A model generated the notes under the pieces. The model was not told the DNA's origin and ran no database searches. It worked only from the letters and a program-made list of their open reading frames with translations. This document shows, in pieces, positions 1-39,962 of a stretch of DNA of 39,962 nucleotides; position 1 is the stretch's first letter; each line of letters begins with the position of its first letter. The DNA comes from Bernardetia sp. (GTDB taxonomy: Bacteria > Bacteroidota > Bacteroidia > Cytophagales > Bernardetiaceae), in the NCBI RefSeq assembly GCF_020630935.1, contig NZ_JAHDIG010000046.1, forward strand, positions 1 through 39,962. Direction: 5' to 3'. Both the position numbers and the translations under genes were made by a program.

Positions 1-132
1 GTTGAGCTTGTAATAGGAACTGTAATAGCATAGAGTTAAGATAATAATAGTTTAAAAAGTGAAGGATATATAGATTTCAATAAAATTAAGTTTTTTTTGG
101 GAGAAATGTTTTATAAAATCCCTATAAATAAG

Positions 133-161
133 AAAAGGCAACCACAAATGTAGTTGCCTTT
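133..161 (-). terminator. probable intrinsic terminator downstream of typA
   Basis: A 9-base perfect inverted repeat (AAAGGCAAC with GTTGCCTTT) encloses a 10-base loop. Read on the minus strand it is followed by a T-rich tract (TTTTCTTATTT), so it could end typA transcription. It also has A/T runs on the other side and may act in both directions. Confidence 0.45.
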
Positions 162-200
162 AATTTACTCTATATCCCCTTTACAGATATAAAACTTAAT

Positions 201-224
201 CTTCCTTCTTACGGAAGAAGGAAG
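201..224. other. perfect 10-bp hairpin in the typA 3' region
   Basis: CTTCCTTCTT and AAGAAGGAAG flank a four-base ACGG loop. There is no T-run on either side, so it is not a classical terminator. It lies about 160 bases past the typA stop codon and could be an RNA-stabilising 3' structure or a protein site. The rest of positions 1-382 shows no coding sequence. Confidence 0.4.
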
Positions 225-382
225 CCATTTGTTGCAATATTTTCATTTTTTTTCTGCTTTTTTTGAAAAAATAGAAATTTAAAAAAATAAAATCATATTG
301 AAAACAAGTAGCTATCCTATTAAAATCTTGTTATTTATATCACTATTTGAATAATAGCATATAAATAATTTGATATTTTTGA

Positions 383-2194
383 CTAAACAGTAGCAAATGT
401 CTTTGCGTAGCGTTTTCTATCCACTTCTGTCAAATAAATTTTTCTTAGACGCAAAGATTGTGGTGTAAGCTCAACATATTCGTCTGCTTGAATATATTCT
501 AAAGCCTCTTCTAAAGAGAATTTTACTGGAGGAGCAATTTTGTTTTTATCATCCGAACCAGAAGCTCTCATGTTGGTAAGTTTCTTTCCTTTGGTTACAT
601 TGACAACCAAATCACTACCACGAGTATGCTCTCCAATTACTTGTCCTTCATAAATTTCCTCGTTTTGGTCAACAAAGAAAATTCCTCTGTCTTGTAGCTT
701 ATTGATACTGTAAGGAATGGCACTTCCTTGTTCCATAGAAATAAGTGAACCACTTGTACGTCCTTTGATTTCTCCTTTGAATGGCTCAAAGTCTTTAAAA
801 CGGTGATACATAATCGCCTCTCCAGCTGTTGCTGTGAGAAGTTGGTTACGAAGACCAATAATTCCACGAGAAGGCATTTCAAACTTCAAAATTGTACGGT
901 CGTCTTTCGGATTCATTTCTAAAAGTTCTCCTTTTCTTTGTGTTACAAGCTCAATCGCCTTTCCAGAAAGATTCTCTGGAATATCTATCGTTAATTCTTC
1001 TATTGGCTCACACTTTTTACCATCAATATGTTTGATGATTACTTGTGGCTGTCCTACTTGCAATTCATATCCTTCACGACGCATCGTTTCAATCAAAACA
1101 GATAAGTGAAGTACACCACGTCCGAATACATTAAACGAATCTGCTGATTCTGTTGGCTCAACACGAAGAGCTAAGTTTTTCTCTAATTCTTTTTCCAAAC
1201 GCTCTTTAAGGTGGCGAGAAGTTACAAATTTTCCTTCTTTACCATAAAAAGGAGAGTTGTTGATAGTAAATACCATTGACATTGTAGGCTCATCAATCGC
1301 AATTGGTGGCAATGCTTCTGGCTCATCTCTGTCTGCTACTGTGTCTCCAATTTCGAAGTCTTCTAAGCCAACAATCGCACAAATATCACCTGCTTGTATT
1401 TCTTCTACCTTACGTTTTCCTAAACCTTCAAAAACATAAAGCTCTTTGATTCTATTTTTCTTAACACTTCCATCACGCTTCATTAGCGAAACTGTCTGTC
1501 CTGTATTGAGTGTTCCACGAACTAAACGACCGATTGCAATACGACCGATATATGTAGAGTAGTCTAATGATGTAATTTGAAGCTGTGGAGTTCCTTCCTC
1601 TACTTCTGGCGCAGGGATAGTCTCAATAATTGTATCTAAAAGTGGAACGATTGTGTCAGTAGGCTGCTCCCAGTCTGTACTCATCCAACCTTGTTTTGCA
1701 GAACCAAAAATAGTAGGAAAATCTAATTGGTCTTCTGATGCACCAAGTGAAAACATTAAGTCAAATACTTGGTCTTGTACTTCGTTTGGCTTACAGTTGA
1801 GTTTATCTACTTTATTTACAACTACAATCGGTTTCAAGCCTAAGCCAATCGCTTTTTGAAGTACAAAACGAGTTTGAGGCATCGCTCCTTCAAAGGCATC
1901 TACTAAAAGCAAAACGCCATCAGCCATATTCAAAACACGCTCTACTTCACCACCAAAATCGGCGTGACCTGGGGTGTCGATAATATTAATTTTTGTTCCT
2001 TTATAGTCAATAGAAACATTTTTTGCTAGGATTGTAATTCCACGTTCACGCTCAATATCATTGTTGTCCATGATAAGTTCTCCTGGGCGTTCGTGTTCTT
2101 TAAAAAGATTTCCAGTAACGAGCATTTTATCAACCAAAGTTGTTTTGCCATGGTCAACGTGAGCAATGATAGCGATATTTCTAATAGACTGCAT
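383..2194 (-). CDS. typA: TypA/BipA ribosome-binding GTPase
   Basis: This is a translational GTPase of the EF-G-like TypA/BipA family, which binds 70S ribosomes and supports ribosome assembly and growth under stress such as cold. All GTPase motifs are visible: AHVDHGKTT near residue 11 (G1), RERGITI near 48 (G2), DTPGH near 73 (G3), NKVDK near 127 (G4) and GSAKQG near 164 (G5). The EF-Tu-like domain 2 and the family-specific C-terminal region (SRGIIGLRNQLLT) follow. The length of 603 residues is normal for the family. The MQSIRNIAIIAHVDHGKTT start is typical and needs no adjustment. It is monocistronic, facing away from the tRNA genes, with a good promoter candidate about 160 bases upstream of the start codon. 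Identification is essentially certain. Confidence 0.97.
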   Translation of the reverse strand: MQSIRNIAIIAHVDHGKTTLVDKMLVTGNLFKEHERPGELIMDNNDIERERGITILAKNVSIDYKGTKINIIDTPGHADFGGEVERVLNMADGVLLLVDAFEGAMPQTRFVLQKAIGLGLKPIVVVNKVDKLNCKPNEVQDQVFDLMFSLGASEDQLDFPTIFGSAKQGWMSTDWEQPTDTIVPLLDTIIETIPAPEVEEGTPQLQITSLDYSTYIGRIAIGRLVRGTLNTGQTVSLMKRDGSVKKNRIKELYVFEGLGKRKVEEIQAGDICAIVGLEDFEIGDTVADRDEPEALPPIAIDEPTMSMVFTINNSPFYGKEGKFVTSRHLKERLEKELEKNLALRVEPTESADSFNVFGRGVLHLSVLIETMRREGYELQVGQPQVIIKHIDGKKCEPIEELTIDIPENLSGKAIELVTQRKGELLEMNPKDDRTILKFEMPSRGIIGLRNQLLTATAGEAIMYHRFKDFEPFKGEIKGRTSGSLISMEQGSAIPYSINKLQDRGIFFVDQNEEIYEGQVIGEHTRGSDLVVNVTKGKKLTNMRASGSDDKNKIAPPVKFSLEEALEYIQADEYVELTPQSLRLRKIYLTEVDRKRYAKTFATV

Positions 2195-2987
2195 AAGGGA
2201 ATTTAAAACTAATGTAAAAGGCTTAGAGTATTTATAATTATTTAACAGTTTTTAAATCAGCCTTTTGAATAAAAAAGAAACACTTTTATTTTGTTAATTT
2301 TATTTATCCGACTGATTCATAAAGAGTTATGTATTGTCATTTTTTTTACTGCTGCAAAATTAGGCAATTTATTTTAGAAAACAACAATTCTATAATTAAT
2401 AATTGATTACTAAGCTCACTTTAAACTATTTTTGAACAAAATTAAAATTCAAAATTCATTCTTTTTTATCTCTTGTTAGTTTCTATTAAGTATTTATGCT
2501 TTAAGTTTAATTGGGTTTTCTGCCGTTTTATAGAATTTTATTGGGTTATAGACATAATTTTATTTTTTCTGAAATTCTGTCCTTTTCAATTAAATTATTT
2601 CAAATCCATCCTATAAATAAGCATTAAATCCTGCCTAAAATCTATATTAGTACAACTCTATAAGCCCAATACCAAATATTAAAAACTATTTTGCCCTTTT
2701 TTTGTCAGTCTGTTCTACCAAGCTGACCTTATTTCTAATTAGGTCAGTACCGATACGATTTTTGAAATAGAAAGCTAGTCAAAAAATAATGACTATATTT
2801 TGAATTATTTCTAAAAAAAATAGGTTGAGCATGATATAACAAAATAAAAACTCTCTTAGGTTTGCTAGTCTTTGAAAATCAATAATTTGACTTTCAAAAA
2901 TCGTTAAAAAATAAGAGTAAAAATATTTTTCAAAGCAGTTGAAGAAAGAGAAAGAGCAAAAAAAATCAGAAAAAATTTAAAATTATA
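2195..2987. other. long non-coding region between typA and the tRNA genes
   Basis: No credible open reading frame is present on either strand. The region holds the typA promoter near 2355-2385 and two small inverted repeats: CTGACCT/AGGTCAG at 2723-2747 with an 11-base loop, and TAGTCA/TGACTA at 2776-2795 with an 8-base loop. Neither is followed by a T-run. Their role is unknown; an operator or a small RNA is possible but not supported by anything else seen. Confidence 0.5.
2355..2385 (-). promoter_or_regulatory. predicted typA promoter
   Basis: On the minus strand a TAATTTTG element (2355-2362), matching the Bacteroidota -7 consensus TANNTTTG, lies 19 bases after GTTG (2382-2385), which matches three of four bases of the -33 TTTG element. 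Transcription would start near 2349 and give a leader of about 155 bases. Confidence 0.5.
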
Positions 2988-3018
2988 TTTGCAGATATAA
3001 AAAAAAGACGTACCTTTG
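2988..3018 (+). promoter_or_regulatory. near-consensus promoter for the tRNA-Glu pair
   Basis: TTTG (2988-2991), a 19-base spacer and TACCTTTG (3011-3018) match the Bacteroidota sigma-A consensus completely. Start of transcription would be near 3025, about 60 bases before the first tRNA. GCATTAA at 3023-3029 and TTAATGC at 3045-3051 could form a small leader hairpin. Confidence 0.7.
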
Positions 3019-3083
3019 CATCGCATTAAGGGAAAACAAAGACGTTAATGCAGTTGTTTAAAGAACAATTTTATATGTATAAT

Positions 3084-3155
3084 GCTCCGTTCGTCTAGCG
3101 GTTAGGACGCCAGGTTTTCATCCTGGTAGCAGGGGTTCGATTCCCCTACGGAGTA
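3084..3155 (+). tRNA. tRNA-Glu (anticodon UUC), copy 1
   Basis: The 72-base sequence folds as a full cloverleaf. The acceptor arms are GCTCCGT and ACGGAGT, with a G1-U72 wobble at the end; the anticodon stem CCAGG/CCTGG encloses the loop TTTTCAT with anticodon TTC; and the T arm AGGGG-TTCGATT-CCCCT is canonical. The 3' CCA is not encoded (the gene is followed by CA). UUC reads both glutamate codons. Glu-tRNA is also the precursor for tetrapyrrole synthesis in organisms that use the C5 pathway. It shares a promoter and terminator with an identical second copy. Confidence 0.98.
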
Positions 3156-3221
3156 CAGATTTGGTATTGATAGTAATATCAGAAAGATTTAAAGTTAAAG
3201 TAGAAATTTTAGAGTGAAAAT

Positions 3222-3293
3222 GCTCCGTTCGTCTAGCGGTTAGGACGCCAGGTTTTCATCCTGGTAGCAGGGGTTCGATTCCCCTACGGAGTA
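3222..3293 (+). tRNA. tRNA-Glu (anticodon UUC), copy 2
   Basis: This is an exact 72-base copy of the tRNA at 3084, separated from it by 66 unrelated bases. No promoter is visible in the spacer, and the terminator begins two bases after this gene, so the two tRNAs are almost certainly processed from one transcript. Confidence 0.98.
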
Positions 3294-3294
3294 C

Positions 3295-3329
3295 AAAAAG
3301 CCTATTCAATATTTGAATAGGCTTTTTTT
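3295..3329 (+). terminator. strong intrinsic terminator of the tRNA-Glu transcript
   Basis: A perfect 15-base stem (arms 3295-3309 and 3313-3327, core GCCTATTCAA) with a three-base loop is followed by a run of T. It starts two bases after the second tRNA gene. Confidence 0.9.
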
Positions 3330-3412
3330 ATTTGTCTGATTTTCTTTTGCAGCATCTCAGTTATTTTTTTCGTTTTGATAAAAACACTTGGTTACTAATA
3401 AAAACTGAAATT

Positions 3413-4252
3413 ATGAAAATACAGATAGCTGAACCTTGCTCTGAAAATTGGGATAGAATGACATCACAAGATAAAGGGCGTTTTTGTGGTGCTTGTCAAA
3501 AAGTAGTGATAGATTTTACTACAATGACAGATACAGAAATCATAAACCATTTTCAAAATTATAAAGGAAATACGTGTGGAAGATTTCATGAAACTCAGCT
3601 AGATACTCATCTAAAAAGTATAGAAAAAGCAAAATCCTCATTTTGGTCTAAGTTTGTAGCTGCTGGCTTTGCATTATTTTTAATCTCTATGCCTAGTTAT
3701 TCCAATAATTTTCCAACAGACAAAAGCCAGTCAAGTCTTCTTCAAAAGCAAACAAAACCTTCTGATAAAAAAATTAATGATGATAATCATATAAAAATAG
3801 AAGGTACTGTTACAGACTCTCTTAGATATTCTATTTCAGATGCAATCATTTCTATCAAAGAAATAAAGGTTACACAAATAACAGATGCAAACGGTAATTT
3901 TGAAATTCTAATTCCAAAAGAAGTTCTCAGAAATACACCTATTCTTACCTTTGAGATAAATAAATTTGGCTATACTACTACTACTTTAACACTTGATTTC
4001 TCTGATGAGAAAACTCAAAATTCTTACCTTCACTTTATACTCAAAGAAGCTGTTGTACTTGAAGAAGAAGCACATGAAAGTATAAGGATGGGTGCAGTTC
4101 TATCAGTAAAAATTGTAGAAAAAGATCATTGTACATCAGATTCTACACAAAATGTAGAGCAAGAAGGAGTTTATGGCAAAGAAGCGGAAATAAGTATAAC
4201 TGAGAAAAAAAGTTTTTGGCAGTATTTTAAAAGTATTTTTAATAAAAAATAG
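3413..4252 (+). CDS. membrane protein with C-rich N-terminal domain and carboxypeptidase-like regulatory domain
   Basis: The start is placed at the ATG at 3413 because MKIQIAEPCSENW is the usual beginning of a domain widespread in Bacteroidota; an in-frame upstream ATG at 3332 would add 27 residues and begins just after the tRNA terminator. The 279-residue product has a cytoplasmic cysteine cluster (PCSENW, GRFCGACQK, then NTCGRFHETQLD; Cys at 9, 25, 28, 53), one hydrophobic segment at about 72-90, and an exported region with a carboxypeptidase-D regulatory-like fold (VTDSLRYSISDAIISIKE, then DANGNFEI). The tail is basic. The layout suggests a cysteine-based, perhaps metal-binding, inner domain joined across the inner membrane to a beta-sandwich. 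Function is unknown. It precedes an unrelated-looking lipoprotein gene by 39 bases and may be cotranscribed with it. Confidence 0.8.
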   Translation: MKIQIAEPCSENWDRMTSQDKGRFCGACQKVVIDFTTMTDTEIINHFQNYKGNTCGRFHETQLDTHLKSIEKAKSSFWSKFVAAGFALFLISMPSYSNNFPTDKSQSSLLQKQTKPSDKKINDDNHIKIEGTVTDSLRYSISDAIISIKEIKVTQITDANGNFEILIPKEVLRNTPILTFEINKFGYTTTTLTLDFSDEKTQNSYLHFILKEAVVLEEEAHESIRMGAVLSVKIVEKDHCTSDSTQNVEQEGVYGKEAEISITEKKSFWQYFKSIFNKK

Positions 4253-4291
4253 CTGTATATCAAGTATTTCAAATTTTCAAGCTAAGACTTC

Positions 4292-4879
4292 ATGAGATTT
4301 ATTTTTATCTACTCTATTTTATTCATATTTCTATTTTTTAGTTGCAAAGAAAAGGATACAATATTTTATACTACGTTAAAAAACGGACAAGAAATAGGTA
4401 TTCAATTAGTAGAAAAAGAAAGTAAAAGACATAACCAAAGCTTTGCAATTCAAACTTTTTTGAAAAAATACAACAATTCTACTTTAGATGAATGGAAACT
4501 GCCTCATCCAGTTTATAATTTTGAGGTAGCTGACGCAGATAATGATGGACAAGAAGATATTTGGGTAGGCGTAATAAAAACTACTCGTTTTGATACTACT
4601 ATGCGAAAACGTTTGTTTCTATTCAAAATTATTGAAGGAAAAATACGTCCCTTGTGGCTAGGTTCACGAATGAGTAAACCATTGGTAGATTTTTCTCCTG
4701 CTTATACATTTGATTCTCTTAGTAATACCAAGAAGTGTATTATCCGAACGATAGAAAGAGAAGAGAGTGGAAACTTTTTGGTAGGTAATTATAAATGGAA
4801 AAAATTCGGAGTAGAGTTTATTAAATATGAAATTAGAGAAACAGATAGCATTAGTGCCTATAAACTTTTAGAAAAGTAA
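4292..4879 (+). CDS. lipoprotein with a calcium-loop-like motif, unknown function
   Basis: The 195-residue product opens with a lipoprotein signal (MRFIFIYSILFIFLFFSCKEK, the lipobox cysteine near residue 18), so it is probably anchored in the outer or inner membrane. Around residue 75 is DADNDGQEDIWVG, which resembles the FG-GAP/VCBS repeat loop that binds calcium in beta-propellers, but only one copy is visible, so a full propeller is not supported. No enzyme motif was recognised. It lies 39 bases after the C-rich membrane protein on the same strand and converges on the aminotransferase gene. The gene is certainly coding; a specific function cannot be given. Confidence 0.75.
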   Translation: MRFIFIYSILFIFLFFSCKEKDTIFYTTLKNGQEIGIQLVEKESKRHNQSFAIQTFLKKYNNSTLDEWKLPHPVYNFEVADADNDGQEDIWVGVIKTTRFDTTMRKRLFLFKIIEGKIRPLWLGSRMSKPLVDFSPAYTFDSLSNTKKCIIRTIEREESGNFLVGNYKWKKFGVEFIKYEIRETDSISAYKLLEK

Positions 4880-4920
4880 AAATCCTTATCTCTATTGTAC
4901 AAAAATAGAAATAAGGATTT
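4880..4920. terminator. hairpin between convergent genes, possible bidirectional terminator
   Basis: AAATCCTTAT and ATAAGGATTT form a 10-base stem that continues, after one mismatch, with TCTATT/AATAGA. It sits between the stop codons of the convergent lipoprotein and aminotransferase genes. The T-tracts are short, so termination strength is uncertain. Confidence 0.45.
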
Positions 4921-4943
4921 GAATGATTTATATTCAACAAGGC

Positions 4944-6158
4944 TTAACTCAATTTTGCTACAGCCTTTTTGATTCTCTCCACAGCATTCTGAATCAAGTC
5001 TTCTGATGTAGCAAATGAAAGACGAATACACGAAGGCGCACCAAAAGCATCTCCCATGACCACAGCTACGTGGGCTTCTTCCAATAAAAACATTGAAAAA
5101 TCTTCTGAATTTTGAATGGTTTTTCCATTGTAATTCTTACCATAAAAATCACTCACATCTGGAAAAACGTAAAATGCTCCCTGTGGAGTGTTACACTTGA
5201 AACCTTCTACTTCGTCTAAAAGAGACTTGATAAGTTTTCCTCTTTTCTGATAAGCCTTATTCATTTCCTCTACCTCTTTTCGACTTCCATTGAGAGCCGT
5301 AACAGCAGCGTGTTGTGTGATAGAATTTGTACCCGAAGTAACTTGTCCTTGAATTTTATCACACGCCTTAGCGATTGCTAAAGGGGCAGCAGCATAGCCC
5401 AAACGCCATCCTGTCATGGCAAATCCTTTTGAAAGACCATTAATAGTAACCACTCTATCTTTCAAAGATTCTACTCTTCCGATACTAAAGTGAGGCTCTC
5501 CAAAATTGATGTACTCATAAATCTCATCTGCCACTACTGTAATTTGTGGATGTGGCGCAATTACTTCTGCAATTTCTCTTAATTCTTGCTCTGAAAATAC
5601 GCTTCCTGTCGGATTACAAGGTGAAGAGAAAATAACAGCCTTTGTCTTGTCTGTAATAGCAGCTTTTACATCTTCTGCTGTTGCTTTGTAGTCGTTTTCT
5701 ATTTTTCCCTCTACAAATACTGGTTTTCCTTGTGCTAGTTGTACGATGCCTGAATATGAAACCCAGTACGGCGTAATGATAATTACCTCATCGCCTTCGT
5801 CTAAAAGCGCAAGCATTACATTAGCAATAGACTGTTTTGCTCCTGTTGAAACAACAATTTGTTCTGGAGAATACTCTAAATTATTTTCTCTTTTTAGTTT
5901 GCTTGAAATTGCTTCACGAAGTGGAGCAATACCAGCGACTGGAGTATAACCAAAATGTCCGTCATCAATAGCCTTTTTTGCAGCTTCTTGAATAAAAAGA
6001 GGTGTTTTGAAATCGGGTTCTCCCAAATTCATATTGATAATATCGTGTCCTTCTGCTTTTAGCTCACGGCTTTTGCGAGCCATAGCCAACGTTTGAGATT
6101 CTTCCATTTCGGAAACACGACGAGACAAAATTTCTGTATTTACTGCTACTGTGGACAT
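4944..6158 (-). CDS. PLP-dependent class I/II aminotransferase (aspartate aminotransferase-like)
   Basis: This fold-type I aminotransferase moves an amino group between an amino acid and a 2-oxo acid, most likely aspartate/2-oxoglutarate or an aromatic pair. The signatures are complete: NLGEPDF near residue 44, SSPCNPTGS near 180-186, ADEIYE near 210, the Schiff-base lysine in GLSKGFAMTGWRLGY (Lys244) and the substrate-carboxylate arginine near the C-terminus (APSCIRLSFA). The start is placed at 6158 (MSTVAVNTEI, 404 residues), where family members begin; the longer reading frame adds MITNNTNFKT. It is bounded by a convergent hairpin and a 24-base repeat and appears to be transcribed alone. 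Exact substrate cannot be read from the sequence, but the subfamily resembles thermophile-type aspartate/prephenate aminotransferases. Confidence 0.92.
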   Translation of the reverse strand: MSTVAVNTEILSRRVSEMEESQTLAMARKSRELKAEGHDIINMNLGEPDFKTPLFIQEAAKKAIDDGHFGYTPVAGIAPLREAISSKLKRENNLEYSPEQIVVSTGAKQSIANVMLALLDEGDEVIIITPYWVSYSGIVQLAQGKPVFVEGKIENDYKATAEDVKAAITDKTKAVIFSSPCNPTGSVFSEQELREIAEVIAPHPQITVVADEIYEYINFGEPHFSIGRVESLKDRVVTINGLSKGFAMTGWRLGYAAAPLAIAKACDKIQGQVTSGTNSITQHAAVTALNGSRKEVEEMNKAYQKRGKLIKSLLDEVEGFKCNTPQGAFYVFPDVSDFYGKNYNGKTIQNSEDFSMFLLEEAHVAVVMGDAFGAPSCIRLSFATSEDLIQNAVERIKKAVAKLS

Positions 6159-6253
6159 AGTTTTGAAATTAGTGTTGTTGGTAATCATTCCAACAACGGC
6201 AAAAGAATATTTTGATACGAAATTAATAAAACAAAGCTAGAAAATTGTTCGGT

Positions 6254-6277
6254 AGGTAGCAATTTTTGTGAGTTGGA
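6254..6277. repeat. 24-bp exact intergenic repeat, copy 1
   Basis: The 24 bases from AGGTAGCAATT to GAGTTGGA recur exactly at 7194-7217. Both copies lie just past the stop codon of a minus-strand gene (21 and 7 bases away). No transposase or clear terminal inverted repeats accompany it. Confidence 0.8.
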
Positions 6278-6298
6278 TTTAATAAATTGAAATAAATA

Positions 6299-7099
6299 CT
6301 ACCCACAATCCCACGTAAAAATTACTTTTGAAAATTTTCTATTGATGAGGTCTTCTCTTTTGATGAAGAAATTACCAATTCCAACATCTCCCCAACAAAT
6401 ATCCTCAACATCTTCATTAGAGTCTAATTGAAAAAGAAGTTCGTAATCTTTATTGAGGGTTTCACTAAAAGCTCTTGGGTCATCTTGTGTAAAGTTAGCG
6501 TACCCTCCTAATTTGTGTCCACTTTTATCAATATTCTCATAGTAAAACTCTACCATTTCATCTTCCTCTTCAAACTTTTCAAAAAAATCGTAAATGGATT
6601 TTCCAAAATAGTTCTCAAACTGATAATCAGTTGCTGAGACATATTCACTAGCTTTTTGAAAGCTCATTTTAAGGATGTTTTTGTGAGAAAGAGGACTTAA
6701 ACCATTTTCTCTAAGTGAATCTAAAAAATCAAAATTTGTCTCTACTTCTTTCTCTATATTTTCATGATATATCACTCTGTAGCCTTCTTGTAGGGTCTCA
6801 TAATCTAAGTCAGCACCATATAAATCATCAAAACTGATAAAAAACTGTATGATTCCATTTTTTGGATAAATATCGTTCTGTGGTACATCTAAAAAATTGA
6901 TTTGAGCCAAAAACTCTAAAGGAGTACCATCTTTATCTTTTGGATAAGCAAAACCTTTAGGCAAAAATGGATAACCTCCTATTTTACTTTCCGTAGGAGA
7001 TGACTTTTCCACCTTTTCGGTAGTTATTTTTATAAAGTCTTTTTCCGAGTCTTCTAATTGAGAACGATAGCTTTCTAGTTCTGATGGTAGTTCAATCAT
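6299..7099 (-). CDS. YwqG family (DUF1963) protein
   Basis: The 266-residue product matches the pattern of the YwqG/DUF1963 family: the conserved block SKIGGYPFLPKGFAYP near residues 38-53, FLAQINFLDVP near 63-73, then GIIQFFIS, and later HKLGGYANFTQDDPR and a C-terminal LLFQLDSNED...CWGDVGIGNFFI block. YwqG proteins are soluble and of unknown biochemical role; in many genomes they belong to the SMI1/KNR4-type and toxin-immunity neighbourhoods, but no toxin gene is seen here. There is no signal peptide. An exact 24-base repeat lies just beyond its stop codon and another just beyond the stop of the neighbouring upstream gene. Family assignment is confident; function is not known. Confidence 0.88.
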   Translation of the reverse strand: MIELPSELESYRSQLEDSEKDFIKITTEKVEKSSPTESKIGGYPFLPKGFAYPKDKDGTPLEFLAQINFLDVPQNDIYPKNGIIQFFISFDDLYGADLDYETLQEGYRVIYHENIEKEVETNFDFLDSLRENGLSPLSHKNILKMSFQKASEYVSATDYQFENYFGKSIYDFFEKFEEEDEMVEFYYENIDKSGHKLGGYANFTQDDPRAFSETLNKDYELLFQLDSNEDVEDICWGDVGIGNFFIKREDLINRKFSKVIFTWDCG

Positions 7100-7193
7100 G
7101 GCTATATTTTGAGATAAGATAAATTTGTATTTAGTAATCTAAGAGTAAACGATGAAGGAATATTTTTAATACAGAGTTGACGTAAAGCTAAAA

Positions 7194-7217
7194 AGGTAGC
7201 AATTTTTGTGAGTTGGA
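7194..7217. repeat. 24-bp exact intergenic repeat, copy 2
   Basis: This is identical to 6254-6277. It starts 94 bases upstream of the YwqG start codon and ends 7 bases beyond the stop of the lipoprotein gene at 7225. Confidence 0.8.
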
Positions 7218-7224
7218 ATTATAA

Positions 7225-7866
7225 TTATTCAACTAAAGTCTCTTGTTTAGAAACAGAAGACTTAACAGTTACTAATTCAAATTTCATCATTCCAACTTCA
7301 GCACTAACAGCCTCTATACTTTCTTCTGGATCAAGAATTTGATTCAAAAAGTTTTGCTGATATTTTGGAGATTGAAAGTTTTTATTTAAGTATATGATAT
7401 AGTTCTGTCTAGGAAAGATTAAAACACCGTACTTATACCCGAAAATACTAATTGCATCAACTAAACGGTTAAAAGCTTTGTTGGCTTTTGTAGAATCCTT
7501 ATAAACAGCTTTCGTAAATACAGCCCTACTACCTTGATAATTATCTGGTGAATATATTAAGACGCTATCCAAAGCCTCTTTATGTATGGGGTATTTTTCT
7601 ATTTTCTTATCCCAATATATTATAGTTTTTTTTCCACGAGCTGAAAGAACTGAATCTGAGAAGTCAAGTAAATCACGATTGAGTATGTCTTTTTCACTAT
7701 AAACTACTTTTTCACTTCTTACTACACTATCTTTTAGTTTAGGTAAAATAGTTTGACTTTTTTGAGAAAAGATAGATGTTTGTTCTTGTTTTTTATTACC
7801 CTCACACGAAATAAGAATAAAGCTTGAAAAAGAAATTATCAGATATTTTAATGAAATACTTTTCAT
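7225..7866 (-). CDS. lipoprotein of unknown function
   Basis: The 213-residue product has a lipoprotein signal (hydrophobic residues 8-20, then ISCEGNKK with the lipid-carrying Cys near 21). The remainder is a soluble, lysine-rich mixed alpha/beta domain without any recognised catalytic motif. A short acidic/serine stretch near the end (LDPEESIEAVSAEVG) carries no known signature. It lies between the peptidase-like lipoprotein and the YwqG gene, all on the minus strand, with gaps of 71 and 125 bases, so a loose transcription unit is possible. It is a real gene judged by its signal peptide and codon use; its role is unknown. Confidence 0.72.
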   Translation of the reverse strand: MKSISLKYLIISFSSFILISCEGNKKQEQTSIFSQKSQTILPKLKDSVVRSEKVVYSEKDILNRDLLDFSDSVLSARGKKTIIYWDKKIEKYPIHKEALDSVLIYSPDNYQGSRAVFTKAVYKDSTKANKAFNRLVDAISIFGYKYGVLIFPRQNYIIYLNKNFQSPKYQQNFLNQILDPEESIEAVSAEVGMMKFELVTVKSSVSKQETLVE

Positions 7867-7937
7867 AGCTATTCATAAATTTAATTGTATGGATTTGAGT
7901 AGTGATAATGCATGCATTATCACTACCAAATTATTTT

Positions 7938-9620
7938 CTACAATCCCAAAACATCAGCTCCCTGCTCAAAAATAATATCAACAGGAATATTTGCTTTTGA
8001 GAGTTTATCCAAATCAGCTTGTAAGTCAGCTTTGATTACTCCCATATCATTTGCTAGAGCTTGTACGCCTTCATAATCGCCATCGCCTTGAAGTGTAAGG
8101 ATTTTAGCAGAAAGTTCATTGACAGCTTCTGCCATTTTCTCTGGATTTACTTTGTATGTTCCGTCTTCTAGCTTTTCGAAAGCACCTTTTTCATTGAAGA
8201 AATTGAAACGAATCATATTTGCTTTTCCGTGTGCCGACGCAGCTCCAAAACGAACTGAACGGAAAATACCAGCTAAAAATGTTGTGTAATTGTCCATCAG
8301 TTCGCCTTCTGAAAGTTCTCCCATTTCACGGAGTTTTGTTACCATATAAAGTCCCAAAATATCAGCTTTCCCTTCCTCTAAAGCAGAAGCCATATCTTTG
8401 AGTGATTCTCTGACTGTTCCTTTGCCATTGATGGTATTTTTGATACCTAAGCCATGAGCGACTTCGTGGAACATTGTATTTTCAAAGAAGGCATCAAAAG
8501 TAATGTGTTTGCGCTGCTCTTCTGTGATAAGCATATCAGAAATAGGCACTAAAATTTGGTCAAATTTTGCCTTCATTGCATTTTTGAGCTGTGAACGACG
8601 AGTACCTTTTTTAAGTTGTACTTGCTCATCGTTAGGGAGATTTACGGCAATCGTTTTGCTACCTGCATTACAATCTCCTGCATAAAAAACAACATCATAC
8701 GCATTAAGCTGTGAGTCTGACCCCGGTTTTTCAGCTTTGTATTTTGCATCAACAGGTAAGTCTTTTTGAAGCTGTGGCAGAAGTGCAGCGTATTTTTCCA
8801 AACGCTCACTCCAAGATTTATCTTTTACCAAAACATACGACGAATAAGCTGCTTTTTGTCCATACAAATGGTCTTCATACGTTTCTATTGCTCCAATGAT
8901 AATGTCAATACCATTCGTTTTCATGTCCATCCAAGCCATATCACTTTTCATATATTCATCTGTAACAAGCGCATCGGCACGCAAAGTCAAGTATTTTTTA
9001 AGGCTTGCATCTTCTGCTAATTCAGCAGCCTGACGCAAATAATTAGCAGCTTGTTCTAATTCAGTTTTGAATTTTTCGTGATAAGGAACAATTTTTAATT
9101 TACCTTCTTCATCTCTTCTAAGAAATGTATAAAGGCTTGATTTTGCATCGTTTTCAAAAGCTTCGTACTCTTCTTTTGTCATGTTTGTTGGATAGAAGTT
9201 TGCGCCAAGTGGCTTATCTCCTACGCCTTCTATGAACGGACGATTATCTTCTAATCTATCCCAAACCCCATAGTTAATTTTGACAAATTTCTTTGTATCT
9301 GCATTATCTAAAGTGGACATCAAACTATCTTTATCTCCCATGTAGGCTTGTTGCCAAAATAATCCATCCATAATTTTGGCTGCTTCTATCAGAAGAGGAA
9401 TCATTTTTTTCTCATTTTCTGAAAGTTGGCTAACATCTGTAGTCAGTTTGAACGGCGCATAAATCTCTGGACGCACAAGTTCATTTTTGGTTTCTACAAC
9501 TACGGCAGTTGAGTCTGTGATAGTTTCTGTTGTGTCTTTTTTCTCTGGTGCACAGTTCCAAAAGCCAAGACAAATAGCTAATGAAAAAATAGCTAGTTTT
9601 GAGTTTTTTTTGATGTTCAT
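7938..9620 (-). CDS. lipoprotein zinc peptidase resembling dipeptidyl peptidase III (M49-like)
   Basis: The 560-residue product has a lipoprotein signal ending FWNCAPEKK (Cys23), so it is an envelope protein. The C-terminal half carries a zinc site: HEVAHGLG with ligands His385 and His389 and catalytic Glu386, followed about 26 residues later by LEEGKADILGLY, whose Glu415/416 would be the third ligand. This arrangement and the overall architecture resemble dipeptidyl peptidase III relatives common in Bacteroidota. True M49 enzymes have a one-residue longer HEXXGH motif, while this protein has plain HEXXH, so a related gluzincin subfamily is the safer reading. Upstream of the start lies a heptamer tandem repeat. 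Substrate and exopeptidase activity are inferred from the family only. Confidence 0.8.
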   Translation of the reverse strand: MNIKKNSKLAIFSLAICLGFWNCAPEKKDTTETITDSTAVVVETKNELVRPEIYAPFKLTTDVSQLSENEKKMIPLLIEAAKIMDGLFWQQAYMGDKDSLMSTLDNADTKKFVKINYGVWDRLEDNRPFIEGVGDKPLGANFYPTNMTKEEYEAFENDAKSSLYTFLRRDEEGKLKIVPYHEKFKTELEQAANYLRQAAELAEDASLKKYLTLRADALVTDEYMKSDMAWMDMKTNGIDIIIGAIETYEDHLYGQKAAYSSYVLVKDKSWSERLEKYAALLPQLQKDLPVDAKYKAEKPGSDSQLNAYDVVFYAGDCNAGSKTIAVNLPNDEQVQLKKGTRRSQLKNAMKAKFDQILVPISDMLITEEQRKHITFDAFFENTMFHEVAHGLGIKNTINGKGTVRESLKDMASALEEGKADILGLYMVTKLREMGELSEGELMDNYTTFLAGIFRSVRFGAASAHGKANMIRFNFFNEKGAFEKLEDGTYKVNPEKMAEAVNELSAKILTLQGDGDYEGVQALANDMGVIKADLQADLDKLSKANIPVDIIFEQGADVLGL

Positions 9621-9629
9621 GTTTTTTTA

Positions 9630-9683
9630 AGTGATTAGTGATTAGTGATTAGTGATTAGTGATTAGTGATTAGTGATTAGTGA
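9630..9683 (+). repeat. perfect heptamer tandem repeat (AGTGATT)7
   Basis: Seven exact AGTGATT units run from 9630 to 9678, followed by a partial unit AGTGA. The array lies 9 bases upstream of the peptidase start codon on one strand and about 60 bases before the four-helix-bundle start on the other, so it occupies the shared divergent promoter/leader region. Stop codons occur within the array in all frames, so it is not translated. Confidence 0.95.
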
Positions 9684-9742
9684 GAAATTACTTTCTGATA
9701 TTAATTGTTTTATTTAGTTTTACAGAAAACAAGAGAAAAATT

Positions 9743-10099
9743 ATGGGTAAAAGTATTTTAAAAGAAAAGAGTTTTCATTTTGCCGTTCGGATTGTAAATT
9801 TATGTAAACACCTAACTATCGTTCAGAAAGAATATGTTTTATCGAAACAAATTCTGAAAAGTGGAACATCAGTAGGAGCTAACATAAGAGAAGCAGAGTT
9901 TGCACAAAGTAATTTAGATTTTATACATAAACTTTCTGTTTCACAAAAGGAAATAAACGAAACTATTTATTGGTTAGAGCTTTTGAAAGAAACGAGTTTT
10001 ATAAATCAAGGAGAATTTGAAAGTTTGCATTATGATGCAACAGAAGTTTTGAAAATCATTACAAGCAGTATCAAAACAATGAAGTCAAAAATCAAATAG
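9743..10099 (+). CDS. four-helix-bundle protein (S23/IVP family)
   Basis: The 118-residue product (start ATG at 9743, MGKSILKEKSFHFAVRIV) belongs to the four-helix-bundle family first seen in intervening sequences of 23S rRNA genes and related to the Avd accessory protein of diversity-generating retroelements. The family hallmarks are present: an N-terminal helix with FAVRIVNLCKHL, ILKSGTSVGANIREAEFAQS near residue 49, and the QKEINETIYWLELL segment near 83. The function of free-standing members is unknown. A GTG at 9680 would give a longer, unlikely product that starts within the repeat array. The gene is bracketed by heptamer arrays on both sides (perfect upstream, degenerate downstream) and sits directly before recF. 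No reverse transcriptase or rRNA is nearby. Confidence 0.88.
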   Translation: MGKSILKEKSFHFAVRIVNLCKHLTIVQKEYVLSKQILKSGTSVGANIREAEFAQSNLDFIHKLSVSQKEINETIYWLELLKETSFINQGEFESLHYDATEVLKIITSSIKTMKSKIK

Positions 10100-10102
10100 T
10101 AT

Positions 10103-10137
10103 TTCAACTAATCATTAATAGTTAATAACTTATCACT
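10103..10137 (-). repeat. degenerate heptamer array before recF
   Basis: Read on the minus strand it parses in seven-base steps as AGTGATA, AGTTATT, AACTATT, AATGATT, then a weaker fifth unit. The units are clearly related to the perfect AGTGATT array at 9630. It ends 6 bases before the recF start codon and so replaces the usual ribosome-binding region. Confidence 0.6.
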
Positions 10138-10142
10138 ATTTC

Positions 10143-11240
10143 ATGTGGATAAAACACCTTCAACTCACTCATTTCAGAAATCACGAAGATACAAAGTCAG
10201 ATTTTGAAGAGCATATTAACTGTCTTGTTGGAAAAAATGGAAGTGGAAAAACAAACCTCTTAGATGGAATTTACTATCTCTGTATTGGTCGTGGGGCATT
10301 TAGCTATACAGATACACAGCACCTCCAACACGGAAAAACATTTTTCTCTTTGAAAGGAACTTTTGAGAAAGACAATCGAAAAAACACGGTTCATTGTATC
10401 ATAGAGAAGGGAAAACAAAAAACTATCAAGCTCAATGGCAAACCTTATCCCAAAATTAGTGAACATGTGGGTAATTTTCCTTGTGTGCTTCTTGCTCCTA
10501 ATGATACTGATTTGATAAGAGAAGGAAGCGAACTTCGTCGCAATTTTTTTGATACCATTATTTCACAGATTCATAAAAACTATATTCAGCTTCTCATCAA
10601 GCAAAAACAGCTTTTGAAGCAGCGCAATCAACTTTTAAAAGATGCTGACCAGCAAGAGCGTTTTCTAAAAAAAGATGTGTTAGAAATTTATGACGCACAG
10701 CTTTTGCCTATTTTTTCAGAAATCTATCGTTTTAGAAATGAGTTTATAGATAATTTTTTGCCTATTTTTTCAGAGATTTATGCAGCTTTAGCAGATGAAG
10801 AAATGAAAATAAATTATCGTTCGCACTTAGAAGAAGAAAATTTTGAAACAATTTTTAAAGAGAATTTACTCAAAGATGTAATCTTACAACGTACTGAAAA
10901 AGGAACGCACCGAGACGATTATAAATTTATTTTAGGAAAAAAAATGCTCAAACACTACGGTTCGCAAGGACAGCAGAAATCTTTTGTAATTGCGCTCAAA
11001 CTAGCTACGTTTTCTATTATTTATAATCAGACACAGATAAAACCGATTCTGCTTTTAGATGATATTTTTGATAAACTAGACGAAAACCGAATTGAAAACC
11101 TTTTGAAACTTCTTTCTAAGTCTGATTTTGGGCAAGTATTTGTAACTGACGCTCGTCCAGAGCGCACAAGAAAACTTTTAGATTCTTTTGGCAGACCTAT
11201 CGCTTTTTTTGAGGTAAAGAATGGAACAATAATCCAATAA
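10143..11240 (+). CDS. recF: DNA replication and repair protein RecF
   Basis: RecF is an SMC-like ATPase that binds gapped DNA and, with RecO and RecR, loads RecA at stalled forks. The 365-residue product shows the Walker A site GKNGSGKTNLLDGI (residues 30-43), the signature YGSQGQQKSFVIALKLA near 275-291, and the Walker B LLLDDIFDKLDENR near 304-317, in the right order and spacing. Length is normal. The start MWIKHLQLTHFRNHED is typical. In many Bacteroidota recF is followed by a DUF721 gene; here a small membrane-protein gene follows instead. A degenerate heptamer array reaches to 6 bases from the start codon, and another short AGTGATTAATCA stretch lies inside a hairpin just after the stop (11245-11280). 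Confidence 0.96.
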   Translation: MWIKHLQLTHFRNHEDTKSDFEEHINCLVGKNGSGKTNLLDGIYYLCIGRGAFSYTDTQHLQHGKTFFSLKGTFEKDNRKNTVHCIIEKGKQKTIKLNGKPYPKISEHVGNFPCVLLAPNDTDLIREGSELRRNFFDTIISQIHKNYIQLLIKQKQLLKQRNQLLKDADQQERFLKKDVLEIYDAQLLPIFSEIYRFRNEFIDNFLPIFSEIYAALADEEMKINYRSHLEEENFETIFKENLLKDVILQRTEKGTHRDDYKFILGKKMLKHYGSQGQQKSFVIALKLATFSIIYNQTQIKPILLLDDIFDKLDENRIENLLKLLSKSDFGQVFVTDARPERTRKLLDSFGRPIAFFEVKNGTIIQ

Positions 11241-11327
11241 TTATTAGCTTTTAGTGATTAATCAATAAAGAGAAAAGCTATCATCCGTACAACTAATTAA
11301 TTATCCACTAGAGCAGCGTTTTCAATT

Positions 11328-11675
11328 ATGAAGCAAAGACCTATTTTAATTTCAGCTATACTTCTGACTTTGATAGTTGAAATAATTTTAATGATTTTAG
11401 TCTACAACAAAGTTGGAACTGAGAGACTTCCTTCACAAATTGGAAGACTCATCGTTCAGTTTATTTTAATATTTTGGGTGCTGAACAGTAAATCTAATAT
11501 TGGATTATTTTTATTAGTTGCCTATCATATATTCACTGCAATATTGGGACTTAATGCAAAAGCATCGACTGCGTTACTTGGACAGTTTTTGATTGCTTTT
11601 CACATTATAATCGGAATAGTAATTTACTTTCATGATTGGATTGAGATAAAAATTGGAATAAAGAAAATCGAATAA
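11328..11675 (+). CDS. small multi-pass membrane protein, unknown function
   Basis: The 115-residue product is strongly hydrophobic, with about four predicted membrane helices (ILISAILLTLIVEIILMILVY; LIVQFILIFWVL; IGLFLLVAYHIFTAILGL; LLGQFLIAFHIIIGIVIYF) joined by short polar loops and ending in a basic tail. No family was recognised. It starts 87 bases after recF, separated by a hairpin. It is followed by a roughly 80-base palindromic element. Gene reality is supported by the well-formed alternating hydrophobic pattern, but no role can be assigned. Confidence 0.6.
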   Translation: MKQRPILISAILLTLIVEIILMILVYNKVGTERLPSQIGRLIVQFILIFWVLNSKSNIGLFLLVAYHIFTAILGLNAKASTALLGQFLIAFHIIIGIVIYFHDWIEIKIGIKKIE

Positions 11676-11676
11676 C

Positions 11677-11757
11677 AATATTTGGAGTTGATTCATCAAA
11701 ATTCTATTGTTTGAGTCTTTAAACTCAGCTTGCTGTTGTAATCATCAACCAAAATAT
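11677..11757. repeat. degenerate palindromic intergenic element A
   Basis: The outer arms (11677-11696 and 11741-11757) are imperfect inverted copies, ATATTT-GGAGTTGAT against ATATTTTGG-TTGAT, and contain bulged bases. The centre has a second inverted repeat (TGAGT/ACTCA). The core from CTATTGTTTGAG to CTTGCT closely resembles 15786-15818, which suggests a dispersed REP-like family. Confidence 0.45.
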
Positions 11758-11827
11758 CTTCAAAATCGCTAACGTTATATGAATGTCTGTCATATGTCTA
11801 AGTCTCAGCTTTAAAATTAGCAGCAAA

Positions 11828-12301
11828 ATGAAAAAAGAAAAAGAGAAGATAAGAACTCAAATTATTAAATCCCTTGAGGTTTATAAAGGAAAACTTGGAT
11901 TTCACTTTTTTGATTTACCAAACTCCAGTTTTAAATCAACTGAATTTGTACTTGATAATAATGATATAGAGGTTTTACTAATGGATTTAGGTAATTCAAA
12001 TTGGATTCTTCTTACAACTAAATGTTTGTTTATTAGTCAAAATGGTATAAATAATAAAATCGAAGGAATTGAAATTCAATCTTTTGAATTTCTTAACTTG
12101 AATAACAGACACAAGAGAAAAGCAGATGAATTCAGAAACCTTGCAGAATTTAAAAGTTGGCTTTATTCAGGTGATTTTAAAATAACAAAAAAACATAATG
12201 CTTATGTAACTGTGAATTTGCCCCACCACGATTTTGGATTTTGCCTGTTTAATGCAATCAAAAAACTTAGATTTGTAACTAATAAATATGAAAATATTTA
12301 A
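11828..12301 (+). CDS. hypothetical protein
   Basis: The start is taken at the ATG at 11828 (MKKEKEKIRTQIIKSLEVYK, 157 residues), because the 15 residues from the alternative ATG at 11783 overlap a small palindrome and look untranslated. The product is soluble, lysine-rich, with one segment of alternating hydrophobics (IEVLLMDLGNSNWILLTTKCLFIS) that suggests a small beta-rich domain reminiscent of PH-like folds, though this is only an impression. No catalytic motif was found. The gene stands between a palindromic element and the radical SAM gene. Both it and the neighbouring membrane protein look like accessory genes inserted between recF and the radical SAM enzyme. Confidence 0.55.
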   Translation: MKKEKEKIRTQIIKSLEVYKGKLGFHFFDLPNSSFKSTEFVLDNNDIEVLLMDLGNSNWILLTTKCLFISQNGINNKIEGIEIQSFEFLNLNNRHKRKADEFRNLAEFKSWLYSGDFKITKKHNAYVTVNLPHHDFGFCLFNAIKKLRFVTNKYENI

Positions 12302-12362
12302 ACTTAATAGACAGAATTTCTCATATACTGTCCTTTTATAATTTTCATTCGTAATTGACTTT

Positions 12363-13340
12363 ATGCGCCTCATTTCCCACCCTATTTTATGCAACTATTA
12401 TCTAACCTATCGCTGCAATGCAACGTGTAGTTTTTGTGATATTTGGGAAAAACCTTCGCCTTTTGTAAAACTAGAAAATGTAGAGAAAAATCTTTCTGAC
12501 CTTAAAAAATTAGGTGTAAAAGTAATAGATTTTACTGGAGGAGAGCCTCTTTTGCATCCTCAACTAGCTGACTTTTTAGAAATTGCCAAGCAAAAAAAGT
12601 TTATTACCACCGTTACTACCAATGGAATCCGTTATCCAAAACTAGCCGAAAAACTCAAAGGCAAAATCGATATGCTTCATTTTTCCTTAGATGCTGCTGA
12701 TGCAAAAACACACGACCAAATGCGTGGTGTAAAGTGTTTTGATAAAGTGATAGAATCTATAGAAATAGCCAAATCTTTGGGCGAACGACCAGATATTTTG
12801 TGTACTGTATTTGAAGAAAATTTCGAAGAGATAGAGAAAATATACAAAACCATAACGTTGAAAAATAAATTAGTTTTGATTCTCAATCCAGTTTTTGAAT
12901 ATAATTCTGTGGATACTTTAGGAAATTTGAATAGACAATATTTACAGAATCTACTTACCTTTTCTAAGCAAAAATTAGTCTATTTGAATGAAGCATTTAT
13001 AGACTTGCGTTTGGAGGGAGGCAATCATACTGAAAAACCAATTTGTAGGGCTGCCAGTTCAACGCTTGTTATCTCACCAGAAAACAAACTGGTTTTGCCT
13101 TGCTATCATTTGGGAAAAGAAGAGTTTAACATCAATGATAATTTGTATCAACTTTATAATTCAGAAAAAGTGCAACAACTCATTGAGCAAGAAGGAAGGA
13201 TAAAAGAATGTGAAGGCTGCACCATAAACTGTTATATGCAACCCTCTTTTGCTGTTGAAATAAACCGTTTTTTTTGGAAAGCTTTGCCTAGCACTCTAAA
13301 ATACAACTTTATGAAAGGCACTTGGAAGCAGTTATTCTAA
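12363..13340 (+). CDS. radical SAM enzyme with SPASM-like C-terminus
   Basis: The 325-residue product has the radical SAM cluster motif CNATCSFCDIW (Cys18, 22, 25) that binds a 4Fe-4S cluster for cleaving S-adenosylmethionine, followed by the SAM-binding DFTGGEPLLHP near residue 58. The C-terminal part has further cysteines (CRAASSTLVISPENKLVLPCYH, then CEGCTINCYM) in the style of a SPASM/twitch auxiliary cluster domain. Such enzymes modify peptides or small molecules. No obvious precursor peptide or partner enzyme is adjacent, so the substrate is unknown. HpnH-like and molybdenum-cofactor-like relatives share this overall layout. It converges with the response regulator at 13350, leaving only nine bases between. 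Confidence 0.85.
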   Translation: MRLISHPILCNYYLTYRCNATCSFCDIWEKPSPFVKLENVEKNLSDLKKLGVKVIDFTGGEPLLHPQLADFLEIAKQKKFITTVTTNGIRYPKLAEKLKGKIDMLHFSLDAADAKTHDQMRGVKCFDKVIESIEIAKSLGERPDILCTVFEENFEEIEKIYKTITLKNKLVLILNPVFEYNSVDTLGNLNRQYLQNLLTFSKQKLVYLNEAFIDLRLEGGNHTEKPICRAASSTLVISPENKLVLPCYHLGKEEFNINDNLYQLYNSEKVQQLIEQEGRIKECEGCTINCYMQPSFAVEINRFFWKALPSTLKYNFMKGTWKQLF

Positions 13341-13349
13341 TACTAAACT

Positions 13350-13751
13350 TTAATTCTTGTTCATGTCTGCAAAAAGTTCTTCTAGCATCTCTGGAGTTAT
13401 GGGCTTTACAACATATTTGTCCACGATAGAATAGCTTTCGGCTCGCTTTGTATCTGCTGGGTCAATAGAAGAAGTAACTACATAAATAATCACTTTCTTT
13501 TTATAATTTACTTTTACAATTTCATCTAAGAATTGCCATCCATCAATGATTGGCATATTCAAATCTAAGAAAATTATTTCTGGAACATTCCTACCCGAAC
13601 GTAGTCTAGGTTTAAGTGAATTTAGAGCGTCTTCTCCATCCTTAAAAAACTCAATATGGTTAGAAAAATCTACCATCTTCATTACCTTATCCGTTAGATA
13701 GGTGTAGATTGGGTCATCATCTATTACACATACATGATTGAACTTAGACAT
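13350..13751 (-). CDS. single-domain response regulator, second of a pair
   Basis: The 133-residue receiver has the acidic pair DDDP (residues 11-13), phosphoacceptor Asp63 in LDLNMP and the signalling lysine in YVVKPIT near 115. There is no output domain, so it acts by protein contact, as CheY- or Rcp1-type regulators do. The start MSKFNHVCVIDDDP at 13751 is preferred over an upstream ATG at 13805 because it lines up with the paralogue at 14236, with which it shares most conserved positions (CVIDDDPIY, KPR, DLNMP, DGW, SSIDPAD, VVKPIT). The pair comes from a tandem duplication. It has its own promoter candidate in the 89-base gap behind the kinase-linked copy, so it may be expressed independently. 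Confidence 0.92.
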   Translation of the reverse strand: MSKFNHVCVIDDDPIYTYLTDKVMKMVDFSNHIEFFKDGEDALNSLKPRLRSGRNVPEIIFLDLNMPIIDGWQFLDEIVKVNYKKKVIIYVVTSSIDPADTKRAESYSIVDKYVVKPITPEMLEELFADMNKN

Positions 13752-13802
13752 TTTGAGAAGTTTTATTATCGTTTTGTAAATAAAAACACAAAATATGTTA
13801 AA

Positions 13803-13834
13803 CAAAAATAATAATTCTATCTCTATCCCCCAAA
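13803..13834 (-). promoter_or_regulatory. predicted promoter between the two response regulators
   Basis: On the minus strand TTTG (13831-13834), a 20-base spacer and TATTTTTG (13803-13810) match the Bacteroidota promoter consensus. It would start transcription near 13796, about 45 bases before the second regulator. Confidence 0.5.
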
Positions 13835-13840
13835 AAAAAT

Positions 13841-14236
13841 CTATTTTTCTATCTCATCAAAGAGAGCTTTCAGTCTTTGAGGAGTAATAGGCTTAACGAC
13901 ATAATTACTTACTTGAGAATACTCCTTTGCCTTTTGCATATCTGCTGGGTCAATAGAAGATGAAACAACATAAATAATAATTTTTTCTGTATCTGGAGAT
14001 ACAAAGGCATCCAAAAACTCCCAACCATCCATAACTGGCATATTTAAGTCTAAAAGAATTACTTCAGGTACTTTTTCACCCACCTCTATTCTAGGTTTGA
14101 GAGTATCCAATGCTTCTTTTCCGTTTTTAAATATCTCTATATACTTTGAGAGATTTGAGACTTCCATGAGCTTACGAGTAGTAAAAACGTAAATTGGGTC
14201 GTCGTCTATGATACAAACGTGATTAAACTTTTGCAT
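13841..14236 (-). CDS. single-domain response regulator, coupled to the histidine kinase
   Basis: The 131-residue receiver has DDDP at 11-14, phosphoacceptor Asp63 in LLDLNMP and the conserved Lys115 in VVKPIT; no DNA-binding or enzymatic output follows. It begins inside the last codons of the upstream histidine kinase (14-base overlap, different frame), a sign of translational coupling and of a shared pathway: the kinase presumably phosphorylates this regulator. It is a clear paralogue of the regulator at 13350. The pathway output is not encoded nearby. Confidence 0.93.
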   Translation of the reverse strand: MQKFNHVCIIDDDPIYVFTTRKLMEVSNLSKYIEIFKNGKEALDTLKPRIEVGEKVPEVILLDLNMPVMDGWEFLDAFVSPDTEKIIIYVVSSSIDPADMQKAKEYSQVSNYVVKPITPQRLKALFDEIEK

Positions 14237-15725
14237 TTCTTAAATAAATTTTAAATGTTGTTCCTTGATTAACTTCACTTTCAACTTCAACTCTGCCACC
14301 AAGAGCCTCAATCTGACTTTTGGTAATAAAAAGACCTATTCCACGAGAATCTTCTTTATCATGAAATGTTTTATACATTCCAAAGAGTTTTTTTCCATTC
14401 CTCTTTAAGTCTATTCCTAATCCATTATCTTTTACAGAAAAAGCTATAAAATGTGGATGCTCTTCTGAAAAAATATTAATATTAGCTTTTCTTCCTTCTG
14501 CTCTATATTTGATAGAGTTGGTCAGAAAGTTTAGAATAATACTCTCTAAATAAGCTGGAATAGCTTCAACAAAATGATTTTTATCTACACGATTTATTAT
14601 GTCAGTATTAGTAGAAGTTACTTGGCTTTGAATAGATACTTGTACTTTCTCTATATATTCGTATAGGTTCAGAGCCTCTATATTATCTTTCACCTCACTT
14701 TGCATAACCACAATCTCATTAAGATACGACAAGGTTTCTTGTAATTTATCAGAAGATTGTGTCAGCATGGGATAATAATCATTTTTTGCTGTGTCTGGAT
14801 GTTCCATCTTCATCATAGACAAAAGCATAGAAAAATTGCTAGTATGTGAACGAAGATTATGAGATACAATGTGCGCAAAATTAAGTAATCTTTCATTTTG
14901 AGCAAGCGTTTTTTCCAATAACAATTTCTTTTCTGTAATATCAGTTAGTTGAGAAACAAAATGGAGAGGCTTGCCAGCCTTGTTCTTCATCATAGAAACA
15001 GAAAGTAATACCCAAACTATATGATTATACTTATCATAATATCTCTTTTCCATCTGATAACTTTCCCTTTTACCAGCCATTAATTCTTCTAAAAGTTTCA
15101 AATCTAAGTCTAAATCTTCTGGATGAGTAATATCATGAAAAGTGAGTTTGGCAAGCTCTTCTTTTGTATAACCCAACATATTACAAACCTGCTGATTTAC
15201 TTGTACCCACTTGCCCTCCAAGCTAATGAGTGCCATTCCGTTAGGAGCATATTCAAAGGTTTGTCTGAAAAGTTCTTTTTGCTGTTCTAACTCTTGTCTT
15301 CTTATATATGACTCATTAATATCTTGAAACAGTCCATACACTCGTTCACACTTCCCATCCTTAAACTCACTAATTCCGATAGCTCTTGCCCAAATGCGAT
15401 TTCCTTTAGCTGTTCTAATTTCTACTTCTACGTCATAATTTTCTCCTTTTTCGACAGCTCTTGTAAAAACTTTTATAATCAAGTCTCTACTCTCTCCTTC
15501 TACATAAAAATTAATACCTTCTTCAACGCTAGGACTATATCCATCTTCTGCTTCGTGTATTTGGCGAGTAATATCACTCCAAAAAACAGTTTGTTTTTCT
15601 AAATTCACCTCCCAAAGTCCCATTTTGGCTATACTTTTAACTCGCCCAAGTATTTCTTGGTAGTTTTTGATTTCTTTTCCTATTTCTACTAATTGGTCTA
15701 GTAGTTCAACCGTTTTTAATTTCAT
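14223..15725 (-). CDS. PAS-PAS sensor histidine kinase
   Basis: The 500-residue product is a soluble, presumably cytoplasmic sensor kinase with no transmembrane segment. Two PAS domains lie at about 28-140 (GLWEVNLEKQTVFWSD, closing with GLFQDINE) and 150-268 (FEYAPNGMALISLEGKWVQVN, closing with QLTDITE). The dimerisation/phosphorylation helix follows with His289 in HIVSHNLRSH, then an ATP-binding domain with the N box ILNFLTNSIKYR (about 397-408), DNGLGID (433-439) and RGIGLFITK (461-469). The phosphorylation motif is SHNLRSH where most relatives end in RTP or RSP; the usual proline is a histidine. The signal is unknown; PAS domains may bind a ligand or another protein. Its end overlaps the start of a response-regulator gene. 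Confidence 0.95.
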   Translation of the reverse strand: MKLKTVELLDQLVEIGKEIKNYQEILGRVKSIAKMGLWEVNLEKQTVFWSDITRQIHEAEDGYSPSVEEGINFYVEGESRDLIIKVFTRAVEKGENYDVEVEIRTAKGNRIWARAIGISEFKDGKCERVYGLFQDINESYIRRQELEQQKELFRQTFEYAPNGMALISLEGKWVQVNQQVCNMLGYTKEELAKLTFHDITHPEDLDLDLKLLEELMAGKRESYQMEKRYYDKYNHIVWVLLSVSMMKNKAGKPLHFVSQLTDITEKKLLLEKTLAQNERLLNFAHIVSHNLRSHTSNFSMLLSMMKMEHPDTAKNDYYPMLTQSSDKLQETLSYLNEIVVMQSEVKDNIEALNLYEYIEKVQVSIQSQVTSTNTDIINRVDKNHFVEAIPAYLESIILNFLTNSIKYRAEGRKANINIFSEEHPHFIAFSVKDNGLGIDLKRNGKKLFGMYKTFHDKEDSRGIGLFITKSQIEALGGRVEVESEVNQGTTFKIYLRNAKV

Positions 15726-15770
15726 GTTGAGGTAAATTAATAATTATACTGAGTGTGGGGAATATGTTCA

Positions 15771-15840
15771 AAATAGCAAAGAAAGCTACTGTTTGAGAGT
15801 TTACGAACTAACTTGCTATGAGGTTTTAAACAGGCTATTT
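15771..15840. repeat. degenerate palindromic intergenic element B
   Basis: Outer arms AAATAGC (15771-15777) and GCTATTT (15834-15840) enclose inner arms CTGTTT (15789-15794) and AAACAG (15828-15833). Its core (CTACTGTTTGAG ... AACTAACTTGCT) resembles element A at 11704-11733. It lies in the roughly 200-base gap between the kinase and the phosphoesterase, which otherwise holds nothing recognisable. Confidence 0.45.
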
Positions 15841-15923
15841 CAAAAATAATCATTTTTTCAAAGAATTATAGTTCAATTATGCTCATAAAATTACTTTACC
15901 GTCAAACACAACACTTTATGCTT

Positions 15924-16787
15924 TTAGAGATACTCCCAACTCTCCCTCGTGTATTCTTTTATCCACTTCTCAGAAATTATTTTCAATTCAAAATTTTTAT
16001 GCGTATCTACTTCCAACATAACTAATGAATTTTCTGCCAACATACCACTGTTTTCAAACTCCAATTCTTTTACTTTACAAGACGTAGTAAATTTATTTTC
16101 GTCTTTTACTATATTGAATGGCTCTCCTGTATGACCAAAAAAATGATAATGAGGCTTATAATTAGACAAAAACTCTCTTATCTGCTGCATTCCAAAATCT
16201 TTTGTGGTAAAATGTAATGCACTATCATGGGTAATTAGCAAGTCAATATTTGTATTTGTTTTTTTAGTATAAAGTTTTTTTAGATTCTCTATTTCATAGG
16301 GTTGAATATACTGTTCTTGATGCTGTCTCTCTTTTTTTCGGCTTCCTGTTCTACCAATTCCTACCCAATTCAGTTTTACACCATTTTTTTCAAAGTCTTG
16401 AAGGTGTCCTGTTTTACATATTCTTATCTTTCCATAAACGTCAATAGGAAAACTACTTTCATTAGATTGCTGCTCTAATTCATTCAAGAATTGATGGTCT
16501 TCGTGATTTCCTCTAACAGCATACATTGTCGCTTCTACTTTTTCTAAAATCTGCTCTACTTTCTTACTTTTTTTGGTAAAATGATGATAAAAACCTAGTT
16601 CGGAAGGTTCTCGTTTGGCGTGGCGCAAGGTAGCTTTATCTAAGTTTGTAATATTGGGAAATGCTCCTAAATCTCCACATTGTAAAATGAGGTCTATTTT
16701 AATATTTCGTTCTCGTTGCAATCTTTCTATGAGCTTGAAAGCCAAGAGTATTCTTCCGTGTAGGTCGGCAAATAAAGCAATTTTCAT
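15924..16787 (-). CDS. calcineurin-like metallophosphoesterase
   Basis: The 287-residue product has the ordered metal-binding motifs of the family: FADLHGR (residues 6-12), LQCGDLGAFP (near 39), RGNHEDHQF (near 115), a lone HDS (near 187) and FFGHTGEPF (near 216). These would hold two metal ions and hydrolyse a phosphomonoester or phosphodiester. In most relatives the first motif reads D-x-H, which is satisfied here by DLH. No signal peptide or membrane segment is present, so it is cytoplasmic. The substrate is unknown; relatives range from nucleotide phosphodiesterases to RNA-repair enzymes. It stands alone, divergent from the L25 gene. Confidence 0.88.
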   Translation of the reverse strand: MKIALFADLHGRILLAFKLIERLQRERNIKIDLILQCGDLGAFPNITNLDKATLRHAKREPSELGFYHHFTKKSKKVEQILEKVEATMYAVRGNHEDHQFLNELEQQSNESSFPIDVYGKIRICKTGHLQDFEKNGVKLNWVGIGRTGSRKKERQHQEQYIQPYEIENLKKLYTKKTNTNIDLLITHDSALHFTTKDFGMQQIREFLSNYKPHYHFFGHTGEPFNIVKDENKFTTSCKVKELEFENSGMLAENSLVMLEVDTHKNFELKIISEKWIKEYTRESWEYL

Positions 16788-16959
16788 AATCGTAAATCAT
16801 TTATTGATGAGTGTATAAGTCTTTACCACCACGATTAAATAAAAGTTCAAATTAATCCTTCTTATGAATTGTATATCTGACAAAAAAATTGCAATTTTGC
16901 ATCTTTATTTTTATTAGACGGTCGGAAATCGTCTTTAGGCAATTTAATTTATACAAAAA

Positions 16960-17565
16960 ATGAAATCTTTAGAAATCATCGGTTATTACCGAAAAGAAAA
17001 TCAAATGGGCGCAAAAGCTGCCAACTTGTTACGTAAAGAAGGTTATGTACCTTGCGTGTTGTATGGAACAGGTGAGGATAACAAGCATTTTTATGTACCA
17101 AATATCTTATTCCGTGATTTGATTTATACTTCAAAAGTACACACTGTTAAGATTAACATTGAAGGAGATATTTTTGAAGCCATCGTTCAAGATTATCAAA
17201 CACACCCAGTAAGTGATGTGGTAATGCACGTAGATTTTCTTGCTATGCACGAAGATAAGCCTGTTAAGATTGATATTCCAGTGAAATTAGTAGGTCGTTC
17301 TGTAGGTGAGCAAAAAGGTGGACGTATGGTATTGAAAATGCGTAAACTTAAAGTAAAAGCATTGCCATCTAACCTTCCTGATACTATTGAAGTAAATGTA
17401 GCAAAACTAGACTTAGGAAAATCTATCAAACTTTCTGAAATCGGAGAGCGTCCTTATGAAATTATGAATAACCCATTAGTTTCTATCGCTACTGTTACTA
17501 TCCCTCGTACGCTTCGTACTGGTGGTGGAGTTGCTGCTGGAGAAGAAACTGAAGAAGAAGCATAG
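16960..17565 (+). CDS. rplY: 50S ribosomal protein L25/general stress protein Ctc
   Basis: The 201-residue product is the long, two-domain (CTC) form of L25, which binds 5S rRNA in the large ribosomal subunit. The N-terminal 5S-binding domain covers about residues 1-92 (GAKAANLLRKEGYVPCVLYG; VVMHVDFLAMHEDKPV), and the C-terminal beta domain about 95-185 (IDIPVKLVGRSVGEQKGG; LPDTIEVNVAKLDLGKSI), followed by a short acidic tail. Codon use looks strong and regular, fitting high expression. In many bacteria pth follows directly; here a strong terminator and an unrelated gene follow instead. Confidence 0.95.
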   Translation: MKSLEIIGYYRKENQMGAKAANLLRKEGYVPCVLYGTGEDNKHFYVPNILFRDLIYTSKVHTVKINIEGDIFEAIVQDYQTHPVSDVVMHVDFLAMHEDKPVKIDIPVKLVGRSVGEQKGGRMVLKMRKLKVKALPSNLPDTIEVNVAKLDLGKSIKLSEIGERPYEIMNNPLVSIATVTIPRTLRTGGGVAAGEETEEEA

Positions 17566-17605
17566 ACACTTAAATATTTCTCTCTTTGAGAAAAATATTC
17601 GTTTA

Positions 17606-17642
17606 AAAAAGCCACTAAAAGAAATTCTTTTAGTGGCTTTTT
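17606..17642 (+). terminator. strong intrinsic terminator of rplY
   Basis: A long inverted repeat (AAAGCCACTAAAAGAA with TTCTTTTAGTGGCTTT) with a very small loop is followed by a T-run. It begins about 40 bases past the rplY stop codon. Confidence 0.88.
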
Positions 17643-17714
17643 GCATGGCAGTTTGTAACCTCATAACATAGTTGAGCGTAATAATTTGTATCGCAAATCT
17701 AACTTTCAGCTTAT

Positions 17715-18209
17715 ATGTATAGACCAATTATTGTTTTCCTACTTATTCTATTTATACCAGTTATAGCATATCTTGGCTCTAAGAGGAAAGCTCCTACTCA
17801 TTATACTGTGCCTAAAGAATATATTACATTTACCGATGATGCTAAATTTAATTTCAATAAAATAAATGTAAATTACCCTTATTTTATAAGGAAATATGGT
17901 CTAAATTTAAGAAGAATCATATCTGAATCATCCTATGAAGGGGAAAAGTTGGTAGAAGGAAATAATTTGTTTGAAAATATTTCAGTCAGAACCACACCTA
18001 TTCACTTCCCAAATGAATTAGTATATCTAGGAAAAAATGCTAACAAAAAACACGTATATAAAACACATGTATATCTACACTTATCAATGTATGTAGGTTA
18101 TAAATTCCCTATACTAGATAAAAGGAAAGAGTATATACTAGACTTAGGTGAAAGTGAAGTATTTACTACTCTTCCACCAAAAGCCTACGAAGAATTTGTG
18201 TCTCTTTAA
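17715..18209 (+). CDS. membrane-anchored hypothetical protein
   Basis: The 164-residue product begins with one hydrophobic helix (IIVFLLILFIPVIAYLG, residues 5-21) with no lipobox, followed by a basic exported domain rich in tyrosine. No motif was recognised. Codon use is especially rich in ATA, TAT and AAA compared with rplY, which may mean weak expression or acquisition from elsewhere. It converges with the small membrane protein at 18233, 23 bases apart. The region just upstream (17651-17705) has weak similarity, on the other strand, to palindromic elements A and B. Confidence 0.58.
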   Translation: MYRPIIVFLLILFIPVIAYLGSKRKAPTHYTVPKEYITFTDDAKFNFNKINVNYPYFIRKYGLNLRRIISESSYEGEKLVEGNNLFENISVRTTPIHFPNELVYLGKNANKKHVYKTHVYLHLSMYVGYKFPILDKRKEYILDLGESEVFTTLPPKAYEEFVSL

Positions 18210-18232
18210 AAAGTTAGTAGAATAATATATAT

Positions 18233-18448
18233 CTACTTTTTAGCTACAACAACTACTACTAGACCAATAATTGCTACCACACCTCCTCCTATAATTAGAG
18301 GGTTTGTCATAGGGTCGTTCTTTTGTGTATTGATTTCTGTTTTTCCAATTTGAATAAGGGTTTTTGAAGAGGCTTCATTTTGATAAAAGCCAAAAGCAGC
18401 AAGTAAAACACCTACTACTAAAACAATAATACCAACAGATTTTTTCAT
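18233..18448 (-). CDS. small two-helix membrane protein
   Basis: The 71-residue product has two hydrophobic helices (GIIVLVVGVLLAAFGFY and LIIGGGVVAIIGLVVVVVA) separated by a polar loop (about residues 24-48), ending in a double lysine. The layout resembles small DUF3185-type membrane proteins of gamma- and other bacteria, but with this short length the match is only suggestive. It is followed on the same strand, upstream, by a SiaC-like gene. No function can be given. Confidence 0.65.
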   Translation of the reverse strand: MKKSVGIIVLVVGVLLAAFGFYQNEASSKTLIQIGKTEINTQKNDPMTNPLIIGGGVVAIIGLVVVVVAKK

Positions 18449-18493
18449 AATTAAAATAAAAAATAAAGGTTAAAAAATAGGTTAATGCTATTA

Positions 18494-18877
18494 TTAGTGT
18501 GAAATAAGATTGATATCAAGTTCTAAATCATCTTGATAATCTTCCCCACTTTCTTGCATATCATAGTCGTTTGATTTGTAATACCAATTTACAGTAACCT
18601 GTCCTCCTTGATTGAGTGCATAGTCTTCAAACATTTCTAAAAACTCTAAAAAACAACGAGAACATACTGTATTATAATAATTCATCTTAAATTCCAATGT
18701 AACTTTACGAGCAGGTTCTTCTAAGTATTCGCTTACCCATTTATAAATAGGAGCAAAAAATTCTTCTGTATATTCGTGGTAGCATTGTCCAGAAAACTCT
18801 AAAAGTCCTTTTGTAGCATCAAAACGAACTTCTGGAATATATTTTTTTCCTTCTATATAAAAAATAGGTGGATTCAT
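18494..18877 (-). CDS. SiaC-like regulatory phosphoprotein (DUF1987)
   Basis: The 127-residue product fits the SiaC/DUF1987 family: FYIEGKKYIPEVRFDATKGLLEFSGQCYHEYTEEFF-type N-terminus, a conserved NYYNTVCSRCFLEFLE segment near residues 66-81, and a C-terminal WYYKSNDYDMQESGEDYQDD. In Pseudomonas, SiaC activates the diguanylate cyclase SiaD and is switched by the kinase SiaB and phosphatase SiaA. None of those partners is encoded nearby, so this is an orphan copy. The phosphorylated position in SiaC is a threonine in the middle helix region; which residue corresponds here cannot be set without alignment. It is separated by 45 bases from the small membrane protein and may share its transcript. 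Confidence 0.83.
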   Translation of the reverse strand: MNPPIFYIEGKKYIPEVRFDATKGLLEFSGQCYHEYTEEFFAPIYKWVSEYLEEPARKVTLEFKMNYYNTVCSRCFLEFLEMFEDYALNQGGQVTVNWYYKSNDYDMQESGEDYQDDLELDINLISH

Positions 18878-18912
18878 GTAATTGGTTATAAGTTAGCAAG
18901 ATATGATAAAAA

Positions 18913-18942
18913 CAAAACTAGCATCATTAAAGCAACTACAAT
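18913..18942 (-). promoter_or_regulatory. possible promoter of the SiaC-like gene
   Basis: TAGTTTTG on the minus strand (18913-18920) matches TANNTTTG; the only -33 candidate is ATTG (18939-18942), 18 bases upstream. This is a weaker candidate than those for typA or the tRNAs. Confidence 0.33.
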
Positions 18943-19072
18943 TAATCAAAACATTAGTTTTCTATTAATATGCTATTACAAAATTATTTATGTACAGGAT
19001 GATTCTAAATTTAGAAAAAAAAACAGTTAAAATCAACCTATTTAATTTTTTATTTTCATACTGACTTACTTA

Positions 19073-19660
19073 TCAACCTATCAAACTTTTATCGTTAAGA
19101 GAATAGAAAAAACCACCTTCTTCGCTAGTTTGTATATCAAAAACTCCTTTTGTGTGTAACTGGTCTAATCTTTTAGAAGCCTCTTCAATCGTTACATTTG
19201 CTTTTAGGCACAAACGAGTAGGTGTAATATCTCCACCTGCATCTACGGCGTGGCGAATCACATCGGCATCCGAAAGAAGGTCTTTTGGCTTCAACTGTGT
19301 TGTGGAAGCAATTCCTTGTAACTGAAAACGAAGATTTTGCTCAGTAGGAAAAACAGAAAGTGCAAACTGCTTGACACGTCTGCCAAAGCGATTTTTTTCA
19401 TATTTTTCTTCCAATAATTTTTGTTCTGTTAGTTCTGTCAAGACCAGTTGTGCTACCCAATAAGGTATAGCTGTTCGCTGATGAAGCTCTTGTGCTGTAA
19501 TTTTCCCTTCATTTTCTCTAATAAGTTGAGCAATTTCTTTCGGACTTACATGGCGCAATGCACGACGTGTAGCCCACTGTTTAACCTCTGAAGCAATCGC
19601 ACTAACAAGATAAGTTGCTCCTGTAATTACAGCCCATATAAGTAGTATTTTCATTAACAT
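19073..19660 (-). CDS. membrane-anchored protein with winged-helix-like repeats
   Basis: The 195-residue product has one N-terminal hydrophobic helix (ILLIWAVITGATYLVSAIA) and then a charged cytoplasmic or periplasmic region with two similar blocks, each resembling a winged-helix domain: IRENEGKITAQELHQRTAIP near 48-67 and AVDAGGDITPTRLCLKANVT near 139-158. The 'gG-ITP-RLxxxxNVtieea..RLDqLhtKGvf' pattern is usual in small wHTH proteins. This suggests a membrane-tethered regulator, but DNA binding has not been shown and the sidedness is not certain. Transcribed alone on the minus strand. Confidence 0.65.
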   Translation of the reverse strand: MLMKILLIWAVITGATYLVSAIASEVKQWATRRALRHVSPKEIAQLIRENEGKITAQELHQRTAIPYWVAQLVLTELTEQKLLEEKYEKNRFGRRVKQFALSVFPTEQNLRFQLQGIASTTQLKPKDLLSDADVIRHAVDAGGDITPTRLCLKANVTIEEASKRLDQLHTKGVFDIQTSEEGGFFYSLNDKSLIG

Positions 19661-19816
19661 ATTCTATTTCATTTACAATGATATAATCTTTTCTCTATCA
19701 ATTATCATAGCAGTTTGATATTTATACTATCTAAAATACAAATTTTAGGCAAAAAGTTTACTAAAAGAACTAATTTTAAAGTAGTTTATTGTTTTGTCTT
19801 ACCAATCTTTCTTGTT

Positions 19817-20593
19817 CTAGTTGTTAGCTTTACGTTCTTTCTGCTCTATTTTTCCATCAGATAAAATTGAAATTTTGACTTTTCTGTTATCTATATCTTT
19901 ATGTGTATTTCCATTATCATCTTCCTCTCCATTAATATAAGTAACATCAATATTATATATCTCGCCATTTTCTGAATTTACTTTTTTTATTGTCTTGCCC
20001 CATACGGGCGGATCTCCTCCTTCCGAGTTTTCAGCAATTGTTGTGGCATCTATAAAGTTTGCATTTTCGTCAAACGAACAAAGTACTATTTCTCTACCAC
20101 TTCCCCAAGGACAGGCAGGATAGCCTTCATACTCTACTCCTACAAATGCAATCCATTTATTTTGTTCTTTTAAAAACGTATAACCCATATTGTAATATGT
20201 AACACTGATAGACTCTCCAATATCAAAACTGCCACTCTCTACTGGGTCTTGTCCATTCTCAAGGGATACAAGTTTAATAAATGATGGAAACTGAAACATA
20301 TATCTCTGCCCTTCATCTTTAACCATTTTTTCTAGTTGTAAAGCAAATTTATTAGAAAGTTTTTTGCTCTCATCAAAAATGACTGTATCAATAGTTATAG
20401 GAAAACTTAGTGTAGAAAAATTATCTTCGACGAATGGCAGGCTCGTTTTTTTTACTTGCTCTGGTGTTTTGATAGGATTTTTATCAGAAAGAGCCTCTAC
20501 TTTTGTATAGGTTTGTTTTTTATTAGCATCAGAAGGAGAATTACAAGCAATAAGTAACAACAAACCTATTCCTATAAAAAAAATATTTTTCAT
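19817..20593 (-). CDS. lipoprotein of unknown function
   Basis: The 258-residue product starts at the ATG at 20593; a GTG six bases earlier is less likely. It has a lipoprotein signal (MKNIFFIGIGLLLLIACNSPS, Cys near residue 17), then a soluble domain with aromatic clusters (GYTFLKEQNKWIAFVGVEYEGYPACPWGSGREIVL). A short Pro-Ala-Cys segment (YPACPWGSGREI) stands out but matches no motif known to me. It lies 258 bases past the MlaF-like gene on the same strand. Confidence 0.7.
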   Translation of the reverse strand: MKNIFFIGIGLLLLIACNSPSDANKKQTYTKVEALSDKNPIKTPEQVKKTSLPFVEDNFSTLSFPITIDTVIFDESKKLSNKFALQLEKMVKDEGQRYMFQFPSFIKLVSLENGQDPVESGSFDIGESISVTYYNMGYTFLKEQNKWIAFVGVEYEGYPACPWGSGREIVLCSFDENANFIDATTIAENSEGGDPPVWGKTIKKVNSENGEIYNIDVTYINGEEDDNGNTHKDIDNRKVKISILSDGKIEQKERKANN

Positions 20594-20709
20594 ACCCACG
20601 TATTTATTTTTTCAAAATATCAATGTTTTAATTTCTTTCATAAAGATTTCCACAGCTTTTTTTTTTAATCTGACTGTCAGTGATTTATTAAAAACCAAAT
20701 CGTGTTCAC

Positions 20710-20751
20710 TTCTCCATAACGTTAAGTTTACAAGCCCAAAGCTATGGAGAA
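20710..20751. other. nine-base inverted repeat in the 20.6-20.85 kb gap
   Basis: TTCTCCATA (20710-20718) and TATGGAGAA (20743-20751) are perfect inverted copies separated by 24 bases. There is no T-run. The gap is otherwise empty. It may be a terminator-like or operator structure for either neighbour. Confidence 0.35.
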
Positions 20752-20851
20752 ATGGACTTTACAAAATTAACTGTAATGAGGTTTAATGTATGTAAAGTAC
20801 GCAATTAATTTCTAGTCTGAAAATATAAGGAATGATATTTTTTTACACTCT

Positions 20852-21625
20852 CTATCGTTTCAATTTTGCTTCTTCGCTTTTCTTATAAGCCACCATTAAA
20901 GAGTTTGAAAACACAAATTCATTCAAAGATTCTACGTCTGTATGAACAATTTGTTCTTTTGTTCCTTCCCATTCTTTGTGTCCCTTGCTTAAAAAAACAA
21001 TACTTTTACCAATTTCCATCACAGAGTTCATATCGTGTGTTACTACAACCGTCGTCATGTTATATTCTTCTGTAATTTCTAAGATGAGGTTGTCAATCAT
21101 AATAGAGGTCTGTGGGTCAAGTCCAGAGTTGGGTTCATCACAAAAAAGATATTTTGGATTCATTACGATTGCTCTTGCAATTCCGACACGTTTCATCATT
21201 CCACCACTAATTTCGGCAGGCATTTTATCGTTCGAACCTTCTAAACCTACTCTTTTCAAACAAAAATTGACACGCTCTAGTTTTTCCTCATCACTCATTC
21301 CCCTACTACGCATGTCTAATGGAAAACGCACGTTTTGCTCTACTGTCATAGAGTCGAAGAGCGCACTTCCTTGAAAAAGCATTCCTATTTCTTCTCTAAT
21401 ACTTCTCTGTGTTTCTCTATCCGATTCGTACAAGTTTTTTCCATCATAAAAAACAGAACCTTTATCTGGCTTTATCAGTCCAACTGTACATTTTAAGAGT
21501 ACGCTCTTTCCTGTACCACTAGAGCCGATAATAAGGTTTGTAACGCCTTGTTTAAACTCGGCACTAATGCCTTTCAAGATTTCTTTTCCATTAAACGATT
21601 TTTCTATATTTTTTACTGTAATCAC
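20852..21625 (-). CDS. MlaF-like ABC transporter ATPase
   Basis: The start is placed at a GTG at 21625 (MITVKNIEKSFNGKEILKGI, 257 residues), where ABC ATPases begin; the longer frame adds a non-homologous prefix. Walker A is GSSGTGKSV (34-42), the signature is AEISGGMMKRVGIARAI (137-153), Walker B is KYLFCDEPNSGLDP (158-171), and the switch His is 197 in VVTHD. MMKRVGIARA and NSGLDP are characteristic of MlaF/Ttg2A-type phospholipid transporters, where MlaF pairs with the permease MlaE and the substrate-binding MlaD. No permease gene lies next to it here; the closest neighbours are a lipoprotein and hppD. The partner is presumably encoded elsewhere. Confidence 0.85.
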   Translation of the reverse strand: MITVKNIEKSFNGKEILKGISAEFKQGVTNLIIGSSGTGKSVLLKCTVGLIKPDKGSVFYDGKNLYESDRETQRSIREEIGMLFQGSALFDSMTVEQNVRFPLDMRSRGMSDEEKLERVNFCLKRVGLEGSNDKMPAEISGGMMKRVGIARAIVMNPKYLFCDEPNSGLDPQTSIMIDNLILEITEEYNMTTVVVTHDMNSVMEIGKSIVFLSKGHKEWEGTKEQIVHTDVESLNEFVFSNSLMVAYKKSEEAKLKR

Positions 21626-21660
21626 GTTTTGGTATAGATTAGATGAAGATGATTTATACA

Positions 21661-21713
21661 AATAAAACCCTAGGCAATACAACAAAGTTTATTGTCTAGG
21701 GTTCATTTTTTTT
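21661..21713. terminator. terminator between hppD and the MlaF-like gene
   Basis: AACCCTAGGCAAT (21666-21678) pairs with ATTGTCTAGGGTT (21691-21703) around a 12-base loop. On the minus strand one C-A mismatch breaks the stem and the following T-tract is interrupted (TTTTATTT); on the plus strand all 13 positions pair (one G-U) and ten T follow. It probably terminates hppD, but on paper works better in the opposite direction. Confidence 0.65.
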
Positions 21714-21742
21714 TAATACTGACTCGTCATAATATAATTATA

Positions 21743-22834
21743 TTATAGATTTCCTCTCAACTCTTGTTCTCTTTCTATAGCCTCAAAGAGAGCTTTGAAG
21801 TTTCCTTTTCCAAACGATTTTGCACCTTGACGTTGGATAATTTCGAAGAAAACAGTCGGACGATCGCCTGTTGGTTTGGTAAATATTTGAAGTAAGTATC
21901 CTTCTTCATCTCTATCTACTAAAATATTTAGTTTTTTGAGTTCTTGTATATCTTCTTCAATATGTCCCACTCTTTCCAAAAGATCATCATAATAGTTATC
22001 TGGTACATAAAGAAAATCTACACCACGTTTGCGAAGCTCTTCAATCGTATGTAAAATATCATCTGTCGCAATGGCAATATGCTGTACGCCTGCTCCCTCA
22101 TAAAACTCAATATACTCTTCAATTTGAGACTTTTTTCGTCCGTCGGCTGGCTCATTAATAGGAAATTTTACATATCCATTTCCATTTGAAACTACCTTAG
22201 ACATCAAGGCTGTATATTCAGTAGAAATATCTTTATCATCAAAGGTTACGAGCAAATTGAAACCCATTACTTTTTCATAAAACTCTACCCATTCGTTCAT
22301 TTTTCCAAGTTCTACATTACCCACACAGTGGTCAATGAACTTTAAGCCTGTCGATTTTACATCGAAAAATGATTTTCTAGGTTTATACCCTGGCATAAAT
22401 GCACCTTTGTAGTTGCCTCTTTCGACAAACTTGTGAATTGTTTCTCCATACGTATGAATACCTGAAACAACAACTTCCCCATCTTCATCTGACAAACGAG
22501 TAGGTTCTAAAGCTGATTTTGCACCTCTGCTCATCGTATCATAATAAGACTTTTCAGCATCATCTACCCAAAGAGCCAAAACTTTCACACCATCGCCGTG
22601 CTTTCTGATATGTTCTGCAATTGGTGAATCGCTACTCATAGGTGAAGTAAGAACAAAGCGTATTTTTCCTTGCTGTAAAACATAAGACGTACGGTCACGT
22701 ACTCCTGTTTCCTGTCCTGCATATGCTACAACTTCAAATCCAAAAGCTGCCTGATAATAATAAGCCGCTTGTTTTGCATTGCCTACATAAAATTCTATAT
22801 GGTCTGTACCTTTCAATGGCAAAATATCTTCCAT
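21743..22834 (-). CDS. hppD: 4-hydroxyphenylpyruvate dioxygenase
   Basis: The enzyme converts 4-hydroxyphenylpyruvate to homogentisate, the second step of tyrosine degradation and a precursor route to plastoquinone/tocopherol in other organisms. The 363-residue product has the two-domain vicinal oxygen chelate fold, with the three iron ligands visible: His169 (FIDHCVGNVE), His252 (GVQHIAIATDD) and Glu331 (VFFEIIQRQG). The C-terminal signature GNFKALFEAIEREQ is present. It lies 55 bases downstream of phhA on the same strand, and the two are probably cotranscribed; a degenerate heptamer array lies between them. A terminator follows. Homogentisate dioxygenase and later steps are not in this window. 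Confidence 0.97.
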   Translation of the reverse strand: MEDILPLKGTDHIEFYVGNAKQAAYYYQAAFGFEVVAYAGQETGVRDRTSYVLQQGKIRFVLTSPMSSDSPIAEHIRKHGDGVKVLALWVDDAEKSYYDTMSRGAKSALEPTRLSDEDGEVVVSGIHTYGETIHKFVERGNYKGAFMPGYKPRKSFFDVKSTGLKFIDHCVGNVELGKMNEWVEFYEKVMGFNLLVTFDDKDISTEYTALMSKVVSNGNGYVKFPINEPADGRKKSQIEEYIEFYEGAGVQHIAIATDDILHTIEELRKRGVDFLYVPDNYYDDLLERVGHIEEDIQELKKLNILVDRDEEGYLLQIFTKPTGDRPTVFFEIIQRQGAKSFGKGNFKALFEAIEREQELRGNL

Positions 22835-22843
22835 GATTTTTTT

Positions 22844-22878
22844 AGTGTTTAGTGATGAATTATTAGTTATTTAATGAT
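22844..22878 (-). repeat. degenerate heptamer array between phhA and hppD
   Basis: On the plus strand the stretch parses in seven-base steps as AGTGTTT, AGTGATG, AATTATT, AGTTATT, TAATGAT, related to the perfect AGTGATT array at 9630. It fills most of the 55-base gap between phhA and hppD, ending about 10 bases before the hppD start codon. Confidence 0.55.
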
Positions 22879-22889
22879 ACGTTATTTTT

Positions 22890-23648
22890 CTACTTGGTAA
22901 TAAGCATATTATCTAAAGTCTCTTCAATTTCTGGCAATGAGTCAAATAACTCTTTATATGAGTTTATGACAAAATATTTTTCTTGATAACGGTCTTTAAT
23001 GTAAGGTGTTTCTAAAATTTCGGCTACATTGTAAGGCACTCGTTTAGGAATATCGCTTTCTAAGGAATATACAGATTCTCCTGCTGAAGACATAATTCCT
23101 GCACCATAAATTCTCAAATCTCCATTATTATTTATTAGTCCAAACTCTACAGTGTACCAATACAGACGAGAAATAAACTCAATAGAATCTTCATTTCCTA
23201 TATGTTTAAGTGCCATTCGGCTAAGTTCTTCCAAGAAACGACAAAAATCTTTGTTTGTTAGGATAGGGACGTGAGCAAAAACATCATGAAACATATCTGG
23301 CTCTTCCAAATAATCAAGTTCCTCCATTTTACGCAACCATGTAGTAGCTGGAAACTGTTTGTTTTTGAGGTAATTAAAAAATGGTTTATTATCGATAAGT
23401 CCTGGTACGACTACCAAACTCCAGCCCGTAATCTTTTTCAAATGTTCATTTACTTCTTCAAAATTTGGTATTCTGTCTTGTTGAAAGCCTATTGCCTTCA
23501 TTCCCTCAAAAAAGGTTTCATCAGCACGATTTGGCAACACTTTCATCTGTCTTTTATATAAAATTTGCCAAACCTCATGATTTTCCTGTGTATATTTATC
23601 ATAATGCTGATGAGAAAGTTGGTGGTCTCGTCTTTCCTGTTGTGTCAT
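22890..23648 (-). CDS. phhA: phenylalanine 4-monooxygenase (aromatic amino acid hydroxylase)
   Basis: The enzyme hydroxylates phenylalanine to tyrosine with a pterin cofactor and non-haem iron. The 252-residue product has the iron ligands His121 and His126 in FHDVFAHVPILT and Glu168 in YWYTVEFGLI, plus the pterin-site motif TGWSLVVVPGLI (near 74-85). The length matches the single-domain bacterial class, which lacks the regulatory domain of animal enzymes. It starts 55 bases upstream of hppD in the same direction, so the pair feeds phenylalanine into homogentisate. A -7-like TACTTTTG lies at 23698-23705 on the minus strand, but no -33 element was found. The pterin-recycling enzyme phhB was not seen nearby. 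Confidence 0.96.
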   Translation of the reverse strand: MTQQERRDHQLSHQHYDKYTQENHEVWQILYKRQMKVLPNRADETFFEGMKAIGFQQDRIPNFEEVNEHLKKITGWSLVVVPGLIDNKPFFNYLKNKQFPATTWLRKMEELDYLEEPDMFHDVFAHVPILTNKDFCRFLEELSRMALKHIGNEDSIEFISRLYWYTVEFGLINNNGDLRIYGAGIMSSAGESVYSLESDIPKRVPYNVAEILETPYIKDRYQEKYFVINSYKELFDSLPEIEETLDNMLITK

Positions 23649-23871
23649 TGTTTTGATAGTTTATAGGTGTGTTTTAATTTAGCATATTATACTTTTCCAA
23701 AAGTACGTATTTTGTCGATAAAAATCTTACTCTCTGTCTGCTCTGCTCTATTATATTATACCATATAAATACAATTTAACAAAAAAATATCAAATCATTT
23801 CAAAGAAAAAAAGTATTCTTCTAATGATAGAAAAATACTTTGTGTTTGAATATATTGTTTCATTATATACT

Positions 23872-24876
23872 TTAGATAAGTTCATTACCACATTTATAAC
23901 AAAAACTAGCTAGTTCTGTATGATGTTCTGCTCCACAATGTGAACATTCCTCCACAATACTTTCAGCACGATGCTCTTGACTCTCTTGATTTTGTTTTTC
24001 TAGTTCTTCTCTTAATTCTTTTTCCTTCTCTTCAAACTCCTCCTCATCTACATGATGAGTTGTTTGTGTTGCAATTTCGGCAGATACAATGCCAGTAGGT
24101 ACAGCAAGAACTCCATAACCCAATACCATTACTACGGCAGCAATTCCTCTACCTAAAGCACTCTGAGGAGCAATATCTCCATACCCAACTGTTGTAAGTG
24201 TAACAATTGCCCAATAAATACTTTTTGGAATACTAGAAAAACCTGGGTTGTTTTTACCTTCTACTAAAAACATCACAAAACCTAGTAAAACTACATTGGT
24301 AGCTACAAAAATGACAAAAACGGTTATCTTATGACGACTTGCTCGCAGAGCTTGTGTCAGCACTTGTGCCTCTCCTGTGTATTGGTTCATATCTAGCACT
24401 TTAAAAATACTGATAATTCGTGTTACACGGAGAAGAAGGAAAAAATTACTTCCTGCAAATGTCCAAGAAAAAATAGCAGGCACGAAGGCTAGTAAATCAA
24501 TGATTCCATAAAAACTTAAAATATAGCGCATCGGACGATGAGAGGTAGCGACTCGCAAAATATACTCAATAGCAAAAAGTCCTGTAACAGCCATCTCAAC
24601 AGCAAGAAGATATGTTCCATACTGTTGGTCTATTTCTGATACGCTCTGCATCATCACAACTACCAGACTAAGAACAATTAGAGAAAGTAGAGCCGTATCA
24701 AATACTTTTCCTTCAATCGTATTTGACTTAAAAAAAAGACGGTCAAGGCGCATTCGCCACTTATTTCGTGCAAATCGTCTTCCTTTACTAAATCTAATTG
24801 ACTTTTTCTTTTTTATTTTTTTTACTGGTGATTCGGTTTTGATAACTTTTTTTTCTTTGAGTGTCGAAGACTCCAT
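23872..24876 (-). CDS. voltage-gated-type potassium channel with zinc-ribbon tail
   Basis: The 334-residue product has six membrane segments in the voltage-gated order: S1 near 58-77, S2 near 88-108, S3 near 118-138, an S4 with positive charges in LLLRVTRIISIFKVL (147-161), S5 near 183-204 and S6 near 241-263. The pore helix ends in the potassium selectivity filter TTVGYGD (228-234). The N-terminus (1-50) is extremely basic. After S6 comes an acidic coiled coil (about 277-306) and then a C-terminal zinc-binding module with cysteines 311, 314, 326 and 329 (CSHCG...CYKCG), unlike the RCK domains that many bacterial channels carry. The zinc module may be a redox or metal sensor, or an oligomer clamp. 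No cotranscribed partner. Confidence 0.9.
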   Translation of the reverse strand: MESSTLKEKKVIKTESPVKKIKKKKSIRFSKGRRFARNKWRMRLDRLFFKSNTIEGKVFDTALLSLIVLSLVVVMMQSVSEIDQQYGTYLLAVEMAVTGLFAIEYILRVATSHRPMRYILSFYGIIDLLAFVPAIFSWTFAGSNFFLLLRVTRIISIFKVLDMNQYTGEAQVLTQALRASRHKITVFVIFVATNVVLLGFVMFLVEGKNNPGFSSIPKSIYWAIVTLTTVGYGDIAPQSALGRGIAAVVMVLGYGVLAVPTGIVSAEIATQTTHHVDEEEFEEKEKELREELEKQNQESQEHRAESIVEECSHCGAEHHTELASFCYKCGNELI

Positions 24877-25281
24877 AAATACGTAAATATTTTATACAAA
24901 CATTATCATTTATTCTATTGATTTTATTTTTCAAAGTATTTTAGCTATACTTTTTTCAAACTTTAAATGAATGATTAAAAAACAAAAAAATTGCGTCTAA
25001 TACTTCTTTAGATATAAAAAATAACGAATAAAAACAGTTAGTTTGTACGAACTAGGATAGAATTGTTTCGATAATTTATTGATTAAGCAAAAACTTGTTT
25101 CATTTTTGATTTGGTGTGTTAAAGTCTATTTTATTACAACACAGAACCTAAGATTAGGTTTATTTATCTTTTTCTACCATAATTTTATAATTGTTCTGTA
25201 TGCTTTTGTCGAAAGTCTAACCTAATTTACGGTTTAGTTTTGTTAATACAAAGTATTTTCGTAGCGAAAAAATCATTTCAT
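24877..25281. other. non-coding region with palindromes
   Basis: No gene is visible here. Two palindromes are present: TAGTTTGTACGAACTA at 25039-25054 (nearly perfect, one G-U pair) and AACCTAA/TTAGGTT at 25145-25160. The first resembles the GTTTACGAACTAA part of element B at 15771. The potassium channel promoter presumably lies at the left end, but no good match to the consensus was found. Confidence 0.45.
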
Positions 25282-25331
25282 AAAAAAACTTTACAAACAA
25301 AGAGTAAAATTTTCCTTTATCTGTAAAGTTT
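25282..25331 (-). terminator. terminator of the PorP/SprF-like gene
   Basis: AAACTTTACA (25286-25295) and TGTAAAGTTT (25322-25331) form a 10-base stem around a 26-base loop; on the minus strand a T7 tract follows. It begins about 13 bases past the PorP/SprF stop codon and would end the adhesin-porP unit. Confidence 0.6.
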
Positions 25332-25343
25332 CTGTGTTACTAC

Positions 25344-26426
25344 TTAAAATCGCTTATATTTTCCTTTTGCTTTTGGTCGCTTCTTTTTCTTCGGACGTTT
25401 AGGATATTGTTTCATCAAAGGTCCGGGGCGAGAAGGATGGTATTTTTTCTTACGAATAAGCCCACGCCCATACCCACGTTTTCCTTCATAGTCTGCTGTC
25501 GGAATTTCATTGAATTTGTATCCTAGCATAATTTCATTGGTGCTTCCAAATGCCCCTACTATGTCTCCGATAGGAAAATCTCTAACATACCCAAAGCTAA
25601 AACGCCCATAGTTTACTCCAGCACCTACATTTACAGCATAGTTGCTGCGATATGCTCCACTTACCCAAAAGGTATTGTCATACATATATTGCAGCCCTCC
25701 TTCATATTGAAAGGGGACATTGGGTACTTGCCTCAAAACTACCATTGGGCGAAACTCTCCAGCTCCTGCTGGAATCATTCCACGAATAGAAAGCATAAAG
25801 TGATTTTGAAGGCGAATATTATCATCTGTTTCATCTTCTGGACTAAATGCTGGGTTAAGCAGTTGAGGAACAGAAAGACCAATTTCTAAATTTTGTCTAA
25901 AAGTATAACTTGCTCCAAAACCTACTTCAAATCCAAAAAATTTACCTGAATTATTGAGTAAAATAGGGTCAGTGGGATGGCGAATATACCAATCATCAAA
26001 ATTGATTTGATTATAGACAAGACCTCCCATGATGCCGAAAGAGAGCTTTGAACTATTTTCATATTGCCCTAGTAGGTGATAACCATAAGAAACCATTGCT
26101 TTGGTTCGGCTCGTACTCTTGATTTCGTCTTGCTGAACAAAAAAACCTAGTCCAGAACGATACTCATAGAAAGGCAAATCTACTGTCAAGAGAACCGTTT
26201 TTGGAGCATCTTCAAAACCAGCCCATTGAGAACGATAGGTAAGAAAAACAGAACTATAATCCGAACGCCCTGTCCAAGCTGGGTTTTGCACAAAAGGATG
26301 TGAGAAGTATTGACTATAAATTGGCACTTGCTGTGCAAGAACTGAATTTGAAGTAGCGTAACCAAAAACTATCAGAACAAAGTTCAGTAATAGGATTAAG
26401 ATACGTTTTGTATATAATTGTTTCAT
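25344..26426 (-). CDS. PorP/SprF family type IX secretion-associated outer membrane protein
   Basis: The start is placed at 26426 (MKQLYTKRILILLLNFVLIVFGYATSNSVLAQQ), giving 360 residues with a signal peptide cut near LAQQ. The family pattern is clear: VPIYSQYFSHPFVQNPAWTGRSDY near 32-55, then repeated beta-strands of an outer-membrane barrel (SGLGFFVQQDEI; LSFGIMGGLVYNQINFDDWYI; LEIGLSVPQLLNPAFS; VNVGAGVNYGRFSFGYVRDFP) ending with STNEIMLGYKFNEIP. SprF-type proteins are needed for secretion or anchoring of T9SS type B substrates such as SprB. It lies 89 bases after such a substrate on the same strand. A 51-residue basic tail (14 Lys and 7 Arg, two acids) follows the barrel, which is unusual, since most relatives end on the last strand. 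Confidence 0.93.
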   Translation of the reverse strand: MKQLYTKRILILLLNFVLIVFGYATSNSVLAQQVPIYSQYFSHPFVQNPAWTGRSDYSSVFLTYRSQWAGFEDAPKTVLLTVDLPFYEYRSGLGFFVQQDEIKSTSRTKAMVSYGYHLLGQYENSSKLSFGIMGGLVYNQINFDDWYIRHPTDPILLNNSGKFFGFEVGFGASYTFRQNLEIGLSVPQLLNPAFSPEDETDDNIRLQNHFMLSIRGMIPAGAGEFRPMVVLRQVPNVPFQYEGGLQYMYDNTFWVSGAYRSNYAVNVGAGVNYGRFSFGYVRDFPIGDIVGAFGSTNEIMLGYKFNEIPTADYEGKRGYGRGLIRKKKYHPSRPGPLMKQYPKRPKKKKRPKAKGKYKRF

Positions 26427-26515
26427 AAAATGATTGTCTATTTTTAGTCTGAACAATATAAAAATACTATTCAAAATAAAGTTTATTTAATCGTTGTCAA
26501 AGGCAAGCCTTTGTC

Positions 26516-29500
26516 CTACCTTATTATTTCAAAAGAACCTTTCAGGATAGTTCTGATGCCTTCAAATTTTAAAACATAGAAATATGTTCCTGCTGGCAAA
26601 ATCCCCCCTGTTTCGTTTGTTCCTTGCCAGTCATTACGATAATTTTCTGTACGGAAGACTTCTTGTCCCCAACGGTTGATAATAATTAGCTCATTGTTTG
26701 GATAACGCTCTATATCTTCAACAAAAAACTCATCGTTCAGACCGTTTCCATCTGGCGTAATCACATCGACTGTTCTGACTTTTGGTGTTCCGATAACAGT
26801 GACAAAAACACTATCATAAGTAACACAACCATAGATATTTTCTGCCCTTACGGTGTACATTGTACTAATAGTTGGTTTAGCTATTGGTGTTGAGGTAGAA
26901 TCTCCTGTCAGTGTTTCGCTTGGCGTCCAAACATAATTGATTGCTCCGTTGGCAAAAAGCTGCACATCAAAGCCAATATTAATTGTTGTATCTGGTGTAA
27001 TTTCCAAAATTGGAGAAGGACGAATAGTAATAGTGGCAATATTACTACTGTCTGTAAAACAATCATTTATTACTAATCTTCTATAAAAAGTAGTTGTATC
27101 TATTGGCGTTGGCTGATAGCCAGATGTATTTGTATTAGCAATGTCTGTCCAATTGATTCTATCTCTTGAATTTTGCCATTGATAACGGAACTGTCCAATT
27201 TCGTTGAGCGTGTCTAAAAGAACTGTTCCCTCTAGTCTTCCCAATGTATCTAAACTACAATCTACAAATCCTTCATCAATGATATTATTTTTAATGGTTG
27301 GATTAATAGTAAGAGCAATAACATTTGAGGTATCACTAAAGCAAGGTACACGTACAATACGACGATATTCTGTATCAAAATTGATAGCTCCTGTAAAATA
27401 GTCTTGGTCTCCTCCTACGGTTCTCCAAACTGCCGTTGAATCGTTCAACTTTCTTGACTGCCAAACAAATCGGTATGCTGTACTGTCATTACCTCCTTGT
27501 GTTGGAAATGTTCCTCTGAGCGTATCGGCAGCAAACCCTTCACAAACTGTAGTTTGTGGAGAAGAAATCTGATTGTTTTCTATAAATCGTACGACTTCTA
27601 TTTTTACGACATTACTAAAATCTGCTGGACAATCTCCTGACCTGACTCCTCTTCGTACATAGGTTGTCCGCTGTGGGGTAACAGGGTTATAACTATTGAT
27701 AGAATCCGTTTCGGTAGGCACCCAAACTAGGCTATCAAATGAAACCTCCCATAAAATTTCTATATTGCCAGCCTCTCCTGCAATAGCTTCTGTAGCTGTT
27801 ATGATTGAAGCTGTATCTCCTTGACATATTTTCTCTCCCCCAAAAAGGAAGTTATTTCTAGCATTCTGAACTATGTTCACTAAAAGTCTATTACTTGTAT
27901 CTGGCTGACATCCTCCCAAAACAATTCTTCTAAAATAATTTACCCCTCCAAAAAGCGTATCTGGAACAAAAGTCTGTGTTCCTGTAAAGTTACCTGTACT
28001 GAAAGTAAATGTTGAACTGCTAAACCAAGCGATTGTATCTTGCGACTGTTGGTAGAAAAATTGATAGTCTTCCCTGTCGCCCTCTGGATCTGTACCTGTG
28101 ATAGAAATAGTAGTAGAATCTCCAACACAAATTTCAGTAGAAGGTGTAGTAATTTGGTTCAGTCCGAATGGCTTAGCTACTGGAATAAAGACAACATTAC
28201 TCGTATCTGTCTGACAGGTATCTATTACCAAACGCCTAAAGTAAGAAGATTCATTGAGTGCAAAATTTGGAGCATCTAATGTATCTCCTCTATCAGCCCA
28301 ATTCAAACTATCAAAAGAGAATTGCCATTGATAACTATATGTTCCTCCTCCACCTCTGGGCACAGAACCAATAACTGCCCAAGTCGTATCTCCTTCACAG
28401 ATAATTTCTCCCTCAAACTCTGCTGTAATTGTGTTATTTCTAATAGCAGAAATGACATTGACAGAAACTAAGTCACTTGTATCGACTTGACATCCTCCTA
28501 AAACAACCCTTCTAAAGTAATTTATTCCTCCAAAAAGTGTGTCTGGAACAAAAGTATGTTGTGTATCTGTAAATGTTCCTGTGCTAAATGTAAAAGTAGA
28601 ACTACTAAACCAAGCAATTGTGTCTCTTGATTGCTGATAGAAATAACTATATTCACCATCATTTTGAGGACTTGTTCCCGAAATAGTAATGGTAGCTGAG
28701 TCTCCTAAACAAATATTGGTAAAAGGAACACTAATGCTATTATCTCCGAAGGAACGAATAATTGGAATCAAGACTACATTACTGGTGTCGGTAGTACAAG
28801 AATCGATAACCAAACGTCTAAAATACGTCGACTCTGTGAGGTCAAATGGTGTAATATGAGTAGAATCATCTCGGTCTGCCCAGCGAATACTATCAAAAGA
28901 AACTTGCCATTGGTAGTTATAGTTTCCTGTTCCTCCTGTTGGATTAGTTACATCTATTCTCCAATTAAAAACTGTATCTGTTTCACAAAACCCTGTACTA
29001 TCATAAGAAATTAAGTTTGTAGCACTATCAATTTCTTTTATCATAAATAAAGTCAAGACATTACTAGGATACGACCTACAAGAATCAATTACTAACCTTC
29101 TCACTAAGAAACTATCTGGAACTTCCATAAAAACATCTGCAAAGAGCAGCGAATCATTAGGGTTATAATTTTGTAGTGTATCTACACTTGTCCAAGTAGA
29201 AGAATCTAATGAAACCTCCCACTCGTAGCGAAAACCTACTCCACCAAAAGGGGCAGTTCCTGTAATGGTCGGAATTGTATCTACCACACAGATTTGTGTT
29301 TGTGAAATAGAAATTGCAGAAGTATCATTTCCTAGGTCTGGAGAGATAAAAATATTGACAATATTACTTGTATCTCTAAAACAAGCACTTTCTACTACTC
29401 TTCTGACATAAAAAGTATCATTAGCTATCGGAGGGATATAACTTCTTCCTGCTGAATCTACACTCAACCAGTCGGCTGTATCTAATCGTGTTGCAATTTG

Positions 29501-31336
29501 CCATATATGTTTATAGTTTCCATCTCCTCCTGTCGGAATATTTCCAATAAGTGTATCTGGACGAGTACCAATACAAATGGTCTGACTTTCAAAAATAGAA
29601 TCTGCCTCTACTGGAGAAAGAGGAAAAAGCGTAATGACGTTACTTGTATCTGGCGCACAAGCTCCTGTAACAATCCTTCTAAACTGAACCGTATCTGTCG
29701 TAACGATAGAATCTGTAAACGTAAAATTTTGTGTTTGAACACTATCAATCCATGTTTGTCCAGAATCTAAAGATACTTGATAGCGATAACGCAATGGACT
29801 GGTAGCTGAAGAATCTGAAGTTGTGCCATAAATATCTGTTGGAAAATCACCCAAACAAACGCTCTGAATAGAAGGAAAAAGTGTATTCGTCGTAATATTT
29901 GGCAAAATCACTACCCTAACCTTCAAAGTTGTATCTTCTGTACAGCCTGTGTCGGGGGCAGGAACAACAATTCTTCTAAAATAAGCAGTGTCTGTGATAG
30001 TAATTCCAGCATTATTTAAGTTATAGTTTTGAACATTTCCTACCGAAGCATCTACCCAGTTAGTAGTATCACCATCTAAAGCCTGTTGCCATTTGTAAGA
30101 GAAAAAGGCTACTTCACCCAGTTCTGCCTCCGAACCTTGAATGGTGGGAAGGGGTGTTCCTTCACAAATTGTAGTATCTGGAGTGATGAGACTATTATTT
30201 GAAGGACATTCAACAACATTTACTAAAAATCTTTTTCTATTGAGTGTAACGTTTGGTGCGCCAGTATGAGTAACCTCAGCTGTATAAATTCCTTCGTGGT
30301 CGGCAACTGTGGCATTATTTACTACCAAAACACTATCATCATTTTGTTCACTAATTAAATCTCCTGCACGAAGCCAACGATAAGTTGTTGTTCCATTTAT
30401 TTGATTTACAGAAACTGTATCTTTGAATGTTCCTCCTTGTGGCACATTAATGATTTTAAAATCTCCAACGCTATCTTGTGGCGAATACGTAAAAGTATAT
30501 TGAGACTTGTTGTTAGGAACAAGGCTATTCCATTTTAATCTGTTGTTGGAAAAGTCTAATGTAATAGGTCTATTTACTGGAAGAGTAGGCACATTTTCAA
30601 TAAAATTGGAATCAATGCTGATAAAATCAAGGTCTGCAAGCGTGGCAATGTCTGTAAGTTCTACTGGAAAGTTTCCTGTAAGAGAGTTAAAACTCAAATC
30701 TAATCGCTCTATCCCTATTACATTAGCAATTTCAGAAGGAATTTCTCCTGTCAAGTCATTATTGGATAGGTTCAAATCTTTTAACGTAGTGAGCGTACCA
30801 AAACCTATCGGAATATTTCCTGTAAGCTCATTATTAGAAAAATCAATTTTAGTTACTTGGTTGAGTTTGTCTCCTCCAAACATAGAGGCTGGCACTGAAT
30901 TTTTTAGCCCCTTATTACTCAAATTAAGTTCTAAAACACAACTATCACTCGCATTCAAGACCACCCCATCCCATGTCGTCCAAGGGTCTGTAAGTATCCA
31001 AGGGTTTGTCCAGTTTGCACCATCAGTAGCATTATAGAGTTCTACCAAAGCCAAAGAATCATCTGGCAAACACATCAAACGATACATTTCCTTTTTAGAC
31101 AGAGGACTGAGTAATGCTTTTGGAAAATGGTTCTGAAAAACATTATTTTCAATGAAAGTTGTTTCTGTTTCCAACAGAAGAGTTTCTAAATGATTTTTCT
31201 TAATGAAAGGAGTAGTAAAAGCAGTAAGTCCTACTACAAAAGCAGCTACAAATAAAACTTGCCAACACTTTGTAAGTTTTCTTTTATGGATAGTACTATT
31301 GATAAATAATTGTTTTAGTAATTGTAACGGATTCAT
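26516..31336 (-). CDS. giant secreted adhesin-like protein with LRR, Ig-like repeats and T9SS type B sorting domain
   Basis: The 1606-residue product has an unusually long signal region (hydrophobic part near residues 27-43 after a basic 25-residue head). Next come leucine-rich repeats at about 130-255 (LDLSFNSLTGNFPVELTD), an Ig-like domain near 285-375 (DHEGIYTAEV), and about eleven Ig-like repeats of 92-102 residues (376 to 1440), each with a paired WQ-DS-W core, a YFRRLV segment and a C-TDTSNVV end. Then follow a PKD-like domain and a type B C-terminal sorting domain (TPDGNGLNDEFF, NELIIINRWGQEVF, GTYFYVLKF; about 1525-1606). It is exported by the type IX system. Cysteines are two per repeat, suggesting internal disulfides. 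Repeats 5-6 and 7-8 are recent copies. Probable cell-surface adhesion or gliding role; the ligand is unknown. Confidence 0.93.
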   Translation of the reverse strand: MNPLQLLKQLFINSTIHKRKLTKCWQVLFVAAFVVGLTAFTTPFIKKNHLETLLLETETTFIENNVFQNHFPKALLSPLSKKEMYRLMCLPDDSLALVELYNATDGANWTNPWILTDPWTTWDGVVLNASDSCVLELNLSNKGLKNSVPASMFGGDKLNQVTKIDFSNNELTGNIPIGFGTLTTLKDLNLSNNDLTGEIPSEIANVIGIERLDLSFNSLTGNFPVELTDIATLADLDFISIDSNFIENVPTLPVNRPITLDFSNNRLKWNSLVPNNKSQYTFTYSPQDSVGDFKIINVPQGGTFKDTVSVNQINGTTTYRWLRAGDLISEQNDDSVLVVNNATVADHEGIYTAEVTHTGAPNVTLNRKRFLVNVVECPSNNSLITPDTTICEGTPLPTIQGSEAELGEVAFFSYKWQQALDGDTTNWVDASVGNVQNYNLNNAGITITDTAYFRRIVVPAPDTGCTEDTTLKVRVVILPNITTNTLFPSIQSVCLGDFPTDIYGTTSDSSATSPLRYRYQVSLDSGQTWIDSVQTQNFTFTDSIVTTDTVQFRRIVTGACAPDTSNVITLFPLSPVEADSIFESQTICIGTRPDTLIGNIPTGGDGNYKHIWQIATRLDTADWLSVDSAGRSYIPPIANDTFYVRRVVESACFRDTSNIVNIFISPDLGNDTSAISISQTQICVVDTIPTITGTAPFGGVGFRYEWEVSLDSSTWTSVDTLQNYNPNDSLLFADVFMEVPDSFLVRRLVIDSCRSYPSNVLTLFMIKEIDSATNLISYDSTGFCETDTVFNWRIDVTNPTGGTGNYNYQWQVSFDSIRWADRDDSTHITPFDLTESTYFRRLVIDSCTTDTSNVVLIPIIRSFGDNSISVPFTNICLGDSATITISGTSPQNDGEYSYFYQQSRDTIAWFSSSTFTFSTGTFTDTQHTFVPDTLFGGINYFRRVVLGGCQVDTSDLVSVNVISAIRNNTITAEFEGEIICEGDTTWAVIGSVPRGGGGTYSYQWQFSFDSLNWADRGDTLDAPNFALNESSYFRRLVIDTCQTDTSNVVFIPVAKPFGLNQITTPSTEICVGDSTTISITGTDPEGDREDYQFFYQQSQDTIAWFSSSTFTFSTGNFTGTQTFVPDTLFGGVNYFRRIVLGGCQPDTSNRLLVNIVQNARNNFLFGGEKICQGDTASIITATEAIAGEAGNIEILWEVSFDSLVWVPTETDSINSYNPVTPQRTTYVRRGVRSGDCPADFSNVVKIEVVRFIENNQISSPQTTVCEGFAADTLRGTFPTQGGNDSTAYRFVWQSRKLNDSTAVWRTVGGDQDYFTGAINFDTEYRRIVRVPCFSDTSNVIALTINPTIKNNIIDEGFVDCSLDTLGRLEGTVLLDTLNEIGQFRYQWQNSRDRINWTDIANTNTSGYQPTPIDTTTFYRRLVINDCFTDSSNIATITIRPSPILEITPDTTINIGFDVQLFANGAINYVWTPSETLTGDSTSTPIAKPTISTMYTVRAENIYGCVTYDSVFVTVIGTPKVRTVDVITPDGNGLNDEFFVEDIERYPNNELIIINRWGQEVFRTENYRNDWQGTNETGGILPAGTYFYVLKFEGIRTILKGSFEIIR
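27866..28446 (-). repeat. duplicated Ig-like pair within the adhesin, copy 2 (repeats 7-8)
   Basis: Encodes residues about 964-1157. It matches repeats 5-6 (28447-29035) in order and detail: WADR near the start, DTSNVV, then FYQQS-DTIAWFSSSTFTFSTG. Boundaries are approximate (within about 10 bases). Confidence 0.75.
28447..29035 (-). repeat. duplicated Ig-like pair within the adhesin, copy 1 (repeats 5-6)
   Basis: Encodes residues about 768-963. Protein and DNA similarity with repeats 7-8 is far higher than between other repeats of this protein, pointing to a recent in-frame tandem duplication of about 585 bases. Confidence 0.75.
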
Positions 31337-31750
31337 AATTATGGTAGAAACGTTCTACATTTGATACATCAAGAGGTAGAGCGTTGTATTTTCGTAGAAT
31401 TTTTTTGAACTTAAAATCTAAAGAGAAGTATCTCAAATCTAACTTTACAGTATCAGAATAAATATATTTTGATGAGAGATTAGTATTAAAAAAATCAATT
31501 ATCAAAAACATATCACTCTTTGGCAGCGTATTTACATAACGGAAAGCACGGCTACAAAATTACAGTTTTATAACTGTAAAACAGAAAACTGGCACAATTT
31601 ATTTAATCTTTATTTTGAATTTGGATTACGTTTTCAAAACTATACATCTGTTCAAATACTTAAAAATTGGAAAAAGGTCATTAAATTTGTACTTGGTTCA
31701 AGAAACACAGACACTCAAAAAGAAAGTCATTTATTCAAAAAACATCGTTT
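31337..31750. other. non-coding region upstream of the adhesin
   Basis: Divergent leader of the adhesin (minus) and the coiled-coil protein (plus). A minus-strand TAATTTTG at 31555-31562 with TCTG 19 bases upstream (31582-31585) is a possible adhesin promoter with a roughly 210-base leader; a plus-strand TAAATTTG at 31682-31689 could serve the coiled-coil gene, but its -33 element is not visible. A 71-codon frame at 31296-31511 is considered spurious. Confidence 0.4.
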
Positions 31751-32419
31751 ATGTATTCTTCTCAAAACACTACTAGAATAGGTAATACAACATCATCCTT
31801 TACTGCTTCTATTTCAAAGTCTGTATTGCTTACCTTTCAACATTCGTATCAAAACAAACTTCATTCGCTGCAATCTTTTCAACTACAACTCAAAGAACAA
31901 AGAGAGATGACACTTGATAAATTTGATTTCCAAAAACAACAACTTCAAACTCTTATTGTAGAAATTGCTGGCTTTTTAGACGATTTGATGCTACCCATAG
32001 TAGAAGAAAATCCTTTTTTCTTAGAAGATTTTATTCTCTATATTGAAAATTCTGTTGAGCAAGTAGAAAATCAATTACGTTTGTTTACTACACTTTCGTT
32101 ATCTTCCCTACGTAAACAAGTAGCCAAAACGTCGCAACAACTTGAAACAAAAGCTCTAAAAGAATCTTTTGAGAACAAACAAAAACGAACTTTGGCACAA
32201 ACGGAAAAACTTTTAGACAATCTAAATCAGCAACTTATTGCTATTCGTCATCGCATAGAAAAATTGAAAGACCAAATATTCAGTGGTACTTATGCCTTGC
32301 CTGTCATAGCTGTTTCAGCTTCTGATTTGCCTTCATTACCAAATCTTTCAACAGTTACAGATAAAACAATTTCTAATATTGAACTTATCAAACAAGATAT
32401 AAAGCGTCTTTTTATGTAG
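31751..32419 (+). CDS. hypothetical coiled-coil protein
   Basis: The 222-residue product is soluble, without signal peptide or membrane segment. It is rich in Gln, Leu, Lys and Glu with long heptad-like stretches (about 35-60, 100-170: KQVAKTSQQLETKALKESF, QTEKLLDNLNQQLIAIRHRI) consistent with extended coiled coils. No family was recognised. It lies divergently from the adhesin gene and 51 bases upstream of an outer-membrane barrel gene, so it could belong with either, but nothing ties it to a function. Confidence 0.68.
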   Translation: MYSSQNTTRIGNTTSSFTASISKSVLLTFQHSYQNKLHSLQSFQLQLKEQREMTLDKFDFQKQQLQTLIVEIAGFLDDLMLPIVEENPFFLEDFILYIENSVEQVENQLRLFTTLSLSSLRKQVAKTSQQLETKALKESFENKQKRTLAQTEKLLDNLNQQLIAIRHRIEKLKDQIFSGTYALPVIAVSASDLPSLPNLSTVTDKTISNIELIKQDIKRLFM

Positions 32420-32470
32420 CTATTTTTATAACCTATAAATCTATTTTCATCAACTTTACCTTAACTTTTT

Positions 32471-33133
32471 ATGAAAAAAATAACTTTTCTAGCTGTACTT
32501 TTTATTTTTACTGGTTTTTTATCAAAAGCCGTAGCTCAGTCACCTGTGCGTTTGGGTCTGAAGTTTAATCCTATTATTTCTTATGCAAGAATTACGGATG
32601 AAGACAAAAAATCTATTGACGGGCTTGATGCCAGTTCAAAACTTGGTTTTTCAGGAGGTCTGATGGCAGATTTCAATTTTTCTGAACGTGCTGCTTTTCA
32701 TACAGGACTTTTAATTGTCTCAAAGGGATATGAAACGAGTATTGATGGATTAGATGCCACTACAACCTCAAAAGTTACGGCAGTAGAAGTGCCTTTAGCT
32801 CTCAAAATGCGCTCTGGAGATATTGCTAATGGTCTTCGTATTCGTGGTCTTTTTGGAGGACAGTTAGGTTTAAATGTTTCTTCAAAAACAACATCAGAGC
32901 TTGCAGGTGTTTCTGTAGAAGACAGAAACACAAGTGATTACTATCAGCCTTTGAGCGTAGATTTCTTGGTTGGAGCAGGTGTAGAGTATGATATTGAAAC
33001 TGTCGGAACGCTAGATTTTGGCTTGAGTTATCACCACGGTCTAACTCGTTTCAATAAAAAAGGTGATGATGGTGATTTTGGTGTCAGAGCCTTACTTAAT
33101 TACTTCTCGTTAGATATTGGTTTCTTCTTCTAA
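32471..33133 (+). CDS. outer membrane beta-barrel protein (PorT-like family)
   Basis: The 220-residue product has a signal peptide (MKKITFLAVLFIFTGFLSKAVAQSP, cleavage near VAQ) and strands typical of an eight-stranded outer-membrane barrel: RLGLKFNPIISYARI, LGFSGGLMADFNFSERAAFHTGLLIVSKGYE, VTAVEVPLALKMR, IRGLFGGQLGLNV and a C-terminal strand LLNYFSLDIGFFF ending in phenylalanine. It belongs to the large porin-like 'outer membrane protein beta-barrel' group of Bacteroidota that includes PorT, though it is not clearly the T9SS component itself. A strong terminator follows. Confidence 0.86.
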   Translation: MKKITFLAVLFIFTGFLSKAVAQSPVRLGLKFNPIISYARITDEDKKSIDGLDASSKLGFSGGLMADFNFSERAAFHTGLLIVSKGYETSIDGLDATTTSKVTAVEVPLALKMRSGDIANGLRIRGLFGGQLGLNVSSKTTSELAGVSVEDRNTSDYYQPLSVDFLVGAGVEYDIETVGTLDFGLSYHHGLTRFNKKGDDGDFGVRALLNYFSLDIGFFF

Positions 33134-33153
33134 ATTTTATAGATATTCTTCTT

Positions 33154-33187
33154 AAAAAAAGGTTGTTTTTTTGAAACAACCTTTTTT
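33154..33187. terminator. bidirectional terminator
   Basis: A 14-base stem (AAAAAAGGTTGTTT with AAACAACCTTTTTT) with a five-base loop ends in a T-run on both strands. It lies between the convergent barrel gene and the adenosyltransferase gene, so it could serve both. Confidence 0.88.
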
Positions 33188-33201
33188 CATGCTCATATTT
33201 T

Positions 33202-33759
33202 TTAAACCCTTGGTTTCCAAGCAATTTCATCGGCTTTTACTTCATAGGAGGTCATTCTTGACAACACAAAAATATAATCTGACAAACGGTTGAGATAACG
33301 AATAATTATTTCATCTATTCCTTCCTCTTCTTCTTTGTTGAGTTCTGTACAACGGCGTTCTGCTCTTCTACAAACTGTTCTTGCCAAATGACAAAACGAA
33401 ACGGCTTGATGTCCACCAGGTAAAATAAAATGTGTCATGGAAGGAAGCTCTTCGTTCATAACATCTATTTCCACTTCTAATGCAGTAATATCTGTTTCAT
33501 CTATCTGAGGAATAGGAATATGAGATTTTTTTTTGGGGTCAGAGGCTAGAAGAGAACCAATAGTAAACAAACGGTCTTGAATTTCAATCAAAATTTCTTT
33601 TCGGTGTTGCAGTTCCTTTTGGTCTCGCAGCATTCCAATATAAGAATTGAGTTCATCTACTGTTCCATACGATTCTATTCTAAGATTTGCCTTCGAAACT
33701 CTTCTTCCACTAATGAGTGATGTTGTTCCTTTATCGCCTGTTTTAGTGTATATTTTCAT
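33202..33759 (-). CDS. PduO-type ATP:cob(I)alamin adenosyltransferase
   Basis: The enzyme transfers the adenosyl group of ATP to cob(I)alamin to make coenzyme B12. The 185-residue product has the N-terminal ATP-binding motif MKIYTKTGDKGTTSLISGRRV, then VDELNSYIGMLRD near 35-47, the conserved HFILPGGHQAVSFCHLARTVCRRAER segment near 111-136 and the C-terminal LNRLSDYIFVLSR. Length is normal for the PduO class. It stands alone; in other Bacteroidota B12-dependent methylmalonyl-CoA mutase is a likely user, but none is in this window. A minus-strand TATATTTG sits at 33798-33805 as a possible -7 element. Confidence 0.94.
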   Translation of the reverse strand: MKIYTKTGDKGTTSLISGRRVSKANLRIESYGTVDELNSYIGMLRDQKELQHRKEILIEIQDRLFTIGSLLASDPKKKSHIPIPQIDETDITALEVEIDVMNEELPSMTHFILPGGHQAVSFCHLARTVCRRAERRCTELNKEEEEGIDEIIIRYLNRLSDYIFVLSRMTSYEVKADEIAWKPRV

Positions 33760-33852
33760 TGTTTTTTATTGTTTTATTTAGACTTGAATACAGATTTCAA
33801 ATATACATAGACTATTTCTGATAAAAAATTTTGAATTTTTTGATAGAATGTT

Positions 33853-33883
33853 TTTGAATAACAATACAGATTTAGCATATTTG
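33853..33883 (+). promoter_or_regulatory. predicted promoter of the outer-membrane protein at 34034
   Basis: TTTG (33853-33856), 19 bases, then CATATTTG (33876-33883), one base off the TANNTTTG consensus. Transcription would start near 33890 and give a leader of about 145 bases. Confidence 0.45.
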
Positions 33884-34033
33884 CACAACAAAAAATGAAC
33901 ATTAGTCATTTTATGAACAAATGCTTAAAACCTTTTTTCAAAAAAGAAGTTTATAAGTGTAATTTCCCAAAACTTGCTATCTGATGACAAGTACATTTTT
34001 TTAATTCATTATTTTTTTAACTCAAACTTTATT

Positions 34034-34699
34034 ATGACAAACAAATTATTTCAATCTCTATTAGTAGTAGCTACTTTATTTTTTGCTGGTATCTCTACTT
34101 CTTTTGCACAAGATGTTCCAGAAGAATCTGTAAGCTATGGCGCATTTACTTTATATGGAAACTTTCCTCTAGGTGATGAATTTTCTGACCAAGCCAAATT
34201 TGGTGGTGGTTTAGGCTTTGAAGGTGCTTATTTTTTCCATCCATTAGTAGGTTTTGCCTATTCAGTAGATGCACAACTAAATCCATATAATAAAGAACGA
34301 AATGGTCTCAATGACTTTACTAACATAGATGCTCAACCTTGGGTACATGGAAACTTGATGGGGGGTATAGAACTTTCTTACCCAATCACTCCAGTAATTG
34401 CTCCAGAATTTCGTGCTTTAGGAGGACTTATGATAGCTCGTCGTCCAGAAGTTACATATAGCACTGTATTAGGTTCAACATCTGCTGAAGCTATTACTTC
34501 TCCAGCTTTTGCTTATTCTATAAGTGGTGGCTTAAAATTTACTAATTATGATGGTGGAAGTGCTTTTCGTGTGGGAGTTCGTTATTTATCTGGTCAACCA
34601 ACTTTTGGAGATGACGACACAATTACTTTTGGAGATAACCAAATAAACCTTGCTAATGCACAGCTTTATGTTTCTTTTGGCTTCCTGTCAAGAAAATAG
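34034..34699 (+). CDS. outer membrane beta-barrel protein
   Basis: The start is set at the ATG at 34034 (MTNKLFQSLLVVATLFFAGISTSFAQD, 221 residues), as it begins a proper signal peptide with cleavage near FAQ; an upstream ATG at 33974 adds a non-signal prefix. The mature part has a barrel-like pattern with aromatic-flanked strands (GAFTLYGNFPLGDEF, GFAYSVDAQLNPYN, GNLMGGIELSYPITPVIAPEF, FRVGVRYLSGQPTF) and ends with the strand LYVSFGFLSRK. No specific family is assigned. Followed by a strong terminator. Confidence 0.82.
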   Translation: MTNKLFQSLLVVATLFFAGISTSFAQDVPEESVSYGAFTLYGNFPLGDEFSDQAKFGGGLGFEGAYFFHPLVGFAYSVDAQLNPYNKERNGLNDFTNIDAQPWVHGNLMGGIELSYPITPVIAPEFRALGGLMIARRPEVTYSTVLGSTSAEAITSPAFAYSISGGLKFTNYDGGSAFRVGVRYLSGQPTFGDDDTITFGDNQINLANAQLYVSFGFLSRK

Positions 34700-34720
34700 T
34701 TAAAATAACAAATGCAATAA

Positions 34721-34754
34721 AAAAAGAGGCTGCCGAAAAGGTCAGCCTCTTTTT
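34721..34754 (+). terminator. intrinsic terminator of the barrel gene at 34034
   Basis: AAAAAGAGGCTG pairs with CAGCCTCTTTTT (inner CC/GG pairs too) around GAAAA, followed by T. It starts about 20 bases past the stop codon; A/T runs on both sides allow use by the convergent gene as well. Confidence 0.85.
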
Positions 34755-34796
34755 ATTGATAAATGAATTTATAATTTACCACTTATCATTAACTAA
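34755..34796. repeat. degenerate heptamer array
   Basis: The stretch parses in seven-base steps as ATTGATA, AATGAAT, TTATAAT, TTACCAC, TTATCAT, TAACTAA and resembles the heptamer family at 9630. It lies directly after a terminator and runs into the stop codon of the minus-strand gene at 34793. Confidence 0.4.
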
Positions 34797-36142
34797 AGTG
34801 CTGGGTAATAACTATCCAATATATTGACAATATCTTTCAAACGAGGAAGATTTACAGCACGACGAATGCCAGCAACAGCTTCTGTTTTCTTGCTCTTTAA
34901 GATGTCAATTTGTGTCTGTACTTTTGTAGGCTCACTACTCAAATTTTGAGCAACTGCTCCCTGCAAAATAACAATCGTATTACGACTATTTTCATCTATC
35001 ATAGAAATATACTGTCCATAGAGGTAATCAAATTCTTTATAAAGGTAAATCACATCCTCAATTTTTTTGTTTGCTTCCATAATATGAGGATACTTTGCCA
35101 TCAGCTTAGAATAATCTACTTTTCCTCCTTTAGTAAACTCTTTTTCTAGCTTATCAAAATAAGCTGTTACAGCAGCTTTGTTGTAAGTTCTAAATACTTT
35201 CAACAAATATTCTCCATTCGTAACAGTGCCTTCTGGCTCTTTAATCTCAACATTGAATTTCAAACCTTTTGCATGAAGATTTACGTATTCTGTAAGTTTT
35301 TCGTGCAAGTTGGTAGTCTGAACTTGGTAGTTATCAATGTTATTTGCAAAACGAGCATTTACCAAATTCAATTTTGCATAATACGCTGTATATTTTTCCA
35401 ACTCATTTTTAAACTCTTGTACATCTCCTTCACTTACATCTTTTCTTTGAGCTGCAATTCCAGAAACAAAACCCAAAACCGAAGTAGCAATATTAACAAC
35501 TGGTGTAGCTGAAGCAATATTACTTACTACTGGGTCTTGCAAAAGCATATTGGCAATATTGAGTATTTTTTGTCCTCCTTTATCTTTTTTACTGACAAGT
35601 TTTTTCTCCATTAGCTGCATAACTTTATCATTGTAGGAAAAACCTAATGTTTCATCAGCAGGATTGTTCAAACTATTGAGCATTGTTCTATAGCTCTCTA
35701 CTTGATTGATAGCATAAAGTGTATTCAAACGGTCGTTCAAAACTTCAAAAAATTCAGCCGAATGAATAAGATTTGTTCTGACCATTTTATAACGAGCCTC
35801 ATCTGTCAGCTCCACACGACGAGAAACTCCCTTCACAATCGCATCATTTTTTTCTACAGTTTCTTTATATAAACTCAAATCAGAAGAAAGAACAGTAATT
35901 TGTTGAGTACGATTTTTTAAAGAATCTGTTAGAGCCAATACCTTTAGACTATCTCTTTGGCGTTGGTCAGTCAGTACCTGATAACGACGTACAAAATCTT
36001 GATTTTGTTGTTGGAGTTGTCGTTGCTCAGAACGAAGCTCATCTATAGCTTTCAAAATAAGGGCAACGCTATCTTGTGCTGATACTGAATACACAATACC
36101 AGACATAAAAAATAAAAGGAGAAATAAGGATTTTTTCATCAT
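34793..36142 (-). CDS. secreted coiled-coil protein, unknown function
   Basis: The start is set at 36142 (MMKKSLFLLLFFMSGIVYSVSAQD, 449 residues), which gives a signal peptide with cleavage near VSAQ; an upstream ATG at 36193 adds 17 residues that are not signal-like. The mature protein begins with a long coiled coil (about 28-95, DELRSEQRQLQQQNQDFVRRYQ...) and continues as a mostly helical protein with a hydrophobic middle (NIASATPVVNIATSVLGFVSGIA, about 205-230). It has no recognisable catalytic motif. It is probably periplasmic. It converges on the barrel gene at 34034 and is followed, upstream, by a set of tiny lipoproteins. Confidence 0.75.
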   Translation of the reverse strand: MMKKSLFLLLFFMSGIVYSVSAQDSVALILKAIDELRSEQRQLQQQNQDFVRRYQVLTDQRQRDSLKVLALTDSLKNRTQQITVLSSDLSLYKETVEKNDAIVKGVSRRVELTDEARYKMVRTNLIHSAEFFEVLNDRLNTLYAINQVESYRTMLNSLNNPADETLGFSYNDKVMQLMEKKLVSKKDKGGQKILNIANMLLQDPVVSNIASATPVVNIATSVLGFVSGIAAQRKDVSEGDVQEFKNELEKYTAYYAKLNLVNARFANNIDNYQVQTTNLHEKLTEYVNLHAKGLKFNVEIKEPEGTVTNGEYLLKVFRTYNKAAVTAYFDKLEKEFTKGGKVDYSKLMAKYPHIMEANKKIEDVIYLYKEFDYLYGQYISMIDENSRNTIVILQGAVAQNLSSEPTKVQTQIDILKSKKTEAVAGIRRAVNLPRLKDIVNILDSYYPAL

Positions 36143-36259
36143 ATAAATATAAAATTGCTGTATATGCTTTAATGTACGAAAAAGTGGATTCAAACTAAAA
36201 GATACAAATAAATTGATTACACAATCGTGATAAGAGAGTTTTTATCAGATTTTTTTCAG

Positions 36260-36288
36260 AAAAAAAGCCTTCACAAAGAATGGAAGAC
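36260..36288 (-). terminator. terminator after the small lipoprotein at 36322
   Basis: On the minus strand GTCTTC (36283-36288) pairs with GAAGGC (36267-36272) and a T7 tract follows (36260-36266). It lies 34 bases past the stop of the 57-residue lipoprotein gene. Confidence 0.5.
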
Positions 36289-36321
36289 CCGTTTTTTAAT
36301 ATCAGAACAAAACATATATCC

Positions 36322-36495
36322 CTAACAATCTTTGACAGGGCAAGGAATAGGTCTTCCTCTTTTTAGTTTTTTCTTCTTCATTGTATGTCCTTTGTGTGAA
36401 GTACATGAACTTATATTTATCATAAAAGCAGGCAAAAACATAAAATAAAGCAGATAAATAGATTTGAGTTTCAAGAATTTTAGTTTTTCAGTCAT
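36322..36495 (-). CDS. tiny basic lipoprotein (57 residues)
   Basis: Translated directly from the minus strand: ATG at 36495, TAG at 36322. The product starts MTEKLKFLKLKSIYLLYF, has a hydrophobic stretch and lipobox ISSC (Cys31), then only 26 residues, rich in Lys/Arg, ending GRPIPCPVKDC with two further cysteines. The RGRPIPCP-type tail resembles short Bacteroidota lipoproteins of unknown role. It is one of three such genes in a row on this strand. It is too short to be confirmed by length, but the signal peptide, position and paralogous neighbours support it. Confidence 0.65.
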   Translation of the reverse strand: MTEKLKFLKLKSIYLLYFMFLPAFMINISSCTSHKGHTMKKKKLKRGRPIPCPVKDC

Positions 36496-36509
36496 TTAAT
36501 TTGGCTTAT

Positions 36510-36668
36510 TTACTTCTTTTTCTTTGAGAGTTTATAACTTTTGTATTTGGGTGTCCATGCCTGTTTGGGTGCATGTACACAGCTGCTCATAAGAGCAGTA
36601 GAAAAAACAGCCAATAGAAAAACGGCTACTCTTTTTTTAGAAAAAATAGTTGTTTTGATAGAATTCAT
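36510..36668 (-). CDS. tiny basic lipoprotein (52 residues)
   Basis: Translated directly from the minus strand: ATG at 36668, TAA at 36510. The product starts MNSIKTTIFSKKRVAVFL, has lipobox MSSC (Cys30) followed by VHAPKQAWTPKYKSYKLS and a run of lysines. The mature peptide is only about 23 residues, strongly positive. It is clearly a paralogue of the next gene (CVHAPKQAWTP against CIHAPQQAWTP). Function unknown; perhaps a surface-exposed positively charged anchor or envelope-binding peptide. Confidence 0.68.
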   Translation of the reverse strand: MNSIKTTIFSKKRVAVFLLAVFSTALMSSCVHAPKQAWTPKYKSYKLSKKKK

Positions 36669-36707
36669 TTTTTATTGATTTTGTTAGGAATAAATTAGCA
36701 AGTTACT

Positions 36708-36902
36708 TTACCAAGCTCTTACCGTTTTTAAACGCTGCTCATACTTTGGAGAACGAGGTTTTTTATCTCTCATATTTTTACGTTTTGTTGGAGTCCAAGC
36801 CTGTTGAGGGGCGTGAATACAACTTTGAAAGGCAAAAGAGAAAGTAAATACAAATACTAATAGTAATGCTTTTATAGTAAATTTTGAGAATATATTTTTC
36901 AT
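36708..36902 (-). CDS. tiny basic lipoprotein (64 residues)
   Basis: The 64-residue product has a lipoprotein signal (MKNIFSKFTIKALLLVFVFTF, lipobox QSC, Cys28) followed by IHAPQQAWTPTKRKNMRD and a basic tail ending RLKTVRAW. It shares the CxHAP-QAWTP start of the mature peptide with the gene at 36510, showing descent from a common ancestor, while the tails differ. Mature length is about 36 residues with many Lys and Arg. The three tiny genes are on one strand with small gaps (14 and 39 bases), so they are likely cotranscribed. Confidence 0.75.
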   Translation of the reverse strand: MKNIFSKFTIKALLLVFVFTFSFAFQSCIHAPQQAWTPTKRKNMRDKKPRSPKYEQRLKTVRAW

Positions 36903-36992
36903 CTGAATTCTATTTCTATAATTATTGAGGATTTTTTATCTAAAAGGTAAAGATATGTAAAGTTTGCAAAAAATAATGTTGATAGAATAAGT

Positions 36993-37000
36993 TATCTTTG
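36993..37000 (+). promoter_or_regulatory. -7 element of the adenine deaminase promoter
   Basis: TATCTTTG fits the TANNTTTG consensus and sits 58 bases before the start codon. No -33 element lies at the right spacing (nearest TTTG is 26 bases away), so it is only half supported. Confidence 0.4.
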
Positions 37001-37058
37001 AACTTTAACTCATCTAAATACAGAACTACACAAACTCAAAATCGTTTCCACTCGTCTT

Positions 37059-38738
37059 ATGATAATACGTACAAATCTTGTAAATATTGCAGAAAAAACA
37101 ATTTTCCCTGCTCAAATTACTATTCAAGAGGGCAAAATTCATTCCATAGAAAAAATTACAGATAAAAATCAAGAAGTAGAAAACTATGCACTTTGTGGTT
37201 TTATAGATGCACATATTCATATCGAAAGTTCGATGCTTGTTCCTTCCAAGTTTGCTCAAATGGCAGTTGTACACGGCACAGTAGCTACCATTTCCGATCC
37301 TCACGAAATTGCCAATGTAATGGGAATGCAAGGAGTAGAGTTTATGGTAGAAGATGGAAATAAAGTTCCTTTCAATTTCTTTTTTGGTGCGCCTTCCTGC
37401 GTTCCTGCGACGAGTTTCGAAACGGCTGGAGCAACTATTTCAGTAGAAGACATTGAAAAACTAATGAGCCAACCTCATATTAAATATTTATCAGAAATGA
37501 TGAATTACCCTGCTGTTTTGGCAAGAGATGAAGAAGTGATGGCAAAAATTGAGGCTGCAAAAAAACAAGGAAAACCCATCGACGGACACGCTCCAGCTCT
37601 TAAAGGAGAAGATGCAAAAAAATACATAGAAGCAGGAATTAGTACCGACCACGAGTGTTTTACGTCAGAAGAAGCCTTAGATAAGCTAAAATATGGCATG
37701 AAAATCATTATCAGAGAGGGAAGCGCAGCTAAAAATTTTGATGCGCTGATTGATTTGTTGCCAAAGCATTATGAAAATATGATGTTTTGTTCTGATGACA
37801 AACATCCTGACGACCTTATCGAAGGACATATAAATCTTTTGGTAAAACGTGCTATAAAGCTAGGAATTGATAAATTTAAAGTATTACAAGCAGCCTGTAT
37901 CAATCCTATAGAACATTATAATTTAGAAGTAGGACAGCTTAAAGAAGGAGATAAAGCCGATTTTATTATCGTAAAAGACTTAGAAAATTTTGAAGTCTTG
38001 GAAACTTATATTGGTGGACAAAAAGTTGCTCAAAACGGCAAATCATTTATCAAAGATGTAGAAACAAAAGCTATCAATCAGTTTAATGTACAACCTAAAA
38101 AAGTATCCGATTTTACAATTACCCAAGAAAAAGTAACTCAAAAAAATCAAGATTCTACTAAAATTGAAGTTATTGAAGCCTTAGACGAACAGCTCATTAC
38201 AAATCCTGTTTTTATAGAAATTGACAATCTTACAGATATAAATGGAAATCTAGTTTCAAATTCTCAAATTGATGTCTTAAAAATTGTCGTTGTAAATCGT
38301 TATCAAACTGATGCACCAGTTGCTGTCGCATTTATTAAAAACTTTGGTTTAGAACGTGGTGCAATTGCATCTTGCGTGGCACATGATTCTCATAATATTG
38401 TGGCTGTTGGTGTTACAGATGAAGATATAACAAAAGCTGTAAATTTAGTTATTGGAGAAAAAGGAGGTATTTCAGCAACAGATGGAAAAGAAAATCATCA
38501 TGTTTTGCCTCTACCAGTAGCAGGAATTATGTCCTTAGAAAATGGCAAAGAAGTTGGAGAAAAATATGCACAAATTGATAGCTTTGCAAAAACATTAATG
38601 AGCAATCCTATTAAACTTCACGCACCTTTCATGACACTTTCCTTTATGGCTCTTTTAGTTATTCCATCATTAAAACTAAGTGATAAAGGACTTTTTGATG
38701 GAGGAAAATTTGAATTTGTGAAAGGCTGGGAAGTTTAG
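37059..38738 (+). CDS. ade: adenine deaminase
   Basis: The enzyme hydrolyses adenine to hypoxanthine and ammonia in purine salvage. The 559-residue product has the amidohydrolase metal site [13 protein letters not shown] (His52 and His54), the [17 protein letters not shown] block near 77-93, GHAPAL near 177, DHECF near 197 and the [11 protein letters not shown] block near 243. The C-terminal part has the adenine-deaminase-specific segments [30 protein letters not shown] and PLPVAGIMS. The length is normal. The start [14 protein letters not shown] is natural. It is followed after 42 bases by manC on the same strand, but they have no known shared pathway. Confidence 0.95.
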
Positions 38739-38780
38739 ATAACATTACTAAAATATAGAATCAAAGAAAACTCAAAATAC

Positions 38781-39869
38781 ATGCAAGACCCAAATACACA
38801 CCTAATCATTATGGCAGGAGGAATTGGAAGCCGTTTTTGGCCTTTCAGTCGCCGTAATTACCCAAAACAGTTTCAAGATATTTTAGGAACTGGAAAATCA
38901 TTACTCCAACAAACAGTAAAGCGTTTTGAGCCTGTTTGTAAGCCAGAGAATATGTATATTGTTACCAATCAAGACTATAAAGATTTGGTAAAAGAACAAT
39001 TACCTAATTTTTCAGACGACCAAATCTTGTTAGAGCCTTTTCTACGAAATACAGCTCCTTGTATCGCTTATGCTTCTTATAAAATTAAATCTAAAAATCC
39101 AGAAGCAAACATTGTTGTTACACCTTCCGACCATGTCATTTTAGATACTTATAGTTTTATTGATAAATTAATTGTTGCACTAGATGCTGCAAAATATAGC
39201 GACAAAATCGTTACTCTAGGCATAAAACCTACTCGCCCAGATACAGGCTATGGATATATTCAAAGCGAAGAAAGCAAAAGAGGAAAAGGAAATGTAAAAA
39301 AAGTACGTCTCTTTACAGAAAAACCAAATTTAGAGATGGCAAAATCATTTTTGGAAAGTGGAGATTTTGTTTGGAATGCTGGTATTTTTATCTGGAATGT
39401 TCAGACTATAGCGAGTGCTTTTGATAAATATCTAAATGAAATTTCAGAAGCCTTTGAGGACATGAAAGACGACTTCTATACAAAAAATGAAGCTAAATCT
39501 TTAGAAAAAGCCTATTCTCAATTTCATGGAATTTCGATTGACTATGGAATAATGGAAAAGGCAGACAACGTTTTTGTAGTTCCTTGTGATTGTGGTTGGT
39601 CAGACTTAGGAACTTGGAAATCATTACACGAACAAGCTCAAAAAGACAAAAATAAAAATGTTATTACAGGAAATGTAATGGCTTATAACACAAAAAACTC
39701 AATCATTAAAATATCTTCTAAAGACCGTTTAGCAGTTGTTCAAGGACTTGATAATTTTATTGTTGCTGATCACGATGGAGTACTTCTTATTTGTCATAAA
39801 GACCAAGAACAGCGAATCAAAGAGTTTTTAGAGACGGTCAAAAAAACCAAAGACGAGAAGTTTACCTAA
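38781..39869 (+). CDS. manC: mannose-1-phosphate guanylyltransferase
   Basis: The enzyme makes GDP-mannose from mannose-1-phosphate and GTP, for surface polysaccharides and glycoproteins. The 362-residue product has the nucleotidyltransferase motif AGGIGSRFWPFSRRNYPKQF (residues 12-31), the LLEPFLRNTAPCIAYA block near 80-95, TPSDHVI near 114, GYGYIQSE near 152, LFTEKP near 170 and FVWNAGIFIWN near 192. It lacks the cupin-type isomerase domain of bifunctional ManC enzymes, as is usual in Bacteroidota. The gene lies 42 bases after adenine deaminase; no other sugar-nucleotide gene is in the window. It ends close to the right edge and no clear terminator was seen after it. Confidence 0.95.
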   Translation: MQDPNTHLIIMAGGIGSRFWPFSRRNYPKQFQDILGTGKSLLQQTVKRFEPVCKPENMYIVTNQDYKDLVKEQLPNFSDDQILLEPFLRNTAPCIAYASYKIKSKNPEANIVVTPSDHVILDTYSFIDKLIVALDAAKYSDKIVTLGIKPTRPDTGYGYIQSEESKRGKGNVKKVRLFTEKPNLEMAKSFLESGDFVWNAGIFIWNVQTIASAFDKYLNEISEAFEDMKDDFYTKNEAKSLEKAYSQFHGISIDYGIMEKADNVFVVPCDCGWSDLGTWKSLHEQAQKDKNKNVITGNVMAYNTKNSIIKISSKDRLAVVQGLDNFIVADHDGVLLICHKDQEQRIKEFLETVKKTKDEKFT

Positions 39870-39962
39870 AAACAAAAGTTATAGCTCTTTCTATCTTTAT
39901 TGAAAAGAAAGGGTTGTATCATTTTTAAAAATTTGAGACAAAAAAAATCCAAACTTAAAAAT

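Follow-up and report, generated by a model that had tools for sequence, protein, structure and literature searches.

Seven-base repeat arrays form inverted arms around genes for 23S rRNA-intervening sequence proteins in Bernardetia and other bacteria

The stretch of DNA analysed here, called the window, comprises 39,962 nucleotides of a contig of Bernardetia sp. (NZ_JAHDIG010000046.1). Between a peptidase M49 family gene and recF it carries a gene for a 23S rRNA-intervening sequence protein (IVP) with a seven-base-periodic array on either side. We describe such a unit as an IVP cassette, its terminal arrays as arms and their seven-base units as heptads. The features of the window are as follows.

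7938..9620, minus strand: gene of the peptidase M49 family, flanking the cassette opposite recF (PF03571, E 1.7e-15)
9630..9683, plus strand: perfect (AGTGATT)x7.7 array that forms the 5′ arm of the IVP cassette (TRF; inverted match to the 3′ flank; copy number varies at the equivalent site)
9684..9742, plus strand: leader from the 5′ arm to the IVP start, resembling sequence beside three solo AGTGATT arrays in the genome
9743..10099, plus strand: gene for an IVP / S23-like four-helix-bundle protein of 118 aa (PF05635, TIGR02436, PDB 2rld)
10105..10139, minus strand: five degenerate heptads in the opposite orientation to the 5′ arm, forming the cassette's 3′ arm (inverted match; profile)
10143..11240, plus strand: recF, the downstream neighbour of the cassette (TIGR00611, E 6.4e-97)
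22842..22876, plus strand: solo arm of five degenerate AGTGATT-type heptads with no adjoining IVP gene (above all 60 shuffles)
34765..34799, minus strand: arm of the L083/L086 type, probably solo (24 exact nt in common with the arm of L086; marginal profile)

The window also holds a gene whose 1606-aa product carries a T9SS type B sorting domain (26516-31336, minus strand) and an adenine deaminase gene (37059-38738, plus strand).

An earlier note on this DNA, made from its letters alone, had described a perfect AGTGATT array at 9630-9683 and degenerate arrays near 10103-10137 (minus strand), 22844-22878 and 34755-34796. TRF run on the window gives 7.7 units at 100% match at 9630-9683, in agreement with the note. 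The degenerate arrays are missing from the TRF output at score 30, and lag-7 scoring at threshold 10 detects the perfect array only; self-similarity alone thus does not reveal them. Lag-7 self-similarity as the sole detector was therefore abandoned as too insensitive for decayed arms, and we used profiles of five heptads, built from IVP arms at other sites, with 60 Markov shuffles of the window as the control.

By this measure the second and third arrays are real: 10105-10139 (minus) and 22842-22876 (plus) score above everything in the 60 shuffles. At 34765-34799 (minus) the profile score is marginal (E 1.4 and 0.48 per window with two profiles), but 24 nt of the site recur exactly in the 5′ arm of a relative's IVP cassette (L086). 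Among 713 other 56-nt tiles, the best exact match to that arm is 14 nt, reached by two tiles, one of which (34777-34832) overlaps the site itself. A short trace that the note had placed at 11253-11266 gains no support from the profile (11234-11268, E 0.2). That all arrays lie between genes holds in general, except that 34765-34799 overlaps the final bases of an ORF (34793-36193).

The arrays at 9630-9683 and 10105-10139 are the two arms of one IVP cassette upstream of recF, with an inverted match score of 40 for the complementary ends around the ORF. The array at 22842 is a solo arm and that at 34765 probably is. The arrays are not free-standing microsatellites; the first two are cassette arms, and the others are solo arms or relics. 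The note had proposed comparing AGTGATT copy numbers between isolates, and these do differ among relatives: at the equivalent site, O-methyltransferase|IVP|recF, the 5′ array has just under 2 units in one relative (G004) and 14.7 in Bernardetia sp. Wsw4-3y2, compared to 7.7 in the window. The window's 5′ arm was probably lengthened by slippage.

The product of the gene at 9743-10099 matches PF05635 (E 6.2e-26, 91.1 bits against a cut-off of 33.8) and TIGR02436 (E 2.5e-31, 108.1 bits against a cut-off of 24), both of which describe the 23S rRNA-intervening sequence protein (IVP, S23), a four helix bundle protein family. PF05635 is its sole match at E 1e-3 in the domain search, which returned no IS200/IS605-like tyrosine transposase, and none of the searches made linked the IVP to a nuclease. 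It also matches PDB 2rld (E 2e-37); both solved IVP entries, 2rld and 2gsc, hold five chains each. To our knowledge, S23/IVP proteins have solved structures and no assigned function. One of them, Xcc0516 (2gsc), is described as five four-helix bundles in a title among the references of PMC10053308. A search of the window genome (4.75 Mb, 153 contigs) found four PF05635 genes, and all four lie between inverted seven-base-periodic flanks, with AGTGATT as the unit twice, ATCAGTA once and a mixed RGTKRTA type once.

Inverted heptad arms flank IVP genes in several phyla. Among the matches listed, we collected 26 IVP loci from the genus, 2 more from the family and 27 more from the order (the order search matched 107 of 145 genomes), together with 80 named loci from 586 GTDB relatives. 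This gave 135 loci in all, 133 of them usable and 2 with flanks that were too short; one further locus (L095) was dropped as a fragment of another (L091). Taking an inverted flank similarity of at least 26 as the cut-off and cross-paired flanks as controls, 90 of the 133 loci among the matches listed have similar inverted 5′ and 3′ flanks, compared to 26 of 665 cross-pairs; the count treats as a miss one locus (L033) that scores 44 or 21 depending on the gene boundary chosen. The remaining 43 loci fall under the cut-off. In direct orientation, similarity was found in 27 of 133 loci and 8 of 665 cross-pairs. For the genus, family and order loci, 41 of 55 score above all 30 shuffles of each.

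The dominant periods are 7 and its multiples. Lag-7 runs occur in 42.1% of 266 IVP flanks compared to 3.9% of 456 farther segments. Lags 14 and 21 come next; lags 8 and 15 reach 3.8% and 3.0% of IVP flanks, and the remaining lags from 3 to 20 at most 2.3%. The heptad units differ from locus to locus and agree inside a locus.

Arms were also found on plasmids and viral contigs. All 18 plasmid loci, taken from 25 matching records (15 cyanobacterial and one each from Bernardetia, Treponema and Chlorohelix), score between 34 and 84, with the qualification that some cross-paired plasmid flanks with a unit in common score no lower than true pairs. Inverted arms are present at 22 of 31 distinct IVP loci on viral contigs. 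One viral-contig locus (L370) has period 8, with about five octads per arm. On a Nostoc plasmid (L263), the arms share an inverted repeat of about 50 bases, most of which lacks heptad periodicity; it looks as though one arm were a copy of the other.

The arms have a preferred size. Counting five-base cores at seven-base pitch, a measure that is blind to very short arms, we found exactly five cores in 36 of 79 upstream and 34 of 79 downstream arms. A second count gave 24 and 24 of 44 in the order set and 19 and 16 of 53 in the GTDB set. At one orthologous site, odhB|lpd, the numbers are 15 and 20 of 27; on plasmids, where many arrays are longer, five is still the commonest count (5 and 4 of 16). 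Varying the cut-off from 0.5 to 3.0 bits leaves five as the mode, with 112 to 129 of 280 arms. A 33-nt arm consists of four whole heptads and a five-base core, so whether it has four or five units depends on how this last, partial unit is treated. The arms are also polar: on the coding-strand side of the 5′ arm, AG is found in the units of 87 of 113 loci compared to 14 of 113 for the reverse complements. Unit similarity tracks protein similarity across these 113 loci (Mantel r 0.27, p 0.001), which is what one would expect of an arm that travels with its gene.

Cassettes prefer junctions between same-strand genes: both neighbours lie on the IVP strand for 105 of 125 cassettes, compared to 114 of 273 genes of the own-genome sample. 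Such junctions include thiolase-IVP-acyl-CoA dehydrogenase, odhB-IVP-lpd and the junction between the genes for the large and small subunits of the aconitase family. The gene beside thiolase in L279 (2888-3499) has no Pfam match at 1e-8 and so was not named an IVP gene. On Nostoc and Anabaena plasmids (L265, L266), an IVP gene lies between cas2 and cas1 on the opposite strand. In one genome (L277; G050 contig C10, 61200-68000) the order is mraY-IVP-murD-IVP-ftsW/rodA family-IVP-murG-IVP-murC, that is, four different IVP genes occupy four successive junctions of a cell-wall gene cluster.

The window cassette itself appears to mark a rearrangement with both breakpoints at IVP cassettes, judging from gene order (window 9620-10143; L037; L130; L251). 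The window genome has cassettes at M49|recF and at tgt|O-methyltransferase, compared to one at O-methyltransferase|recF in G004 and Wsw4-3y2. Over 510 bases, the two breakpoint cassettes are 85% alike. The neighbourhood of M49 in relatives was tried as a guide to the ancestral position of the second cassette, but in five of them the 700 bases just upstream of M49 contain no IVP gene.

The odhB|lpd junction offers a view of cassette turnover within one genus. The region was matched in 70 of 72 genomes and both flanks were available for 66. Of these, 28 carry an insert the size of a cassette; in the other 38 the two genes lie 28-242 nt apart. Many of the 38 retain heptads, and one (L307) is a decayed IVP. 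On the flank tree of these 66 genomes, 18 presence changes are needed, 15 of them forced by well-supported branches. Shuffled labels average 21.5 changes, so cassette presence is barely clustered on the tree. The cassette has thus been repeatedly gained, lost or exchanged at this junction. Only two genomes have nearly clean sites (G176 and G202, 28 and 54 nt). Seven IVP-less spacers (L290, L301, L309, L311-L313 and L315) of about 135 bases resemble compact inverted arm pairs and look MITE-like.

The protein is under purifying selection, with a median dN/dS of 0.147 (56 pairs with dS<1.5, leaving out L232, which has an early stop, and L244, which has no intact ORF). Its divergence tracks that of the flanks (Mantel r 0.77), which argues that inheritance at odhB|lpd is mostly vertical. 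Some copies nonetheless look recently transferred, on the sequence comparison: dS is 0.10 for the IVP gene compared to 0.87 for lpd in one pair (L227/L229) and 0.12 compared to 0.97 in another (L237/L246). Identity between L227 and L229 is 0.96-0.98 across most of the cassette; it drops to 0.86-0.89 at the cassette's 5′ edge, and values in the flanks are mostly 0.78-0.93. The median dS(IVP)/dS(lpd) over 40 pairs is 0.39 (the very diverged L324 left out), a ratio that may in part reflect constraint on the cassette and not transfer.

Cassette copies inside one genome are 70-85% alike in nucleotides and so give no sign of a recent transposition burst. No target-site duplication was found at the cassettes, and no clean empty site could be paired with a near-identical filled one: the flanks of G164 are 91-93% identical to those of G049, with different heptads.

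Next to the paired arms, arrays occur on their own. At eight sites the window genome carries three or more perfect AGTGATT units; two of these sites adjoin IVP genes and three sit at contig ends. The earlier note had pictured a dispersed intergenic family running from perfect to decayed copies. A 400-kb sample of the genome bears this out: it holds five strong lag-7 arrays, all intergenic, one array at lag 6 and none at lags 4, 5 and 8-11, and a TAACTGA x7.9 array is present in it. One shuffle per stretch of the sample yields no lag-7 array, so neither of the findings that the note had named as refuting it, equal periodicity in shuffled sequence or a lack of similar arrays elsewhere in the genome, was obtained. 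Three solo AGTGATT arrays (G000 C16:33833-33898, C104:9219-9279 and C134:4246-4315) share a 60-base core followed by AATTCGT-type sequence, and AATTCGT fragments occur at many further genome positions. We considered these cores as relics of an IVP leader and set the idea aside: their likeness is significant against the window's own leader only, and not against the leaders of L032 and L077.

With the threshold at 10, the 400-kb sample contains 12 intergenic lag-7 arrays, and another 15 come from 400 kb of four other IVP-bearing genomes of the order. In 364 kb from four genomes without a detected IVP gene there are none. The total is therefore 27 arrays in 800 kb compared to none in 364 kb, for genomes of similar G+C content (0.34-0.58 and 0.32-0.56, respectively); shuffles give 4 and 2 arrays. 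The chance that all 27 arrays fall in the IVP-bearing group is about 4e-5 if bases are treated as equal. Seven lag-8 arrays were found between genes in the IVP-bearing genomes, and few other periods are enriched there. Among the 27, 12 are 31-33 bases long, the length of one arm. This result suggests that intergenic arrays depend on IVP genes in the few genomes sampled.

Several known systems resemble the cassette. The closest in protein is the rRNA intervening sequence (IVS) with S23/IVP ORFs of Leptospira, Coxiella and others, in which a gene of the same family lies between complementary ends (PMC4990558). These IVSs are sporadic and horizontally acquired, and work cited in PMC4990558 suggested earlier that the ORF serves mobility. 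An rRNA IVS sits inside an rRNA gene, whereas the window cassette lies between the M49 peptidase gene and recF, and the cassettes described here generally lie between protein genes, end in heptad arrays and are accompanied by abundant solo arms. Avd of diversity-generating retroelements also resembles PF05635 and is essential for retrohoming (PMC10053308).

The closest in organisation is RAYT/REP, in which the gene always lies between two inverted repeats, the repeats are also dispersed between genes and their abundance is tied to gene presence (PMC2817692), as for IVP genes and arrays. RAYT is an IS200/IS605-like tyrosine transposase, whereas the IVP matches PF05635 only; REPs are palindromic and heptad arms are not. 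The cassette is thus best read, by analogy, as organised like RAYT/REP but without a recognisable transposase.

Heptamers of the same period have been described in the same taxa. TAACTGA repeats are intergenic in Beggiatoaceae, cyanobacteria and Bacteroidetes, including Flexibacter litoralis (PMC4679880). In one Beggiatoaceae genome, MacGregor (2015) located them mostly just upstream of start codons and suggested a TAACTGA-binding protein as a possible mobile element (PMC4679880), in a main text with no mention of S23, four helix or 23S and no link to IVP. One array of the window's own genome is a head-to-tail intergenic array of this type; the window's unit differs (AGTGATT). The GGGNATC and GGGGA(C/T)T heptamers of Xanthomonas and Nostoc are likewise intergenic, mostly between aligned ORFs, with 70 and 75 inverted pairs in two genomes (PMC4692102). 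Their G-strand either closely follows a stop or, in antisense, closely precedes a start, and IVP arms show the same polarity. They were read as G4 repeats with a preferred length of four units in Xanthomonas and Nostoc, unlinked to known mobile elements, in passages of PMC4692102 that mention neither S23 nor XCC0516; the Xcc genome encodes this solved IVP. Cyanobacterial IVP loci carry heptad arms of the same kind as the window cassette. The earlier note had likened its arrays to the heptamers of filamentous cyanobacteria but called the unit unrelated. The likeness stands, and the tie is not to an unrelated unit alone: AATTCGT, the unit of the Nostoc and Dolichospermum IVP loci, is scattered through the window genome too. 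Apart from PMC10053308, the searched passages of the literature with '23S rRNA-intervening sequence protein' contain no heptamers. Nothing joining IVP genes with heptad arrays was found in the open-licence literature, a scope that leaves novelty unproven since subscription journals mostly lie outside it.

Taken together, we consider it probable that the arrays are the ends, or relics of the ends, of IVP cassettes, and that these are small mobile units recognised by a pentamer. We infer that IVP pentamers would bind their own arms, one heptad per subunit, with the ring reading a strand. Such recognition could bring a cassette into intergenic junctions by homing, copying or exchange. Help for the copying might come from host replication, repair or another enzyme; we invoke the host because the IVP resembles no nuclease. 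Loss of the IVP gene would leave solo arms, which may then slip into long perfect arrays or decay.

The alternative that survives best, although we regard it as unlikely, takes the cassette for an mRNA version of the rRNA intervening sequence that would be transcribed as part of the operon and excised or processed as a hairpin, with the IVP as passenger or chaperone and the inverted repeats kept for base pairing, not protein recognition. The 23S rRNA IVSs, in which the family is indeed known, have ends that pair into a stem cleaved by RNase III (PMC4990558); most cassettes lie between same-strand genes, and a few loci (L087, L265) show unit-by-unit register between the arms. A paired stem predicts an excess of G-U-compatible arm mismatches, which is absent in 89 arm pairs with duplicates counted once (95 versus 109, p 0.36) and so lends it no support. 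In-register similarity is weak after re-optimised heptad permutation, with 60 of 91 above the permuted mean and p<0.05 in 7 of 91 only. Moreover, neither the seven-base periodicity nor the solo arms are needed for a stem, and some cassettes, such as those at cas2/cas1, are oriented against the host operon.

Less probable again is that the arrays are bound by a host regulator of translation or transcription, or form G-quadruplexes, with IVP genes merely near some of them. TAACTGA repeats lie mostly just 5′ of start codons, where translational control was proposed (PMC4679880), and GGGNATC repeats form G4 in vitro according to Rehm (2015; PMC4692102); yet the latter source identified no role in gene regulation and G4s are impossible for AT-rich units. 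Regulatory sites also fail to predict paired inverted arms round one gene family in several phyla, units that vary between loci yet agree within a locus, or the absence of arrays from IVP-less genomes. We give hardly any weight to neutral microsatellites that expand and decay by slippage independently of any element: perfect arrays do vary at the equivalent site and slippage surely acts on arms, but the enrichment of period 7, its multiples and traces of 8 only at IVP flanks, the arm length centred on five heptads, the inverted pairing around IVP genes and the AG polarity make this reading insufficient.

The reading of the arrays as ends of pentamer-recognised cassettes can be extended. More tentatively, and with somewhat less than even confidence, we propose that IVP cassettes are a widespread class of recombinase-less mobile or homing units, that their abandoned arms gave rise to the TAACTGA, GGGNATC, AATTCGT and probably STRR repeats of Bacteroidota, cyanobacteria, xanthomonads and others, and that the rRNA IVS is the special case of a cassette inserted in an rRNA gene. 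We know of no accepted cause for heptamer repeats, which have been described several times. The link between IVP genes and heptamers gives the protein a candidate ligand, the 33-nt arm with five cores, and the repeats a candidate source; it would explain the published and so far unexplained TAACTGA and GGGNATC heptamers. It also carries a warning to assemblers and annotators, since AGTGATT arrays end contigs (three of eight). The cassette, with differently worded repeats, occurs in many bacterial groups. If its mobility is real and involves no transposase, DNA would here have an uncommon means of spreading through operon junctions, those of cell-wall and central-metabolism genes among them.
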